Source: a bacterium (GTDB lineage Bacteria > Patescibacteriota > Saccharimonadia > Saccharimonadales > UBA4665). From it: DNA of 58,450 bases. The notes beneath the pieces are model-generated. The model was not told the origin of the DNA. It saw only the letters and a list, made by a program, of their open reading frames with translations, and made no database searches. Where the stretch lies: positions 14,439 through 72,888 of the forward strand of contig DAIDMV010000001.1 in assembly GCA_027448765.1 (NCBI GenBank). The letters are read 5' to 3'. The translations under genes and the position numbers were made by a program. This document shows, piece after piece, positions 1 through 58,450 of this stretch (its first letter is position 1; every line of letters starts with the position of its first letter).

Positions 1-415
1 AACCACCATCAATGGGAGAAAAAAGCGCGATAATAGCGTAGAGGACATAAACTAGCAACCCACCAAAAACAGTTAGCCAGCCGTTGTCTGTTTTAGTTTT
101 AAGACTAAAGTAGGCAGCAATAAAAATAACAGTGTTTACTAGTAATAGAATAAAGTTGATATAATAGAAAATATTTAAATTATAAATCGGATTAATCGGT
201 AAACCACTTTGGGTATAAGTAGTGTTTGGACCTATGATTGAAGTATGTCCGGTTTGCCAGAAAGCAAGAGCATATAGACCATATAAAATACCGACGATTA
301 AGGCTATGATCGGTAAGTATCTATAGAACCAATTTTTTGTCTTATGAGAAAGGGGAGGTAAGTTTTTAAAAAATGGTTCTAGGTTTTTTGAAATTTTTAG
401 TAATTTAATTTTCAT
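1..415 (-). CDS. Partial membrane protein, C-terminus off the left edge
   Basis: An open frame starts at ATG 415-413 and runs off the window after 138 codons. The first 33 residues are basic (MKIKLLKISKN...), then come three hydrophobic stretches at about residues 34-53, 85-105 and 115-135, with a polar loop containing TGHTSIIGPNTTYTQSG between the first two. This is the layout of a small multi-pass inner-membrane protein with its N-terminus inside. I recognise no family motif. It is divergent from the acidic protein at 519, separated by an AT-rich gap. Function unknown; that it is a real gene is supported by the uninterrupted frame and membrane pattern. Confidence 0.6.
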   Translation of the reverse strand, partial: MKIKLLKISKNLEPFFKNLPPLSHKTKNWFYRYLPIIALIVGILYGLYALAFWQTGHTSIIGPNTTYTQSGLPINPIYNLNIFYYINFILLLVNTVIFIAAYFSLKTKTDNGWLTVFGGLLVYVLYAIIALFSPIDGG

Positions 416-518
416 AGACAAACCTTAATTATTAATTATTATATTTTAATTATAGCTTATTTTAAAATATTTGATTAATTGAAGTATTAAGTTTTAATTG
501 TTATGCTTATTTGTAAGA

Positions 519-1067
519 ATGACGAAAAAAGCTAAGTCTGTTAATAGTTATAATCAATTCAATCATGAGCTAGAAAAAAAGATTGATAGAATGATGAATG
601 TTGAAATTCCTGATGATGATCAAACAACTTCAACAGATATGTCAGACCTAAAAATTATTGACGATAGTCAGGCTCCTAATAATGATCAAGCTATTGTCGA
701 TAGTTTCAGTGATAATACCAGTTCATCGACCGAAAAAATTTTAGTTTTAGATGATAACAAATTTGAAAATCATGATTCGAATCAAGATATTAAGGTTAAC
801 GTTATAAAAGATTCTCCGGCCAATTTGGAAGTTACTAAAACTAATAACATAGTCAACGATGATTTAGATATTGATGATTCTGTTATAGAAGAAATAGAAA
901 AAAATGAGTCTAACGATCTATTAATTTTAGAAGATATGTTGGAAGATGAGTTAAACAATGAGCATTCATCTAAACCTCATCATAAAGTAAGATGGATCAT
1001 TGTAATCATTTTATTAATCGTATTAACAGCTGTCTATATAATTTATATTAGGGGTAAAAATTGGTAA
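519..1067 (+). CDS. Acidic protein with C-terminal membrane anchor, hypothetical
   Basis: About 182 residues from ATG 519. A TTG further upstream at 498 is in frame but would add only a hydrophobic heptapeptide, so I prefer the ATG. The first roughly 150 residues are strongly acidic and low-complexity (many D, E, N, S), as in a disordered cytoplasmic domain. They are followed by a basic stretch (KPHHKVR), a single hydrophobic helix (WIIVIILLIVLTAVYIIYI) and a short basic tail. That is a tail-anchored topology. The gene ends 7 nt from the convergent Mur ligase stop. No known family recognised. Confidence 0.6.
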   Translation: MTKKAKSVNSYNQFNHELEKKIDRMMNVEIPDDDQTTSTDMSDLKIIDDSQAPNNDQAIVDSFSDNTSSSTEKILVLDDNKFENHDSNQDIKVNVIKDSPANLEVTKTNNIVNDDLDIDDSVIEEIEKNESNDLLILEDMLEDELNNEHSSKPHHKVRWIIVIILLIVLTAVYIIYIRGKNW

Positions 1068-1074
1068 GACTAAA

Positions 1075-2388
1075 TTATTGAAAATTTTTTCTCAACCATT
1101 CATCAAGACTATCACCGCCTCCACCGCTCAAAGCTATCACTAGATCATTATTTTTTAAGTGTTGGTTGATTTTATTTTTTAGTTGCTCGTTAAGGTTTTG
1201 AGATTGAGCTTTCTTGGGTTCTGATAAATACTGGAGTAAATTTTCCGGTTTTAAGATATCTAACGACGGATCTTCTCTAGCTAAATAGCTTGGTACCCAG
1301 TATAGTTTATCAATTTTATTAAACAAATTTTTATATTGTTCTTTGATATAGTGTTGTCGTCGATTAGTTAAAGGTTCGTAAACTATAATAATTTTACCGC
1401 TAGTTTGATGCTGTTTTTTTAATTCATTACAAAGTTCTTGTGCAACATTGATGGCAGCTTTGATTTTTTCAGGCGTATGAGCATAGTCAGTGTAAAGGTT
1501 GGTCTTAATTTTTTCCATTCGTCTTGATAGGCCTGGAAAATTATTGATAATTTCAATTAAATCATCAATAGATAGTTCTGGCTTGATATCTAATAGAGAT
1601 TGAAGAGCTAGATAAGCATCTTGACGATTATATTTACCCAAAAGTTTTATTTTATTTATTAATGAATTAGTCTGATCAAAAATTTTAACATTATCTAAAG
1701 AATTTTGCTTGAAAAGACTTAATTCTCGTTGGTATAAAATAGTGTGGTTGCTTTGATTGATAAATTTAGAAAACGCATCGAGATAATCTGTATGTGTGGA
1801 ATAAATCTCTTGATGATCATAAGCTAATCCACTGATAATACTTTGAAAGGGTTGAAATGATAAAAAGTTCCTATCAAATTCATCTGCTTCATAGACAAAA
1901 TATGAGCCCTTTGAATTGTATTCTCCCATTTGTCCAAATGATGTTTTGGCGGGTAAAACATACGTTAGAGGTATATTTAAAGATTTAAAAAGATAAACTA
2001 CCATAGCCGTTAAGGTTGTTTTACCATGAGTGCCAGCAATGGCTATCATCTTTAGTTGATTTTTTTTAATAAAATAATTAACAAACTGATCTCTTTTTGA
2101 TGTTTTGATATTATGACTTTGACAAAATATTATTTCTTCTGAATTTTGATTTTCGAATTGAATGGCTGAGCTATAAACAAACCAATCTATAGGATTCTGC
2201 TGATGAATTTTAGCTATAAACTCTTTTTCTTGACCAATATTAATGTTTTTTAAGCCTTGTTGTTGAAGATACTTAATATAGCTAGAATCTCTTTTATCAG
2301 AACCACTAACATCAAATCCAGCTTGATGTGCGATTTGTGCAATTGGTCCTATACCGGTTCCACCGATTCCTGAAAAAAATATATGCAT
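1075..2388 (-). CDS. murC: Mur ligase, UDP-N-acetylmuramate-L-alanine ligase (MurC type)
   Basis: 437 residues, the usual length for MurC. The N-terminal Rossmann domain has the glycine-rich SGIGGTGIG motif (residues 6-14), the ATP-binding P-loop GTHGKTT is at 119-125, and EADEFDR follows in the central domain. The C-terminal domain carries LSRRME and YTDYAHTPEKI. MurC joins L-alanine to UDP-MurNAc in cytoplasmic peptidoglycan synthesis. The DYAHTP form is closer to MurE or Mpl than to the classic MurC DDYGHHP, so a muropeptide ligase (Mpl-like) role cannot be excluded. The gene is alone on its strand, convergent with the acidic protein and divergent from the gene at 2458. Confidence 0.82.
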   Translation of the reverse strand: MHIFFSGIGGTGIGPIAQIAHQAGFDVSGSDKRDSSYIKYLQQQGLKNINIGQEKEFIAKIHQQNPIDWFVYSSAIQFENQNSEEIIFCQSHNIKTSKRDQFVNYFIKKNQLKMIAIAGTHGKTTLTAMVVYLFKSLNIPLTYVLPAKTSFGQMGEYNSKGSYFVYEADEFDRNFLSFQPFQSIISGLAYDHQEIYSTHTDYLDAFSKFINQSNHTILYQRELSLFKQNSLDNVKIFDQTNSLINKIKLLGKYNRQDAYLALQSLLDIKPELSIDDLIEIINNFPGLSRRMEKIKTNLYTDYAHTPEKIKAAINVAQELCNELKKQHQTSGKIIIVYEPLTNRRQHYIKEQYKNLFNKIDKLYWVPSYLAREDPSLDILKPENLLQYLSEPKKAQSQNLNEQLKNKINQHLKNNDLVIALSGGGGDSLDEWLRKNFQ

Positions 2389-2457
2389 AGTAGTTTAAGT
2401 ATCATGTATAGTTTATGATTAATCAATAGTTTTATTATCTGTGTCATAATGTTATTA

Positions 2458-3075
2458 ATGGATAAAAAATCGCTTCATTATTCTTACTCTCATTACACGA
2501 AACACATTAAAGTACGTTATTTTTTTGCCATCGGGTTAATTTTTTTTATTGTAGCTGTCGTTAGTCTTCGTAATAATAATTTAACGATGATTAAGTTGCG
2601 TAATCAAGTTGCTGTGGCTGATAAAAAAGGCGTTAATGTTCAACAAGCTTTAGATAAGTTACAAGCTTATGTGATTAGCAATATGAACACTAATTTAAAT
2701 TCGGGCAATGACTCTGTCTATCCTCCTATCCAATTAAAATATAGTTATGAAAGAGCAGTTAAGGCTCAGAGTCAACAACTAGCTCAAGCCAATCTTGGTC
2801 TTTACACTCAGGCTGAAGATTATTGTCAAAAGGTTATACCAATAGGAACAGTTGATTTTTTAGGTGGCCCACGAGTTCCTTGTATAGAAAAATATGTCAC
2901 TCAGCATGGTGTTAAAATTAATCCAATTTCACCCAGTTTATTTGAATTTGATTTTATTACACCGACTTGGTCACCAGATTTAGCTGGTATCACTCTTGTA
3001 GTAAGTATATTATTATTTTTAATTGGTCTCGTAGTATATATTATTAATCTTTGGCTTAGACTGGTAACTAAATAA
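2458..3075 (+). CDS. Two-helix membrane protein, hypothetical
   Basis: 205 residues from ATG 2458. A CATAAT box ends exactly 7 nt before this ATG, which argues for a leaderless message and for this start over the in-frame codon at 2449. A basic N-terminus precedes a first membrane helix (YFFAIGLIFFIVAVVSL). About 120 residues of extracytoplasmic domain follow, rich in Q and containing two cysteines (DYCQKV and VPCIEK) that could form a disulfide, then a second helix near the C-terminus. The helix-loop-helix plan resembles a surface-exposed sensor or assembly protein, but I recognise no family. Confidence 0.6.
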   Translation: MDKKSLHYSYSHYTKHIKVRYFFAIGLIFFIVAVVSLRNNNLTMIKLRNQVAVADKKGVNVQQALDKLQAYVISNMNTNLNSGNDSVYPPIQLKYSYERAVKAQSQQLAQANLGLYTQAEDYCQKVIPIGTVDFLGGPRVPCIEKYVTQHGVKINPISPSLFEFDFITPTWSPDLAGITLVVSILLFLIGLVVYIINLWLRLVTK

Positions 3076-3220
3076 ATTTAACTCTATAAAACAGGAGGAA
3101 ATTACCCTTATTAATCTTAAGTAGTTGTTAGCTTCTAATTTACTAATTGTCTCTTAAGCAATCTTGGGAGTTAGTAACTCTTAAATATAATGAACGAACT
3201 ATTGCTATAGCTTACAACAA

Positions 3221-3253
3221 TAATAAAACCTCCTGTAAAAGGAGGTTTTATTA
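3221..3253. terminator. Bidirectional intrinsic terminator
   Basis: A perfect 14-bp stem (3221-3234 with 3240-3253) closes over a 5-nt loop. Its GC-rich core CCTCC/GGAGG is flanked by AT runs, so it works in both directions. It lies between two convergent genes (stops at 3075 and 3279). The 145 nt before it contain an AGGAGG sequence at 3112 but no convincing reading frame after it. Confidence 0.8.
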
Positions 3254-3278
3254 TTCTCTAGGTTAGACTAATTAGTCG

Positions 3279-3947
3279 TTAACCTTTTTTGGTAGTTGAG
3301 ACAGGGGCGTTAGCTGAGTTTTGTGTACTCGGTTGAACGCTTGAACTGCTTGTTGGAGCTGAGCTTGTTTGATTGGAACAAGTTTGTTGTCCATTTGGAT
3401 GAGCTTTATTGAATGCAGCTACAGCTTGAGAAACTTTTCCACTTGATTTTAGATTTTCCCAGAAAGTTACTTGGGAAGCATTAATAACCATTCTATCGTA
3501 TGGAGCATGAAGTTCACAACCTAATTTAACCAGCGAAACGCTTGGTGAAGATGTTGATGATTTGCTTGTAGTAGACGATGAAGATGATGAATTTGTTTGT
3601 AAATAAAAAATATTTGTTAAAACAAAATAGCTGGAATTAATTTTTTGAATATTACCAAAATAGACTTGGCCAGTGTTTAGAAAAACAGCTTGAAGTTTAT
3701 TTTTGTAAATATATGAGCTTTCTGAATTACTACTTGAATTCGATAAAGCAATATAAACCAATAAGGCTACCACTAAAATTACGACAGCAATTCCAAAGAT
3801 AATTGAAATTATATTTAAAACTTTGTTTTTATCATTTTTATCAGATGATTTGTTTGTTTGATTGGTTTTTATTTTTCCCATATTTGACTGAGGACTCATT
3901 GTTGCCGCATCAGACATTTGTTGGGAAGAACGATTTGTAAAATCCAT
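3279..3947 (-). CDS. Single-pass membrane protein with Ser/Thr-rich tail, hypothetical
   Basis: 222 residues from ATG 3947, chosen because a GGTGGAG ribosome site sits 9 nt upstream; the in-frame GTG at 3962 lies inside that site. About 45 polar residues precede one membrane helix (VLNIISIIFGIAVVILVVALLVYIAL). A compact domain follows (KLQAVFLNTGQVYFGNIQKI, then a poly-Ser/Thr linker and the conserved-looking KLGCELHAPYDRMVI), and then a Ser/Pro/Thr/Gln-rich tail that looks surface exposed. The GQVYFG segment resembles a membrane-anchored protein I associate with Saccharibacteria, without a known function. Convergent with the gene at 2458. Confidence 0.65.
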   Translation of the reverse strand: MDFTNRSSQQMSDAATMSPQSNMGKIKTNQTNKSSDKNDKNKVLNIISIIFGIAVVILVVALLVYIALSNSSSNSESSYIYKNKLQAVFLNTGQVYFGNIQKINSSYFVLTNIFYLQTNSSSSSSTTSKSSTSSPSVSLVKLGCELHAPYDRMVINASQVTFWENLKSSGKVSQAVAAFNKAHPNGQQTCSNQTSSAPTSSSSVQPSTQNSANAPVSTTKKG

Positions 3948-4094
3948 ATTATATGTCTCCACCTTAATTTTTATGCTTACTCAGTTAGTTTATAATAGCT
4001 GATTAATTTTCGCAAGCTAAAATTAAAAAAATATCTTTTATACTGGCTAACAGATGTAGATTTGTGGATATCCTACTAACAGAGCAATTAAATA

Positions 4095-4124
4095 TTGACA
4101 AATATAGAATTTTAGGAGTATGTT
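4095..4124 (+). promoter_or_regulatory. Sigma-70-type promoter for the 64-residue protein
   Basis: TTGACA at 4095-4100 and TATGTT at 4119-4124 are separated by 18 nt. The leader that follows carries a GAGGGAG ribosome site before ATG 4164. Confidence 0.6.
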
Positions 4125-4163
4125 GAGATAGTAATATTAAATTTAAGAGGGAGAGCTTAAACA

Positions 4164-4358
4164 ATGGCTTATCAGCACACTAATTCAAAAGGCGTTACAT
4201 TTCATTTGAATTGTCAAGAAGTTACGCTTAAGGGTGGACAAAAGAATACTATTTATTATTTTTCAAAAGACAAAAGAGCAACAGCTTGTGATCTACCAAA
4301 TGATCGAGTTGTTCAGGAAAGTCCAAAAAATGGATTTTTGACTTTGAAAAAGAAATAA
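4164..4358 (+). CDS. Small basic protein, 64 residues, conserved hypothetical
   Basis: It starts MAYQHTNSKGVTFHL and ends in KNGFLTLKKK, with an internal KGGQKNTIYYFSKD segment. Small proteins of this pattern recur in CPR genomes and their function is not known to me. It has its own promoter, a strong ribosome site (GAGGGAG) and its own terminator, so it is a well-defined monocistronic gene, probably well expressed. There is no signal peptide or membrane helix. The length and basic tail would suit a small nucleic-acid-binding or ribosome-associated protein, but this is a guess. Confidence 0.75.
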   Translation: MAYQHTNSKGVTFHLNCQEVTLKGGQKNTIYYFSKDKRATACDLPNDRVVQESPKNGFLTLKKK

Positions 4359-4383
4359 TATTTAGTTATTAATCTTTTACTAG

Positions 4384-4416
4384 ACACCTAAGCAATTACT
4401 GCTTAGGTGTTTTTTA
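4384..4416 (+). terminator. Intrinsic terminator
   Basis: A 10-bp stem ACACCTAAGC/GCTTAGGTGT (4384-4393 with 4401-4410) is followed by six T residues. It ends the 64-residue protein transcript, immediately before the promoter of the ABC exporter. Confidence 0.88.
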
Positions 4417-4432
4417 TGTTAAAATATTCTGA

Positions 4433-5206
4433 ATGTTTACTGATAAAAAAACCATTATTTTAGAGGTTAAAAATTTAAAAAAATTTTACAATAATCATGC
4501 TGTTGTCAATGGTTTGAATTTAACAGTTAATCAGGGTGAAATATTTGGCATTTTAGGTCCTAATGGAGCCGGTAAGACTACCACATTAGAAATGATCGAA
4601 ACACTAAGGCCAATTGATGAGGGTCAAATTATAGTTAATGGTTTTGATGTTAGTAAAGATTCCTTAAGTGTTAAAAAGATTATTGGTATTCAACCGCAAA
4701 CACCAGCTTTTCAAGATAAACAAAAATTAAAAGAAATATTAGAAATGTTTGGAGCTACTTATAGAGTTAAAGTTGATTGGCGTCAATTACTGAATGATGT
4801 TGGGTTACTTGACAGGGCTAATAGTTATGTCGAATCTTTATCGGGTGGTCAAAGACAACGTTTTAGTGTTGCCGTGGCTTTAGTTCATAATCCAAAAATT
4901 TTTTTCTTAGACGAACCAACAACCGGATTGGATCCTCAAGCTAGAAGAAATTTATGGGAATTAATTAAGACAATTAGGAATAAAGGTGTAACTATTATTT
5001 TAACCACTCATTATATGGATGAAGCCGAATTATTATGTGATCGGGTGGCTGTTATGGACAAGGGTCAAATCATTGCACTCGATAAACCTAAAAAATTAAT
5101 TAATAATTTAATTAAAAAAGGTTTTAAAAAAGATCAAAAAGTTGAGCAGGCTAATTTAGAAGACGTTTTTATTGATTTAACAGGTAAGGAATTGAGAGAA
5201 AATTAA
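4433..5206 (+). CDS. ABC transporter ATP-binding protein, ABC-2 exporter type
   Basis: 257 residues. Walker A GPNGAGKTT is at about 42-50, the signature SLSGGQRQR near 137, Walker B FFLDEPTTGLDP near 155, and a switch histidine in TTHYMDEAE. This is the CcmA/DrrA-type ATPase that powers drug, polysaccharide or Na+ export together with an ABC-2 permease. The permease gene follows 1 nt after the stop, so they form an operon. A TAAAAT box 7 nt before ATG 4433 suggests a leaderless message. The substrate cannot be told from sequence; the short C-terminus lacks an added domain. Confidence 0.92.
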   Translation: MFTDKKTIILEVKNLKKFYNNHAVVNGLNLTVNQGEIFGILGPNGAGKTTTLEMIETLRPIDEGQIIVNGFDVSKDSLSVKKIIGIQPQTPAFQDKQKLKEILEMFGATYRVKVDWRQLLNDVGLLDRANSYVESLSGGQRQRFSVAVALVHNPKIFFLDEPTTGLDPQARRNLWELIKTIRNKGVTIILTTHYMDEAELLCDRVAVMDKGQIIALDKPKKLINNLIKKGFKKDQKVEQANLEDVFIDLTGKELREN

Positions 5207-5207
5207 A

Positions 5208-6311
5208 ATGGCTGCTTTAAAAACTGTATTAATATTTACAAAAATTAATATTAAGCGATTTTTTCGTGATCGATTAGCCATATTTTTTGCAGTTTTATTC
5301 CCGTTAATTTTTTTAATCGTTTTTGGCTTCATAGTCAATGGCAATAATAGTATTTCTTTTAATGTAGCTATTATTAACCAGTCGTCATCTTTGGCTTCTA
5401 AGCAGTTTATAGTTGGTTTAAAATCAAATAAAGTTTTTAAGGTTAATCAGACGGTTCGATCTTTGAGTGTGGCTCAACATGATATGATTTACAATAAGAT
5501 TGATGCCACTATTGTTTTAAACAAAGATTTTGGTCAAATAAAAAATGATCTTCCGACTGGTCAAGTAAAAGTCTTATATACAGAAAATTCAAGTCTTGCA
5601 GCTCAAACAATTAGTTCGTTAATTGACAGTACTGTAATTAAAAATTTCAATAATCATTTAGTAAAATCTTCTAAACCATTTACAGTTTTATCGCAAAAAT
5701 TAAACTATCATAGTCTAACAACTTTTGATTATACTTTTGCCGGCATATTAGGTTTTAGCATTATTGGTATTGGTATTTTTAGTCAAATTGAAATTTTCCC
5801 TGAGTTAAAAAAACAAGGTGTTTTGCGACGTCTTCATACTACACCAATTAAAGTCTGGCAGTATTTTTTAGCAACTATGTTATCGCAAGCTTTAATTGGG
5901 GTTATAGCTATCACTGTCCAATTTATTGTCGCCATTCTATTTTTTAACTTACAGATTAATGGTAATTTGATAGAAATTTTAATTTTTACGATATTTAGTG
6001 TTTTCATGATTTTAGGTATCGGATTAGCTATTGGCGGCTGGGCAAAGAATGCACGTCAAGCTGCACCGCTCGCTAATATTATAATTTTTCCGATGTTGTT
6101 TTTGTCCGGAACTTTTTTCCCGCAATTTGAAATGCCAGTTTGGCTACAAAGAATTAGTAGTTTTTTGCCGTTAACACCAGTCATTAATGGTTTAAGACTT
6201 TTAACTACGGCTGGTAAAAATTTAACTCAAATTGGGCCAGAAATTGGTTTAGTTTTTATTTGGTTTATTGTTATTTATGCCATTGCTTTTCGAGTTTTTA
6301 ATTGGGAATAA
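5208..6311 (+). CDS. ABC-2 family transporter permease
   Basis: 367 residues. One N-terminal helix (about 22-45) follows the motif KRFFRDRLAIFFAVLFPL. A large external domain of about 130 residues comes next, then five more helices in the C-terminal half and the ABC-2 signature region GTFFPQFEMPVWLQRISSFLPLTP. This is the DrrB/YhfA-like membrane partner of the ATPase at 4433, probably working as a dimer with two ATPase subunits. Its 3' end sits 2 nt before the dihydrouridine synthase start, so the three genes are probably cotranscribed. Confidence 0.9.
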   Translation: MAALKTVLIFTKINIKRFFRDRLAIFFAVLFPLIFLIVFGFIVNGNNSISFNVAIINQSSSLASKQFIVGLKSNKVFKVNQTVRSLSVAQHDMIYNKIDATIVLNKDFGQIKNDLPTGQVKVLYTENSSLAAQTISSLIDSTVIKNFNNHLVKSSKPFTVLSQKLNYHSLTTFDYTFAGILGFSIIGIGIFSQIEIFPELKKQGVLRRLHTTPIKVWQYFLATMLSQALIGVIAITVQFIVAILFFNLQINGNLIEILIFTIFSVFMILGIGLAIGGWAKNARQAAPLANIIIFPMLFLSGTFFPQFEMPVWLQRISSFLPLTPVINGLRLLTTAGKNLTQIGPEIGLVFIWFIVIYAIAFRVFNWE

Positions 6312-6313
6312 AA

Positions 6314-7282
6314 ATGAAAAATTTTTATAAAATGTTACCAAAACCATTTTTTGCTTTAGCTCCCATGGATGATGTGACTGATACGGTTTTTAGGCAAATA
6401 ATAGCTGGTTTAAGCAGGCCTGATTATATGCTAACAGAATTTGTTAACGTTGATGGTTTAATGTCACCAGGACGTCATAATCTAGAAGTCAAACTAAAAT
6501 TTTCTATCCAAGAAAAACCCTTGGTTGCTCAACTATGGGGCAAGAACCCAACTAATTTTTTTAACATTGCTCAAGAAATAAAAACCATGGGTTTTAGTGG
6601 TATTGATTTAAATATGGGATGTCCAGATAAAACAGTTGTTAAAAACGGTTGTTGTTCGGCCTTAATTAATAACCGTCAGTTAGCCAAAGAAATAATTTTA
6701 GCTACAGTTGAGGGGGCTGGGGAATTACCGGTTAGCGTCAAAACCAGACTTGGTTTTAACCAAATAGATTTATCTTGGCATGAATTTTTATTAAGTTTAC
6801 CGATTCAATTGTTGACTGTACACATGAGAACAAAAAAAGATATGAGTAAAATAGCTGCTCAGTGGGATTATATGACTAAAATTAAACAGCTGAGAGATAG
6901 CATTAATCCAGACATATTGTTAGTTGGTAACGGTGATGTCGATAATAGACAAACTGGACTTAAATTAGCTCAACAATATCAGATTGATGGAATTATGATT
7001 GGCCGTGGTATTTTAAAGAATCCTTTGGCTTTTAGTTTAGAATCTGATCAATGGAACCAGTATTCTATTACTCAAAAAATTAATTTATTCAAAGCTCATC
7101 TCGATAGTTTTAACAGTACTTATAATGAACATGCTGACGCTAGGTTGTTTAAATTATTTAAGTTCGCAAAACTATATTTAAATGGTTTTAATAATTCCAG
7201 CGACTTAAGACAAAAAATAATGACTCAAAAAAGTATTGAAGCTGTTAATAAAATTTTAGATGATTTTATGACTAACCTATAA
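6314..7282 (+). CDS. dus: tRNA-dihydrouridine synthase
   Basis: 322 residues from ATG 6314; the in-frame TTG at 6302 overlaps the permease and I reject it. This FMN-dependent TIM barrel shows the Dus landmarks: APMDDVTDTVFRQ near the N-terminus (FMN site), QLWGKNP, and NMGCPDKTVVKNGCCSALI with the catalytic cysteine. KTRLGF and the phosphate-binding VGNGDV and GIMIGRGIL segments follow. It reduces uridines in the tRNA D-loop. The exact Dus subclass (B or another) is uncertain. The last 11 nt overlap the convergent MFS gene. Confidence 0.88.
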   Translation: MKNFYKMLPKPFFALAPMDDVTDTVFRQIIAGLSRPDYMLTEFVNVDGLMSPGRHNLEVKLKFSIQEKPLVAQLWGKNPTNFFNIAQEIKTMGFSGIDLNMGCPDKTVVKNGCCSALINNRQLAKEIILATVEGAGELPVSVKTRLGFNQIDLSWHEFLLSLPIQLLTVHMRTKKDMSKIAAQWDYMTKIKQLRDSINPDILLVGNGDVDNRQTGLKLAQQYQIDGIMIGRGILKNPLAFSLESDQWNQYSITQKINLFKAHLDSFNSTYNEHADARLFKLFKFAKLYLNGFNNSSDLRQKIMTQKSIEAVNKILDDFMTNL

Positions 7283-8726
7283 TAATTTTTTCAGTTTTTT
7301 TCGGTTTAGTATTTTTAATTAAAATTAAAGCTAGAACTATACCAATAACAGCTATAATGGCACCGGCCGCAAAAGCATCTCTATAACTGTGTACGGCTAT
7401 ATAAACAGGTATTGATTGAGGGTTTATGTTTTTTGGTAAATGTTTAGCTATTTTTAGTGCATAAGATGATGTTACGCCGGTCAATATTGCTAAACCAACC
7501 GATCCACCAATTTGCTGAGAAGTATTTAAAATACCTGAAGCTAAACCTGATTTGTGTTCTTCTACTCCAGAGGTAGCAATAATAGTACCTGAAACAAAAC
7601 TAGCTCCAGCTCCTAGTCCTAAAATTATTAACGAAGGTAGAATATCTGTCCAGTAGTTACTGTGAATTGGTAATCTAGTTAAATCAATTAAAGCTATGGC
7701 GATTAAAACAGTGCCACCTATAAGTACATATTTAGAACCAAATATTTTAATAATTTTTGGTATTTGAGTGGCTGCAATTATGATTGCGATTGGAACAATT
7801 AAAAACGATAAACCAGTTTTAACGGGTGAATAACCTAAAATATTTTGAATATATAAAGATAAAAAGAAGAATAAAGCATAAACACTAGCAACTACGGGAA
7901 ATATTGTTAGATTAGCACCTGTTAAGTTTTTGTTCTTGAAGATATTTAGCGGTAAAAGAGGGTGTTTTTGTCTGTTCTCGTTAAAATAGAAGAAGACTAG
8001 ACCGACGATAGTGATTCCAAAAAATGGTAAAGTTGACAGACTTAGCCAACCATAGGTTGGTCCTTGGGTTAGCCCGTAAACCAAAGATAACATACTGATT
8101 GTTACGCTGGCCGCACCGGCAATGTCAATTGTGTTATTGTTTTCTTCTGCATCATGACTTGGTACGATTTTATAGGCAACAATAAAGATTAAAATGCTAA
8201 TTGGCACGTTGATAAAAAAATTCCAGCGCCAGCCGTAATATTGAGTTAAAATCCCGCCCAGTAAAACACCAGCGGCGGCGCCACCAGACGCAACAGCACC
8301 CCAAACAGATAGAGCAATATTTCTACTATGTCCTTCTCTGTATTTAGTTAGAACAATTGATAAAGCAGCTGGTGACATAAAAGCAGCACCTAAGCCTTGT
8401 AAAATTCTAGAACCGATTAACATACCTCCAGATCTAGAAAAACCGTCTATTAATGACATTAGACCAAAAAAAAGCACACCAATTAAGAATATTTTTTTGC
8501 GACCGTACAGATCAGCCGCTCGGCCCCCAAATAATAAAAAGCCACCAAAAGTTAAAGTATAAGCTGTAATGATCCATTGTAAATTAGATGTCGATAGATC
8601 AAAAGTCCTTTGAATGTGGGGTAGGGCCACATTGACCACCGAAGAATCTAAGACAACCATAAATTGTGCAAAAGCTAGAACAACCAATATAAGCCAATGC
8701 GACTTAATTTTTTCTTTCATATTCAC
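7272..8726 (-). CDS. MFS drug/proton antiporter, DHA2 (EmrB/QacA) family
   Basis: 484 residues with about 14 hydrophobic helices, typical of the 14-TM DHA2 group. The helix-1 motif FMVVLDSSVVNVALPHIQ, the loop 2-3 motif A GRAADLYGRKKIF and the helix-5 antiporter motif GGAAAGVLLGGIL are all visible. Such pumps expel lipophilic drugs or dyes in exchange for protons. An AAGGTG ribosome site precedes ATG 8726. It diverges from a marR gene across a 79-nt region with a palindrome, the classic arrangement of a pump repressed by its MarR neighbour. The real substrate is unknown. Confidence 0.9.
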   Translation of the reverse strand: MNMKEKIKSHWLILVVLAFAQFMVVLDSSVVNVALPHIQRTFDLSTSNLQWIITAYTLTFGGFLLFGGRAADLYGRKKIFLIGVLFFGLMSLIDGFSRSGGMLIGSRILQGLGAAFMSPAALSIVLTKYREGHSRNIALSVWGAVASGGAAAGVLLGGILTQYYGWRWNFFINVPISILIFIVAYKIVPSHDAEENNNTIDIAGAASVTISMLSLVYGLTQGPTYGWLSLSTLPFFGITIVGLVFFYFNENRQKHPLLPLNIFKNKNLTGANLTIFPVVASVYALFFFLSLYIQNILGYSPVKTGLSFLIVPIAIIIAATQIPKIIKIFGSKYVLIGGTVLIAIALIDLTRLPIHSNYWTDILPSLIILGLGAGASFVSGTIIATSGVEEHKSGLASGILNTSQQIGGSVGLAILTGVTSSYALKIAKHLPKNINPQSIPVYIAVHSYRDAFAAGAIIAVIGIVLALILIKNTKPKKTEKIIIG

Positions 8727-8762
8727 CTTGATTTTATTAATATACTAGAATATAGTATGATT

Positions 8763-8785
8763 AATAGTTGATGATGTCAACTATT
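8763..8785. promoter_or_regulatory. Palindromic operator between MFS pump and marR
   Basis: Perfect 9-bp arms AATAGTTGA (8763-8771) and TCAACTATT (8777-8785) flank TGATG. Position, symmetry and length fit a MarR dimer site that controls both divergent genes. Confidence 0.65.
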
Positions 8786-8814
8786 TAATATGGCAAATAT
8801 TTAATATGACAAAT
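8783..8814 (+). repeat. 16-bp tandem duplication over the marR start codon
   Basis: Two adjacent copies (8783-8798 and 8799-8814) of ATTTAATATGRCAAAT differ at one base. Each contains an ATG. The second (8806) starts MarR; the first opens a 4-codon frame (ATG GCA AAT ATT TAA) that stops just before the second ATG. Confidence 0.85.
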
Positions 8815-9228
8815 TTAGATAGTTTATTTTATAGAAATTTAATTGAATTTTCGATGCATTTTAAAAACGAAACATATCAACTGAGTTTAAAGTATGACCT
8901 AACAGTTATGCAGCTAATGACGTTAATATCAATCGATCATAATAAATCTTTTCCAATGAATTATTTTAAAAATTTATTTCAGTGTGATCCATCTAATATA
9001 ACTGGAATTATCGATGCTTTAGTTAAAAAAGAAATTTTAACTCGACAAGAGTCAATCAATGATCGTCGAATTAAAGATATAAGTCTAACCGCTAAAGGTA
9101 TTAAACTACAAAATAAACTATTAGTTGCTTTAGGTCTAGAAAATCAAAATTTATTTCAAGGTTTAAACGCCAAAGAAATTTCAGGCTTCGTAGAGTTTAT
9201 TAATCATTGGGCGCAAATTAACAGTTAA
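8806..9228 (+). CDS. MarR-family transcriptional regulator
   Basis: 140 residues, the normal MarR size. The winged helix region shows the helix-turn-helix FQCDPSNITGIIDALVKKEILTRQ, followed by the wing motif SINDRRIKDISLTAKG that is diagnostic for the family (the D-x-R of DRR). N- and C-terminal helices would form the dimer interface. It probably represses itself and the divergent MFS pump through the palindrome at 8763-8785, with an antimicrobial compound as inducer. No clear ribosome site is seen; the start lies within a tandem repeat. Confidence 0.88.
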   Translation: MTNLDSLFYRNLIEFSMHFKNETYQLSLKYDLTVMQLMTLISIDHNKSFPMNYFKNLFQCDPSNITGIIDALVKKEILTRQESINDRRIKDISLTAKGIKLQNKLLVALGLENQNLFQGLNAKEISGFVEFINHWAQINS

Positions 9229-9244
9229 ATTATAAAATTTTATT

Positions 9245-9320
9245 TGGTGGGGGAGGTTGGAATCGAACCAACTACCAAGCGGTTATGAGCCGCCTGCTCT
9301 AACCGATGAGCTACGCCCCC
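9245..9320 (-). tRNA. tRNA-Ile2 (anticodon CAU)
   Basis: A 76-nt cloverleaf with encoded CCA (9245-9247 on the plus strand as TGG). The anticodon loop CTCATAA gives CAU. The D arm and the anticodon-arm sequence AGGCGGCTCATAACCGCTTGG match the Ile2 type, which TilS converts to lysidine, rather than the elongator Met type, which is present separately at 18149. One acceptor pair (6:67) is mismatched C-U. The Ile identity is inferred by similarity. Confidence 0.75.
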
Positions 9321-9414
9321 ATAGCAAGATATTATATCAAACAAGTTATTTGTTAAATAACTTAAATTGACAATAGCCTGTAGTGTGGTAGTATAAAAAA
9401 CTAGAAATGTATAT

Positions 9415-9489
9415 AGCGGGGTGGAGCAGCGGCAGCTCGCGTGGCTCATAACCACGAGGTCACAGGTTCGAGTCCTGTCCCCGCAACCA
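9415..9489 (+). tRNA. Initiator tRNA-fMet (CAU)
   Basis: 75 nt with encoded CCA. The acceptor strands GCGGGG/CCCCGC leave position 1 (A) and position 72 (A) unpaired, the hallmark of initiator tRNAs. The anticodon loop is CTCATAA on a CGTGG/CCACG stem. Only two of the usual three consecutive G-C pairs remain (29:41 is U-A). The D loop is short. A TTGACA at 9369 lies upstream, after a small inverted repeat (AAGTTATTT/AAATAACTT). Confidence 0.88.
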
Positions 9490-9506
9490 GATCATGCACC
9501 CAAAAC

Positions 9507-9541
9507 AAGAGACCGTGTTCTATAAGCGGTCTCTTATTATT
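9507..9541 (+). terminator. Intrinsic terminator after initiator tRNA
   Basis: The stem AAGAGACCG/CGGTCTCTT (9507-9515 with 9527-9535) is followed by a T-rich tract. It ends the tRNA-fMet transcript 18 nt after the CCA. The next 230 nt hold no recognisable gene. Confidence 0.8.
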
Positions 9542-9769
9542 TACTTTTGTTAAATCATACGTTTTAACCCATATTTTCAAAAAAGTTCAAAAGTAGCTAT
9601 GTTAGGCTCGAACCACTCAAATAGCCGTCATTATCCAGACTAAAACTTTACATAGGTTTTAGAACTGAACATTCCTCTATATGAGGGCTGGACAATTTAA
9701 ATCATTACCATGATCCATGACCTTGGTGCTTAAAATTAGCTGAATCGTATCCGTTATCAATAAATAATT

Positions 9770-9781
9770 ATTGACGTCAAT
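9770..9781. promoter_or_regulatory. Palindrome and promoter before the antitoxin-like gene
   Basis: The perfect 12-bp palindrome ATTGACGTCAAT lies upstream of a TATAAT box at 9799-9804. It is a candidate operator for autoregulation by the ribbon-helix-helix-like protein that follows. Confidence 0.45.
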
Positions 9782-9814
9782 TTACCCCAACATTACCATA
9801 TAATCATGAGTACA

Positions 9815-10075
9815 ATGAGTTTTTCAATAGAAGAAAACATTAAGCGTGATTTTACGGCATGGGCTAAACATGCTAAAAAATCAAAGAGTGATTTATTTCG
9901 CGACATGATAGCTATTTATCAATTCAATCAGCAACTCGACAAAAATACCGATAAGTACGATGCTTTGCTTGGTAAACTTGGCATTCAGTCCGAGAACGAG
10001 CTATATGAATATTTGGAGAGAGATGAAAACTATAAAGACCGTATTCGACACCAACGTCTATCTGGTCACAAGTAA
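9815..10075 (+). CDS. Antitoxin-like protein, ribbon-helix-helix type
   Basis: 86 residues from the second ATG (9815): MSFSIEENIKRDFTAWAKHAKKSKSDLFRDM is a beta strand followed by two helices, as in CopG/RelB-type antitoxins. The C-terminal half is acidic and probably binds a toxin. The TATAAT box ends only 1 nt before the upstream ATG at 9806, so transcription should start beyond it, which favours ATG 9815. The toxin that should follow is only a fragment (10133-10252), so this is an orphan antitoxin. It lies in a stretch that starts at the initiator tRNA 3' end. Confidence 0.6.
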   Translation: MSFSIEENIKRDFTAWAKHAKKSKSDLFRDMIAIYQFNQQLDKNTDKYDALLGKLGIQSENELYEYLERDENYKDRIRHQRLSGHK

Positions 10076-10132
10076 GTAAAGTAGCTTGCTCGAATCCAGT
10101 TACAGCGAGCAAGACCGAATGGCCCATACCAA

Positions 10133-10252
10133 CTATATATTTCATCCGAGATTATTCTAGAGATACGTAGTAAGCTTGAATTAAAATTTGGTTACACACC
10201 TGAAGAGTCTGGAACATTTATCGAAATGGTCTTGATCTATGCTAGGTTGTAG
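10133..10252 (+). pseudogene. PIN-domain toxin remnant
   Basis: A frame without a start codon reads LYISSEIILEIRSKLELKFG then YTPEESGTFIEMVLIYARL before a TAG. This is the middle of a PIN (VapC/COG1569-like) toxin, where the first glutamate after the SSE turn and the K-F-G-Y-T-P-E-E helix are typical. The N-terminal aspartate strand and the C-terminal half are missing. It sits directly after an antitoxin-like gene, in the expected position and strand. The 366-nt gap from 10076 to 10441 otherwise holds only the CIRCE/promoter region at its end. Confidence 0.6.
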
Positions 10253-10354
10253 CGAGTCGCGGAAGCGGTGGCACATTATGATTCGGGTCATGCCTTGTTA
10301 AGCAGAATTTTTAAACGCTGGCCAGTAATTAAAGTGTTGATTATTTTACTATAA

Positions 10355-10392
10355 CTAGCACTCTTGACATTAGAGTGCTAGTTAGGTATATT
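10355..10392 (+). promoter_or_regulatory. CIRCE operator and promoter of hsp20
   Basis: The CIRCE inverted repeat CTAGCACTC-N9-GAGTGCTAG spans 10355-10381, the HrcA binding site. The 9-nt spacer contains the -35 hexamer TTGACA (10364-10369). TATATT at 10387-10392 follows at 17 nt, so bound HrcA would cover the -35 box. Confidence 0.93.
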
Positions 10393-10441
10393 GTTAATGA
10401 TGCTTAAAGAAGCATTAAATAACTAAAAAAGGAGGATTAAA

Positions 10442-10858
10442 ATGCCAATAGTAAGATTTGATCCATTTGCAGATCTAAATAATTTTCAAAATCAAATAAA
10501 TGATTTTTTAAGTGATTTTTCTAATAATAATTCAGCTTTGCCGGTAACCGATATTTATGGTGATGACAAGGCAGTCAGCATTGAAGTCCATTTACCTCAT
10601 TTTAAAGAAAACGAGATTAATGTTTCCGAAAATGAAGGTAATTTAGAAATTAGTGCTGAACATAACGAGAAAAATGATAAAAAATATTTACATCGTGAAA
10701 GTGCTACAAATTATTATCGAAGTTTTTCATTACCTAAAAATGTTGACTTAGACAATATTAAAGCTAAATTCTCTCATGGTTTATTAGTAGTTTCAGTGCC
10801 TTATAAGGAATTACCAAAACCTAAAAAAATCGTTATTGAATCTAAAAACTCTAAATAA
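10442..10858 (+). CDS. Small heat shock protein, Hsp20 family
   Basis: 138 residues. A variable N-terminus (RFDPFADLNNFQNQINDFL) is followed by an alpha-crystallin domain from about residue 38 (VTDIYGDDKAVSIEVHLPHF, then LHRESATNYYRSFSLPKNVD and the A-x-x-x-x-G-L-L-V-V-S-V-P motif as AKFSHGLLVVSVP). A short tail with an IVI element follows. It holds unfolding proteins for DnaK to refold. It has its own CIRCE-controlled promoter, a strong AAGGAGG ribosome site and a terminator, so it belongs to the HrcA regulon with hrcA-grpE and dnaK-dnaJ in this window. Confidence 0.95.
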   Translation: MPIVRFDPFADLNNFQNQINDFLSDFSNNNSALPVTDIYGDDKAVSIEVHLPHFKENEINVSENEGNLEISAEHNEKNDKKYLHRESATNYYRSFSLPKNVDLDNIKAKFSHGLLVVSVPYKELPKPKKIVIESKNSK

Positions 10859-10881
10859 TTATCTTTAGATTTTAATATTTT

Positions 10882-10912
10882 AATACCGTCTTATTTAAAG
10901 ACGGTATTTTAA
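10882..10912 (+). terminator. Intrinsic terminator of hsp20
   Basis: The stem AATACCGTCTT/AAGACGGTATT (10882-10892 with 10898-10908) has a 5-nt loop and a short T run. Confidence 0.85.
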
Positions 10913-10951
10913 TTTATTAATTTCTTATGTTTTATTTATAATAATTAGGTG

Positions 10952-12505
10952 ATGCTAAAAAACAATGAGGGTTTTACGTTAATTGAATTAATGCTTAGTT
11001 TGGTAGTTTTGTTAATTATTGTTGTCGCCTTTTTTAATCTTTATATTTCAGTTGTACACAGCAGTATTGTGGCTAGTCGTGAAGCCGAAGCATTAACTCT
11101 TGCAACTAATCAGATGGAATATTATCAAACAGTTCCTTATCAAAATTTAGCCATACAGAATGGTCCAATTGTCGCTAATTCATATTTACCGGCTTCAGTT
11201 AATAAAACTATTAATGGCCATACCTATATTATTAAAACCGAAATAGTCTATGTTGACGATGCTTATAATGGTTGTGGTTCTTATCCTAGTTTGCAACTTG
11301 AAGAAGAGTATTGTAGAAATTATCCTCCTCCACAGGGTGCTCCTAATCCAGGCGATGCCGAGGACTATAAAGATATTAGGGTTGTTGTGACTGATAGTTC
11401 AAACTTAATTCTAGCTAAATTGGACACCCAAATCGCGCCCCCAGTTTCAGGTGTTATTAATAACAGTGGTAACATTATCGTGAAAGTAATTGATAATAAT
11501 GGTAATCCAATTGTTGGTGCAACAGTCCATGTTGTGAATTCTTCTGTTTCACCAAGTGTTAATGCTACAGAAACAACAGACCAAAATGGTATTGCTGTTT
11601 TTTATGGCATGCCACCAGACCGTAAGTTCGATTATACTGTTTCAGCGTCTTATTCGGGATATTCAAGTTTATCAACTATAGCTAGTTTTGGAAATTTAGT
11701 ACCAGTTTATTCCAATCAAGATTTATTGCAACAAAACTCTGATTATGTAACTTTAACTCTTAAACCCATGGGACAATATAGTTTATTGATTAATACGACT
11801 AATGTTAGCGGCACTCCAATTGGTAGTGCTACGGTAGCCATTAAAGGAGGTTACAAAGAATATACTTCTAGTACAAATTATGATTATTATTACAATAGTC
11901 AAGTTTCACCAAATGTTTCTCCTGTCACCAATTCTTCTGGTTATGTTGGATTGCAGAATTTAGTACCCGGTAATTATTATTTTTGTGGAACCAATGGCAA
12001 TAAAGGATGCTCTGTTGGGGGTACTAATTATTATTTAGCCGCGGCCGTGGCTTATTCAGGCAATAATTCATTCTATCCAGTTGTTGTGCCAACCTTTTTA
12101 TCGTCTACTTATACTGGACCATATTTTCCTTATCAGGGTAACGATTATTTACAAGAAGTTAGGTTGATTTTGACTTCAAATCCAGCTTTTCCAAGAATTG
12201 ATACTTTAACACCATCTACGGTTAGCGAAACGTCTAGTACTTTATCGGACTTTAGTTTTAACATTACAGGCACTAATTTACCTTGTGGTAATTCTGCTAG
12301 TAGTTGTCAAACTCAGATAAGTTTTATTCAAAATACCAATACTTTTAAGGCTCAATGTACGGGTACCGGCAATGGTACAAATTTAAATTGTCAGGTTAAT
12401 TTAACTGGTGTTATAACCGGTAATACTGAATTACAAATTCAAACCCAAGGTTATACATTTAAATTACCAGCTGCACCGTTATTAGGAGGTATCATTGTTT
12501 CATAA
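10952..12505 (+). CDS. Large type IV minor pilin with Ig-like domains (PilV-like)
   Basis: 517 residues from ATG 10952. The prepilin signal NEGFTLIELMLSLVVLLIIVV has glycine before the cut site and glutamate at +5, followed by the usual hydrophobic assembly helix. The C-terminal 450 residues are far larger than in a normal minor pilin. They include a carboxypeptidase-regulatory-like beta-sandwich (IIVKVIDNNGNPIVGATVHV, with TTDQNGIAVFYGMP), a second similar repeat (SLLINTTNVSGTPIGSATVAI) and a TIG/IPT-like end (PRIDTLTPSTVSETSSTLSDF). This looks like a tip adhesin. It overlaps the next pilin gene by 11 nt, and a TATAAT lies 9 nt upstream of the start. Confidence 0.85.
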   Translation: MLKNNEGFTLIELMLSLVVLLIIVVAFFNLYISVVHSSIVASREAEALTLATNQMEYYQTVPYQNLAIQNGPIVANSYLPASVNKTINGHTYIIKTEIVYVDDAYNGCGSYPSLQLEEEYCRNYPPPQGAPNPGDAEDYKDIRVVVTDSSNLILAKLDTQIAPPVSGVINNSGNIIVKVIDNNGNPIVGATVHVVNSSVSPSVNATETTDQNGIAVFYGMPPDRKFDYTVSASYSGYSSLSTIASFGNLVPVYSNQDLLQQNSDYVTLTLKPMGQYSLLINTTNVSGTPIGSATVAIKGGYKEYTSSTNYDYYYNSQVSPNVSPVTNSSGYVGLQNLVPGNYYFCGTNGNKGCSVGGTNYYLAAAVAYSGNNSFYPVVVPTFLSSTYTGPYFPYQGNDYLQEVRLILTSNPAFPRIDTLTPSTVSETSSTLSDFSFNITGTNLPCGNSASSCQTQISFIQNTNTFKAQCTGTGNGTNLNCQVNLTGVITGNTELQIQTQGYTFKLPAAPLLGGIIVS

Positions 12506-13112
12506 TAATCCTGTCAAGGAATTCAATATTAATAAACAAGGATTTACCTTAATTGAATTAATGGTAGTTATCTTAGTGGTCGGAGTTTTATTTGCAACTT
12601 TCGGAGTATTTTTTAATAACACCTTAATTTCTTTTTTAGATCAACAACAAAACAGTATCGAGCTAACCAATTTACAAGTTGAATCAACTAGAATAGGTAA
12701 TGTGGTAAGAGGAGCAACCAGTATAGTCAATGCTTCTGCCAACAGCCTAACATTGTATTCATATTTTAATATTAGCGATCCGTATGTTTCGGAGGTAACT
12801 TATTATCTTAATAGTCAAAAAAATCAACTTTTAGCTTCGGTTACTCCCATGAGTGCCAATCCGCCAATTGGACAACCAATTACTTCTGAGACCAAGCAAT
12901 ATGTCGTAATTTCAAAATATGATTATAGTTCGGTAAAGGGTTTATTTACTTATTACGGCTTAGGTCAAAATATTCTTTATCCTCCAATTAGTGATAATAA
13001 TTTGATTATTAGTGTCGGTATTAACTTAATTTCTCCTGTTGCTGGTTTTAACAACAAATCTCAATCACTTGATTTAATAATCAGTTTAAGAAATAGAAGT
13101 GTTGTACAATAA
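12495..13112 (+). CDS. Type IV minor pilin (PilW/GspJ-like)
   Basis: 205 residues from TTG 12495, where a perfect AGGAGG sits 5 nt upstream; no ATG fits as well. After a 15-residue basic leader the prepilin motif NKQGFTLIELMVVILVVGVLF gives a processed pilin with Glu5. The C-terminal domain has a PilW/GspJ feel (VESTRIGNVVRGATSIVNAS, repeated short beta strands, LDLIISLRNRS at the end). It is translationally coupled to the upstream large pilin by an 11-nt overlap and is presumably part of the same tip complex, processed by a prepilin peptidase not seen in this window. Confidence 0.85.
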   Translation: MFHNNPVKEFNINKQGFTLIELMVVILVVGVLFATFGVFFNNTLISFLDQQQNSIELTNLQVESTRIGNVVRGATSIVNASANSLTLYSYFNISDPYVSEVTYYLNSQKNQLLASVTPMSANPPIGQPITSETKQYVVISKYDYSSVKGLFTYYGLGQNILYPPISDNNLIISVGINLISPVAGFNNKSQSLDLIISLRNRSVVQ

Positions 13113-13128
13113 TGTTAAAGGTTAAAAA

Positions 13129-14688
13129 ATGTTACCAGGTTTAATTTCAGTTATTATAGCTTTTTCTATTTTAGGTTCAGCTATTACCGGAGTGACTTTA
13201 AATAATTTTTTTGTAGCTAGTAATAATTTACAAACTCAACAAGCTCTTAATATAGCTGAAGCTGGTATTAATTATTATCAATGGCATCTTGACATTAATG
13301 CTACTAACTATACGGATGGTACGACTAATTATACGAAAAATCCTACTTTAGGTTATGGGCCTTATGTTCATAATTATGTTGGTGCCAATGGACGAGTCGA
13401 GGGTACTTATACATTGTATATTAAACCACCAGTCAATAATTCAACAATCGTACAGGTCACATCAACTGGTCAAGTTTTGAATAGTTCGGTTAAACAAACT
13501 GTTCAAGCCCAAATTGGTGTACCGTCTTTTGCTAGTTATGGTGTAGTTAGTGATTCGGCTTTATGGTTTGGGGCTACTGAAACTGCCGATGGGCCAGTCG
13601 ATTCTAATCAAGGCATTAGAATGGATGGTCCCAACACTTCAACTGTTAGTAGTGCAAATAGTAGTTATGTGCCATCAACCAGTTTAGGTGGGAATGGTAC
13701 TACTCCCGAACCTGGTGTTTGGTGTAGTACAACAGTAACTACACCAGTTAATTGTAGTACAAGATCAAAAGCTGATTGGATTTACCCAGTTCCAACAGTT
13801 AATTTTAATGAAATTTCATCTAGTCTTTGTAATATGAAGCAAGAAGCATTTTCTGAAGATTCTTTAACGGCACCTTTAGATAATTCTCCTCATGTTTGTT
13901 CAGAAACACCTAAATCGTTAACGTCATCTTATTTACCGGCTAGAAAAGGGGCTTATAGTCCCACTGAAGGTTATTTAATTCAGTTGAACCCTAATAATAC
14001 TTATAATTTGTATGATGTTAATGGGCAAAACGATGCTCAATCAAATTATCAAACAGCTTTAAGTTTAACCGCTATCTCGTCTAATATTCCAATTCCTTCT
14101 AAGGGAGTTATTTTTGCCGAAGCTAATGTTTGGGTTTTATCTAATCCAGACTTTAATGGCAATGTTAGTATAGCTGCTGGTCGATTGACCGCTACGAACT
14201 CAAATCATTATGCCAATATTGAAATCGCTGGGCCACTAGTTTATGGGACTAAGAATGGTTCAGATACGATCGGTTTGATTGCTCAAAATTCAGTTATTAT
14301 TGCACCATACGCTCCACCACCTCCAAGTGATTCGTCTTTTACTTTTGAAGTCGATGCTGCGTTGTTGGCAGAAAATGGTAATGTTTGGTTTCCCGATGTT
14401 TATCAGTCGTATCCATGGCTTTGTACAACTGGTTGGGTCGGACCAAATCAAAAATTTCTTTTTTATGGATCAGTCGGTACTCGACAAACTTGGACTTGGA
14501 CTTGGTTAGATGGCAGTAATCAGTGTGGTAATGCGGCCTATTACAGTCCAGAAAGTAGTTATATCTCTGGTATCTTAAACAATACAACGCAGTACGACTA
14601 TAATTTAAAATATAATCCTCCACCTGATTTTCCTTTAACATCAGGTTATAATGTTTTGTCTTGGCGTCAAATTTTATTAAGACCTTAA
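13129..14688 (+). CDS. Pilus-associated PilX-like surface protein
   Basis: 519 residues from ATG 13129, with AAAGG 7-9 nt upstream. The N-terminus (LPGLISVIIAFSILGSAITGVTL, then ASNNLQTQQALNIAEAGINYYQWHL) matches PilX/pseudopilin proteins that lack a strict GFTLIE motif; the QALNIAEAGI segment is the typical PilX signature. The large exported domain is rich in S, T, N and Y with several cysteines. It resembles proteins exported with type IV pilus genes in other bacteria. It is third in the minor-pilin operon. No enzymatic motif seen. Confidence 0.72.
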   Translation: MLPGLISVIIAFSILGSAITGVTLNNFFVASNNLQTQQALNIAEAGINYYQWHLDINATNYTDGTTNYTKNPTLGYGPYVHNYVGANGRVEGTYTLYIKPPVNNSTIVQVTSTGQVLNSSVKQTVQAQIGVPSFASYGVVSDSALWFGATETADGPVDSNQGIRMDGPNTSTVSSANSSYVPSTSLGGNGTTPEPGVWCSTTVTTPVNCSTRSKADWIYPVPTVNFNEISSSLCNMKQEAFSEDSLTAPLDNSPHVCSETPKSLTSSYLPARKGAYSPTEGYLIQLNPNNTYNLYDVNGQNDAQSNYQTALSLTAISSNIPIPSKGVIFAEANVWVLSNPDFNGNVSIAAGRLTATNSNHYANIEIAGPLVYGTKNGSDTIGLIAQNSVIIAPYAPPPPSDSSFTFEVDAALLAENGNVWFPDVYQSYPWLCTTGWVGPNQKFLFYGSVGTRQTWTWTWLDGSNQCGNAAYYSPESSYISGILNNTTQYDYNLKYNPPPDFPLTSGYNVLSWRQILLRP

Positions 14689-14735
14689 GAATAGTAGACT
14701 AGTGATTATAGTTTAATTATTATAGAATAGAAAAT

Positions 14736-15098
14736 ATGAATTCAGTTAATCAAGGTGGTAGTAATTCTTCTTTAGGCGGTACTTCAAACCCACAAGGTAT
14801 AGTTGGTAACAATGGAGCTTTAAGTCAAAATTCTAACAATGTTCAAACTGGATTGAACCAAAACATTCTTAATTCTAATGCTAATAATATTAATTTGTCT
14901 GTTAATAATTTAAATAATTCTAAAACCAATCAAGCTTTAACCTCAAAAAATTCTCGACCAATTGTCGTTAATCAATCTCCATTGCCAACAGTTGATTTTT
15001 ATTTGGGTTCTTCAATTATTTTGATTTGTCTTTTATTGATTATTGTCATTATTTTTAAAAGTAAAAAAAACTACAATTTATTATTAAAAAATAAATAA
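14736..15098 (+). CDS. Asn/Ser-rich protein with C-terminal membrane helix
   Basis: 120 residues. A low-complexity N-terminus (N, S, G, Q-rich, with NNVQTGLNQNILNSNANNIN) is followed by one hydrophobic helix (FYLGSSIILICLLLIIVIIF) and a basic tail, so the N-terminus probably faces outside. A TAGAAT box 7 nt before ATG 14736 implies its own leaderless transcript. It lies directly downstream of the minor pilins and could be an accessory surface protein. No family recognised. Confidence 0.6.
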   Translation: MNSVNQGGSNSSLGGTSNPQGIVGNNGALSQNSNNVQTGLNQNILNSNANNINLSVNNLNNSKTNQALTSKNSRPIVVNQSPLPTVDFYLGSSIILICLLLIIVIIFKSKKNYNLLLKNK

Positions 15099-15187
15099 AC
15101 AGCTTGTAAAAATAATTTTTGAAAACTATGATATAAGTATTGGTAATTTATTATCAAAAACAAAAACTAATAAAAAAAGGGGGAAAT

Positions 15188-15274
15188 ATGCAATCTTTTA
15201 GCTTGAGCTATGAGTTGTCGGAAACCTCTGACAGTCAAATTTTAAAAATAGATAGAATCTTAAGAAAAATCTAG
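15188..15274 (+). CDS. Short open frame of 28 codons with a strong ribosome site
   Basis: MQSFSLSYELSETSDSQILK plus eight more residues (IDRILRKI), starting at ATG 15188. A purine block AAAAAAAGGGGGAAAT lies directly upstream and includes an excellent Shine-Dalgarno sequence, unusual where most starts lack one. The peptide is polar, with no signal or membrane helix. It may be a real small protein, a leader peptide or a decayed start of something longer. The following 220 nt, up to the stop of the gene at 15499, hold no frame I can support. Confidence 0.4.
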   Translation: MQSFSLSYELSETSDSQILKIDRILRKI

Positions 15275-15498
15275 TTTATTATTTATTGTAAGAATAAGTA
15301 TAGCTAAGTAACATACACAAGATCTATTATTGGTTAAAAATTATTATTTAACCCTATTTAATATGTAAATCTGAAGCAAATACTTAGTGGGGAATATTTG
15401 AGAACCAAATAAAATCTAAAATGTTTGGCATGCGAGTTGATACCAAAATATTAATGAAGGATTTTGTGTCTTTGATGCTATTGAGCAATTTATTAATT

Positions 15499-16263
15499 TT
15501 AGTCAGATTCAGGAATTTTATTTACTAAATCTTCTAAGTATTTTGAAATTTTAGTTAGATTATTAAATTTTCCTTCAGTCATACCAGATAGTTGTACGTT
15601 GCCTATATTATTAGGGATATCAATAAGACCACCTACTTGAATTAATGTTTCTTGTATTTTCTCTTGATTATTAAGCCTACCTTGGAAAACATTGTCTAAT
15701 AATTCATGGGGAATTATCGGATAATCTAAATCGCTTCTTCGAGCTACATTAATACCAATAGCACTGAGATCTATTGGTTCTACGCGTGTTTTTATTCTGT
15801 ATAGCTCAGTTTTTTTGAATTGTGATAATGTAAATGTAGCAACTGGGCTGAACAGCTTCGACAGATTCTTATATTGAGCCATATGTTCCTCGGGTGTGAT
15901 TGTGATTATTGCGCTTGGAAAAGCCAATACTTTAAATATAGCAGTTGCTTCTGTAGATCTAACTTGTGCTGCTTTAGCTAATAGCCGAAAATGTTCTATG
16001 CCAATGTAGCTGTTCCGAGATTTTATAGAAGTTCGCTCGAAATGTTGTCGAATGGGTGCACGATTATATTGGCTATTAGCTTCTTCTTCGACCATATCCT
16101 CTTCAAATAAGTGTGTTTGAAGAATTGATTCAGGTGGTGACTCTAAGCCTTTTTTTATCGCAAGTGCCGCTAGTGATGTAATCGCTTCGTCTAACGTTAA
16201 GCTGGTGCTAATTTGTTCATTCGATCTAGGAATGTTTTCCGGAGTTGGTAATCTTTCAGCCAT
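15499..16263 (-). CDS. Hypothetical protein in accessory island
   Basis: About 254 residues from ATG 16263; in-frame starts a few codons upstream are possible. It is soluble, with no signal peptide or membrane helix. The N-terminal part is polar (LPTPENIPRSNEQISTSLTLDEAITSL), the middle is mixed alpha/beta (AIFKVLAFPSAIITITPEEHMAQYKNLSKLF) and the end is helical. I recognise no domain. Codon and base use look less AT-rich than the core genes. It lies between the pilin cluster and insertion-sequence debris, in an island ending at tRNA-Met, so recent acquisition is likely. Confidence 0.55.
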   Translation of the reverse strand: MAERLPTPENIPRSNEQISTSLTLDEAITSLAALAIKKGLESPPESILQTHLFEEDMVEEEANSQYNRAPIRQHFERTSIKSRNSYIGIEHFRLLAKAAQVRSTEATAIFKVLAFPSAIITITPEEHMAQYKNLSKLFSPVATFTLSQFKKTELYRIKTRVEPIDLSAIGINVARRSDLDYPIIPHELLDNVFQGRLNNQEKIQETLIQVGGLIDIPNNIGNVQLSGMTEGKFNNLTKISKYLEDLVNKIPESD

Positions 16264-16348
16264 AATAACCATATACTAACCTAATATAGACATATTGTCA
16301 ATTTCAATCTCTTGGAATCTAACTGAAATTGCACCACTAACTAAATAA

Positions 16349-16444
16349 GGACATCACCGGTTCTTCTGTAGACTAGTAGTTACCACTAACAATTAACTAC
16401 AAAGGAGAATAGTGATGTCCCATCATCAGCTTACACAAACTAAC
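16349..16444 (+). mobile_element. Left-end remnant of an IS30-like element
   Basis: The start ATG 16415 gives MSHHQLTQTN, the characteristic N-terminus of IS30-family transposases, with an AAAGGAG ribosome site. The frame then hits TAA at the junction with other debris. GGACATCAC (16349-16357) is the exact inverse of GTGATGTCC (16412-16420), which covers the start codon, so a read-through transcript would fold the start codon into a stem. The rest of the element is gone. The family is inferred from ten residues only. Confidence 0.5.
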
Positions 16445-16456
16445 TAAATAGAGATA

Positions 16457-16722
16457 GCTGTTCTGTTTAGAACAAACACAATATCAAGACCTTGAAATAT
16501 GGAGCACTTTGTCTCTGACTACTGTTAAATCTCTGTTATTTAGTTTATAGTTTTGTCTCAATTGTTTAGGATTTGTTTTAAGTTTGGTATGAATTTGTCT
16601 AGTGTTGTAATAATTTAATGTAAATGCGACGAGTTCATATAACTCACCCTCACTAGTTATGTTTTTCAATGAACCTAGTTCAGTTTTAAAACTACCATAA
16701 AATCTTTTTTGAAAATCATTTG
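16457..16722 (-). mobile_element. Right-end remnant of an IS481/IS3-like element with transposase fragment
   Basis: The minus-strand frame reads NDFQKRFYGSFKTELGSLKN, then ELYELVAFTLNYYNTRQIHT and KLKTNPKQ, ending at 16484. This is the C-terminal part of a DDE (rve) transposase, with the final catalytic glutamate region (SFKTEL) and the YYN-x-R-x-H motif. Its outer edge GCTGTTCT (16457-16464) equals part of the terminal sequence of the IS that begins at 58358, so both probably come from the same element type. The N-terminal two thirds are missing and a TAA precedes the fragment. Confidence 0.7.
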
Positions 16723-16749
16723 TTTAGGATGTGCGAGCTGGCGTAAAGA

Positions 16750-17184
16750 CTATAAACTACGCAAGTATTGCAAGAACCAGCCAGGTGTTAAAAGGATAAT
16801 CTTAAAATCTTGTCTTAATTTTTCGGATTCAAAGTGGCGAATATTGTAGGATATTAGAAACGTAACTTTTGCTATCTTGGCACCAGCAACGATGTGGGCA
16901 TCATCAACATCTCGTACATAATGAATGAATTGTTCCTGTATTTTTTCATACGATTGATTAATCTTTACGGTAGTAAAACGTGTATTAATGGTTTTTTGTA
17001 GTTTTTTAGGGTTAAGTTGTAGTCGATTGACGACTCTCTCAAGTTCTAAGCTAGAGAAGTTGGACAGATATAACTTGATTCCCTTTGTATCGTGCAATAA
17101 CGTATAGGCGGCGCCAGATGTTGAAAGTAGAGAAGAAATTATGACATCCGAGTCAATAAAAACTTGTATCGATTTTCCAGCCAT
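16750..17184 (-). CDS. PIN-domain toxin of a TA pair
   Basis: 144 residues. The PIN fold acidic residues are visible: FIDSDVI (D11, D13), SSLELERV (E47/E49) and the VRDVDDAHIVA cluster (D92-D95). The last position, usually D in S-x-D-x-H, is N114 in SYNIRHF. PIN toxins are Mg2+-dependent RNases that cut tRNA, rRNA or mRNA. The start follows the antitoxin stop by 1 nt (TAATATG), so they are coupled. It looks intact. It lies in the island that ends at tRNA-Met, beside IS debris. Confidence 0.82.
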   Translation of the reverse strand: MAGKSIQVFIDSDVIISSLLSTSGAAYTLLHDTKGIKLYLSNFSSLELERVVNRLQLNPKKLQKTINTRFTTVKINQSYEKIQEQFIHYVRDVDDAHIVAGAKIAKVTFLISYNIRHFESEKLRQDFKIILLTPGWFLQYLRSL

Positions 17185-17185
17185 A

Positions 17186-17452
17186 TTACAGCCTTGCGCG
17201 TACTGTTGATAGCTCTTTATGTATTTGAGCGAATGAGGCTGCGTCTACTTGTTCGGCGGCATACAAATCAGCATCTAGGCCAGTAAACATGAAGCTAAGT
17301 GAACTAGCCGGTATTCGATAAACCCTACCAAACCGTTTAGCAACCAACTCGCCTCTACTAATTAAATCGTAAACTGTATTTTTAGATAGTTGTAGCATAG
17401 TTGCGACCTGCTCGGGAGTGTAAACAATTTCGGGAAGTGTGTTATTAGACAT
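17186..17452 (-). CDS. Excisionase-type HTH antitoxin paired with the PIN toxin
   Basis: 88 residues. The N-terminal half is a helix-turn-helix of the excisionase/MerR-like type (YTPEQVATMLQLSKNTVYDLISRGEL, then the wing VAKRFGRVYRIPASSL). The C-terminal half (DLYAAEQVDAASFAQIHKEL) is the part expected to bind the toxin. HTH_17-PIN pairs are a known TA arrangement. It would also autoregulate the operon; the palindromic-looking ACATGTCAATACATGG upstream of ATG 17452 is a candidate site. An excisionase role is an alternative, but no integrase gene is present. Confidence 0.78.
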   Translation of the reverse strand: MSNNTLPEIVYTPEQVATMLQLSKNTVYDLISRGELVAKRFGRVYRIPASSLSFMFTGLDADLYAAEQVDAASFAQIHKELSTVRARL

Positions 17453-17544
17453 GACTATATGTTACTAAACGTTACCCAACATGTCAATACATGGTACGGA
17501 TTAGTTGTATGGGGTGAAATAAATTCAAATTTGATCTGACGAAC

Positions 17545-17667
17545 ATGTGGCGGATAATAAGATTAGTTAAGAGTGAGGTTGAAGTTATACTGAGAAAACA
17601 TGGGCTTGAAATTTTAGGTTTAGATATTCTTATGAGCAGTAATATGCTAAAGGTTTTGAGTTTTTAG
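17545..17667 (+). CDS. Doubtful 40-codon open frame
   Basis: MWRIIRLVKSEVEVILRKHG followed by 20 mostly hydrophobic residues before TAG 17665. It has an amphipathic helical pattern but no ribosome site and no recognised family. It may be the truncated start of a larger gene, since it lies between a TA pair and a frameshifted gene. Confidence 0.2.
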   Translation: MWRIIRLVKSEVEVILRKHGLEILGLDILMSSNMLKVLSF

Positions 17668-17680
17668 AATAGAGCAGTAG

Positions 17681-18111
17681 CTAAATGAATTTAGTGAATA
17701 TATGGGCACGATCTGCTTCAGATAAGAGCATAGTAGATATTCCTAATCTTATAGCTGTCTCATTGGTTGGGTTTTGGGCAGCATCAGAGGCTACTTGTTC
17801 ATGCATAGCTTCATCTGTTAAGTCTGGATTAGCCTGTTTTATATTAACTACATCAACTACAAAGGCATCAACTTGTTTAAGATGATCTACAAGATATTCT
17901 CTTCGATCTTTCTCTAAACCTAGAATTACAGGACTTAATTTCAATTTTATATCAATTGTACGGTCGTTAAGCATTGATTCTAGTTGTTCTAGAGAGCACT
18001 GAATCTTTTTTGTTCATGAGCCCGCATAGCGGCTAGGTGTTCAAATGTAACATTCATAAGAGGATGATTATCGGAATCAAGCTTTTTCTTAGGGTTGTAT
18101 TTTCCTGTCAT
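17681..18111 (-). pseudogene. Hypothetical gene broken by a 2-nt frameshift
   Basis: Two frames join naturally. ATG 18111 gives MTGKYNPKKKLDSDNHPLMN... up to EQKRFSAL, then TAG. The other frame continues EQLESMLNDRTIDIKLKLSP... to the stop at 17681. Removing one CT from GCTCTCTAGAA (about 17990-18000) restores one protein of about 142 residues reading KRFSALEQLESMLNDR. The second half alone still has an ATG at 17974. The product is a charged, mostly helical soluble protein with no known domain. It ends an island directly before the tRNA-Met 3' end. Confidence 0.65.
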
Positions 18112-18148
18112 AAGGGTAGATTAACTTAAACACTTCGAAATATCAATT

Positions 18149-18225
18149 TGGTAGCGACGAGTGGATTTGAACCACCGACCCCAGGCTTATGAGTCCTGTG
18201 CTCTAACCAACTGAGCTACGTCGCC
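18149..18225 (-). tRNA. Elongator tRNA-Met (CAU)
   Basis: 77 nt with encoded CCA (18149-18151). The acceptor GGCGACG pairs with CGTCGCT (first pair G-U), the D loop is AGTTGGTTAGA, the anticodon loop CTCATAA gives CAU, and the T arm is GGTGG-TTCAAAT-CCACT. The full 1:72 pair and the D arm are of elongator type. Together with 9245 and 9415 this gives all three CAU tRNA classes in one window. Confidence 0.88.
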
Positions 18226-18244
18226 GAAATATGGCTATATAATA

Positions 18245-18754
18245 TCATAATATTTGGATGATTTGACTATTTAATAATTTTTGAGTTTTATGAAATTCTA
18301 AATCAGGATTTAAACTTACTTGCAATGCACGCCCTATCGCTCCATGGGTAACAAGTAATATATTATTAGCCTTTAAATTTTTCAAAAACTCTAAAGCCTC
18401 ATCGGCTCTTTTTTGTAAAGATTCAATTGATTCAATGTCTGGATGTTCAAAATGAGGTATATACGGTTTACCTTCAAATGGACCATAGTTTCTTTCAATA
18501 AGTAAATCGTTAATAATAATATCTTGATCGTTAAAATTAATCTCTTTAGCTATTATCTTGGCGGTTTCAATAGTTCGCTGCAAAGGGGAAGATACTATGC
18601 AATCTATCTCAAGCTGATGTTTTTTTATATATAAACCTGCTTGTTTAGCTTGTTCTCGGCCTTCATCAACTAATGGTGTTTCGGTGTGTCCAGAAAATAA
18701 GCCGATGGTGTTGTTAAGACTTAGACCATGTCTAATTAAATAAAGTTTTTTCAC
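18245..18754 (-). CDS. Histidine phosphatase (phosphoglycerate-mutase superfamily)
   Basis: 169 residues from GTG 18754. The catalytic motif LIRHGLSLNN is at the N-terminus, SSPLQRTIETA supplies the second arginine, ERNYGPFEGK the usual acid loop, and VTHGAIGRAL the second catalytic histidine. At this size it is more like a GpmB/CobC-type phosphatase than the glycolytic dPGM; the substrate is unknown. Its -10 box (TATAAT on the minus strand, 18768-18763) overlaps that of the divergent tilS, and the two start codons are 19 nt apart. Confidence 0.85.
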   Translation of the reverse strand: MKKLYLIRHGLSLNNTIGLFSGHTETPLVDEGREQAKQAGLYIKKHQLEIDCIVSSPLQRTIETAKIIAKEINFNDQDIIINDLLIERNYGPFEGKPYIPHFEHPDIESIESLQKRADEALEFLKNLKANNILLVTHGAIGRALQVSLNPDLEFHKTQKLLNSQIIQIL

Positions 18755-18761
18755 TATAGTC

Positions 18762-18768
18762 TATTATA
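18762..18768. promoter_or_regulatory. Bidirectional -10 element shared by phosphatase and tilS
   Basis: TATTAT (18762-18767) read on the plus strand lies 6 nt before tilS ATG 18774. TATAAT (18768-18763) read on the minus strand lies 8 nt before the phosphatase GTG. The two boxes occupy the same seven base pairs. Confidence 0.65.
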
Positions 18769-18773
18769 TATTT

Positions 18774-19670
18774 ATGAGAGTCAATCTTCAACCGGGTAAA
18801 TATATTGTTGCTGTTTCGGGTGGTGTTGATTCAATGGTTTTATTGAATTTATTATTAGCCCAATTCAACAATGAGTCTTTGTATCAGTTTCTAATAGCTC
18901 ATTATGATCATGGTATTAGACAAGATTCTAAAGAGGACCGATTGTTAGTGGAGAATGTCGCAAAGTCTAATAATTTAAAATTTTTTTATCAAGAAGGACA
19001 TCTAGGGCCGATGGTTTCAGAAGAATTAGCCAGAAAGTTTCGTTATGATTTCTTGTTTACGTTGCAAAAAAAATTAAAAGTTGACCAAATTATAACAGCT
19101 CACCATCAAGATGATTTAATTGAAACAGTTATTTTTAATATTTTGAGAGGTACTGGAAGAGTAGGTTTGAGCCCATTAATGAGCAATTCAAATATCCTTC
19201 ATCCTTTAATAAAATTTAAAAAAATAGATATTATTGATTATGCCAAAGATCATAATTTGATTTGGCGAGACGATTCAACTAATTTTGATTTAAAATATAG
19301 TCGTAATTTTATTAGACATAGGATCGTTCCAATGTTTAATCAATTTCAATTAGATTGGCTAGTTACAAAGATTCAACAAACAGAAGTTTTAAATCAAAAA
19401 ATTGATCAGCTATTTTTAAGTTTACTCAATCAAAATGACAAAACTAAAATAAAAAAAAGTTTTATCAATAATTGCCCCGATTTGGTTGCTAAAGATTTTT
19501 TAGCTTTTTGGCTAAGACAAAATAATTTGCGTAATTTTGATAAAAAAGCTATTTTAAGATTATATAAAAATAGTCAATTACTTGAGACTGGTAAGAAAAT
19601 TGATATAAAAAATAATTGCTATATTCAGGTCGAGAAAGAATATTTAGCACTCAAGCATTATAAGTGCTAG
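18774..19670 (+). CDS. tilS: tRNA(Ile)-lysidine synthase
   Basis: 298 residues. The PP-loop ATP pyrophosphatase motif SGGVDS is at 15-20. TAHHQDDLIETVIFNILRGTG is the diagnostic TilS segment, with HPL and WRDDSTNFDLKYSRNFIRHRIVP following. It converts the wobble C of tRNA-Ile2(CAU) to lysidine so that AUA is read as isoleucine. The candidate substrate tRNA is at 9245. It lacks the full C-terminal domain of the 430-residue E. coli enzyme, as in other short forms. It is followed 33 nt later by ftsH, the common tilS-ftsH neighbourhood. Confidence 0.93.
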   Translation: MRVNLQPGKYIVAVSGGVDSMVLLNLLLAQFNNESLYQFLIAHYDHGIRQDSKEDRLLVENVAKSNNLKFFYQEGHLGPMVSEELARKFRYDFLFTLQKKLKVDQIITAHHQDDLIETVIFNILRGTGRVGLSPLMSNSNILHPLIKFKKIDIIDYAKDHNLIWRDDSTNFDLKYSRNFIRHRIVPMFNQFQLDWLVTKIQQTEVLNQKIDQLFLSLLNQNDKTKIKKSFINNCPDLVAKDFLAFWLRQNNLRNFDKKAILRLYKNSQLLETGKKIDIKNNCYIQVEKEYLALKHYKC

Positions 19671-19703
19671 TAATTTTTAATCTATGAAAGTATAATATAA
19701 TTC

Positions 19704-21569
19704 ATGAACGGTCAAACAATCAATAATAAAAAGAATAATCGCAATAATTTTAAGAATATCGGTTTTTTAATAATTGTTGTTTTACTAGGATTAGCTATCT
19801 TAGCCTCTTCATCAAATTCTAGTAAAAAAGTTGATGTTTTGCCTTTAAGTCAAGTGATTAGTAATGCTAACGCTGGAGATTATAAAAGCATAACAGTTAG
19901 CGCTAGTTCCAATAAATTATTAATTGTACCGAAAAAACCTAGCACTGCGACTTTAGAAAGCTATACTGCCACTAACACAAGTCTTAAAAATCTTGGCTTA
20001 AATTATAATAAGGTTAACGTTATTTATAAACCCCAAAGTAGCTCATCGTCAATTTGGTTATCAATAGGTGAGGCCATTCTGCCAGTTTTACTAATAGGTG
20101 GTGTTATTTTCTTTATGCTTAAAAGTGTTCAAGGTCAGGGTAATCAAGCTCTTAATTTTGGTAAGAGTCGAGCTAGACTTTATGGCAATGAAAAAGATAA
20201 AGTATTGTTTAAAGATGTAGCTGGGGCTGATGAATCTAAACAAGATTTAGAAGAAGTCGTACAATTTCTAAAATATCCTAAAAAATATGCATCTTTAGGG
20301 GCAAAAATTCCAAAAGGTGTTTTATTAATTGGTCCTCCGGGAACTGGTAAAACAATGCTGGCAAGAGCAACAGCTGGTGAAGCCAATGTACCGTTTTTTA
20401 GCATTTCAGGTTCAGAATTTGTTGAAATGTTTGTTGGTGTTGGAGCTTCGAGAGTAAGAGATCTATTCTCTAAGGCTAAGAAAAATGCTCCATGTATAAT
20501 TTTTATTGATGAAATCGATGCAGTTGGCCGAAAAAGAGGTAGCGGTATGGGTGGAGGACATGACGAAAGAGAGCAAACCTTAAATCAAATATTGGTTGAG
20601 ATGGATGGTTTTGAGCAAGGTCAAAATGTGATTGTTTTAGCGGCTACTAACCGGGCTGACGTTTTAGATTCAGCTTTATTAAGACCAGGTCGATTTGATC
20701 GTCGAGTTAATATTGGTTTACCAGACAGAAAAGATCGAGCCGCTATTCTAGACATTCATTTTAAAAGTAAACCCTTGGCTAAAGATTTTGATATTGATTC
20801 TCTAGCCGCTAAAACAGCCGGTTTTTCTGGAGCAGATTTGGCCAATATAACTAATGAAGCAGCAATTATTGCTGCCCGTAATTCTCATAGTCAAATTTTA
20901 TCTAATGATGTCACTGAAGCATTTGAACGTGTTGCAATTGGTCCAGAACGAAAAAATAAAGTTATGAGCGATTTAGACAAGAAAGTTACAGCTTATCACG
21001 AAGCTGGCCATGCCTTAGTTGGACATGTTTTACCTGATAGTGATCCTGTCCATAAAATAACAATTATTCCTCGTGGTGGAACCGGTGGAGTAACTTGGTT
21101 TATTCCGCCGGAAGACCGAATCTTTAGTTCAATTGTTCAATTGAAAGATATTTTAGCTCGAGGTTTGGGTGGTCGTATTGCTGAAGAAATCATATTTGGT
21201 AAAAATAAAGTTACAACTGGTGCCAGTTCGGATTTACAAGGTGCCGCTGAGTTAGCTCGAGACATGGTTGTTAATCAAGGTATGGGGGATAAATTACGCA
21301 ACCAAGTATTTAAGAACGATGAAAGTGTGACTATGGATAAATTAATTCATGATAGAGATTATTCAGATTCAACCGCTAAAATAATTGATAATGAAATCGA
21401 AAATCTTATCAATGAATCGGCTAATCGGGCTAGAGCTATTATTAAAACTAACTTAGATTATTTAGAAAAATTGAAGGATGTTTTAATAGAAAAAGAAACA
21501 ATAGATTCTGAAGAAGTAGCTAAAATATTAGATGGATCAAAATTACCTAAAATAGCGATGTTATATTGA
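19704..21569 (+). CDS. ftsH: ATP-dependent membrane zinc metalloprotease FtsH
   Basis: 621 residues. Two N-terminal helices (about 18-36 and 112-136) flank a small external domain. Then come the AAA module with Walker A GPPGTGKT (210-217), Walker [13 protein letters not shown], the second region of homology [18 protein letters not shown], and the protease zinc site HEAGH at H432. FtsH degrades unassembled membrane proteins and some regulators. TATAAT ends 7 nt before ATG 19704, with no ribosome site, so a leaderless message is likely. All catalytic residues are present. Confidence 0.97.
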
Positions 21570-21623
21570 TTTATTTTTCTGCTAGCTAGTTAGAATAATC
21601 TGTTCTATACTGATTGTAATTTT

Positions 21624-23225
21624 ATGGAAGAAACCAAGACTAACACTAGTTCTAGAAAAAAACTGTCTTCAGTTTCAACGGCCGCATTTATTTTAATTGC
21701 TGCGACTATTTTAGGTCAATTACTTGGCTTACTTAGAACTAAGCTGGTTAATGCTAACTTTCCTTTAATTGGTGTCAATTCTACTGATGCTTATTTCGCA
21801 GCTTTTAATATCCCAGATTTATTGTTTTTTACTTTATCGGCTGGGGCTTTGGGAGTTGCTTTTATTCCAATTCTAGCTGATAAATATCAAAATAGTACCA
21901 GACGTGCCATGTGGGAATTATCAGATTCTTTAATGAATTTATTGTCTTTGATTATGCTTGCTGTCGGTATTTTGATCATTATTTTTGCTCATCCTTTAAT
22001 TCAATATGTTGTCGCCCCTCATTTACCACCAAATGAAATTAACACTGCTGCCAATATCATGAGATATTTAGCTTTTAACCCTCTGTTGTTTACTTTGTCT
22101 GGTATTTTAACCAGTGTTCAACAAACTATGGGACGGTTTTTTTTCTATGCTATAGCACCTTTGTTTTATAATGCTTCAATTATAATAAGCATTTATTTGT
22201 TTAGACATAATATTGGTTTAGTTGGTTTGGGGATTGGTGCATTAATAGGGGCGATTATTCAATTATTGATTGTAGTGATTGGGCTTTATAAGACTAATTT
22301 TTACTGGCAACCGAAAATCTTGTGGCGATCAAAAGATTTTAAACAGGTTTTACGCAATTTACCTGCTCGTTCAGTCGATCAAGGAATTGATCAAATTGAA
22401 AATATTGTTGAAACTCACATTGCTAGTGGTTTGGGAGCTGGTGCTATTTCTAATTTTGCTAATGCTTATACTTTATCGACCGCTCCAATTTTATTAGTGG
22501 GTACGACTATCGCTACAGCTGCGTTTCCACGTCTTAATTTAAGACTAAGCCAAAAACGACCAGATCTATTCCGGCAAGATTTTCGACAAATATTAAAAAC
22601 GATGATTTGGATTGGTGTGCCAGTTTGTTTTGTAACTTTTTATTGTCGAGGTTATTTGGCTAGATTAATCTATACCAGGGGAGATAATGATATTTCTATT
22701 GTGTTAGGTTTTTTAACCTTTGCTATATTTTCTAGAATTATGTACTCAATTGTTTCTAGATGGTTTTATTCTCATAAAGACAATAAAACTCCTCTTTTTG
22801 TTTCTTTTTTTGTGATTGCTTTAAACATTGTTTTAGCGGTTACTTTAGCAAAAAAATCAGCCTTTGGCCTTGCCGGTTTAGCAATTGCCCAATCGATAGT
22901 TGGTATTGTCGAAGTTTTAATTTTGGTTACAGTGATGATAATGCGTGATAGAAAAATTTTCGATTTTAGTTTTTTTAAAAGTGTTTTAAAAATTGGACTA
23001 GCTAGTATATTTAGTGGTATTGCTGGATATGTTATGGTCCAGTTTTATCCTCTGGAGTTAAAAGATAAAGGTGTGATTGTTTTAGGTGGTAAATTATTTT
23101 TAATCGTAGCAGCTATTTTTATAGTTCATATTTTGTCTTCAGCTTTATTCCGTCTTGATGAAGTTAAACCTTTTTTAAAAACTATCAAGAAGTTTATACT
23201 CAAACCGATTAAAATTCAGTATTAA
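21624..23225 (+). CDS. murJ: Lipid II flippase MurJ (MviN)
   Basis: 533 residues with about 14 membrane helices. The MurJ/MviN signature is seen near the start (AATILGQLLGLLRTKLVNANFP, then STDAYFAAFNIPDLLFFTLSAGALGVAFIPIL) and in VDQGIDQIENIVETHIASGLGAG. MurJ moves lipid-linked peptidoglycan precursor across the membrane, which fits the MurC ligase at 1075 and shows a walled cell. It ends 2 nt before lepA and is probably cotranscribed with it. Confidence 0.93.
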   Translation: MEETKTNTSSRKKLSSVSTAAFILIAATILGQLLGLLRTKLVNANFPLIGVNSTDAYFAAFNIPDLLFFTLSAGALGVAFIPILADKYQNSTRRAMWELSDSLMNLLSLIMLAVGILIIIFAHPLIQYVVAPHLPPNEINTAANIMRYLAFNPLLFTLSGILTSVQQTMGRFFFYAIAPLFYNASIIISIYLFRHNIGLVGLGIGALIGAIIQLLIVVIGLYKTNFYWQPKILWRSKDFKQVLRNLPARSVDQGIDQIENIVETHIASGLGAGAISNFANAYTLSTAPILLVGTTIATAAFPRLNLRLSQKRPDLFRQDFRQILKTMIWIGVPVCFVTFYCRGYLARLIYTRGDNDISIVLGFLTFAIFSRIMYSIVSRWFYSHKDNKTPLFVSFFVIALNIVLAVTLAKKSAFGLAGLAIAQSIVGIVEVLILVTVMIMRDRKIFDFSFFKSVLKIGLASIFSGIAGYVMVQFYPLELKDKGVIVLGGKLFLIVAAIFIVHILSSALFRLDEVKPFLKTIKKFILKPIKIQY

Positions 23226-23227
23226 GT

Positions 23228-25003
23228 ATGATAAAAAAAAGTATTCGTAATTTTTGTATTATCGCTCATATCGATCACGGCAAATCAACCCTAGCCGATC
23301 GTTTGTTAGAAATGACAGGTACAATTCAAGCCCGTGAAATGAAAAATCAGGTTTTAGATAAAATGGATCTAGAGCGTGAAAAGGGTATAACTATTAAATT
23401 AGCATCAGTTCAGATGCTTTATAAAGGAGTTGAGTTAAATCTAATTGACACACCAGGGCATGTTGATTTTAGTTATGAAGTTTCTAGATCTTTGGCGGCT
23501 TGTGAGGGAGCAATTTTGGTGGTTGATGCAACCCAAGGTATCCAGGCTCAAACTTTAGCAAATTTGTATTTAGCGATTGAGAACAATCTAACTATAATTC
23601 CTGTTATCAATAAAGTTGATTTACCAGCAGCTAACGTTGAAAAAGTTGAGCGTGAATTAATAGATTTATTGGCTGTCGATTCATCACACATTTTAAAAAT
23701 TTCAGCTAAAACAGGACAAGGTGTTGAGAATGTTTTAGAATCAATTATTGCCAATATACCTCAGCCAGATTATAATCAAAAAAATTTACGTGCCTTAATA
23801 TTTGATTCTTATTTTGATGATTATCGTGGAGTTGTTTTGTATATTAGGATTTTTGATGGTCAATTACTAGCAAATCAAAAAATAATGATGCTATCGAATA
23901 AAGTCAAAGGACAAGCTTTAGAAGTTGGTGTTTTGAAACCACAGCAGTTTTCAGTGAAAGGTTTATCGTCTGGAGAAATCGGTTATGTTGTTACTAATTT
24001 TCATTCAACTCAAGACGCAAGAGTTGGTGATACCTTAACTCTAGAAACAGAATTAGATATTATACCCCTCGATGGTTATAAAGAGGTCAAGCCATTTGTT
24101 TACGCTGGTTTTTATCCAGCTAGTAATGAATATTATAATGACTTGAAGGTGGCCATAGAAAAATTAGCTTTAAATGATTCTTCTCTTAGATATAGTTTAG
24201 AAAATTCACCGATTTTAGGTTTTGGCGTTAGAATTGGTTTTTTAGGTTTATTGCATTTAGATATAGTTAAAGAAAGATTAGAACGTGAGTATAATCTTGA
24301 TCTAATTATTACTAATCCATCAACAGATTATGAAATATTTTTAAATAATGGTACCGTTAAAAATATTCAAAGCGCCACTGAATTGCCAGACATTACTTCT
24401 ATTGAATCGATTAAAGAACCTTGGATTAAAGGTGAAATAATTAGTCCTAAAGAATTTGTTGGAGCAATTGTTCAATTAATTTCATCAAGTCGTGGCCAGC
24501 AAAAAAATATTAGCTATATTGAAAATCAAGCTTTAGTATCTTTTGAAGCGCCACTAGCTAATTTGTTAACAGATTTTTATGATAATTTAAAGACAATTAC
24601 CAGTGGCTTTGGCTCGCTTAATTACGATATGGCTGATTATCGAGCGGCTGATTTAGTCAAGATTGATTTTTATGTAGCGCAAGAAAAAATTGACGCTTTA
24701 GCAATGATTGTTCATCGTCAAGAGTCGAGACAAATAGCTCAAAGAGTGGTCTTAAAATTAAAAGAAATAATCCCTCGTCAAAATTTTAAAGTTTCACTTC
24801 AAGCTGGTATTAATAGTAAAATTATTGCTAGAGAAGATATTTCAGCTTTTCGAAAAGATGTCACAACCGGACTTTATGGCGGTGATGTATCTAGAAAAAA
24901 GAAAGTTTTAGCTAAACAAAAAAAAGGTAAAAGTAGAATGAAAAAATTTGGTAAAGTCGATATTCCCGCTGAAGCATTTCAAGTATTATTAAGGAAGGAT
25001 TAA
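23228..25003 (+). CDS. lepA: Elongation factor 4 (LepA)
   Basis: 591 residues, close to the family length. The G domain has AHIDHGKSTL (G1), the switch region REKGITIKLASVQM, DTPGHVDF (G3), NKVDLPAA (G4) and SAKTGQGV (G5). LepA-specific C-terminal features include SRKKKVLAKQKKGKSRMK near the end and FLGLLHLDIVKERLEREY in domain III. It binds ribosomes and helps under ionic stress. Its stop codon overlaps the next gene by 1 nt (TAATG). LepA next to hrcA is a common gene order in Gram-positive bacteria. Confidence 0.97.
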   Translation: MIKKSIRNFCIIAHIDHGKSTLADRLLEMTGTIQAREMKNQVLDKMDLEREKGITIKLASVQMLYKGVELNLIDTPGHVDFSYEVSRSLAACEGAILVVDATQGIQAQTLANLYLAIENNLTIIPVINKVDLPAANVEKVERELIDLLAVDSSHILKISAKTGQGVENVLESIIANIPQPDYNQKNLRALIFDSYFDDYRGVVLYIRIFDGQLLANQKIMMLSNKVKGQALEVGVLKPQQFSVKGLSSGEIGYVVTNFHSTQDARVGDTLTLETELDIIPLDGYKEVKPFVYAGFYPASNEYYNDLKVAIEKLALNDSSLRYSLENSPILGFGVRIGFLGLLHLDIVKERLEREYNLDLIITNPSTDYEIFLNNGTVKNIQSATELPDITSIESIKEPWIKGEIISPKEFVGAIVQLISSSRGQQKNISYIENQALVSFEAPLANLLTDFYDNLKTITSGFGSLNYDMADYRAADLVKIDFYVAQEKIDALAMIVHRQESRQIAQRVVLKLKEIIPRQNFKVSLQAGINSKIIAREDISAFRKDVTTGLYGGDVSRKKKVLAKQKKGKSRMKKFGKVDIPAEAFQVLLRKD

Positions 25004-25752
25004 TGAATCGTTTAGATAATTTACACCAGTTTCAAAAAATTTTAAAAAATTACCAAGCTAATCAAGCTAGCCTTAATTTATTAAATCAAACCAAATTAAT
25101 TTTATTACTTGGTTTTTCTGGGTCTGGTCGTAGTACTATCATTAAACAATTGTCTCAGACGGATCGATATTATTTTTTGGTCTCCGACACTACTAGACAG
25201 CCAAGACTCAACAACGGAATTTTGGAAAAAAATGGCCGTGAATATAATTTTATTAATGAAGATCAATTCTTGGAGGGTTTAAAAAAGGGTGATTATCTAG
25301 AAGCTGAAGTCATTCACCAACAACAAGTTTCGGGCCTAAGTCTTAATGAATTGAAAAAGGCAAAAAAGATTAATAAATTTGCTATTACAGACATAGATTT
25401 AGGAGGCGCTCAAAAAATTTTGCAGTACAATCATAAAACTAAATTATTTTTTATTATTCCTCCGTCTTTTGATATTTGGATGAATCGACTTTATAGAAGA
25501 GATCCTGATATGCCTATTTCTGAACTACTGATGCGTCTAAGAACTGCTCAAAAAATCATAGATACCTTTTCTAAAGATCTAAATGGTGAAATTATTATTA
25601 ATAATGACTTTAAACTTTCAGCTCAACAAATCGATAATTATTTAGTAACTAATTTTTTAGATGCATCTCATCAAAATAAAACAGAATTATTAAAAAGTTT
25701 AAATTTAGAAATCAAGAAGTTTCTTGATAGATTTAGCACTCTTGACAGTTGA
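25003..25752 (+). CDS. Guanylate-kinase-like P-loop protein with altered P-loop
   Basis: 249 residues. The guanylate kinase outline is clear: LILLLGFSGSGRSTII (P-loop, 37-45), VSDTTRQPR (GMP-binding S-x-T-T-R-x-P-R), GREYNFINEDQFLEGLKKGDYLEAE, and YRRDPDMPISELLMRLRTA (lid arginines). But the catalytic P-loop lysine is arginine (R43), and extra N- and C-terminal helices make it about 45 residues longer than Gmk. It may therefore be inactive, altered or regulatory. The 3' end codes through a CIRCE operator (25733-25759). Last gene of the murJ-lepA unit, before hrcA. Confidence 0.78.
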   Translation: MNRLDNLHQFQKILKNYQANQASLNLLNQTKLILLLGFSGSGRSTIIKQLSQTDRYYFLVSDTTRQPRLNNGILEKNGREYNFINEDQFLEGLKKGDYLEAEVIHQQQVSGLSLNELKKAKKINKFAITDIDLGGAQKILQYNHKTKLFFIIPPSFDIWMNRLYRRDPDMPISELLMRLRTAQKIIDTFSKDLNGEIIINNDFKLSAQQIDNYLVTNFLDASHQNKTELLKSLNLEIKKFLDRFSTLDS

Positions 25753-25771
25753 GTGCCAAAAAAGTTATAAT
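25733..25771 (+). promoter_or_regulatory. CIRCE operator and promoter of hrcA-grpE
   Basis: TTAGCACTC-N9-GAGTGCCAA at 25733-25759 overlaps the last codons and the stop of the guanylate-kinase-like gene. The spacer holds TTGACA (25742-25747), and TATAAT follows at 25766-25771 after 18 nt. Confidence 0.93.
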
Positions 25772-25799
25772 TAGACTAATTAAATTTTTAGGTTAAAAG

Positions 25800-26504
25800 A
25801 TGATGACTGATAGGCAAAAAAATATTCTTTGTGCAATAGTAGAACAATACGCAGAAGTTGCTAGTCCAGTAGGCAGTAATTTATTGGCCAAAGTCTTTCA
25901 GGTTTCTTCTGCAACTATTCGTTCAGACATGTTTGAATTAGAGTCTAAGGGATATATAACTCAACCCCATACTAGTGCTGGTCGTATTCCAACGGATAAA
26001 GGTTATCGATTTTATGTTAATTTGTTAAATACCAATGAGCAAGTACCGTTTAATAAGCCTAGATTTGAGAATGCGTTAGCTTCCAGAGTAATTCATAGCG
26101 GAGAACCAGAACAAGCCATTAAGAATGCGGTGGATACTTTAGTTGAATTAACTCATAACTTAGCATTGGCAACAATTGGTGATCAACTTTACATCAGTGG
26201 TTTAAGCTATCTTTTTGGTCAACCAGAGTTTATTGATTCTCAACAGGTAATGAGGGTTGCTAGACTATTAGATAATTTAGAACCATGGATTAAAGAAGCT
26301 GCCCCCAATGAAACACTGAGTGTTTACATCGGTCAAGAAAACCCAGTTGGTCGATCGGCAGGCTGTACGTTAATTATTTCTTGTTTTAAGGGTAAATTTT
26401 CAGATAAAAGTTATATCGGTACTTTGGGTCCAACTCGTCAAAGTTATCGTAATGTTATGTCGTTAGTTAAAAGAGCTGGTCAAGAGCTTGGAATTATTTT
26501 GTAA
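25800..26504 (+). CDS. hrcA: Heat-inducible repressor HrcA, short form
   Basis: About 234 residues against 340 in Bacillus HrcA. The N-terminal winged helix is standard: TDRQKNILCAIVEQYAEVASPVGSNLLA, VSSATIRSDMFELESKGYITQPHTSAGRIPTDKGYRFYV. The GAF-like middle domain is reduced, and the C-terminal part retains SCTLIISCF and the GTLGPTRQSYRNVMSLV motif of HrcA. It binds CIRCE elements, three of which occur in this window, one before itself (autoregulation). ATG 25800 or 25803 are both possible. grpE follows 10 nt after the stop. Confidence 0.93.
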   Translation: MMTDRQKNILCAIVEQYAEVASPVGSNLLAKVFQVSSATIRSDMFELESKGYITQPHTSAGRIPTDKGYRFYVNLLNTNEQVPFNKPRFENALASRVIHSGEPEQAIKNAVDTLVELTHNLALATIGDQLYISGLSYLFGQPEFIDSQQVMRVARLLDNLEPWIKEAAPNETLSVYIGQENPVGRSAGCTLIISCFKGKFSDKSYIGTLGPTRQSYRNVMSLVKRAGQELGIIL

Positions 26505-26514
26505 GGAGATCAAA

Positions 26515-27024
26515 ATGTCAGAAGAAAAAAGTAGCAAAAAAAATCAACCTAACGTTCATGAACGAACAACTGAAATTGAAAGCTTAACTAATCAAGTTCA
26601 AGAATTAGTTGAGCAGTTGAAGCGAGAAAGAGCTGATGCGATTAATTTGCGTCGTCGCTTTGATGAAGAAAAAAAATCTTTAGCAATTTATCATAAGACT
26701 GAAATCATTAAAGATCTATTACCGATAGTTGATAATTTTGAAAGATCCTTAAAACATGTTCCAAAAGATTTAAAAGATAATCCTTATATTGAAGGTATTA
26801 ATGGAATTGTTAAACAGTTTGAGACTGTTTTTGAAAAAATAGGTGTTCGCAAAATCGTCAGCCTTAATCAGACTTTTGATCCTAATTTTCATGAAGCAAT
26901 TGCACTTGATGATAATTCAGACGGTGAAAATGAGATTGTTAGTGAAGAATTACAGGCTGGTTATATGTTGGGATCAGATGTTTTACGGCCCGCTTTAGTT
27001 AAAGTTAAAAGACAAACTAATTAG
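26515..27024 (+). CDS. grpE: Nucleotide exchange factor GrpE
   Basis: 169 residues from ATG 26515, with AAGGAG placed 7 nt upstream. A polar N-terminus leads into a long coiled coil (EIESLTNQVQELVEQLKRERADAINLRRRFDEEK), then the four-helix region and the beta-wing end GYMLGSDVLRPALVKV, the GrpE signature. It releases ADP from DnaK and acts as a thermosensor. It shares the CIRCE-controlled transcript with hrcA. A second CIRCE begins in its stop codon, separating it from dnaK. Confidence 0.96.
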   Translation: MSEEKSSKKNQPNVHERTTEIESLTNQVQELVEQLKRERADAINLRRRFDEEKKSLAIYHKTEIIKDLLPIVDNFERSLKHVPKDLKDNPYIEGINGIVKQFETVFEKIGVRKIVSLNQTFDPNFHEAIALDDNSDGENEIVSEELQAGYMLGSDVLRPALVKVKRQTN

Positions 27025-27060
27025 CACTCTTGACAGTTGAGTGCCAATTAGTTAATATAA
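27021..27060 (+). promoter_or_regulatory. CIRCE operator and promoter of dnaK-dnaJ
   Basis: TTAGCACTC-N9-GAGTGCCAA at 27021-27047 overlaps the grpE stop. TTGACA (27030-27035) lies within the spacer. TAATAT at a 17-nt spacing, or TATAAT slightly further, serves as -10. The 27-nt core is identical to the hrcA copy. Confidence 0.93.
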
Positions 27061-27118
27061 TTGTAAGTTAGCGCTTGAATATTAAGTTTGCTGATAATTT
27101 GAAAAAAAGGAGATAAAA

Positions 27119-29023
27119 ATGAGTAAAATAATCGGAATCGATCTAGGAACAACCAATTCAGCTATGGCAGTTATGCAATCTGGTAAACCAGAAATTATTG
27201 CCAATAGTGAAGGTAATCGAACCACGCCATCTGTTGTTGCTGTTGGCAAAAATAAGGAAAGATTAGTTGGTCAATTGGCTCGTCGTCAACAGGTCACTAA
27301 TTCTAAAAATACCATCTATGAGGTTAAAAGATTAATCGGAAGAAATTGGAATGATACTGAAGTTCAGCGTGATTTGAAGTTAATGGGCTATGAAATTGTT
27401 AAAAGTGGCAATTCAGTAAAAGTTAAAATGGGCGATAAAGACTATAGTCCTGAAGAAATTAGTGCTATGATTTTAACTAAATTAAAAACTGATGCTGAGG
27501 CATTTCTTGGAGATAAAGTCACAGAAGCTGTTATTACTGTGCCAGCTTATTTTGATGATAGTCAAAGGCAAGCTACTAAAGATGCTGGTAAAATAGCCGG
27601 CTTAGAGGTTAAAAGAATTATTAATGAACCAACAGCCGCAGCTTTAGCTTATGGTTTAGACAAAGCTGAAAAATCCGATGAAAAAATTGCAGTTTATGAT
27701 TTAGGTGGAGGTACATTTGATGTCTCAATCTTAGAATTGGGTGATGGTGTTTTTGAGGTAAAGTCAACTAATGGTGACACACATTTAGGTGGAGCAGATT
27801 TTGACCGAGCAATTGTTAATTACTTTATTGATGAGTTTAAAAAAGAACAGGGTATCGATATTAGTAATGACAAGCCAGCCCTGCAACGTTTAAGAGATGA
27901 AGCCGAAAAGGCTAAAATTGAACTATCAACAGCTCAAGAGGTAAATATTAATTTACCATTCTTAACAGCTGACGCTGATGGTCCTAAACATTTTGAGCAT
28001 AAATTAACTCGAGCTAAATTAGAACAATTAGTGATTAACTTGATTGATAAAACAGCCGAACCATGCCAAAAAGCCTTAAAAGATGCTGGCTTAAAAGCTA
28101 GTGATATTAGTTCTGTGGTTTTGGTCGGTGGTATGACTAGAATGCCATCCGTACAAGAAAAAGTTAAATCTATTTTTGGTAAGGATCCAATGAAAGGTGT
28201 TAACCCTGATGAGGTAGTTGCAATTGGTGCTGCTATTCAGGGTGGAGTTTTACAGGGTGACGTTAAGGATGTCTTGTTATTAGATGTAACACCTTTATCT
28301 CTGGGTATCGAAACTATGGGTGGTGTGATGACAAAACTAATTGAACGCAATACGACTATTCCAACATCTAAGAGTGAAGTATTTTCAACCGCAGCCGATA
28401 ATCAATCTCAAGTTGAAATTCACGTTGCTCAAGGCGAAAGAGACATGATCGATGGTAATAAATCATTGGGTAGATTTGTTTTAGATGGAATTGCTCCAGC
28501 TCCAAGAGGAGTACCTCAAATTGAGGTAACCTTTAATATTGATGCTAACGGTATTTTAAATGTAACTGCAAAAGATAAAGGTACTAGTAAAGAACAAAGT
28601 ATTACTATTACTGGTTCAGGTAATTTAGATAAATCTGAAGTTGAAAAAATGGCTAAAGAAGCCGAGACTCATGCCGAAGAAGACAAACAGCGTAAAGAAT
28701 TAGTTGAAGTCAAAAATACTTTAGAGAGTACTATCTATCAGGCTGAAAAATTAACAACCGACAGTAAAGATAAAATTTCTGAGGATGATTTAAAAACTTT
28801 AAATGAAGCTATTGATGAAGCTAAAAAAACAGCCGCCGACAGTAATTCTAAAGAAGATATTGAACAAGCTATTAAGACTTTAAATGATAAATTGATGCCA
28901 ATTGGTGCTAAAATGTATGAAGCACCAAAGGAAGAAACTCAGCAGAATGATCAAAATACTGATCAAACCGACAAAAAAAATGATGACGATCAACCAATAG
29001 AAGGCGAAGTTGTTGATAAATAA
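27119..29023 (+). CDS. dnaK: Chaperone DnaK (Hsp70)
   Basis: 634 residues, full length. The ATPase domain begins [16 protein letters not shown] and has the phosphate motif [15 protein letters not shown], the adenosine motif [13 protein letters not shown] and the linker [19 protein letters not shown]. The substrate domain carries [17 protein letters not shown]. The helical lid ends in an acidic tail ([13 protein letters not shown]). With DnaJ and GrpE it refolds proteins. A strong AAGGAG site precedes ATG 27119, and a CIRCE controls the promoter. dnaJ follows 20 nt downstream in the same unit. Confidence 0.99.
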
Positions 29024-29043
29024 TATAAGGGAGATGCTAGTTA

Positions 29044-30126
29044 ATGGCCAGCGATGATTATTATGAGATACTTGGTGTCTCAAAAAATGCTAGTCCTGAT
29101 GAAATAAAAAAAGCTTTTCGTCGAGCTGCAATCGAACATCACCCTGATAGAGGTGGTGATGAGGCTAATTTTAAAAAAATTAATGAAGCTTATGAGGTTT
29201 TAAAAGATCCCGAAAAAAGACAAAGATACGATCAATTTGGTAAAGCTGGTGTTGGAGGCTCGTCTGGTTTTAATGGATTTGAGGGGTTTGAGGGATTCGG
29301 TGGCGGTCAAAACATTAATTTTGATTTTGGTGATTTAGGTCTTGGCGATATTTTTAATAGTTTTTTCGGTGGCGGTCAAAACACAAAAAGCTCACGCCAA
29401 CAACGATCACAGGGTCAAGATGTCGAAGCTGAAGCTGAAATTGATTTTCGTGACGCTGTTTTTGGTACTGAAATAGAGCTAACGGTTAACCTTGACGATG
29501 TCTGCGAGCATTGTAAAGGTTCCACAGTTGAGCCGGGTTATGAACTTAAAACTTGTCCTACTTGTCATGGTAATGGACAAGTTGTAACGGTTAGTCGAAC
29601 CATATTTGGTAATATCCAACAAGCTTCAATCTGTCCTACTTGTCATGGATCAGGTAAAGTTCCCGAAAAACTGTGCTCTGTTTGTAGAGGTAAAGGCACT
29701 AAGTTAAAAAAACAGTTAATAACTTTAAAAATACCTTCTGGCATTGATGATGGTGCAGTCATTAGACTACGTGAACACGGTGAAGCGGTTGCAGGTGGTT
29801 CGAAGGGTGACTTATATGTAAATATCAGGGTAAAAGCTGATAAAAAATTTACTCGAGAAGGTGACTTAATACTAAGTTCAGAGCATATTAATATGATTGA
29901 TGCGGCTTTAGGTACAGAAATTAACGTAGATACAATTGACGGCTTAGTCAGAATGAAAATACCAGCCGGTACACAAAATGGGACTGATTTTAAGTTGTCT
30001 AATCATGGTGTCGTTCATTTTAAAGGCAATGGAAGAGGGGCTCATATTGTCACTATTTATGTTGATACGCCAACTCATTTAAATCGTCATCAAAAGGAAT
30101 TGTTAGAAACCCTTAAAAATCTTTAG
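29044..30126 (+). CDS. dnaJ: Co-chaperone DnaJ (Hsp40)
   Basis: 360 residues with the full class I layout: a J domain with HHPDRGGD (the HPD that stimulates DnaK), a G/F-rich linker ([14 protein letters not shown]), a zinc domain with four CxxCxGxG units ([31 protein letters not shown]) and two C-terminal substrate domains. The first unit ends in S rather than G, a mild change. The ribosome site GGGAG precedes ATG 29044. Its 3' end overlaps the convergent GGDEF gene by 14 nt. Confidence 0.98.
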
Positions 30127-30715
30127 ACTTATCCTTAGCGTGGTACATTAATTGGTCAGCTCGATTAATCATACTAAATAGGCTATCATTTTCTTGATAA
30201 CTGACCACACCAAAAGCTATACCTAAATTTTGTTCGTGGTATTTTTTAGGCTGCGAGCCGATAATGGATGTTACTAACTGAGAAAATCGGTCTTTAATAA
30301 TATTAGTTTTTTCTTCCAGACTAATAGTTTCCAAACTTCTTTGTTTGTGATTAATCAATAAAACAAACTCATCACCACCCAATCTAGCGATTAAGTCTTC
30401 TGGGCGATAAGATTTTTTGAGTTTATCAGCCAGTTGCTGTAAAAAATAATCACCTTTATTGTGGCCGAATAAATCATTAATTTTTTTAAAATTATTGACA
30501 TCACAATATATTAAGCTATAGTCGCTCAAGTCTTTATCCTTTAATTCATCATTTAAACCATGTCGATTTAACAGGCCAGTTAACTCATCGTGATTAGATT
30601 TTTCGAGTTCTAAAATATATTTAGTCAATAATACACCTGCAATATAGCCGTTTTGATGACTGGCGCGTCGAACCATGTCATATTCTAATGATTGATTGGA
30701 CTCTGATTTCATCAT
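30113..30715 (-). CDS. Diguanylate cyclase (GGDEF domain) protein
   Basis: 200 residues. A short N-terminal helix is followed by a GGDEF domain: [40 protein letters not shown] (substrate and metal site), then [13 protein letters not shown] with the intact active-site GGDEF. It would make c-di-GMP from GTP in the cytoplasm. There is no sensor or membrane segment and no clear RxxD inhibitory site before the active loop. c-di-GMP effectors (PilZ, EAL) are not seen in this window; the PilB at 48815 is a possible downstream target by analogy with other bacteria, which is inference. Confidence 0.88.
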
Positions 30716-30740
30716 AATAGTATATAATTAAAAATATAAG

Positions 30741-30869
30741 ATGAAAATAAAACGAAAATTTATAAATAATTCAGCTGGATTTATTTCAATGTTAGTTTCG
30801 GTTATTTTGGTCGTTTTGATTATTATAGTCATCGTTTTTTTAAGAGTTTATCATCATGGTGGTTTATAG
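30741..30869 (+). CDS. Small single-helix membrane peptide, 42 residues
   Basis: A basic start MKIKRKFINNSAGFISMLVS is followed by a strongly hydrophobic run (VILVVLIIIVIVFLRVYHHG) and stops at TAG 30867. The SAGFISMLVSVILV segment resembles the start of PilX-type pseudopilins, but no globular domain follows. A TATAAT-like box at 30722-30727 supplies a promoter. It lies between the divergent GGDEF gene and the retropepsin gene. Possibly a small membrane protein or a truncated pseudopilin. Confidence 0.5.
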   Translation: MKIKRKFINNSAGFISMLVSVILVVLIIIVIVFLRVYHHGGL

Positions 30870-30907
30870 CCCTTGAAAAAAAATATAAAATATGATTTAA
30901 TTTAAAA

Positions 30908-31327
30908 GTGCTAACTAAAACAATAATTGGGCCAATCGAGAAGATTGATTTAATAAATTTAAATATTAAAAATATAATTAGTCGAATTGATACTGGTGCA
31001 CACCTATCAACTATTTCAGCTAGTAGTGTGACAGTTAAATCCAATGGTCTTGAAGTTGTTTTTTTTGATCCTAATTCGATCTATTTTACTGGTCATAAAA
31101 TAGTTTTTCAACAATATGACTACATTAAAATTAAAAGTTCTAACGGCATAGTTGAGAAACGTTATAGAGTTAAATTAAACATTGAACTACACAACCAGAA
31201 TTTAAAAGCTTGGTTTAGTTTGACAGATCGTTCAAAAATGAAATATCCGATTTTAATCGGCCGTAATATTTTAAAAAATCGTTTTTTAGTCGATGTTGGT
31301 GATTTAAAATTAGAAAATAGCTTATAG
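30908..31327 (+). CDS. Retropepsin-like protease, RimK-associated (COG4067 type)
   Basis: 139 residues from GTG 30908. The aspartyl protease motif RIDTGAHLSTIS has the catalytic DTGA (28-31), and a second conserved strand YPILIGRNILKNRFLVDVG follows near the end. Proteins of this family (often annotated ATP-dependent zinc protease) are encoded next to RimK-like ATP-grasp ligases in many bacteria. Here rimK follows 15 nt downstream. It may process or reverse the glutamylation made by RimK. Unlike pepsin it carries one DTG and would act as a dimer. Confidence 0.82.
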   Translation: MLTKTIIGPIEKIDLINLNIKNIISRIDTGAHLSTISASSVTVKSNGLEVVFFDPNSIYFTGHKIVFQQYDYIKIKSSNGIVEKRYRVKLNIELHNQNLKAWFSLTDRSKMKYPILIGRNILKNRFLVDVGDLKLENSL

Positions 31328-31342
31328 GAAGGGAATAAAAAT

Positions 31343-32248
31343 ATGAATATTGTTATATTGTCGAAAGGTCCGGGTAATTATACGACTAAAAGACTTAAGG
31401 AAGCTAGTATTGATCTGGATCATGAAGTCAGAGTTATTAATTACGCTAAATGCTATGTAACATTAGAAAAAAACGAACCCAAGGTTTATTACATGGGTGA
31501 AGAAGTCAAAGATGTTGATATAGTGATTCCACGTATAGCTCAAAATTTAACAAAATACGGTTCAGCCATAGTCAGACAGTTTGAAATGCAAAATGTTTTT
31601 ACTACGGCTAGTTCAATTTCAATTGTTCGATCAAGAGATAAACTTAGAAGCATGCAACTATTATCTAAAGCTGGTATTGGGATTCCAAAAACAGTTTTTG
31701 CTCGAGATACTTCAGATTTTGATGGAGTTATTGAACAGGTTGGCGGTGCACCGGTTATTATCAAAGTAGCTAGAGGAACTCACGGTAATGGTGTTGTTTT
31801 GGCTGAAACAAAAAAAGCCGCTAAAGCAGTAATGCAAGCTTTTTATGTCGAAGGAGTAAGTTTTTTGGTTCAAGAATTTATTCAAGAAAGTGCCGGAACA
31901 GATATTCGAGCTTTAGTTATTAATGGAAAGGTAGTAGCTAGCATTCTTCGTCAAAGTCTTGATGATGATTTTAGAGCAAATACTCATCAAGGTGGTGTCG
32001 GTAAGATAGTTAAATTAACTGATGAAGAAAAGAAAACCGCTCAAAAAGCTGCTCGAGCTACCGGATTAACGGTCTGTGGTGTTGATATGATGCGTTCAGA
32101 AAGAGGCCCATTGGTGTTAGAAGTTAATTCATCGGCTAGCATCAAAACACCCGAATTAATTACTGGTAAAGATGTAGCAACTCAGATAGTTAATTATGCT
32201 GTTTTGGCTGCCCGAGCCGGTCGACACAAAGATCGAATCGGTGCTTAA
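31343..32248 (+). CDS. rimK: RimK-family ATP-grasp ligase
   Basis: 301 residues, the length of E. coli RimK. A GGAAGGG ribosome site precedes ATG 31343. Features include SSISIVRSRDKLRSMQLLSKAGIGIPKT, the ATP-grasp loop KVARGTHGNGV, EFIQESAGTDIRALVINGKVVASILRQ and the metal site VCGVDMMRSERGPLVLEVNSSASI (E and N ligands). RimK adds glutamate residues to the C-terminus of ribosomal protein S6 in E. coli; the substrate here is unknown. It is translated with the upstream retropepsin-like protease. Confidence 0.92.
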   Translation: MNIVILSKGPGNYTTKRLKEASIDLDHEVRVINYAKCYVTLEKNEPKVYYMGEEVKDVDIVIPRIAQNLTKYGSAIVRQFEMQNVFTTASSISIVRSRDKLRSMQLLSKAGIGIPKTVFARDTSDFDGVIEQVGGAPVIIKVARGTHGNGVVLAETKKAAKAVMQAFYVEGVSFLVQEFIQESAGTDIRALVINGKVVASILRQSLDDDFRANTHQGGVGKIVKLTDEEKKTAQKAARATGLTVCGVDMMRSERGPLVLEVNSSASIKTPELITGKDVATQIVNYAVLAARAGRHKDRIGA

Positions 32249-32285
32249 AAGTGAACAAATAAACTGATTATGCTATATTAAATTC

Positions 32286-32789
32286 ATGACTCATGAAATT
32301 TATTTAATAGCCTTGTTGGTAATTCCAGCTTTAATTATCTATATTTTTGGAGTTAATGCGGTTTATTTATTTTTTAGTTTATTGATAGGTTATTTATTGA
32401 CTAATTTATTGCCAGGTAATGTTAACAAATTGGTTAATCTGTTTAATTCATCAAATTTTGTTGATGTATCACAAACCTATGACTCCAAATTAATTATTTT
32501 ATACTTACCAGTTGTTTTAACTTTTATTTTTATGGTTAAAAGCGTCCACGGTATTCACAAAGTGACTAATTTAATTGCCAGCATATGTTTTATTGTCTTA
32601 GCTGTTTTTTTAACTTTACCATTAATTAAAACTAATCAAGTATCGTTTTTGCTTAACAATAATTTCTTTCATCAGTTAATTGCGAATAAACCAGTCATTA
32701 TAATTATAGATTGTTTGATTATTTTAGTTTTTTTATTGTTAGAGCGTTTTAAACATAAAAAAACTAATTCAAAAAAACATCATCATTGA
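32286..32789 (+). CDS. Multi-pass membrane protein, hypothetical
   Basis: 167 residues with about five hydrophobic helices and a basic, histidine-rich tail (RFKHKKTNSKKHHH). The layout resembles a small CvpA-like or integral membrane protein, but I see no diagnostic motif. TATATT ends 6 nt before ATG 32286, so a leaderless transcript is likely. The 3' end overlaps the convergent apbE gene by 26 nt. Confidence 0.6.
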   Translation: MTHEIYLIALLVIPALIIYIFGVNAVYLFFSLLIGYLLTNLLPGNVNKLVNLFNSSNFVDVSQTYDSKLIILYLPVVLTFIFMVKSVHGIHKVTNLIASICFIVLAVFLTLPLIKTNQVSFLLNNNFFHQLIANKPVIIIIDCLIILVFLLLERFKHKKTNSKKHHH

Positions 32790-33663
32790 TTTTTCTTTGG
32801 ATATAACATTCACGAACTAAGTTGATTGATTCCAATTTATCCAACAAACTTTCATCGATCAAAATGGCTTTAGCAAAAACATCTGTTTCGGTTGCTTTAT
32901 TGCCACTAACTGTGACCGTTAAGATATCATTATTGACTGGTTTAAGGGTTGATGGATTGATAATATGATTCCAATTTAACCCACGGCGTTTCGTAATACC
33001 TGAAGTCGCAACGCTAAGTAATTGGTTTGAATTGTTGTTAATTATTTTGTAAAAACTATTAGTGTTGATGGCTTGAGCGATTTTAATTTGCCAATCTTGT
33101 TTGTTTTCGTCGTGTCCGTTAACTATAATATCGCCACCGATAGATAGCCAATAATTATTGTAACCGGATTTTAAAAGTTTATTAGAAATTTTATCTAGTA
33201 GATATCCTTTTCCGATACCACCTAAATCAATAGCCGAGTGTTTGGGGATTTTAACCCAATCATCTCCAATTTCTAATTTATCAATTGTCTGGAAAGTTCC
33301 GTTTTTGTAGTTAATGGTAGTTTGGGCGTAATCTGGGTGAGGCCATGAGCCTAAATAGCCCGCTTGTTGTAAATTAGGTAGTATAAAAGGATTAAACAAT
33401 CCTTTGGTAATTTCACTCAGTCTTTTAGCTTCTTTTAAAATTTTGATAAATTCAGCTGAAATATGAAATTTTTGGTTAGTGTGATGATTAAGATTGGTTA
33501 ATTGACTATTTGTTTGAAAACGAGAATATTTTTTTTCGAATTCATCTATCGTTTTAATAATTGATAGAAATAAATCTGTTGGTTGACGATTATTTTTGCT
33601 AACAATTGAAATAAAAATATCTGAATTTAAAGCAAAATATTTCTTTTGAAAAAAATATTCCAT
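32764..33663 (-). CDS. apbE: FAD:protein FMN transferase (ApbE family)
   Basis: 299 residues. Family landmarks are IDLGGIGKGYLLDKI (the GGIAKG-like motif), WLSIGGDIIVNG, ATSGITKRRGLNWNHIINPSTLKP (H-I-I-N/D-P) and TETDVFAKAIL (Mg-binding T-x-x-D). It attaches FMN covalently to a threonine or serine of target flavoproteins using FAD. I see no lipobox or signal peptide, so the compartment is uncertain. It starts one base after the stop of the FNR-type reductase and shares its operon. No obvious flavinylation target with a D-x-x-S/T-G-A-T motif is present in the window. Confidence 0.9.
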   Translation of the reverse strand: MEYFFQKKYFALNSDIFISIVSKNNRQPTDLFLSIIKTIDEFEKKYSRFQTNSQLTNLNHHTNQKFHISAEFIKILKEAKRLSEITKGLFNPFILPNLQQAGYLGSWPHPDYAQTTINYKNGTFQTIDKLEIGDDWVKIPKHSAIDLGGIGKGYLLDKISNKLLKSGYNNYWLSIGGDIIVNGHDENKQDWQIKIAQAINTNSFYKIINNNSNQLLSVATSGITKRRGLNWNHIINPSTLKPVNNDILTVTVSGNKATETDVFAKAILIDESLLDKLESINLVRECYIQRKINDDVFLN

Positions 33664-34644
33664 TTATGAAACACTAGTAATAGGAGAATGGTTGTCGTGT
33701 AGGTAAATGCTGTTAGGATTATTTTGATTGATATGGATAATGAAACCATTGTTATTATTTTGTTTATAAATTAAATTTTGAACCTGAGGTATAGCCCAAA
33801 GATTATCGATCATTGTGATGAAAATAATTCCAAAAATCATAGCTGCCCCAAGTAATATATAAATATTTTTTTCTAATTTTTTATTGGGTACGTTAGAGAT
33901 TGAACTAATTTGATTACTAGACGTGAATTGTTCAATAATAATTTTTTCTGGTTTAACATTAATAGCGATTAAATCGTGATTTAGATCATTAATAAACTTC
34001 GTCGGACCACATATAAAATAAGTAAAACTATTTGTTCGTCGTTTAACGATCCTTTTAATGTGCTCGATCTCAATATAATTAGAAATAAAAAAACCTTTTT
34101 TGTCTGGATCCATCGGGCCATTACTAACAAAGAAGATAACTTTAAAATTTGGATTAATGTTTGTTAACCTCATTAATTCATCATAAAATGGAATATTGTC
34201 CTGAGTAGTATTACTATAAAAAAGCGTCATAGTGATTTTAGATTTAACGTCTGAGAGATATTTAATCATACTAATAAAGGGAGTAACCCCGATGCCGGCT
34301 GCCAAAAAAATAGCATGTTTATCTAGATTTTCATCGATAACAAAATCTCCATATGGTCCATTAACTTGAAATTTGGTATCAACAGGAAGCTTTTTGAGTT
34401 TTTTAGTGAAATCACCTCCAATTCTAACAGCAAATTGCAATTCATTTTTTTCGTATGGCGAACTAACAATTGAAAAACATCGAGCAGGAGAAGGACGAAA
34501 ATTATGTACAAAATTAATTGAAGCATATTGACCGGCTAAAAAGTCTAATTCATCTTCTGAAGTCTTTGGTTTAAGAGTAATTAGAAGAGTTCTTTTTCCA
34601 ATTAATAAACTATCCTTCAAAAAGTAAGTTTTAGGTTTTTTCAT
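33664..34644 (-). CDS. Membrane-anchored ferredoxin-NAD(P)+ reductase-like flavoprotein
   Basis: 326 residues. The FAD domain has RCFSIVSSPYEKNELQFAVR (R-x-x-S-I-x-S). The NAD(P) domain has FLAAGIGVTPFISMIKYL, TLFYSNTTQDNIPFYDEL and the C-terminal YFICGPTKFINDL. After the reductase core, about residue 232, comes a membrane helix (IYILLGAAMIFGIIFITMI) and a short outer segment. So electrons from NAD(P)H could be passed to a membrane partner. It is cotranscribed with apbE, which suggests a flavinylated electron acceptor. There is no 2Fe-2S domain, unlike NqrF. Confidence 0.85.
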   Translation of the reverse strand: MKKPKTYFLKDSLLIGKRTLLITLKPKTSEDELDFLAGQYASINFVHNFRPSPARCFSIVSSPYEKNELQFAVRIGGDFTKKLKKLPVDTKFQVNGPYGDFVIDENLDKHAIFLAAGIGVTPFISMIKYLSDVKSKITMTLFYSNTTQDNIPFYDELMRLTNINPNFKVIFFVSNGPMDPDKKGFFISNYIEIEHIKRIVKRRTNSFTYFICGPTKFINDLNHDLIAINVKPEKIIIEQFTSSNQISSISNVPNKKLEKNIYILLGAAMIFGIIFITMIDNLWAIPQVQNLIYKQNNNNGFIIHINQNNPNSIYLHDNHSPITSVS

Positions 34645-34777
34645 AGTTTTTTATTTTAATATTTTTAACTGATTAATTACTTAAAATAAATTTAAAGTTA
34701 TTGCTTTCATAATAACACTAAATTTAATAATGATTAAAAAAGATTATTAATAGCAGTATAATGAGTTTAAATATTTT

Positions 34778-35554
34778 ATGGTAAGAGTTATATTAATCTT
34801 AGTTTGTGTTATTTGTTTAATTTTGGCTTTTAAGCCAGAAAAAAAGAAAGTATTAATCGAAAAACATCCTTCAACCTTGACGACTGAAGCTAGCCCAATT
34901 ATTCATAAAAAAAGTAGTGTCAATAATTGTTCTAATAAAATAGTTATATATTTTGATAAATATGGTTTTGAGCCAAATGAATTAACGGTACCACTTAATA
35001 GCCAAGTAACCGTTAGAAACACTACTAATAAAAATTTATTATTTGAAGCTTTAGCTAATCAGCCCAATCAAAATAATGCTTTAAATTTAGGAACAATACC
35101 TCCGGGTGGTGCTAAAAGTTTTCAGATTAATAAATCTGGTGTTTGGCAGTTTCAAGCTAATAATAAACCTGAAGTTAGGGGTGAAATTGGTGTTGGTTCT
35201 TTGGGTTATTATCCATCAGGCCTTTGCTATAATAAATCTAAAAATAGTTTTTATGCTCTTACAAAAAAAACTTTTAAGATTTTTTATGACAGCTTTGGTT
35301 TTATGCCAAATCTAATTTCTGTTAAAACCGGAACTAGTATTGTTATTTATAATAAATCTACCTTCACTCAACCTGGACCAATGTTTTTTGCACCAAGGCA
35401 GATTGATCAATCAAGTATTTATCAACTTTTAAGCCTAGGTTTTATTTATAAGCAGCAACAAAAATCTTTTATAGCTCAGTATCCTGGTATTTACAAATAT
35501 CAGGATGTTTATCAACCCCAACCAAAATCTTTGGGTGAAGTTAAAGTTTATTAA
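34778..35554 (+). CDS. Membrane-anchored tandem cupredoxin-like protein without copper ligands
   Basis: 258 residues. An N-terminal helix (VILILVCVICLILAF) acts as anchor or signal. Two similar domains follow: IYFDKYGFEPNELTVPLNSQVTVRN... ending GVWQFQANNKPEVRGEIGV, and IFYDSFGFMPNLISVKTGTSIVIYN... ending GIYKYQDVYQPQPKSLGEVKV. These are the beta-strand patterns of cupredoxins, but the His/Cys/Met copper ligands expected after the V-x-N strand and near the C-terminus are absent in both. Divergent from the apbE-FNR operon. Structural or binding role unknown. Confidence 0.7.
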   Translation: MVRVILILVCVICLILAFKPEKKKVLIEKHPSTLTTEASPIIHKKSSVNNCSNKIVIYFDKYGFEPNELTVPLNSQVTVRNTTNKNLLFEALANQPNQNNALNLGTIPPGGAKSFQINKSGVWQFQANNKPEVRGEIGVGSLGYYPSGLCYNKSKNSFYALTKKTFKIFYDSFGFMPNLISVKTGTSIVIYNKSTFTQPGPMFFAPRQIDQSSIYQLLSLGFIYKQQQKSFIAQYPGIYKYQDVYQPQPKSLGEVKVY

Positions 35555-35592
35555 GATTTTTTAAATGATATTTGTTTTTAAATAAATTATAA

Positions 35593-35763
35593 ATAGCTTA
35601 TAGACATCAATTAACTAACGGTAAGTTTGCAACCGAAGTTTTCAATTATCTATCACAAGCTAAGTTTGACCCTAATAACCCTCAACATGTTGAGAGAGTT
35701 GCTAGTCCCAAGACCGCTATTTTAGCAGATTCCTGCTTTATCAATAATTTATTAGCTAGCTAG
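35593..35763 (+). pseudogene. Coding remnant at the start of the tRNA-Lys island
   Basis: A frame of 56 codons without an ATG reads IAYRHQLTNGKFATEVFNYL, SQAKFDPNNPQHVERVASPK and TAILADSCFINNLLAS before TAG. It has protein-like composition but I recognise no family. From 35764 to 36061 I see no gene; a small hairpin GTCTGAAGAC lies at 35873-35882. Confidence 0.35.
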
Positions 35764-36061
35764 TGGTCATTAGAGAAAGATACTATAAGAAAGGGTAAAA
35801 TTAAATTGGTTTTAGTGAAATTTCAGTTACTCAGGATAAAAAAGAGTTTATACCCGGAGGTAATTAAAAATCGTCTGAAGACGCTGATTTTGTCGTAGTG
35901 TAGGTCCTGTAAAGAAGTAAGTTGTATATTTTTCACCCAAGAATTTCTTAAATGGAGGCAACTTCTTGATAGTCAACATAGACAGGCTCGAATTCAAAAG
36001 AATGAATAAAATTAATTTGACATTATAGCTAATAGGTAGCATTCGTGGTAAAATGTATTAT

Positions 36062-36682
36062 ATGTCAGAAATTCTTACGTCAAGACGTTTTACTATTAAG
36101 CATTTGGCCGCATCGTTAGCCGTAACAGCACTATTTTTATCTGGCTGTGGTGAATCAAAACCTACTTCAACCACCCCAAGAGTGAAATCAGTAAATGAGG
36201 TACCCAACTTTTCTAAGTTGACTAAAGGAGGGGTTTCTTGTGAGCAGGGATATCCTAGGCCTTGTTACCAACCCTTATATAAAAGCCCTAAAGAAGAACG
36301 TCCTTTAACAACTAACGATATAGTTAATGCTTATTCTGTTTCAGGAAACATAGCACATGTTGATTGGCCCTATGAAACTTATGGACAACATATTGGCAAT
36401 TCTGTATCTGTCGTATGTCAAGTTAAAGGTGAATCAATCTCTAATGCATATGGGCAAAGTACAAAAGTATGGGATGTTATTAAAGTACCTGTTTCGGAAA
36501 TTAATTCACAGGCATTATCTGAAGCAGAAAGTGGCAACGCTAGTTTTGGTGTCGAGAAGAATGGGCAAGGAAAAGTTGAAGCGATATTTGCTTACGCTTC
36601 AAGCATTTGGCTTGGTGGAACATTAAGTCAGTTAGGATCATGCAGTCAAATTGAAAACCCATCTAGATATCCAAATGCTTAA
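36062..36682 (+). CDS. Putative lipoprotein, hypothetical
   Basis: 206 residues from ATG 36062. The signal peptide has a basic start (SRRFTIKHLA) and a lipobox LFLSGC with Cys29 as the lipidation site. A proline/serine-rich linker and a compact domain with several cysteines follow (SCEQGYPRPCYQPLY, SVVCQVKGE, LGSCSQIEN), and a GEVKVWDVIKVP-like segment (STKVWDVIKVPVSEIN) is visible. TAAAAT lies 7 nt before the start (leaderless). GC content looks higher than in core genes. Outside the TA cassettes, but in the same island. Function unknown. Confidence 0.65.
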   Translation: MSEILTSRRFTIKHLAASLAVTALFLSGCGESKPTSTTPRVKSVNEVPNFSKLTKGGVSCEQGYPRPCYQPLYKSPKEERPLTTNDIVNAYSVSGNIAHVDWPYETYGQHIGNSVSVVCQVKGESISNAYGQSTKVWDVIKVPVSEINSQALSEAESGNASFGVEKNGQGKVEAIFAYASSIWLGGTLSQLGSCSQIENPSRYPNA

Positions 36683-36728
36683 TTATATATAAGGTAGCAT
36701 GATGGGGCAGAATTTTATAGGGAAAGAC

Positions 36729-36760
36729 TGGAGAGCTAAGTGTGACCTTAGCGCAACTGA
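36729..36760 (+). repeat. att-like direct repeat A (tRNA-Lys island)
   Basis: 32 nt. From its second base, the 31 nt match repeat B at 25 positions (mismatches at repeat positions 2, 6, 7, 9, 19 and 23). It starts TGGAG like the tRNA-Lys gene end and finishes GCGCAACTGA. The toxin stop codon of cassette A lies 18 nt to the right. Confidence 0.75.
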
Positions 36761-36777
36761 GATTAGTAAAGATTTTG

Positions 36778-37129
36778 CTATTTATATAGTTGACTGTGAG
36801 TACCTATAAAACCGAAGATAATAACAATATCGCCTTTGACCGTATACAGTGCACGGACATCACCGGTGACATCAATATCACGAACGATTTTTTCTACAAA
36901 TTGAGGTGTAATAACTTCTGCGACTCTAGATAAAAGATGAATACGACTTTTAGCCCCTTGTTTAGTGAGCTTAAATTTTTTAGTTAATACAGTTTCTAGT
37001 TCTTTAAGAATAAAAGGGGAGGTAACTAATTTAACATGCTCTCTTGAAACTGCTTGTTGCAAACGTAATATCTCTTCACGTCGAGAAAGAATTGTAGCTA
37101 AAACACTAGTGTCGTAAACGGACCCCCAT
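36778..37129 (-). pseudogene. Chimeric PIN / YafQ-like toxin with a 5' frameshift
   Basis: The first part reads VYDTSVLATILSRREEILRL then VTSPFILKELETVLTKKFKL up to AEVITP, which is a PIN (COG1569-like) toxin. The last 33 residues, DIDVTGDVRALYTVKGD then IVIIFGFIGTHSQLYK, match the C-terminus of the YafQ/RelE toxin at 39648 (SIDIQGDLRVIYYIKDGR then VIIFALIGTHSQLYG). So two toxin families are fused within one frame. ATG 37129, 6 nt after the antitoxin stop, is out of frame by one base in a G5 run; four Gs would give MGSVYDTSVL. The PIN catalytic C-terminal aspartates are lost. Probably inactive. Confidence 0.7.
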
Positions 37130-37135
37130 GACTAT

Positions 37136-37402
37136 TTAGGCTTTACTTTTCGTTTTTCTAACCTCTTTGCCGGCTCGTATAAAGTCATCGTCTGACGTGT
37201 AGCCTGATCGTTTGGCTTTCAACTGTAATTCATCAGCTCCTGCTGCTAAAGCATCCCAGACATCATTATCTTTTAATTGCAATCGGTTTACTACAGATTG
37301 ACGTATAAATTCACTACGAGTAGCATAATTTGCTTTAGCTACAGCATCGATTTTCTTAACTAATTCTTCTGGAAATGAAATGTTGATTATTTGTGATGCC
37401 AT
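37136..37402 (-). CDS. Ribbon-helix-helix antitoxin (CopG/ParD-like)
   Basis: 88 residues. IINISFPEELVKKIDAVAKANYATRSEFIRQSVVNRL is a typical RHH DNA-binding domain, with a basic C-terminal tail. It is the partner of the downstream PIN-derived toxin. TTGACA and TATAAT occur upstream on the minus strand (37457-37431 region), with a long AT-rich leader. It appears intact although its toxin is chimeric and frameshifted. Confidence 0.82.
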   Translation of the reverse strand: MASQIINISFPEELVKKIDAVAKANYATRSEFIRQSVVNRLQLKDNDVWDALAAGADELQLKAKRSGYTSDDDFIRAGKEVRKTKSKA

Positions 37403-38086
37403 ATAAATCCTATACTAATTACATATAAAAATTATAGTAAGTTTATATATATGTCAATACTGACTTTAACTACTAATAAGCATAAAAGTTCTAACACAAG
37501 TCATGTTAGAAGTGCACCCCAAGAATAATTTTCACTTCTCGATTAAAGAAATACTGTCTTAGAAAGAGTTATTAATGCGTGAGTTTCAAAGTTATTTATC
37601 TAACAATATTATGCAACCAGAAAGCTTTAGCAAGACATATTTTAATTTAGCTAGACGATCGTCATCGTGGAAGCTGTGGTAACCGAAATCAGGAACATCT
37701 AAGGGTATTAATGTCGAGCTACTTGCTCTGTTAAAATGAGGTAAAATAAATCTACGAACAAAGAAGATATAGACGATGGTACAGTTCGTAAAATACCAGC
37801 CAATTAAAAGAAAGTTATTGCTTGGCCTAAAGCACGAGTAGTCCGGCAAAGCCTTACGCCACTGTCACGCAATGAATGGATCTAGTGGACCGTGACAGTA
37901 AACAACATAAAACAAGATGATCATATTAAACGAGTGGTCTCTGAGCTGAAAAAAGGAATGCGTCGACCTTGTTGCTGGCAAGGTTGTTAGTACTTTTGGG
38001 GACCATGTTCAATTGCACCTGCGGCAATAAATATTATGTGCCACTTTGACACCAAACAAGACATTATTGTAGTCTTTTTTGGTTCG
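37403..38086. other. Stretch without an intact gene in cassette A
   Basis: I find only short frames, such as 37575-37682 on the plus strand (35 codons, MREFQSYLSNNIMQPESFSK...). There is also a hairpin with arms CTGTCACG (37861-37868) and CGTGACAG. It looks like decayed coding sequence of unknown origin between the antitoxin promoter and repeat B. Confidence 0.5.
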
Positions 38087-38118
38087 TAGAGGACCAAGTG
38101 TGACTTTATCGCAACTGA
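38087..38118 (+). repeat. att-like direct repeat B (tRNA-Lys island)
   Basis: The 24 nt from 38083 to 38106 match the tRNA-Lys gene end (40370-40393) at 21 positions, with the same TTCGT before it. The right end TATCGCAACTGA is not tRNA-like but is shared with repeats A and C. It marks the left end of the VapBC cassette. Confidence 0.8.
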
Positions 38119-38202
38119 ATCAAAAGAGAGAGTCCTAACTTATTTATTGCTACATTAAACGAAACCATTGCGTGTAGCACGTGAATTTGTTATAGTAATT
38201 AC

Positions 38203-38436
38203 ATGAAGCAGAATATAACAGTACAACTGGATCAGTCGATAATCCGTGACGCTAAAGTCTTGGCGGCCAAAAGGTCATCCTCCTTGAGTAAGTTTTTATC
38301 TGATCAGATACAGTTGATTGCAGCCCAAGAATCCGACTACGAGCGTAATAAAAAGCTGGCTCTTGCAAGGCTTGATAAGGGTTATTCTCTAGGTGGTGGC
38401 AAGATGCCCAAACGAGAAGAATTATATAACAGATGA
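38203..38436 (+). CDS. Antitoxin, VapB-like
   Basis: 77 residues. MKQNITVQLDQSIIRDAKVL then AAKRSSSLSKFLSDQIQLIA is a strand-helix-helix DNA-binding domain. The tail (LDKGYSLGGGKMPKREELYN) is the glycine-rich stretch typical for antitoxins that thread into a PIN toxin active site. It overlaps the toxin start by 4 nt, so the pair is translationally coupled. TATAGT lies 8 nt upstream of ATG 38203. Confidence 0.8.
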   Translation: MKQNITVQLDQSIIRDAKVLAAKRSSSLSKFLSDQIQLIAAQESDYERNKKLALARLDKGYSLGGGKMPKREELYNR

Positions 38437-38843
38437 TTTTTTTAGATACGAATATCCTAGTATACGCTTATGATTTGGATGAAAAATCTAAGCGTCAAAC
38501 AGCTAAAGCTATTTTGGTCGATTGTTGGAATAATCGTTCGGGGATTATTAGTACTCAAGTACTCCAAGAGTTCTATGTAACTTTAACTCGTAAATTGTCG
38601 AGTAAACTGCCCGCCACTGAAGCCAGAGCGGTAATTAGAGATTTCTTCCCGTGGTCAATTTATCAAATCGCTCCTACAGACATAGCTGAGGCTTCAGAAA
38701 TAGAAGATCAATATGGATACACATTTTGGGACTCTTTAGTTATTACAGCCGCACGAAATGCTAGTGCAGAAGTATTATACAGTGAAGATATGCAAGACGG
38801 TCAGAAGTTAGGTGATCTAAAAATTATTAACCCATTTAAGTAG
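38433..38843 (+). CDS. vapC: PIN-domain RNase toxin VapC
   Basis: 136 residues with a complete acidic centre: D5 (FLDTNILVYAYD), E46 (STQVLQEFYVTL), D100 (FWDSLVITAA) and D119 (YSEDMQDG). VapC toxins are Mg2+-dependent endoribonucleases, mostly against tRNA or 23S rRNA. This is the most clearly intact TA module of the island, in cassette B, and lies on the opposite strand to the neighbouring TA pairs. Confidence 0.9.
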   Translation: MIFLDTNILVYAYDLDEKSKRQTAKAILVDCWNNRSGIISTQVLQEFYVTLTRKLSSKLPATEARAVIRDFFPWSIYQIAPTDIAEASEIEDQYGYTFWDSLVITAARNASAEVLYSEDMQDGQKLGDLKIINPFK

Positions 38844-38912
38844 AACAGCACATTGCTCGTGGTTGTGGAGGGTCATCGTAGTCATGCAACTATTTTCCAA
38901 TCATACAATAAT

Positions 38913-39513
38913 TTAAAGATTACTAGTGGCTAAGATTTTTTGAGCGTCTATATTCACAAGTTCAGAGGCACTTTTCTTAGTTTTTGCATAATAGTCTTTA
39001 CAAAGTTTATAAGTATCGCTATATCCAAACCACCTATCTATGTCTTTTCTCCTCAAAAACTAATCACTATGGTCATAGATTTTTGAATTAATTAGTTTGT
39101 TAGCTTTAGCGATTTGTTTATCTTTTAAGCTACCATTGCCATAGATTGGAGTTCTGCCATCATGCTGTTCTTCGTATAGACAAGCCATACCTTCTGAAAT
39201 CACTGCCTCACCCAAAGTCTCACCATAGCCTGGTTTACGTCATCTCATACAATGATGGATTTCGTGCAATGGGGTTTCGTTTAATCCGTCTTGGGTAATT
39301 TTGTTTGAATTTGGAGTCAAATGAAACACAAACATGATCAGGGCTTGGCGAATTACCACTAATGCCATATTCTGGAATGACTAACGCTACTGCGGAGACA
39401 AATATGATGTCTATCTTTGTGGCGTCTAATTCTTTTTCAACAATCGGAATAACTGTACTGAGTGATTTTGAAGTTATATCAATCAATTTATCTAGTTCGC
39501 CTATTGAAGGCAT
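38913..39513 (-). pseudogene. Decayed Zn-dependent protease-like gene (DUF2268 type)
   Basis: The frame begins MPSIGELDKLIDITSKSLST then IDIIFVSAVALVIPEYGISG up to VSFD, then shifts by one base and continues PNSNKITQDGLNETPLHEIHHCMR. HEIHH is the zinc-binding HEXXH. It then passes a TGA, continues RKPGYGETLGEAVISEGMAC (second zinc region), passes a TAG after HSD, and ends near KIL. Both stops lie where tryptophan is expected (MRWRKP, HSDWFL). Three lesions mean it is dead. It is passenger DNA of cassette B. Confidence 0.72.
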
Positions 39514-39530
39514 ATTATTAGTGTATCAAA

Positions 39531-39555
39531 AAATAGAGGTAAATTACCTCTATTT
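39531..39555. promoter_or_regulatory. Perfect 25-bp palindrome before the decayed protease
   Basis: AAATAGAGGTAA and TTACCTCTATTT flank a single base. It lies 17 nt upstream of the pseudogene start on its strand and 16 nt left of repeat C. It may be an operator or part of a recombination site. Confidence 0.4.
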
Positions 39556-39570
39556 AAAGTGTCAGCGTAT

Positions 39571-39602
39571 TGGAGGGCCTAGTGTAAAACTATTACAACT
39601 GA
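39571..39602 (+). repeat. att-like direct repeat C (tRNA-Lys island)
   Basis: From its second base, 22 of 31 nt match repeat B. The first 14 nt (TGGAGGGCCTAGTG) match the tRNA-Lys end at 12 positions. It ends ACAACTGA. It lies 45 nt before the YafQ toxin stop, so it marks the left end of the YafQ-DinJ cassette. Confidence 0.7.
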
Positions 39603-39647
39603 GTTGAGACTTCATCCAGCCGTTTTTATTACCAATTTACATATAAT

Positions 39648-39917
39648 TTAACCGTATAGCTGGCTATGGGTACCAATTAAGGCAAATATAATAACTCTGC
39701 CGTCTTTAATATAGTAAATCACTCTTAAATCACCTTGAATATCTATACTACGACATCCCTTGTAGTTACCTTTTAAAGCATGGTCGCGGAGTACTTTATC
39801 ATTAGGGTTCTTCTTAAATAAATCTAAACGTTCATAGAAACGATTTTGTTGAGTTTCACGAAGCTTTTTAAATTGTTTAGTAAAGCCTTTCGTAAATTGA
39901 ATCTGGTGATACAACAT
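39648..39917 (-). CDS. RelE/YafQ-family mRNA interferase toxin
   Basis: 89 residues. FTKGFTKQFKKLRETQQNRF is the N-terminal helix pair, DHALKGNYKGCRSIDIQGDL the central strand region, and RVIYYIKDGRVIIFALIGTH the RelE-fold end, with the YafQ-type catalytic histidine in GTHSQLYG. It cleaves mRNA on the ribosome when freed from its antitoxin. The start lies 3 nt after the antitoxin stop. Its C-terminus is closely related to the end of the chimeric toxin at 36778, so the cassettes have exchanged sequence. Confidence 0.88.
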   Translation of the reverse strand: MLYHQIQFTKGFTKQFKKLRETQQNRFYERLDLFKKNPNDKVLRDHALKGNYKGCRSIDIQGDLRVIYYIKDGRVIIFALIGTHSQLYG

Positions 39918-39920
39918 AAA

Positions 39921-40196
39921 CTAAAGGCTTTTAAGGTAATCTATTGCTTCTTGAGCCGTATTGAATGCTGGACTAAGCTCACCGGACTCTATTTCCTTCT
40001 CTGCTTGCTCTATCAGTTTTTCCATTTTAGGAGTCATTATTTCAACCGCACTAAAATGAATCTGTCCTGTTTCAACTAATTCCATAAGGTAAGCGTTTAC
40101 AAGAGTGCTAAGAGGTATGCCAAAAGAGCCAGCTACTACCTGAGCTTGCTTTTTTATCTGTTCATTAACTTTAACGTTTAAAATAGCTGTCTTCAT
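39921..40196 (-). CDS. RelB/DinJ-family antitoxin
   Basis: 91 residues. MKTAILNVKVNEQIKKQAQV is the beta strand and helix of the RelB/DinJ ribbon-helix-helix domain (with FGIPLSTLVNAYLMELV), and the C-terminal part (EKLIEQAEKEIESGELSPAF then NTAQEAIDYLKSL) is the toxin-binding tail with the typical DinJ ending. It is encoded with YafQ and presumably represses its own promoter through the ACAAAGT inverted repeat at 40200-40217. Confidence 0.9.
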   Translation of the reverse strand: MKTAILNVKVNEQIKKQAQVVAGSFGIPLSTLVNAYLMELVETGQIHFSAVEIMTPKMEKLIEQAEKEIESGELSPAFNTAQEAIDYLKSL

Positions 40197-40199
40197 ATA

Positions 40200-40231
40200 A
40201 CAAAGTATACACTTTGTATATTTATTGTCAA
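40200..40231 (-). promoter_or_regulatory. Promoter and operator of dinJ-yafQ
   Basis: On the minus strand TTGACA (40231-40226) and TATACT (40209-40204) are 16 nt apart. The inverted repeat ACAAAGT-ATAC-ACTTTGT (40200-40217) covers the -10 box, a likely antitoxin site. Confidence 0.7.
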
Positions 40232-40247
40232 CCCTATTTGAGTATAG

Positions 40248-40316
40248 TTGGGGGTAACTTCTATAAACTTTTGCAGAAAATTTTAGTCATTTGAAATCTA
40301 AAGTTGTTACCCCCAA
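40248..40316. repeat. 69-bp inverted-repeat element between TA pair and tRNA-Lys
   Basis: TTGGGGGTAAC (40248-40258) and GTTACCCCCAA (40306-40316) are perfect 11-bp arms; AACTTT/AAAGTT inside can extend the stem. It could be a MITE-like element, the terminal repeat pair of a lost element or a structured RNA. There is no coding capacity between the arms. Confidence 0.6.
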
Positions 40317-40373
40317 GAATTAACGGATGTAAAACAATGAACTTACTAGTAATAATTGATGATTCTTTATTCG

Positions 40374-40450
40374 TGGAGGACCCAGTGAGACTTGAACTCA
40401 CGACACCCTGCTTAAAAGGCAGGTGCTCTAACCAGCTGAGCTATGGGTCC
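40374..40450 (-). tRNA. tRNA-Lys (UUU)
   Basis: 77 nt with CCA encoded (40374-40376). Acceptor GGACCCA/TGGGTCC, loop CTTTTAA giving anticodon UUU, and T arm GTGAG-TTCAAGT-CTCAC. The discriminator base is U (plus strand A40377), unusual for tRNA-Lys. The 3' third of the gene is the sequence copied in repeats A, B and C, which points to use as an integration site. Confidence 0.93.
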
Positions 40451-40563
40451 GTATGATTGATGTTAATTTATCTTTATTGTTGATACAACCATTAACAACA
40501 TTAGTATATTATATCTAATAAAATGATATAATAACAGATATAATTATAAAAGGATAGCATAAA

Positions 40564-41295
40564 ATGTCTGGACATTCCAAATGGTCAACTATCAAAAGAC
40601 AAAAGGGTCTAAAAGACGCTGCTAAAGGCCAAATCTTTACTAAACTTAGTAATGCTATTGTTATTGCTGCTAGAAGTGGTACTGATCCAGAAACTAATTT
40701 TAGTCTAAGGCTCGCTATTGATAAAGCTAAAGCCAATAATATGCCAATGGCTAATATTCAACGAGCTATTAATCGAGTTTTGGATAAAAACGCTAGTGTT
40801 TTAGAGGAAGTTTTATACGAAGGTTATGGTCCTACTGGAGTTGCAATTTTGGTTAATGCTTTAACTGATAATATTAATAGAACTTATCCAGAAATAAGAT
40901 TAGCTTTTACAAAACATGGTGGATCGATTGCTGATAAGGGATCGGTTGTTTTCCAGTTTAATCACAAAGGTATGATTAAAATGAGAGGCAATTATGATGA
41001 TATTTTGTTAAAAGCTTTAGATTTAGATGTTGATGATGTTATAGAAGCAGATCAAGAAATTATTGCTTATACCGATCTTAAAAAAATGGCTTTAGTGCGG
41101 GATGGATTAAGAAATCAAGGAGTTGATATCATAGAAGCTGGTTTAACCTATTTACCAAATCAAATTATAGAAATTAATGATCCTTCAACAGCCGGTAAAA
41201 TTTTAAGATTAATGGATGCTTTAGATGAAATCGATGATGTTAGTGAAGTTTTTTATAATTTTAATATCGCTGACGAAGTGATAGAAAAAATTTAA
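40564..41295 (+). CDS. yebC: YebC/PmpR-family regulatory protein
   Basis: 243 residues. MSGHSKWSTIKRQKGLKDAAKGQIFTKL is the diagnostic N-terminus (SGHSKWANIKH type), with GYGPTGVAILVNALTDN and KHGGSIADKGSVVFQF in the middle. YebC proteins act as transcriptional regulators, and recent work ties some to translation of proline-rich stretches. yebC-ruvC-ruvA-ruvB is the classic bacterial order, kept here. AAAAGGA lies 9 nt upstream of the start. ruvC begins 2 nt after the stop. Confidence 0.97.
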   Translation: MSGHSKWSTIKRQKGLKDAAKGQIFTKLSNAIVIAARSGTDPETNFSLRLAIDKAKANNMPMANIQRAINRVLDKNASVLEEVLYEGYGPTGVAILVNALTDNINRTYPEIRLAFTKHGGSIADKGSVVFQFNHKGMIKMRGNYDDILLKALDLDVDDVIEADQEIIAYTDLKKMALVRDGLRNQGVDIIEAGLTYLPNQIIEINDPSTAGKILRLMDALDEIDDVSEVFYNFNIADEVIEKI

Positions 41296-41297
41296 CT

Positions 41298-41768
41298 TTG
41301 CGAATTTTGGGTATAGATCCTGGCACCGGTATTTTGGGTTTTGGAGTTATTGATGTAGTAAAAAGACAGATGAGTTTGGTTGATGCCGGAGTTATTAAAA
41401 CTAGTTCAAAAGATTCAGATGCCGTTAGATTAAAAACTATTTATGATGATTTAAAAACTATTATTGATGCAAATCATCCTGATCAAATGTCGATTGAAAA
41501 ACTATTTTTTTCACAAAATGTAACTACCGGTATGACTGTTTCGCAGGCAAGAGGGGTAGTCTTATTATTAGCCGCTCAGTATGATCTAACTATTTTTGAA
41601 TATACGCCACTTCAAATTAAGTTGACAATTACCGGCTACGGTCGAGCTGAAAAAAAACAAATTCAAATGATGGTTAAAAGATTTTTAAAATTAAATTACA
41701 CCCCAAAGCCAGACGATTGCGCTGATGCTTTAGCTGCTGCAATTACTCATGTTATTACAAATCGTTAA
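41298..41768 (+). CDS. ruvC: Holliday junction endonuclease RuvC
   Basis: 156 residues from TTG 41298. RILGIDPGTGILGFGVI has the first catalytic aspartate, MSIEKLFFSQN the glutamate, and YTPKPDDCADALAAAITH the final aspartates. As a dimer it cuts four-way junctions that RuvAB has migrated. It is translated right after yebC with 2 nt between them. All four acidic residues are present. Confidence 0.96.
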   Translation: MRILGIDPGTGILGFGVIDVVKRQMSLVDAGVIKTSSKDSDAVRLKTIYDDLKTIIDANHPDQMSIEKLFFSQNVTTGMTVSQARGVVLLLAAQYDLTIFEYTPLQIKLTITGYGRAEKKQIQMMVKRFLKLNYTPKPDDCADALAAAITHVITNR

Positions 41769-41789
41769 TCTTATGATACTCTAAATTAG

Positions 41790-42362
41790 ATGATAGTTTC
41801 ATTATATGGTCTAGTTGAAAAAAGTTATGACAACAATATAACAGTTAATGTTAATGGTGTTGGCTATGGAGTTTTAGTTAGTTTAATTGATTTAAATAAT
41901 CTTGAATCTAATCAAGAATACAAATTTTTTGTTTATGAATATATCCGGGAGCAGTCTGATGATTTGTATGGTTTTTTAGATTTAGATTCGAGGGAGCTTT
42001 TTATTAAATTAATCAATGTTAATGGTGTTGGTCCAAAGGTAGCTATAGCAATTTTAAGTCTTGGTTCGATTGAAAAAATTAAGCAAGCTATTAATCAAGC
42101 TGATATTAGTTATATTCAACACGCTAACGGCGTTGGTAAAAGAGTTGCTGAAAGAATTATTATTGACCTTAAAGATAAGGTTAATTTGTCATCATCAAAT
42201 AGTAATAGTTCGGTTATAAATAATTTTTATGAAGACGATGATGCTGTTCGAGGTTTAATGGCTATGGGTTATAATAAAAAAGAAGCTAGTGATTTATTAA
42301 GTGGTGTTGATAAAAATTTATCTAGTTTAGAAAAAATTAAGCAAGCTTTAAGAGGCCACTAA
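41790..42362 (+). CDS. ruvA: Holliday junction branch migration protein RuvA
   Basis: 190 residues. The OB-fold start IVSLYGLVEKSYDNNITVNV is followed by the helix-hairpin-helix repeats NVNGVGPKVAIAIL and HANGVGKRVAERIIIDLKDK. A linker and domain III (DDAVRGLMAMGYNKKEASDLLSGV) close the protein. It binds the junction and loads RuvB. It lies 21 nt after ruvC, and its stop is 1 nt from the aldo/keto reductase start. Confidence 0.96.
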   Translation: MIVSLYGLVEKSYDNNITVNVNGVGYGVLVSLIDLNNLESNQEYKFFVYEYIREQSDDLYGFLDLDSRELFIKLINVNGVGPKVAIAILSLGSIEKIKQAINQADISYIQHANGVGKRVAERIIIDLKDKVNLSSSNSNSSVINNFYEDDDAVRGLMAMGYNKKEASDLLSGVDKNLSSLEKIKQALRGH

Positions 42363-42363
42363 T

Positions 42364-43185
42364 ATGAACCAAATACCTTTAATTAAACTATATAATGACA
42401 ACTTAATTCCACAAGTCGGTCTAGGTTTATGGCAAGTTAAAAATCCAGATGATTTTAATAGAATGTTTGATGAGGCAATTAAGCTAGGTTATCGGCACTT
42501 TGATTCTGCTCAAGCATATAAAAACGAATATTTAGTCGGTCAATCTTGGAAAAGATCTGGATTGAAAAGGCAAGATTTATTTTTAACGACTAAAATCGCT
42601 GTCCAAAATTTTTCCGAAAAAAGATTAATGAGATCTTTTGAGCAATCATTAAAAGATTTACAAACGGATTATGTAGATTTATTGTTGCTTCATTTTCCAG
42701 TTAGTGTCTTAAGAAAAAAAGCTTGGTTGAATCTCGAAAAATTGTTACAAGACAAAAAAGTTAAATCAATTGGTGTTAGTAATTATACTATTAAGCATTT
42801 AGAATCTTTAAAAAAATATAGCTCATATAAACCAGTCGTCAATCAAGTTGAATTGCATGTTTTTTTGCGGCAACTGGATTTGATTAAATATTGTCAATCT
42901 AACCAGATTACAGTTGAAGCCTATTCACCATTAGCACATTCTAAGACTATGGATAATCAAATCATTAAGTCTATTGCGACTAAGCACCATAAAACTTATG
43001 CTCAAGTTATGCTGAGATGGTTAATTCAAAATAATTTAGTTATTTTACCTAAAACTGTTACACCAATTAGACTTCAAGAAAACATTAATATTTTTGACTT
43101 TGAATTAGATTCTGACGATTTATTAATGATTCAAAAATTACCTAGTAATCAAAGAACTTGCTGGGATCCAACTCGAATTCCTTAA
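42364..43185 (+). CDS. Aldo/keto reductase
   Basis: 273 residues, full length for the AKR superfamily. The TIM barrel has GLGLWQVKN, HFDSAQAYKNEYLVGQSW (catalytic Asp and Tyr), the catalytic lysine in LTTKIAVQ, histidine in LLLLHFP, SIGVSNYTIKHLESL and the C-terminal NADPH-binding LPKTVTPIRLQEN. It reduces aldehydes or ketones with NADPH; the substrate is unknown. It is inserted in the ruv operon between ruvA and ruvB, an odd place for it, though all genes are in the same direction. Confidence 0.92.
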   Translation: MNQIPLIKLYNDNLIPQVGLGLWQVKNPDDFNRMFDEAIKLGYRHFDSAQAYKNEYLVGQSWKRSGLKRQDLFLTTKIAVQNFSEKRLMRSFEQSLKDLQTDYVDLLLLHFPVSVLRKKAWLNLEKLLQDKKVKSIGVSNYTIKHLESLKKYSSYKPVVNQVELHVFLRQLDLIKYCQSNQITVEAYSPLAHSKTMDNQIIKSIATKHHKTYAQVMLRWLIQNNLVILPKTVTPIRLQENINIFDFELDSDDLLMIQKLPSNQRTCWDPTRIP

Positions 43186-43206
43186 AATTAGGTTATACTA
43201 TTTGTA

Positions 43207-44217
43207 ATGTCAGTTGATAGAATAGTGAGTCCAAAAGATGATGATTTGATTAAAAGTTTTAATCAAGATAATGAGAATTCTTTAAGACCGAAAGATTTTA
43301 AAAGCTATATCGGCCAAGAAAAATTAAAAAGAACTCTTAAAGTCTCGATTAAAGCTGCAAAAATGCGTCAAGAGCCATTAGACCATATTCTTCTTTACGG
43401 TCCTCCAGGTTTAGGTAAAACTTCAATGGCGAACGTTATAGCGACCGAAATGAATGCTCAGTTAAAAATAACTAGTGGTCCAGCTATTGAACGAATTGGT
43501 GATTTAGCAAGTCTCTTAACGAAACTAGAAGATGGCGATATCCTTTTTATCGATGAAATTCATCGATTGGGCCGTAACATTGAAGAATCTTTGTATAGTG
43601 CCATGGAAGATTTTAAGATAGATATTTTTTTTGGTAAGGGTCCAACCGCTGAAAGCATGAGGTTCGATTTGCCGAAAATTACTATTATAGGTGCTACTAC
43701 TAGAACAGGCGCATTATCGGCACCATTAAGAGATCGTTTCGGTATTTTGCATAGACTGGAGTATTATACAGTTGATGAAATTCAGCAAATTCTCCATAGA
43801 TCTGCTGCGATTTTACATATTTCAATTGAAGAAAAAGCGGCTTATGAATTAGCTTTAAGATCTAGGTTAACGCCTAGAATAGCCAACCGTCTTTTAAAAC
43901 GTGTTAGAGACTATGCTGACGTTAAAGGCTTAAAATCAATAGATTATGATACTGCTATTGAGACGCTTAATTTATTGGAAATTGATGACATGGGACTTGA
44001 TCACGGAGACCGTTTAATTTTAAGAACTATCATAGAAAGTTATAACGGCGGACCGATAGGTTTAGGCGCTTTATCGGCTATTATGTCCGAAGATAATATT
44101 ACTATTGAAGATTTTTATGAGCCATATTTAATGCAAGTCGGCTTGATTGAAAGAACACCAAGAGGACGTATTGTTACCAACAAAGCTTACACTCATCTAA
44201 ATATTAAAAAGGATTAG
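43207..44217 (+). CDS. ruvB: Holliday junction helicase motor RuvB
   Basis: 336 residues. LRPKDFKSYIGQEKLKRTLK starts the core. Walker A is GPPGLGKTS, Walker B is ILFIDEIHRLG, sensor 1 is IIGATTRTGALSAPLRDRFG, and the C-terminal winged helix has EPYLMQVGLIERTPRGRIV, which binds DNA. It has its own promoter: TATACT ends 7 nt before ATG 43207, without a ribosome site. The 3' end overlaps the convergent 96-residue gene by 14 nt. Confidence 0.97.
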   Translation: MSVDRIVSPKDDDLIKSFNQDNENSLRPKDFKSYIGQEKLKRTLKVSIKAAKMRQEPLDHILLYGPPGLGKTSMANVIATEMNAQLKITSGPAIERIGDLASLLTKLEDGDILFIDEIHRLGRNIEESLYSAMEDFKIDIFFGKGPTAESMRFDLPKITIIGATTRTGALSAPLRDRFGILHRLEYYTVDEIQQILHRSAAILHISIEEKAAYELALRSRLTPRIANRLLKRVRDYADVKGLKSIDYDTAIETLNLLEIDDMGLDHGDRLILRTIIESYNGGPIGLGALSAIMSEDNITIEDFYEPYLMQVGLIERTPRGRIVTNKAYTHLNIKKD

Positions 44218-44494
44218 ATCTTGAACTTTGGAATAAAGCTTTAACTTGTACGCTATTATTGTTTAGATTTTTTAATTGATTGATGACTGTTGGTTTAATA
44301 GTTTGTGGCATTAAAATGTTATTGTTTTTAGGACTAGGTGTTAAATTTGTGTTTATTTGATTTAGATTAGTAACTTTAATAATTAAATAACCATATAAAA
44401 TTAAGATAAAAATTAAGTAAATAAAAAACTTGTATTTGGCCGTAGTTTTTATAATATTTTTTAATTGATTTAGATTAATAGTATTTTTTTTCAT
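44204..44494 (-). CDS. Small single-helix membrane protein in pil operon
   Basis: 96 residues. A basic N-terminal segment (NLNQLKNIIKTTAKYK) is followed by one helix (FFIYLIFILILYGYLII) and an outer domain ending QLKNLNNNSVQVKALFQSSR SNPF. It is the last gene of the pilM-N-O operon, the place where PilP is found in proteobacteria, although it has no lipobox. It may stabilise the PilN/PilO complex. Function is inferred from position only. Confidence 0.6.
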   Translation of the reverse strand: MKKNTINLNQLKNIIKTTAKYKFFIYLIFILILYGYLIIKVTNLNQINTNLTPSPKNNNILMPQTIKPTVINQLKNLNNNSVQVKALFQSSRSNPF

Positions 44495-44499
44495 AGTGA

Positions 44500-45156
44500 T
44501 TAAATCTTAGGGTTAATGTAAATATTTAATGAAATAGTAAAGGATACTAGATTAGTGTTTTGAGAATTAGGAGTAATAACTAAAGAAGTTATTTGGGCAG
44601 TTTGTCGATTGTTTTCTAGAGCTTTTAAAAAACCTATAAATTGATTAAAAGTTGATAATTGGTTTGTTTGATTAGAACTGGTAATGGTAATTGGTAAGGT
44701 GTAAAGACCTGGAATAGTACCGACAGGCGATAATTGCGATAAAGCCGGATTATTTAAAGAAGATAAACCTAGATTTTTTGGCACCACCTCTCCGGCAATT
44801 GCTGAGCCTCCGCTGCTGAGTCCAAGACTAGAAGAAGGAAAAGTAATCGAACTGATAACTATATTATTTTGGCTAGCAATTTTAACGATTTGACGAACAG
44901 TTTGGGTTTGATCTTTGTTTTGCGGTACAACAGTTTGAGCAATTTTATAAAGTGATTGATATTTATTTAATTCTCCTTTAGCGGCTATTAAACTAAGTTG
45001 TTTTTGATTTAAAACAGATATTTGGTTTTGACTTTGATTCAAGCTTTGAGATTTTTTATCAAAGATCGAGCTAATATTAAAGGTTAAAACAATCGATGAT
45101 AGTAAAACTATAACTAACAAACTAATCATTAACCAGTAAGATTGTCGATGTGTCAT
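44500..45156 (-). CDS. pilO: PilO-like type IV pilus alignment protein
   Basis: 218 residues. A short cytoplasmic start, one membrane helix (YWLMISLLVIVLLSSIVLTFNI), a coiled coil (DKKSQSLNQSQNQISVLNQKQ) and a ferredoxin-like outer domain match PilO. It overlaps pilN by 4 nt. PilO and PilN form an inner-membrane heterodimer linking cytoplasmic PilM to the pilus machine. Sequence similarity alone is weak; the order and topology carry the call. Confidence 0.78.
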   Translation of the reverse strand: MTHRQSYWLMISLLVIVLLSSIVLTFNISSIFDKKSQSLNQSQNQISVLNQKQLSLIAAKGELNKYQSLYKIAQTVVPQNKDQTQTVRQIVKIASQNNIVISSITFPSSSLGLSSGGSAIAGEVVPKNLGLSSLNNPALSQLSPVGTIPGLYTLPITITSSNQTNQLSTFNQFIGFLKALENNRQTAQITSLVITPNSQNTNLVSFTISLNIYINPKI

Positions 45157-45737
45157 GATTTTTTACCTTGGTTAATCATTAAAAATTGATTGGTATTATT
45201 AAATAAAGCTCTTAAAGAAATTGTATATGAATATTGAGCTTGTGATGTATTGTCAATCGAAATTATGTCAACGTTTTTAAATAAATTTCGATGAGGATCA
45301 CTTAAATTAACCTGTATTTGAGTAGCGCTATTGTAGTTAGTCGCTTTGGCCGTTAAATTAATTCCGGTTGATGTATTGTTAACGCTTAAACCAGTTAAGG
45401 CTGTTCCAGAAGGCATTGCGGCACCGATAGCAGTAATTAATTTAGAAAAAAGAATTTCTTGAGATAATACTTTTGTGACCAATCTAAAGGTTGTTGTAAA
45501 CTTTTGAATTTTTTGATTAGTTGAAGCAATGTTTTCATGTTCAAGTTTAGTGGTCGTGTTATTGATTTGAGTTTGATCATTTTTATAACTATGCTGATAT
45601 GAAATTAAGCCGTAAGTAGTTATAATTATTAAACCAATTAAACCAATTAAAGAAATTATTAAATATTTTCTTAAAACTATGTTTTTTCTGGCATAGTCAT
45701 AATCTTTTTTAATGTCAGGAGGCAATAGATTAATCAT
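45153..45737 (-). CDS. pilN: PilN-like type IV pilus assembly protein
   Basis: 194 residues. MINLLPPDIKKDYDYARKN is the PilN N-terminal peptide (INLLP) that docks in PilM. One membrane helix (YLIISLIGLIGLIIITTYGLI) and an outer alpha/beta domain follow. It overlaps pilM by 8 nt and pilO by 4 nt, so the three are tightly coupled. Together they form the alignment complex of the pilus. Confidence 0.88.
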   Translation of the reverse strand: MINLLPPDIKKDYDYARKNIVLRKYLIISLIGLIGLIIITTYGLISYQHSYKNDQTQINNTTTKLEHENIASTNQKIQKFTTTFRLVTKVLSQEILFSKLITAIGAAMPSGTALTGLSVNNTSTGINLTAKATNYNSATQIQVNLSDPHRNLFKNVDIISIDNTSQAQYSYTISLRALFNNTNQFLMINQGKKS

Positions 45738-46809
45738 GAAAAAGCTCCGAAGGATTTAATAAGCTTAAACCCGCAACTGTTGCATACATTGGTTTATCTG
45801 CTACGGCAGGTGGTTGTAGGCCTTTAAAATTAATATATTGCCAGGGATCAGAATGCTTGACTGGTAATCTAATAGAATCAATTAGATATTCACTTAATCC
45901 GGGCATATTGGCACCACCACCAAGAGTGACTATTTGTTCAACCGGTCTTTTATTGCTGTAATGTTCTTCATAATAACGCTTCATAGAACTTATTTCTTTA
46001 ATGACTTCGTTTAAGATAGGACTTAAAGCCTCTTTCATTTCGGTTTGTTTTTTACTAACTTGTAAACCATACTTTGTTTTTATTAAACCAGCTTCTTCTT
46101 CGCTAACATTTAACTTTTTTTGGATTGCGGCTGTAAAGATTGATCCTCCGGCTTGAACTGTTCCGGTAATTAAAATATGTCCTTGGTCATAAATAGATAT
46201 ATCAGCTGATTTTGATCCAAAATCAATAATAATAGTAGATTGATTACTGCTTGGATCAAGTGAAAATAATCTAGCCGATGAATGCAGGGTTGGTTCAATT
46301 AAAACTGCTTCAAGACCCAATATTTGTGATAAATTTAAATAAGAATCAACTATTTCTTTAGGAACACCAATCACTAAGTAATCATCAGTTGTTTTAGACT
46401 TTTTTATGATTTCATAATCAATGTATAATTTTTCAATTGGTATTGGAATATATTGTTCTGCCTCTAGACTGATCGCTTCATGAATTTCTTTATTTTCTAA
46501 CTTTGGTAAGGTTATTGATCTAGTGAAGGTTCGATAGGCCGGTATAGCCAGGGCCACTCTTTTCGTGTTGATCGACCCGATTAAGTATTTATCAAACAAT
46601 TCATAAGCTGATTTAGCAATATTTTTATAATCGATAATAATACCGTTTTCGATAACAGTGTGATCGAAACTAGTAAACCCATATCCTGTAATACGTGTTT
46701 TTTTGTTTTTTGAAAGACTTATCTGCATCACCTTTAATGAGCTTGGTCCAATGTCTAAGCCAAATATAGGTTTATCGTTATAGAAATAAGGAATTTTAGG
46801 ATTTTTCAT
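45730..46809 (-). CDS. pilM: PilM-type actin-like pilus ATPase
   Basis: 359 residues from ATG 46809, with GGTGG as ribosome site; an in-frame start 63 nt upstream would read through the promoter palindrome. IFGLDIGPSSLKVMQIS is the phosphate-1 motif of the actin/FtsA fold, TIIIDFGSKSADISIYDQG is phosphate-2, and TLGGGANMPGLSEYL binds adenosine. PilM binds the PilN tail and communicates with PilB/PilC in the cytoplasm. First gene of the pilM-N-O unit. Confidence 0.94.
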   Translation of the reverse strand: MKNPKIPYFYNDKPIFGLDIGPSSLKVMQISLSKNKKTRITGYGFTSFDHTVIENGIIIDYKNIAKSAYELFDKYLIGSINTKRVALAIPAYRTFTRSITLPKLENKEIHEAISLEAEQYIPIPIEKLYIDYEIIKKSKTTDDYLVIGVPKEIVDSYLNLSQILGLEAVLIEPTLHSSARLFSLDPSSNQSTIIIDFGSKSADISIYDQGHILITGTVQAGGSIFTAAIQKKLNVSEEEAGLIKTKYGLQVSKKQTEMKEALSPILNEVIKEISSMKRYYEEHYSNKRPVEQIVTLGGGANMPGLSEYLIDSIRLPVKHSDPWQYINFKGLQPPAVADKPMYATVAGLSLLNPSELFHD

Positions 46810-46820
46810 TTTACCACCAT

Positions 46821-46843
46821 AATTTGTTATAGTATAACAAATT
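46821..46843 (-). promoter_or_regulatory. Promoter palindrome of pilM operon
   Basis: The palindrome has 11-bp arms AATTTGTTATA/TATAACAAATT around one base, and it contains TATACT as -10 box on the minus strand. A regulator dimer bound here would block the pilMNO promoter. Confidence 0.6.
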
Positions 46844-46854
46844 TTAGTTGTTTT

Positions 46855-46892
46855 AATAATAAAAGTCCTCAATGAAGAGGACTTTTATTATT
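46855..46892 (-). terminator. Terminator of the pilin gene
   Basis: A 16-bp stem (46855-46870 with 46877-46892, core AGTCCTC/GAGGACT) with a 6-nt loop lies 13 nt after the pilin stop. It separates the abundant pilin message from pilMNO. Confidence 0.88.
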
Positions 46893-46905
46893 GTTTAAAT
46901 CTTAA

Positions 46906-47397
46906 TTAATTAAGACTTACTTTGGTATCAAGACCACCACCAGCTTCTAAGAAAGCTGACAAGGTATATTGGCTACAAGTTGTATCGTTAGCTTCACAAT
47001 TAGCTGAACTACCAGTACTATCTGTTGGATAGTAATCGTAATTACCAACAGTTGTTGGAGCGGTTGAGCTACTGCTTAAACAGTTAGTGGAAGATGATTG
47101 TGTGCAAGTTGTTGATGGATCAAGTAATGCTGTAACTTCTAGGCTGGGCATATTCGTTTTTACCCAAGACGGTGAATTTAAATCAGCATATGAAGGATAG
47201 TATCCATTAGTGGTATAAAATGCTTCAAGCTGAGTTTGAATCGCATCTAAATCGGTGACTCTTTTTGCGTTTCTAGCTTTAGCTTGAATACCGTTATAAG
47301 TAATTAAAACAATAGTTGCTAGTATACCTATCACAACTATAACTATTAAAAGTTCTATCAGCGTAAAGCCTTCTTGACGTTTTTTTAGGGAGATCAT
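46906..47397 (-). CDS. pilA: Major type IV pilin
   Basis: 163 residues from ATG 47397, with AAGGAGG 9 nt upstream; the in-frame GTG at 47406 lies close to that site. The prepilin leader MISLKKRQEG is cleaved before FTLIELLIVIVVIGILATIVLI (Glu5 present). The globular part starts AKARNAKRVTDLDAIQTQLEAFYTTNGYYPS, as in many bacterial pilins, and has four cysteines for disulfides in the surface part. It has its own promoter and terminator, so it is probably highly expressed. It is much smaller than the minor pilins at 10952-14688. Confidence 0.95.
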   Translation of the reverse strand: MISLKKRQEGFTLIELLIVIVVIGILATIVLITYNGIQAKARNAKRVTDLDAIQTQLEAFYTTNGYYPSYADLNSPSWVKTNMPSLEVTALLDPSTTCTQSSSTNCLSSSSTAPTTVGNYDYYPTDSTGSSANCEANDTTCSQYTLSAFLEAGGGLDTKVSLN

Positions 47398-47466
47398 AGG
47401 TCCCACCCTCCTTATTTAAATGTTAAATGATTTCTAAAAACTTTTATTTTTAGTTATCTAATTAAG

Positions 47467-47494
47467 ATTATAATCAATAAATACTGAAAATCAA
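47467..47494 (-). promoter_or_regulatory. Promoter of the major pilin gene
   Basis: TTGATT (47494-47489) and TATAAT (47472-47467) are 16 nt apart on the minus strand, giving a leader of about 65 nt with a strong ribosome site. Confidence 0.55.
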
Positions 47495-47517
47495 GTTGGA
47501 AGAGTCATTAGTAGTAT

Positions 47518-48810
47518 TTAATTGCTACTAGTTGGGATTTGTCTAGTTAAATTAGCGATTGGACCCATAACAGAAAGAGCAATTAAACCAACCGCAGCTC
47601 CAAGAAAGATAATCATAATAGGTTCAATTAAAGCAGCCAGACCATCAATCAGAACGCCAACTTCTTCTTCGTAAAAATCAGCAATTTTACTAAGTACTTG
47701 GTCTATTTGTCCGGTTTCTTCTCCTACTAATAACATTTGAGCTACTATTGGCGGAAAGTGCTGACTTTTAGAGATTGGTTCGGATAACTGTTTACCTTCT
47801 TGAACTTCTTTGGCGGCGACTTTTAGTTCAGCCTCAATAACTTTATTGCCAATAGCTGAACCAGTAATTTCAAGAGCATCCAAAACAGTTACTCCGGCTG
47901 CCATTAAAGAAGCAAAAGTTCTAGAAAATCTCGAAATAGCTACTTTTAAAACAACAATTTTAACGATTGGGATTTTAAGTAGCCAACTATGGAAGCGGTA
48001 TTTACCTTTTTCGGTCTTAATATATTTAAGAAAACGGTAAAAGCCTATTATCAGGATAATAAAAACTATAATCAAATTTGGCGTACTGTTGATAATTGGT
48101 ATAGCATTTAAACCTGGAATGAAATGAATAATAGTATTGTCGGTACAGTATCTTGAGAAATCAAGTAAAACTTGACTATAAATAGGTAGTTTAGCTTTTG
48201 GCCCAGCCAGAGAAGTGATGATGTGAGCAATTTTCGGCATAATAAAAAGCATAATTCCGAAAAAAGCTAAAACTGTAACAACTAAAATAACTATTGGGTA
48301 CATCATCGCTGATTTAATTTTCTTTTTAATTGATTCGTCTAATTCAACTTGTCCAGCTAATCTTTTCAATATTTTGTCTAAGATACCGCCTTCTTCACCA
48401 GCTCGTATCATAGCTACGAAGACTTCTGAAAAAACGGTTGGATATTTAGCAAAAGATTCGGCTAGAGTTTTTCCGCTTTCAACGTCTTTTGTGACAGCAT
48501 TTAGAATTTCTCTTAAGTAAGGGCTTTCACTATCATCGGCAAGGGCTGATAAGGATCTAGCTAAAGGCACACCAGCACTTATCATGGTTGATAATTGTCT
48601 TGTGAAGATGACAAGATCTTGAGATTTAACCTTTCTTTTGAGGCCTATTTCCATATTGAGACTAAGTTTGGTTTTTTTCTCAACTTCTATTAAGATCGGG
48701 TTAATATTTTGTTTGTGTAGTAACATTAAAAGAGCTTGTTTGTTAATAGCTTCAGCTGTGCCAGATATTGTTCGACCGTCTTTAGTGGTTGCTTTATATA
48801 TAAAGTTCAT
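47518..48810 (-). CDS. pilC: Type IV pilus inner-membrane platform protein PilC
   Basis: 430 residues with the duplicated GspF/PilC domain. The first copy has LVIFTRQLSTMISAGVPLARSLSAL and VESGKTLAESFAKYP; the second has FSRTFASLMAAGVTVLDALEITG and VQEGKQLSEPISK. There are three long hydrophobic segments. It forms the platform on which PilB turns to build the pilus. The start is 4 nt after the pilB stop, so they are in one operon with PilB. Confidence 0.95.
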   Translation of the reverse strand: MNFIYKATTKDGRTISGTAEAINKQALLMLLHKQNINPILIEVEKKTKLSLNMEIGLKRKVKSQDLVIFTRQLSTMISAGVPLARSLSALADDSESPYLREILNAVTKDVESGKTLAESFAKYPTVFSEVFVAMIRAGEEGGILDKILKRLAGQVELDESIKKKIKSAMMYPIVILVVTVLAFFGIMLFIMPKIAHIITSLAGPKAKLPIYSQVLLDFSRYCTDNTIIHFIPGLNAIPIINSTPNLIIVFIILIIGFYRFLKYIKTEKGKYRFHSWLLKIPIVKIVVLKVAISRFSRTFASLMAAGVTVLDALEITGSAIGNKVIEAELKVAAKEVQEGKQLSEPISKSQHFPPIVAQMLLVGEETGQIDQVLSKIADFYEEEVGVLIDGLAALIEPIMIIFLGAAVGLIALSVMGPIANLTRQIPTSSN

Positions 48811-48814
48811 ATTT

Positions 48815-50623
48815 TTATTGTACTACTTCAGTCGTAGTAACTCTTAGAATTTCTTCAACAGTAGTTTGTCCTCTTAAGGCTTTGATTAATCCATCGATTT
48901 GCATAGGCAGCATGCCGTTATTATTGGCCGTTGATTCAATAACTTCACTAGATGAATTGCTGATAATTAATTTTTGAATATTATTAGAATTAGTTAAAAC
49001 TTCGTAGATGCCAATTCTGCCTTTAAAGCCGGCATGATTACAAAGGTCACAACCATCTGGATTATTATTGAAAAAACGATGTATTTTAGTCTCGCTACTA
49101 CTAAGATCACTGATAGAATATTTTTGATTGCTCTTATCGATGCCGATACCGTCTTTAAGAGCAACTGTTTCTAGTTGATAAATCTTTTTGAGATCATTTT
49201 TTAAATTAAAAATTCCGTTAATTCTTTTTATGTAGCTTTCGTCTGGAGTGAAACTAATCCGACAATTAGGGCACAATTGTCGAACTAGTCGTTGAGCAAC
49301 TACTACTCGTACTGTTGAAGCAATTAAAAATGGTTCCACGCCCATGTCTAGTAGTCTTGGTAAACTAGTGGCTGCATTGTTGGTGTGAAGGGTTGAAAAA
49401 ACTAGGTGACCAGTTAAAGCGGCTTGAACGGCTAAATCAGCGGTTTCATGATCTCTAACTTCGCCTAACATGATAATATTCGGATCTTGTCTTAATAAAG
49501 CTCTCAATCCATTAGCAAAAGTCATGCCAGCTATTGGATTAACTTGAGTCTGATTAACTCCGATTATATGATATTCAATTGGATCTTCTATAGTAGAGAT
49601 ATTTACATCTGGTGTATTAAGACTGCTTAAAACACTAAATAGAGTAGTTGACTTACCGGAACCGGTTGGACCAGTCACCAAAATCAAACCATGAGGTTGA
49701 GTAATGGCACTATTAAATTCAGTTAAAGAATTTCCCCAAAAACCTAATTCGATAAAGTCAGCAGCTTTAGAAGATTCATTTAAAATTCTAATAGCTATTT
49801 TTTCTCCATCTAAAATTGGCAAGGTTGAAATTCTTAGAGCGTAAACTATACCATTAACTTCAACTTTGAAACGTCCATCTTGAGGAACCCGATGTTCATC
49901 AATTTTTAAATTAGCCAATATTTTAATTCGACTGGTGATTGAGCCTAATAATTTGATTGGTAAGCGATTGGCTTCTTTTAAAAGTCCATCGATTCTGTAT
50001 CTGATAACAACCACATTTTCTCTTGGCTCTATGTGAATATCACTAGCTCCAGCTTTGATGCCATATTCAATAATTAGATTAATAGTTTGAGCGATTGGAG
50101 AATCTTCAGCTAGATCATTGCTATCAATTTCTTCTTTGTCTTCATTATTATCCTGTGAAGCAATCACTCTGGTTAATTCATTATTAATGTTGCCTCGATA
50201 TTGATCAAGAGCGTTTTCCAGTAAAGTTGTGGTCGTAATATAGATTCGAATATTATTGTCTAATTGTTTTTGAAGAAAATTAATACTCTGAATATCATCA
50301 GGATCTTCCATGGCAATTAATTTTGTATTGTTTTTATCAACATCAAAAACTATTGCTTTATATTGATTAGCAATTCTTTCTGGTAATAAATTTAAAGTAT
50401 CGGGTTTAATACTTTTAGTATTTAATTCGATATACGGAATATCAATTTCGTTAGCATAAAGTTTTGTGAGGTCTTTTTCTGAAATTATATTATTATTGAC
50501 CACTAGATCTTGTAGGGGTTTTTTAGTAGTTTTTTCTTGTTCTTTTAGGTTTTTTAATTTTTCATCATCAAGAAAGTTATTGCTCAATAACAATTTTTCC
50601 ACCAATGAATCAGGTATACGCAT
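48815..50623 (-). CDS. pilB: Type IV pilus assembly ATPase PilB
   Basis: 602 residues from ATG 50623, preceded by TATTAT at 6 nt (leaderless). An N-terminal MshEN domain (IPDSLVEKLLLSNNFLDDEKL) precedes the motor. Walker A is GPTGSGKSTTLF, the Asp box is STIEDPIEY, Walker B is PNIIMLGEVRDHETADLAVQAALTGH, and the zinc site is a CPNC/CDLC tetracysteine. It powers pilus extension. No PilT retraction ATPase is encoded next to it in this window. Confidence 0.96.
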   Translation of the reverse strand: MRIPDSLVEKLLLSNNFLDDEKLKNLKEQEKTTKKPLQDLVVNNNIISEKDLTKLYANEIDIPYIELNTKSIKPDTLNLLPERIANQYKAIVFDVDKNNTKLIAMEDPDDIQSINFLQKQLDNNIRIYITTTTLLENALDQYRGNINNELTRVIASQDNNEDKEEIDSNDLAEDSPIAQTINLIIEYGIKAGASDIHIEPRENVVVIRYRIDGLLKEANRLPIKLLGSITSRIKILANLKIDEHRVPQDGRFKVEVNGIVYALRISTLPILDGEKIAIRILNESSKAADFIELGFWGNSLTEFNSAITQPHGLILVTGPTGSGKSTTLFSVLSSLNTPDVNISTIEDPIEYHIIGVNQTQVNPIAGMTFANGLRALLRQDPNIIMLGEVRDHETADLAVQAALTGHLVFSTLHTNNAATSLPRLLDMGVEPFLIASTVRVVVAQRLVRQLCPNCRISFTPDESYIKRINGIFNLKNDLKKIYQLETVALKDGIGIDKSNQKYSISDLSSSETKIHRFFNNNPDGCDLCNHAGFKGRIGIYEVLTNSNNIQKLIISNSSSEVIESTANNNGMLPMQIDGLIKALRGQTTVEEILRVTTTEVVQ

Positions 50624-50701
50624 ACCACAATAATACCAAAATTGCTTATGCTTACGCAATTGATTATACTTGAATTAATTATAATTTAAAAAGGTAATAG
50701 G

Positions 50702-52135
50702 ATGGATAGTAATTCTAACAATAATCAAGAAACTAACCAACAACCTATAACACCACAACCAAATCCAGGTCAACCAGTAAACCCTTTTCAACCAAATGAT
50801 AACTCTAATATAACTAACAATAATCAAGAAACTAACCAACAACCTATTATAACACCACAACCAAATCCAGACCAACCAGTCAACCCTTCGGGTGATTTTG
50901 TTTCCAATAATTCATACAATCAACCTACTAAAAGTAGTCGAAAATTTAAAATTATAATTTTAATTATTGTGTTGATTGTAATTATCCTGGGTGCTTTTTT
51001 GGCTTATAAATATTTATTAAAAAAGAACGATAATAGCTTGTCTAATTTAAATTCAAGTAATTCGGCTAGTTCTGGTACATATTCAGGTACTGGCGTTAGG
51101 ATTGGACAGGCTAATTTTTTATCTCAGCCAAAATTATTGTCATATCAACCAATTTATAAAAACGCTTGTAAAACGATGCCAAAGAACAACACTCTTCCTA
51201 ATTGCAATATATTTTATTTTTACCAAGTTGGCACAACTACCAGTAATAAGCCAATTATTGTAGCGGTTGATTTTAACTCACAAATGGCAGGTTCGAGTGA
51301 TGGGTATTTCTACGCTGTTTTTATCAAAGAATCGACAACACAATACGAATTAATTAAGCAGTATAATTTAAAAAATTACCCAAACTATAGTGAGTTAAGC
51401 AGTAACTCTAGTAGTTCGACTCCACAAAATGAATTAACCTCATCTGTGACAGTTAATTTGAGTAATTCAATCGCTAATTCATTAAATTTTCCAAGCACAG
51501 TTAATTTAACTAATAGTACTACACTAACGAAAGATAATTCTGTGGTTGGGGGTAATTGGTTTATTAAAAATTTAGCTGGTATATTAATTGGTTTTGGAGA
51601 TTTGAACCCTGTAAATATTAGTCACTTGAGTTTAATTGGCCAGCACGGAAATTACAGTTACTTTGATTATTCTAGTAACTTAGTCTCATCTCTTAACGAT
51701 AATGCAATTTTTGGTACATTACAAAATGATTTTGCTGGTTTATATCAATTAAAACAACCAATTGCCAATAATTCGACTCCATCGATTATTTGGAACAATG
51801 GTCAAATAAATAACAATAAATATGTTGATACTTTTTCGAGTTGTTCTTTAAACGGTAAAGGATATGTAACAGTCAAGGGTGTAAATAGTAGTGACTTAAC
51901 TGCCGTTGGAAAATTAAATAATCAAAAAGTTTATCAGCTAGCAACCAGTAATCCAGTTTTTCAGGAATACTATAAGACTAATTTTCCGTCGACTACAACA
52001 CCTTATTCTCATGGTTCGGCTAAATTAAGCCTCCAACAATACGAAAATCAATATGGAGTAATATTGATGAAAAATTCACTCAATCAATATGTAGTTTATC
52101 AATTAGCTAGTTTTGCCGCCGGAACAGCTTGTTAG
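50702..52135 (+). CDS. Membrane-anchored surface protein with N-terminal N/Q/P repeats
   Basis: 477 residues. Two copies of NNNQETNQQPITPQPNPxQP (second with one extra I) form a disordered cytoplasmic segment, followed by a helix (FKIIILIIVLIVIILGAFLAYKYLL) and about 370 outer residues with Ser/Asn-rich linkers and cysteines (NACKTMPKNNTLPNCNIF, SSCSLNGKGY, final GTAC). I see no enzymatic motif. It diverges from pilB across 78 nt, so it may belong to the pilus or surface functions. Confidence 0.65.
   Translation: MDSNSNNNQETNQQPITPQPNPGQPVNPFQPNDNSNITNNNQETNQQPIITPQPNPDQPVNPSGDFVSNNSYNQPTKSSRKFKIIILIIVLIVIILGAFLAYKYLLKKNDNSLSNLNSSNSASSGTYSGTGVRIGQANFLSQPKLLSYQPIYKNACKTMPKNNTLPNCNIFYFYQVGTTTSNKPIIVAVDFNSQMAGSSDGYFYAVFIKESTTQYELIKQYNLKNYPNYSELSSNSSSSTPQNELTSSVTVNLSNSIANSLNFPSTVNLTNSTTLTKDNSVVGGNWFIKNLAGILIGFGDLNPVNISHLSLIGQHGNYSYFDYSSNLVSSLNDNAIFGTLQNDFAGLYQLKQPIANNSTPSIIWNNGQINNNKYVDTFSSCSLNGKGYVTVKGVNSSDLTAVGKLNNQKVYQLATSNPVFQEYYKTNFPSTTTPYSHGSAKLSLQQYENQYGVILMKNSLNQYVVYQLASFAAGTAC
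50715..50886 (+). repeat. Direct repeat within the surface-protein gene
   Basis: Copies at 50715-50784 and 50814-50886 are almost identical at the nucleotide level apart from a 3-nt insertion (one extra isoleucine codon) and a few substitutions. The period is about 99 nt. Recent duplication of a coding linker. Confidence 0.8.
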
Positions 52136-52211
52136 TTTATATTTATCTTTTTAATGCTAAACTATTACTATAAAAGGTGGATAATATTAACCGTAAAATA
52201 AGGTAATTGTC

Positions 52212-53231
52212 ATGAAAAAAGATAGCGATGTAAAAAATAATCAGACTGAGCAAAAATCAAAAGCTTTGAATGTGGCTCTTGAATCGATTGAAAAACAGTT
52301 TGGTAAAGGTTCTATTATGAAGCTAGGTGACTTTTCGTCTAAAATGGTTGAATCTATTTCGACAGGTAGTTTGTCGTTAGATTTGGCGTTAGGTGGTGGT
52401 TTACCAAAAGGTAGAATTGTTGAGATTTATGGACCAGAGAGTTCCGGTAAAACAACCTTAACTCTTCATGCGATTGCAGAAGTTCAAAAAAAAGGCGGTA
52501 TTGCAGCCTTTATTGATGCAGAACATGCTTTAGATCCAAGTTACGCTAAAAGAATCGGTGTTGATACAGATAATTTGTTACTTTCTCAACCAGATAGTGG
52601 CGAACAAGCTTTAGAGATCGTCGAAACTCTTGTTAGATCAAACGCTGTCGATATTATAGTAATTGATTCGGTGGCTGCTTTGGTGCCTAGAGCCGAAATA
52701 GAAGGTGAAATGGGTGATAGCCACATGGGATTACAGGCTCGATTAATGAGTCAAGCTTTAAGAAAATTAACTGGTATTATTAGTCGATCAAACGTAACAG
52801 TTGTTTTTATTAATCAAATTAGAATGAAAATTGGAGTTATGTTTGGAAATCCAGAAACAACTACTGGTGGTAATGCTCTTAAGTTTTATGCTAGCGTCCG
52901 GATGGATATTCGTCGAACGGGACAAATTAAGTTAGGCGACAGTATTATCGGTAACCGTACAAAGGTCAAGGTAGTCAAAAATAAAGTTGCACCGCCATTT
53001 CGAGAAGCTGAATTCGATATTATGTATAATCAGGGAATTTCTAAAACCGCTGATTTATTAGATTTGGCAATAAATCATAGTATTATTGATAAGGCAGGTG
53101 CTTGGTTCTCTTATCAGGAAAATAAAATTGGTCAAGGTCGTGAAGCGGTTAAAAATTACTTGGCTGAAAATCCTAAAATTATGGATGAAATTACTGAGAA
53201 AGTTTTGTTGGCTGAATCTAAAAAAACTTAA
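52212..53231 (+). CDS. recA: Recombinase RecA
   Basis: 339 residues. Walker A is GPESSGKTT from residue 74, Walker B is [13 protein letters not shown], and L1/L2 regions are [25 protein letters not shown] and [30 protein letters not shown]. No intein is present. It carries out strand exchange and SOS activation and, here, probably natural transformation together with the pili. TAAGG upstream is a weak ribosome site. recX follows 5 nt downstream. Confidence 0.99.
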
Positions 53232-53236
53232 AGTTA

Positions 53237-53821
53237 ATGAAAATTATCCAAATTAAACAAATTGGTCAATTATTCCAAGTTGTGTTTGACGATGGTCAAA
53301 AGTTTTTAGTTAGTGCATCCTTAGTGCTTGATTATGGATTAACAGTTAATAAGTTATTTGAGCAGGACATATTTTCAGAATTTGAAATAGCAGCTTTAAT
53401 AGATAAGAATTATTTAAGTTGTTTGAATCTAATCAATTATCGACAAAGAACAACTAAAGAAATTAAAACTTATTTAGCTAAATTTAATTTGGATCAATCT
53501 ATTATTGAGTCTATTGTTAAAAAATTAAATCAAAATAATTTTTTAAACGACAATCGCTTTATCGAAGCTTTTATTAATGATAGTTTAAATTTAAATTTAC
53601 GATCAATTAAAATGATCCGGTTTAATTTACTAAAAAAAGGTTTTAAAAAAGCCGATATTGATGCAATTTTAGTTAATTATAGCGATGAAGAAGTTTTAAA
53701 AAAGTTAATCCTAAAAAAACAAAAAATTAGTAGTTATAAAAATTCTCAAAAATTGATTAACTATTTAATTAATCAAGGTTTTGATTATCAGCAAATAAAA
53801 TCAGCCTTAACTAATCAATAA
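53237..53821 (+). CDS. recX: RecX regulator of RecA
   Basis: 194 residues, built of repeated three-helix units. The RecX core is seen in CLNLINYRQRTTKEIKTYLAKF and IIESIVKKLNQNNFLNDNRFIEAFINDSLN, with a repeat in LINYLINQGFDYQQIKSALTN. RecX limits RecA filament growth, and the recA-recX order is widespread. The stop overlaps the convergent PRC-barrel gene by 11 nt. Confidence 0.9.
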   Translation: MKIIQIKQIGQLFQVVFDDGQKFLVSASLVLDYGLTVNKLFEQDIFSEFEIAALIDKNYLSCLNLINYRQRTTKEIKTYLAKFNLDQSIIESIVKKLNQNNFLNDNRFIEAFINDSLNLNLRSIKMIRFNLLKKGFKKADIDAILVNYSDEEVLKKLILKKQKISSYKNSQKLINYLINQGFDYQQIKSALTNQ

Positions 53822-54329
53822 TTGGTAGCGGCAATCCTGATTTAATTTTTTGATCTAAATCTTCTATGATTATTTTTCGGTCATTTAACTCAATAATTTG
53901 TGAACGATGAATTTTTAAATTAGAGCCACGAAAATTTCGATATATCGATGGAGTAACTTCTAAATTATTAACATACATTGACGCAAGATTAATTGTAAAA
54001 TCTGTAACTCTACCAATTTTTTTACGACTAATGGTTTCGACTGATTTATTAATGAGATTATAGTTAATATTAATAATGTTTTGAAGTCTAATTAAATCGT
54101 TTGGGTCGCTAAGATTTGATTCATCGTTAATCATTAGATAATTAAAATTGATCTCACGAATATCTTGATCTAGTATAATCTTAAGTTGACGATTTCTAGT
54201 TAAGCAGTAAAAAGCTGGTAAAGTAAGATTATCTGGATTGATAAGGGGTTTAGTGATGGTTGCGATTATTTCACCATCTTTCAACGAGATAATAGGCTTT
54301 TGATTAATGCTTGAATCTAAAACTAACAT
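53811..54329 (-). CDS. PRC-barrel domain protein
   Basis: 172 residues. The first beta-barrel reads LVLDSSINQKPIISLKDGEIIATITKPLIN, and a second barrel region reads LINKSVETISRKKIGRVTDFTINLASMYVNNLEV (the G-x-V-x-D-x-x-I signature). PRC-barrels occur in RimM and in proteins tied to RNA processing or photosynthesis; this one has two copies and no added domain. Function uncertain. Between recX and tsaE, transcribed opposite to both. Confidence 0.78.
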   Translation of the reverse strand: MLVLDSSINQKPIISLKDGEIIATITKPLINPDNLTLPAFYCLTRNRQLKIILDQDIREINFNYLMINDESNLSDPNDLIRLQNIININYNLINKSVETISRKKIGRVTDFTINLASMYVNNLEVTPSIYRNFRGSNLKIHRSQIIELNDRKIIIEDLDQKIKSGLPLPIID

Positions 54330-54381
54330 ATTCTAATTATAAATCATTGGTATCAAACTAATAAATGTTTACAATATAGAG

Positions 54382-54843
54382 ATGGATGTATGTCTCAAAG
54401 AAATTAAATCGGATAATTTAAAAAAAACTCAACAAATTGGTTCTAAGCTTGGACACAATTTGAAAGGCGGAGAAGTTATAGTCTTGAACGGTGACCTAGG
54501 TAGTGGTAAAACTACTTTAACGGCTAGCATAGCCAAAGGAGCAGGTAGTTTAGACCAGGTTAATTCACCTAGTTTTTTAGTGAAAAATCAATATAGTTGT
54601 CCACGATTTATTATTCATCATTTTGATTTTTTTCGGTTAAATGATCCTGGTTTAATGAAAAATGAATTAATTGAAATTATTAATAACGGTCAAGATGTTA
54701 TAGTTATAGAGTGGGCTCAAATTATTAAAGATTTAATGATTAAAGATTATTTAACGATAGATTTTAAAATTGAAGATTATGATAGTCGAAAGCTAAGTTT
54801 TCGATGTAGTCCAAATTTAAAATATTTAATAAATTTAATATGA
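54382..54843 (+). CDS. tsaE: tRNA t6A modification ATPase TsaE
   Basis: 153 residues. P-loop NGDLGSGKTTLTASIAKG (about 36-53), switch region SPSFLVKNQYSC, HHFDFFRL and VIEWAQ match TsaE (YjeE). It is needed with TsaB, TsaC and TsaD to make t6A37 in ANN-reading tRNAs. TACAAT lies 6 nt before the start. It overlaps tsaB by 4 nt. TsaC and TsaD are not in this window. Confidence 0.93.
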   Translation: MDVCLKEIKSDNLKKTQQIGSKLGHNLKGGEVIVLNGDLGSGKTTLTASIAKGAGSLDQVNSPSFLVKNQYSCPRFIIHHFDFFRLNDPGLMKNELIEIINNGQDVIVIEWAQIIKDLMIKDYLTIDFKIEDYDSRKLSFRCSPNLKYLINLI

Positions 54844-55241
54844 TTATTTTAGCGCTTAAAACTGATCAAAATATTTCTTGGCTATTTTTATATGATAAAA
54901 ATAAAATGATCGATAATTATCAGTGGTTAAGTGAGCATAGATTAGCTTTAGAATTAAATCAAAAAATAAAAAATTTTTTAAATAAAAATAAAAAAAAATT
55001 AATTGATTTGGATGGTTTAGTAGTTTATAGGGGTCCAGGTTCTTTTACTGGTTTAAGGATTGGTATTAGTTTAATGAATGCTATTAGTTATGGTCTCAAT
55101 ATTCCAATTGTAGGTACATCATCAATCAATAATGATAGTTGGATTAATGAGGGTATTAATCGATTATTAGGTCAAGATAACGATAAAATCGTTCATCCAA
55201 TTTATGACCAACCAATTAAAATTACTCAACCTAGAAAATAA
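54840..55241 (+). CDS. tsaB: TsaB, short form (N-terminal domain)
   Basis: 133 residues against about 220-230 in E. coli. It shows the family core: IILALKTDQNISWLFLYDKN, then DLDGLVVYRGPGSFTGLRIGISLMNAISYGL (the GPGSFTGLRIG motif), and PIVGTSSINN. The C-terminal domain is missing and the end (DQPIKITQPRK) is polar. It is the scaffold subunit for TsaD. Overlap with tsaE argues for a functional pair rather than decay. Confidence 0.88.
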   Translation: MIILALKTDQNISWLFLYDKNKMIDNYQWLSEHRLALELNQKIKNFLNKNKKKLIDLDGLVVYRGPGSFTGLRIGISLMNAISYGLNIPIVGTSSINNDSWINEGINRLLGQDNDKIVHPIYDQPIKITQPRK

Positions 55242-55380
55242 GTTTGAGTTGACGATTTTTAATCACAAATGTATAGTTTTTATTAGAGAAATTCAATAAA
55301 ATTGGTGATTTTCTTAAATTAATTAAATATTTGATAGTCTAAATAAATTTTTTTATTTTTGATTTTAAGAAGGGGTATAT

Positions 55381-56889
55381 ATGATTGAAGGCATTTTGAC
55401 AGTGGCTGGTTTAGTCATTGGTTTTTTTGGTAATCAGTTAATTACAAAAAAGCGAATTAAATCAAATGAAGATTTAGCTAAAAATGAAGTAGATAAAGCT
55501 AAAAAAGAAGCCGATAAAATAATTAGCAAGGCTCATCAGGACAGTATAAAATTATTAGAAGATTCTAAGGAAGAAGATCAAAAAAGACGGATTGAATCAC
55601 AAAAACTTGAAAAAAGATTAATCGATAGACAAGAGAATTTAGATAAAAAACTTGAAGAGTTAGATCAAAGACAGGAAAGTATTCGGAAAAACGAAGATGA
55701 GATTGAAAAACTTAAAAATGAAATTAGAGATATTCGCTTAAAACAACAAGAAAAACTTGAAAAAATTTCTAAATTATCTAAAACTGATGCTGCCCAAAAA
55801 TTAATGGAAATGACGGAAAAAGACATTAGAAATGATTTAGTTGGCCTAGTTAATAAATTACAGAATGAGGCTAAAGAGTTAGCTGAAGAAAATTCAGCCT
55901 TAATTATTACGACGGCTATGGAGAGAATGTCCAGTGAAGTTACTGCCGAAAGAACGATTACGTCACTTAAACTTGAAGATGAAGAAATGAAAGGACGAAT
56001 TATCGGCAAGGAAGGCCGTAATATCCAAGCTCTTCAAAAAGCAACGGGTGTGGATATTTTAGTTGATGATACACCTGGTTATATTGTTTTAAGTAGTTTT
56101 GACCCCATTAGAAGAGAAGTTGCTCGTCAATCTCTGGAAATGTTAATTAAAGATGGTAGAATTCATCCTGGACGAATCGAAGAAGTTGTAGCAAAAGCTC
56201 AGGCTAATTTAGACAAAGAAATAGCCAGAGCTGGTGAAGATGCAGCTCGTGAAGTAGGAGTTGTTGGTATTCCAAAAGAAGTCATTCGATTATTGGGTGA
56301 ATTAAAATATAGAACTAGTTATGGTCAAAATGTTTTAAAGCATTCTGTTGAAATGGCTCATATTGCGGGCATGATTGCCGAGGAATTAGGTGCTGATGTT
56401 AAAATTGCTAAATATTCTGCTTTGGTCCACGATTTGGGTAAAGCTTTAACTCATAAAATGGAAGGCAAGCACCATCACATTAGTGGTGAAATGTTAAGAA
56501 AATACGGTGCTCCAGAAGCTGTAGCTCAAGCGGCCGAACAGCATCATGACGATGTTGAAGCTACTTCAGTCGAAGCTTTAATTATTAGAGTTGTTGATGC
56601 TATTAGTGCTTCTAGGCCTGGTGCAAGAAATATATCAGCTGAAAATTTTGGTGAAAGAATGCGAGATTTAGAAAATGTTGCTAATAGTTTTAAAGGTATT
56701 GAAAAAACCTATGCCATTAGTGCTGGAAGAGAAATTAGAGTTTTTGTAAAACCTGAAAGTATTGATGATTTATCAGCTATTAAGTTAGCTAGGGATATTG
56801 CTGTTAAAATTGAATCCACTATGCAATATCCGGGAACAATTAAGGTTAATGTCATTAGAGAAACTAGAGCCATTGAGTTTGCTAAATAA
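55381..56889 (+). CDS. rny: Ribonuclease Y
   Basis: 502 residues. One N-terminal membrane helix (LTVAGLVIGFFGNQLI), a long coiled coil of charged residues (about 25-150), a KH domain (MKGRIIGKEGRNIQALQKATGVDILVDDTPG) and an HD domain (LKHSVEMAHIAGMIAEELG, VHDLGKAL, HHHISGEML). It is the main membrane-bound mRNA endonuclease. YmdB follows 7 nt after the stop, the usual rny-ymdB order. Confidence 0.98.
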   Translation: MIEGILTVAGLVIGFFGNQLITKKRIKSNEDLAKNEVDKAKKEADKIISKAHQDSIKLLEDSKEEDQKRRIESQKLEKRLIDRQENLDKKLEELDQRQESIRKNEDEIEKLKNEIRDIRLKQQEKLEKISKLSKTDAAQKLMEMTEKDIRNDLVGLVNKLQNEAKELAEENSALIITTAMERMSSEVTAERTITSLKLEDEEMKGRIIGKEGRNIQALQKATGVDILVDDTPGYIVLSSFDPIRREVARQSLEMLIKDGRIHPGRIEEVVAKAQANLDKEIARAGEDAAREVGVVGIPKEVIRLLGELKYRTSYGQNVLKHSVEMAHIAGMIAEELGADVKIAKYSALVHDLGKALTHKMEGKHHHISGEMLRKYGAPEAVAQAAEQHHDDVEATSVEALIIRVVDAISASRPGARNISAENFGERMRDLENVANSFKGIEKTYAISAGREIRVFVKPESIDDLSAIKLARDIAVKIESTMQYPGTIKVNVIRETRAIEFAK

Positions 56890-56895
56890 TTATCG

Positions 56896-57684
56896 ATGAA
56901 TATATTGTATATTGGCGACATAATGGGTCCGTTTGGCGTACAAGTCGTTGAAAATAATTTAGTCACTATTAAAAAAAAATATCAAATTGATGTTATTTTA
57001 GCTCAAGCAGAGAATGTGACTTTGGGTAAGGGGATTTCAATTAAGGATTTTTATAAATTAAAATCTCTTGGAATCGACGGATTCACAGCAGGTAACCACA
57101 TATATCATTATAAAGAAATAAATTCATTAATAGAAAGTAATAATCATATGATTGTTGGTTTAGCAAATTATGGATTTCAGAAAAGATATAAAATTTTAGT
57201 TACACCTTTAGGTAATATATTATTTTTTAGTTTATTAGGTCAAATTGTTGGTAAGGACGCTGGCATAATAACCGATAATCCTTTAAAAATAGCTGACGAA
57301 ATATTAACATTAGTTAAGAATGACCGTTCTATTAAGGCTATAATAGTTAATTTTCACGGAGATTATAGTAGTGAAAAAGTTATGATTGGTCATTATCTTG
57401 ATGGACGAGTTCAGGCCGTTATAGGTGATCATTGGCATGTTCCGACAAACGACGCTAGAATATTGCCGGGTGGCACTGCTCACATAACTGATGTTGGTAT
57501 GTGTGGAGCTCTTAATTCATCACTTGGAGTAAAATCAAATATAATCATTAATCGTTGGCTAACCGGTCAAAAAACAAAAAACATATTAGAGAACGATGGA
57601 AAATGGCAATTTAATGCTGTTAATATTAGTTTGGATACTGATTATAAAGTTAAGTATATAGAAACTATTAATTTGAGGGGATAA
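56896..57684 (+). CDS. ymdB: YmdB-family metallophosphodiesterase
   Basis: 262 residues. NILYIGDIMGPFGVQVVE (metal Asp), QAENVTLGKGIS (Glu/Asn), TAGNHIYHYKE, VNFHGDYSSEK and GDHWHVPTNDARILPGGTAHITDVGM follow the YmdB pattern. The family hydrolyses 2',3'-cyclic nucleotides. In Bacillus it affects biofilm and RNA turnover with RNase Y, with which it is cotranscribed here. GDHWH replaces the more usual GTHTH; the metal histidine is kept. Confidence 0.92.
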   Translation: MNILYIGDIMGPFGVQVVENNLVTIKKKYQIDVILAQAENVTLGKGISIKDFYKLKSLGIDGFTAGNHIYHYKEINSLIESNNHMIVGLANYGFQKRYKILVTPLGNILFFSLLGQIVGKDAGIITDNPLKIADEILTLVKNDRSIKAIIVNFHGDYSSEKVMIGHYLDGRVQAVIGDHWHVPTNDARILPGGTAHITDVGMCGALNSSLGVKSNIIINRWLTGQKTKNILENDGKWQFNAVNISLDTDYKVKYIETINLRG

Positions 57685-57733
57685 ATTAATAGTAATTTGA
57701 ATAAAATTTAGCTATAATTGAAAAATATCATTA

Positions 57734-57811
57734 CGGGATGTGGCGCAGTTTGGCTAGCGCGCACGGTTTGGGACCGTGAGGCCGGAGGTTCAAATCCTCT
57801 CATCCCGACCA
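57734..57811 (+). tRNA. tRNA-Pro (UGG)
   Basis: 78 nt with encoded CCA. Acceptor CGGGATG/CATCCCG, anticodon loop TTTGGGA giving UGG, T arm GGAGG-TTCAAAT-CCTCT. C1:G72 and A73 are usual for tRNA-Pro. TATAAT (57713-57718 area, GCTATAATTG) lies upstream. Confidence 0.94.
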
Positions 57812-57917
57812 AAGCTAATTAAGCCTTAACCATGTATATGAAGTTATAAAATTACTGATCACGATACTTGTTAGTTTAATTAAATTATTGAGTAAATCGC
57901 GTGGATTACACCTTAGT

Positions 57918-58283
57918 TTATTTTTTAGGAATTGGGACGCCATTTTTAGAACCAGCAGGCAAATAGATTGTTTCACCCGGATATAACATACCATTTTGAT
58001 TTTTTGGAATTTGGTTATCGATTTGTTGAATTTGTTGAGCCATTAGACTAGGATTATTGGCTACGGTATTATTTTCGTGACTAGCAATTGACCAGGCTGT
58101 TTGGCCTGATCGAACAGTAGTTTGTTCAGTGTTCTTGGGTGTTGGTTCATGACTGGATAAAGCATTTTCCACAAGCACCACTCCACCGATCGCTATACAA
58201 ATAACACCGATCCAACGTTGAACATAATGTTTTTGTCGTCTTTTTTCGGAATTTAGTAATGGCATTTTATCTATAAAATTCAT
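57918..58283 (-). CDS. Membrane-anchored LysM-domain protein
   Basis: 121 residues. A basic N-terminus is followed by a membrane helix (WIGVICIAIGGVVLVENAL) and an outer LysM domain (TVRSGQTAWSIASHENNTVANNP and GMLYPGETIYLPAG). LysM domains bind peptidoglycan, so it probably tethers something to the wall; there is no enzyme domain. TATAAT lies 6 nt before the start on the minus strand, so the message is likely leaderless. Confidence 0.88.
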   Translation of the reverse strand: MNFIDKMPLLNSEKRRQKHYVQRWIGVICIAIGGVVLVENALSSHEPTPKNTEQTTVRSGQTAWSIASHENNTVANNPSLMAQQIQQIDNQIPKNQNGMLYPGETIYLPAGSKNGVPIPKK

Positions 58284-58357
58284 TCTTTTATTATAACATA
58301 ATATATTAAAAAATCAATAATTCCGTAATATCTCACCACCTTTGCAACATATAAAGC

Positions 58358-58450
58358 GGCTGTTCTAAACTGTATTAACTACTAAATTAAACAGGAGAAC
58401 AGCCACTATGAGCTATTCTAGCAATCCTAACCTACCTAAAGCGAGAGCTT
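58358..58450 (+). mobile_element. Left end of an IS481/IS3-like insertion sequence, cut by the window end
   Basis: The transposase starts at ATG 58408 (MSYSSNPNLPKARA, a known start type of such transposases) after an AGGAG ribosome site. GGCTGTTCT (58358-58366) is the perfect inverse of AGAACAGCC (58396-58404) just before the start codon. GCTGTTCT also occurs at the outer edge of the remnant at 16457. The catalytic part is beyond the window. Confidence 0.75.

Follow-up and report, generated by a model that had tools for sequence, protein, structure and literature searches.

The window, by which we mean the whole stretch of 58,450 nucleotides that was analysed, comes from a genome of the Saccharibacteria type (G000), which comprises 96 contigs with 744,607 bases and was searched by protein family. 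The genes and features considered here are as follows.

32286–32789, plus strand: small membrane protein, convergent to apbE, used as a landmark only (open reading frame; synteny)
32764–33663, minus strand: ApbE-family FMN transferase, 299 aa (PF02424, E 3.9e-44)
32869–32871, minus strand: codon for ApbE Lys265, at the Thr of the D...T metal-site motif (alignment with ApbE1 and 6nxi)
33664–34644, minus strand: FNR-type NAD(P)H/FAD reductase, 326 aa (PF00970, PF00175)
33667–33669, minus strand: Ser326, the terminal residue of the reductase and predicted site of FMN attachment
33667–33684, minus strand: PITSVS, residues 321–326, candidate flavinylation site (tip conservation in relatives)
33667–33801, minus strand: disordered tail after the helix, approximately residues 282–326, presumed extracellular (pLDDT below 50 for 286–326)
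33802–33876, minus strand: single membrane helix of the reductase, approximately residues 257–281 (hydropathy in relatives; model helix 255–293)
34778–35554, plus strand: cupredoxin-like protein, membrane-anchored, two-domain and copper-less (PF13473, E 1.4e-6)

The apbE gene starts on the base right after the reductase gene, leaving a gap of 0, and is on the same strand, in agreement with the operon proposed in a first-pass annotation. The families matched (PF02424 for ApbE, PF00175 and PF00970 only for the reductase) also agree with its description of a reductase lacking an Fe-S domain, and the cupredoxin-like gene is divergent as it had stated. Each gene was assumed to begin at the first start codon following a stop, and hence some protein lengths may be inexact. 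At their 3′ ends, apbE and the convergent gene for the small membrane protein share 26 bases (32764–32789). In two congeneric genomes, G003 and G004, an intact gene of 284 aa follows the cupredoxin-like gene, and no such open reading frame is present at 35555–36050 in the window.

The predicted structure of the reductase consists of a well-folded FNR domain, a hinge, the helix and the disordered tail, and the closest folds were those of cytochrome b5 reductase, the FAD domain of NqrF and the dehydrogenase domain of SpNOX (8qq1). The protein had been thought to end in its membrane helix, but about 45 further residues follow the helix and the final six are PITSVS. Of 392 genomes in the order, 60 contain a match to a reductase profile at E≤1e-40; the weakest matches extend over the FNR domain only. 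For comparison, 59 reductase loci were collected. In the relatives, the order of the operon is reductase, ApbE and FRD, a ferric-reductase-like two-heme membrane protein that matches Ferric_reduct (PF01794) and carries an H-x13-H pair. When the genomes of 84,980 species were scanned, this architecture was seen only in CPR records among those of the listed matches whose loci were checked.

Among the 56 loci with room on the contig, 55 have ApbE immediately after the reductase, the sole exception being G018, where the only ApbE is elsewhere. FRD follows ApbE in all loci with room except those of the window's genus, namely the window genome, G003 and G004, in which an FRD is found beside a FUR-family gene at an NQR/RNF-like locus. 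In the window genome this is a separate electron-export locus (L064, G000:C4, 4265–7565) containing an FMN_bind protein (QIISGATFTS), an ApbE1 without a signal peptide and a 500-aa fusion of an NqrB/RnfD-like protein with FNR, and the FRD gene there is divergent from the FUR-family regulator. In G042, apbE-FRD adjoins MP167-rimK-rimP-dnaJ, which is the window's own neighbourhood, and the FRD gene sits between apbE and the counterpart of the small membrane protein gene at 32286–32789. This synteny, and the grouping of the unlinked FRD of the window genome with the FRDs of the window operon's clade, make it most likely that the window operon lost its FRD from this position, and the unlinked FRD may be the same gene relocated. 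In the cysteine-tail clade (L060, 9402–10304, and similar loci), a fourth gene encodes one membrane helix and a Big_14-like domain, with long versions adding a cupredoxin-like domain that, like the window protein, seems to be copper-less.

The tails that follow the helix in the relatives are disordered, approximately 45 to 240 residues long (median 87), and consist mostly of Ser, Thr, Pro, Asn, Gln and Ala. Their linkers could not be aligned and only the extreme C-termini align. To assess the tip, 19 non-redundant tails from the window's clade and from three genomes of other CPR lineages were used, with groups taken from a tree built without the tail, and the last 40 residues were shuffled 2000 times as the null. 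S was found at position −1 in 18 tails, P at −6 in 18 and S or T at −4 in 18, while position −2 was V, A or M in 17 of the 19. A terminal [S/T]xxS was present in 17/19 tails, compared with a mean of 2.2 and a maximum of 7 in the shuffles, and the observed level of column conservation was reached by none of the 2000 shuffles. The last six residues in the window's clade and the three other CPR lineages follow the pattern P-x-[S/T]-x-[V/A/M]-S. This ending was seen in Kerfeldbacteria, in G644 and G529 and in another Saccharimonadia order, lineages outside the named records being assigned by relatedness only. Terminal-Ser tails occur to either side of the tree's midpoint root, and judged from this distribution the form is probably ancestral.

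In other clades the ends of the tails (TTPSGRCI, CTTxSGVTTC or KTTASIPPP-like) are likewise conserved; the extensions differ, and the [S/T]xx[S/T] core is kept, including an exchange of S for T at its last position. The core could be read in 47 of 48 tails, a count that leaves out near-duplicates and four unclassed tails and that uses class definitions which partly presuppose the last residue of the core. The tail type of L058 (741–2150) and L275 (G052:C12 and G062:C82) is without the motif. In place of the tip, these two reductases carry a terminal Peptidase_S74 (chaperone of endosialidase) domain, and they have in common with the window's tail the heptamer NPNSIYL. B1 and B2 tails contain exactly two Cys, which flank the core and suggest a disulphide and therefore an extracellular tail, and the A and B3 tails contain none. 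The average numbers of K+R around the helix (2.1 versus 1.6; positive-inside rule) lean only weakly towards a tail on the outside.

ApbE attaches FMN to the last residue of the motif D-x-x-[S/T]-G-A-[S/T], and a seven-residue tag suffices, working best at the end of a protein (PMC12052999). According to the same paper, replacing D with A has a minor effect, the changes G to A and A to V leave about half of the modification, and Ser is accepted. In FMN_red proteins, flavinylation sites are known on an unstructured C-terminal extension (PMC11334425). The full motif was not found in the reductase tails, in which D and G are not kept. Both hydroxyl positions, [S/T]-x-x-[S/T], are retained, often with A or V in the third place, and the tip can be described as resembling [S/T]GA[S/T] with the canonical D and G-A missing. 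The earlier statement that this region has no target with the usual motif overlooked the PITSVS tail, and at another locus the genome has an ordinary FMN_bind protein with an ApbE of its own.

The ApbE of the window operon retains the FAD-binding and HI.(D/N)P motifs (DLGGIGKG, GGDI and HIINP) and matched the structure of Vibrio cholerae ApbE (6nxi) with an E value of 1.1e-22. It departs from the D...T metal-site motif, with Asp261 kept and the Thr replaced by Lys265; the corresponding residue in clade B is Ser, and for this reason catalysis may differ. Lys was found in 20 of the 21 operons with terminal-Ser tails and Ser in most others, though tail type and ApbE residue both track the phylogeny, so that these cases do not count as independent events. 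An operon-type ApbE with the Lys residue was also found at L266 (G212:C116, 3675–4607), where neither a tailed reductase nor FRD adjoins it. Judged by the N-terminus, none of 54 operon ApbEs has a convincing signal peptide, and the enzyme would have to act before export of its target. A similar situation was seen at the 18 canonical loci inspected, in which ApbE1 lacks a convincing signal peptide and the FMN_bind partner has an N-terminal membrane anchor; three of these 18 ApbE1 have short N-terminal extensions that probably reflect the choice of start codon. The export problem is therefore common to the canonical ApbE1/FMN_bind loci and not special to the operon with the tailed reductase.

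Gene order, the tail, its conserved tip, the co-occurrence of the genes and the lack of other known targets were all observed, and from them we infer flavinylation of the serine, an extracellular tail, a partnership with FRD and the route of the electrons. The target of ApbE is probably the reductase's own tail and not the cupredoxin-like protein. In the system we propose, the cytosolic FNR domain would take electrons from NAD(P)H through FAD, and these would pass the membrane via the two b hemes of FRD, whose gene adjoins apbE in relatives and is unlinked in the window's genus. On the outer side, they would arrive at an FMN joined by ApbE to the serine at the tip of the reductase tail. The tail would take over the role that a separate FMN-binding-domain protein plays in known systems and, being flexible, could carry the flavin back and forth between outer heme and acceptor. 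ApbE, being cytosolic, would probably modify the tail before export. We consider this proposal as a whole, transmembrane electron export with FMN tethered on the tip of the reductase tail, to be reasonably well favoured on the sequence evidence, and it fits the general idea of ApbE-based electron export by a membrane reductase put forward in the first-pass annotation. A more specific version, for which the balance is even, is that a distinct clade of cytosolic Lys-type ApbEs flavinylates the terminal Ser of a disordered tether, giving a swinging-arm flavin instead of a folded FMN-binding domain in Saccharibacteria and other CPR.

The most serious alternative, though an unlikely one, is that the ApbE of the operon modifies a separate FMN_bind protein and that the tail serves as a spacer, or else as a peptide that docks to FRD or to the cell wall. 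FMN_bind domains are the usual targets of ApbE (PMC8238504), and the window genome has such a protein (QIISGATFTS); however, this protein is encoded in an operon together with an ApbE1 of its own. Using a match at E≤0.1 as the threshold, FMN_bind was absent from 24 of 49 reductase-bearing genomes and from 17 of the 28 of high quality. Among 18 near-complete reductase genomes without FMN_bind, 16 have every ApbE inside the reductase operon. Of the other two, one contains just a single ApbE, unlinked to the operon, and the second possesses an additional NQR/RNF-like operon that includes an FMN_bind-like protein. DUF2271 was found in none of these 18 and an NQR2/RnfD protein only in the one with the further operon. 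The earlier suggestion of a target elsewhere is thus possible for the window genome and does not extend to the many relatives that have the operon ApbE and no FMN_bind. A mere spacer would also not be expected to retain a conserved tip. In genomes with ApbE but no reductase, the ApbE partner is usually FMN_bind or a similar single-TM protein ending in an [SGA]G[SA]S-type motif, and such a partner lies beside ApbE in 14 of the 16 doubtful loci inspected, the exceptions being in G212 and G103. The ApbE of the latter (L269, G103:C5, 3971–4843) has a DUF1304 protein as its neighbour, and no FMN_bind-like gene was recognised in the vicinity. With few exceptions, therefore, ApbE is found either with an FMN_bind-like protein or with the tailed reductase, and confinement of ApbE to the operon in 16 of the 18 genomes makes the reductase's own tail its most likely substrate.

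It is also conceivable, if a little less so, that the tip is some other signal (for a protease, a glycosyltransferase, docking to FRD or a disulphide-closed cap) and that ApbE has a different target. The departure of the tip from the canonical motif, its position between two cysteines in B1 and B2 tails and the changed metal-site residue would all suit such a signal, but the near-invariable adjacency of reductase and ApbE, and the retention of [S/T]xx[S/T] through several differing endings, even with T for S at the last position, argue against it. Two further candidates were rejected. The possibility that the motif TG[A/L][S/T] in a loop of FRD is the ApbE target is barely credible: the loop, by analogy with NOX enzymes, is predicted to be cytosolic and so on the same side as ApbE, and TGAT or TGAS is present in 5 of 50 FRDs, but the motif is missing in the other 45, including that of the window genome (TGFI). 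A role for the cupredoxin-like protein as structural partner or target, raised in the first-pass annotation, is very improbable, although it is the divergent neighbour in all three congeneric genomes with this version of the operon, the window's included. Outside these three, the gene is beside none of approximately 55 reductase loci, and the protein lacks both a flavinylation motif and copper ligands. Six other full-length homologues have unrelated gene surroundings, and four of the six come from genomes lacking a full-length match to the reductase. The two-domain architecture described for this protein was supported by the predicted structure (a cupredoxin fold, mean pLDDT 72; best PDB matches multicopper oxidases and NirK), and the reported lack of ligands was confirmed, with the His/Cys/His/Met set absent from both domains in all nine aligned proteins. 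As its homologues are all copper-less and it lies next to the operon in the three congeners only, while other relatives keep the operon without it, the cupredoxin-like protein is probably a bystander. For the cupredoxin, this is essentially the outcome that the first-pass annotation had named as refuting its reading.

If the tail of the reductase is indeed the substrate, it represents a new class of ApbE substrate without a folded flavin domain, suggests an electron-disposal route for ultrasmall bacteria and raises the question of how a flavinylated tail gets across the membrane. In the open-licence literature, we found no paper linking ApbE to a reductase tail in CPR. A large ApbE census filtered by signal peptide described extracytosolic flavinylation as 'strikingly underrepresented' in CPR (PMC8238504), and this operon could have been missed because the Saccharibacterial ApbEs lack signal peptides.

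Among the closest known arrangements is that of the MsrQ-like flavinylation systems (Meheust et al. 2021, PMC8238504), in which a PF01794 heme protein, a PF00175 reductase and apbE occur together as they do in the relatives of the window. Here, however, the reductase is encoded as a protein by itself, equipped with a membrane helix and a tail, the operon has no FMN_bind gene and an ApbE without a signal peptide, and the PF01794 FRD, found in the apbE cluster of all relatives with room, is unlinked in the window's genus. The NQR/RNF-like two-subunit systems, which have been reported in CPR (PMC8238504, PMC11334425), also move electrons outward from NAD(P)H by way of a protein that ApbE modifies, but the window operon lacks both an NqrB/RnfD-like domain fused to FNR and FMN_bind, such a system being present separately at G000:C4. 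Gram-positive flavin-based EET of the Listeria type differs in having an exported ApbE (FmnB) and a PplA-type FMN_bind lipoprotein, neither of which is in the operon. The FMN_red proteins (Huang et al. 2024, PMC11334425) are likewise flavoproteins in which a motif of the flavinylation type lies on a disordered extension at the C-terminus, though they have another fold, are found mainly in Firmicutes and carry their sites beside their own flavin pocket, whereas here the tail comes after a membrane helix. The artificial flavin-tag (PMC12052999) is likewise a short ApbE motif at a protein terminus, in contrast to the natural, non-canonical sequence that ends a tether here. Finally, NADPH oxidases such as SpNOX also have an FNR dehydrogenase domain feeding transmembrane hemes, but here these parts are on two separate proteins and are accompanied by ApbE and the tail.

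Follow-up and report, generated by a model that had tools for sequence, protein, structure and literature searches.

Related toxin–antitoxin systems

Pseudogenes of toxin–antitoxin (TA) systems and orphan antitoxins occur in genomic islands, and TA decay and module shuffling are of a kind already known; the hybrid gene described here is a new instance of it. The gene lies on the minus strand of the window, the whole stretch of 58,450 nucleotides that was analysed, and its host genome comprises 744.6 kb in 96 contigs. As in those islands, a decayed toxin gene stands beside an intact antitoxin gene in a mobile TA cluster, but the decay here includes the in-frame join of two unrelated toxin folds. 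With the putative TA toxin of PIN_3 (PF13470) or TIGR00305, which is accompanied by an RHH antitoxin, the hybrid shares the N-terminal 80 residues, the operon layout and the RHH partner, whereas it has no usable start and its C-terminal third, with two acidic residues and the last strands and helices, is replaced. With the type II system DinJ–YafQ (RelE superfamily, PF15738) it shares the last 32 residues, the GDxR motif, the C-terminal His-Ser-Gln-Leu-Tyr and the 3' flank, whereas the first 54 YafQ residues and the cognate dinJ are absent. With its start out of frame and key elements of both parental active sites missing, the hybrid is almost certainly a defunct remnant rather than a new toxin.

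Organization of the hybrid gene

The hybrid frame is open from 37131 to 36781 and reads SWGSVYDTSVLATILS...AEVITPQFVEKIVRDIDVTGDVRALYTVKGDIVIIFGFIGTHSQLYK, with a PIN half and a yafQ half joined in frame. Directly upstream, as the RHH–PIN toxin class requires, is an intact RHH (CopG-type) antitoxin gene of 88 aa on the minus strand (37136–37402; PF01402 RHH_1, E 3.8e-7), which agrees with the preliminary description. This antitoxin is the cognate of the PIN part and is identical at 82 of 88 residues to the antitoxin adjoining an intact PIN toxin in the congeneric genome G003. No DinJ/RelB antitoxin is found next to the hybrid; the neighbour is RHH_1, and the DinJ-like gene belongs to a separate pair at 39648–40196.

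The 5' part of the gene (36874–37119, minus strand) encodes a PIN_3 toxin from V4 to the D-I of VRDI, without an in-frame start. The N-terminal 80 residues of the hybrid, from VYD on, match PF13470 with 29.5 bits against a cut-off of 27 (E 1.4e-6). The parent type is represented by the intact RHH–PIN pair of G003 (88 and 130 residues), to which the window aligns in a single local block that contains one one-base gap and ends at the joint, and the last 200 bp of the PIN part up to the joint are 95% identical to that genome (190/200). The PIN part had been proposed to end at AEVITP; it runs about 12 residues further, to VRDI, a stretch over which the hybrid and the intact orthologue do not differ.

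The 3' end of the gene (36778–36873, minus strand) encodes DVTGDVRALYTVKGDIVIIFGFIGTHSQLYK followed by the stop codon and derives from a yafQ gene. The parent type in this case is the intact DinJ–YafQ pair of G099 (L027 619–879), which belongs to another genus of the same family. The last 32 codons of the hybrid, the 3' flank and a 30-nt repeat exhibit 94.6% DNA identity to G099 over 149 bp (36729–36877), and the encoded tail is 97% identical to the tail of the intact G099 YafQ. Scores of the tail against toxin profiles are weak because it is short (YafQ_toxin E 0.16, RelE_StbE E 0.053) and remain below the YafQ and RelE cut-offs (PF15738, 12.7 bits against 30; TIGR02385, 14 against 27.9), yet the protein and DNA identities to G099 place its assignment to YafQ far beyond chance. 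The intact YafQ encoded at 39648 in the window was considered as the tail donor and rejected: the likeness noted in the preliminary description is real (58% of residues), but only 57 of 96 bases agree, which makes that gene a relative and not the source.

In a three-way comparison, the fusion point is the tetranucleotide TATT (36874–36877, minus strand), which is common to the PIN gene, the hybrid and yafQ. To the left of it 190 of 200 bases are those of the PIN gene against 61/200 for yafQ, and to the right 132 of 140 bases are those of yafQ against 45/140 for the PIN gene. The hybrid is a genuine recombinant of a PIN_3 toxin and a YafQ toxin, resolved to the base, and the earlier proposal that a PIN body had been joined in frame to a YafQ C-terminus by recombination is borne out by the PF13470 match and the identity to the G099 yafQ.

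An assembly or binning artefact, in which reads from two strains or species were joined, is very unlikely as the source of this structure. The genome is in 96 contigs and the tail resembles that of another genus, as such an artefact would suggest; however, the four-base identity at the joint is too short to serve as an assembler overlap, and the tail is identical to no genome compared. The contig is also 72.9 kb long, and both of its flanks are syntenic with genomes of the same genus (cupredoxin side, L025, 88.9% over 4705 bp; tRNA-Lys–YebC side, L059, 88% over 1209 bp). As the assembly consists of many contigs, an assembly error could account for the length change at the start described below or, with lower probability, for the joint.

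The preliminary description named a PIN family with a natural YafQ-like C-terminus as the finding that would overturn it. Such a family was rejected, as five of five full-length PIN relatives aligned keep an ordinary PIN C-terminus. A PIN–YafQ fusion covering both halves was found in none of 93 family genomes and none of 393 class genomes. Searches of GTDB contigs returned the separate parents and no fusion, and viral contigs, plasmids and phages gave no match to it. A longer match in G062 (L047) was examined as a second fusion and rejected as an ordinary YafQ. Literature searches brought up no PIN–RelE/YafQ chimera, which is weak evidence of absence.

Start codon, active sites and predicted structure

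The 5' end of the PIN gene (37120–37129, minus strand) consists of an ATG and then a stretch that differs in length by one base from the intact orthologue, as identified from the reading frames and the pairwise alignment with G003; the change sits within the first five codons. The ATG at 37129–37127, which follows the antitoxin gene, is out of the toxin frame and yields MGVRLRH before a stop, a product of 7 residues. The gene start proposed earlier near 37129 is unusable because this ATG is in another frame, and the in-frame start codon expected of an RHH–PIN toxin after its antitoxin gene is absent. Of the three start codons ATG, GTG and TTG, the first to occur in the toxin frame is a TTG at 37062, which lies past the first active-site Asp and opens a frame of 94 residues. 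A promoter and terminator scan performed no better than shuffles.

Two of the four acidic active-site residues of the PIN domain are encoded in the hybrid, the first Asp and the Glu. The Asp of the NDD/DDD motif and the Asp of TxDKD are missing; both are present in the close intact toxins, and a distant PIN protein (L003) has SSDN at the position of the NDD/DDD motif. The assignment of these Asp residues as catalytic follows what is generally known about PIN nucleases. The YafQ part corresponds to residues 55–86 of a donor-type YafQ of 86 residues, and without the first 54 residues the N-terminal helices and the conserved H43 are gone and H81 is kept, so that the hybrid does not have a complete RelE fold with its active-site histidines. 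In E. coli YafQ, His50, His63, His87, Asp67 and Phe91 all matter (PMC7584586), so the C-terminal His alone should not suffice. If the hybrid yields a product, it lacks part of each active site and is expected to have neither PIN nor YafQ RNase activity.

The structure prediction called for in the preliminary description was run with AlphaFold2 and gave a hybrid model with pLDDT 77.6 and pTM 0.56, in which the joint has a pLDDT below 50 and is predicted to be disordered; the search for the same fusion, also called for, found no second one. The model had no match in the PDB at E <= 0.001. The intact PIN protein, modelled from a shallower alignment, reached pLDDT 91.4 and pTM 0.84 and matched seven PDB entries, which are VapC structures. 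A sequence search identified no PIN relatives in the PDB.

A functional hybrid, acting as a new toxin or as a decoy that would titrate an antitoxin or block a toxin, is extremely improbable. The frame is open through the joint, the TTG at 37062 provides its 94-residue frame, and the conserved PIN Glu and the GDxR and THSQLY motifs of YafQ are retained; however, the PIN N-terminus has no start codon, each active site is partly missing, the joint is poorly predicted and the fusion occurs once. It is also highly improbable that the truncated hybrid beginning at the TTG, or the RHH antitoxin without its toxin, counters related TA modules that move among these Saccharibacteria, as an antidote or a decoy. 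Of the two options in the preliminary description, the dead hybrid fits the out-of-frame start and the two incomplete active sites, and hardly any evidence speaks for a new toxin or antidote. Automated annotation could take such a frame for a new toxin.

Neighbouring modules and the cassette repeat

Two intact TA pairs follow in the window. The first (38203–38843, plus strand) encodes a DUF6364-like antitoxin (PF19891, E 1.5e-5, just below the cut-off) and a VapC-like PIN toxin (PF01850, E 1.7e-10), and the region of this VapBC-like pair (38082–38864) is 89% identical to G032. The second (39648–40196, minus strand) encodes the DinJ/RelB-like antitoxin and YafQ toxin mentioned above (PF15738, E 6.7e-15).

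The repeats that had been described around the cassettes were recovered by a repeat search. Copy R1 (36731–36760, plus strand) adjoins the yafQ tail on its donor side and is also located 3' of yafQ in G099 and 3' of the intact PIN gene in G003. Copy R2 (38089–38118, plus strand) is a direct repeat of R1 that bounds the cassette ahead of the VapBC-like pair, and its position beside this pair is the same in G099 (L027) and G032 (L067). The repeat is about 30 nt long (consensus about GGAGGGCCCAGTGTGACCTTATCGCAACTGAG) and marks the edges of TA cassettes, with a further copy in the window at 39573–39602 and others in G003, G004, G032, G077, G088 and G099. With at most 3 mismatches it is present at 8 sites in 5 of 93 family genomes, most of them adjoining TA genes. 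The copy at 38089 closely matches the 3' end of tRNA-Lys (40374–40450; local score 16, with none of 2000 shuffles as good) and, judging from this match, could be an old attachment site; the match of R1 to the same end is not significant. No site-specific recombinase was found near the locus; the only Phage_integrase-family gene of the genome lies on another contig and so lends no support to recombinase-driven exchange.

Origin of the fusion

The hybrid is very probably a pseudogene that arose when a TA hot spot was rearranged by a deletion between tandem toxin genes. An RHH–PIN module and a DinJ–YafQ module of the G099 type would have stood in tandem on the same strand, and a deletion reaching from within one toxin gene to within the other, with its ends joined at the four bases TATT common to both, would have taken the 3' half of the PIN gene, the intervening DNA, dinJ and the 5' part of yafQ. 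What would remain is PIN'-'yafQ with the 3' flank of yafQ and the repeat behind it, and the intact RHH antitoxin as an orphan. The frame-shifting length change near the PIN start broke the gene as well, before or after the deletion. In the relative G082, an RHH–PIN pair and then a DinJ–YafQ pair are in tandem on one strand (L038 1866 down to 143), an arrangement from which, judged by its layout, one deletion would yield such a fusion. A tandem intermediate with the actual donor modules was not found among the genomes compared. Two features count against a pseudogene. The PIN part has a low dN/dS relative to G003 (0.29), though most of this divergence may predate the fusion. The join also preserves the reading frame, which a dead gene does not require, although chance alone would preserve it in one case in three.

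The state of the locus in other genera bears on the route. DNA matching 36729–36877 and 38089–38342 brackets DinJ–YafQ in G099, where this pair sits between two repeat copies beside the same VapBC-like pair. In G032 only about 320 bases and one repeat separate the lipoprotein gene described below from the VapBC-like pair. It is possible, if rather unlikely, that an RHH–PIN cassette replaced dinJ and the 5' part of yafQ in a locus of the G099 type (repeat–yafQ–dinJ–repeat–VapBC) with no tandem stage, through one crossover at TATT and a second within or close to the repeat at 38089; the end product would be the same pseudogene, and the route alone would differ. In both the window and G099 the cassette lies between the direct repeats R1 and R2, and donor-like DNA is present on both sides. 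The RHH–PIN cassette also has a dS of 0.11 against G003, compared with 0.49 and 0.75 for neighbouring genes, so it has moved separately. However, such an unequal double exchange would need one end with only four matching bases, and a tandem layout that permits a single deletion exists in G082. With the deletion between tandem genes as the preferred route, the locus would be a base-level case of how neighbouring TA modules decay, in which a deletion between unrelated toxin genes leaves an orphan antitoxin and a hybrid frame.

Variable content of the TA hot spot

The region 35646–40230, between a cupredoxin-like gene and tRNA-Lys–YebC, is a TA hot spot whose contents vary among genomes of the same genus, and parts of it exhibit about 80–95% DNA identity to other genera. 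Near this tRNA-Lys, modules pass from one Saccharibacteria genus to another, and a common 30-nt repeat stands at the cassette edges. The product of the gene at 36053–36682 is predicted to be a lipoprotein; it has 209 aa and matches no Pfam family. It was not found when six further genomes of the genus were searched and is 81–82% identical in G032 and G077, which belong to two other genera, where it is also in or near TA genes. The segments 35646–35881 and 37592–37849 are degenerate and by their look were formerly coding; parts of them also flank the RHH–PIN pair of G003 and recur in other relatives. Beside the DinJ–YafQ pair, 39060–39513 on the minus strand looks like a frame-shifted metalloprotease-like remnant with an LHEIHH stretch. 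In G004, another genome of the genus, a transposase-like frame (L007 733–975), IS3 OrfA-type by its look, interrupts the region beside the intact PIN gene.
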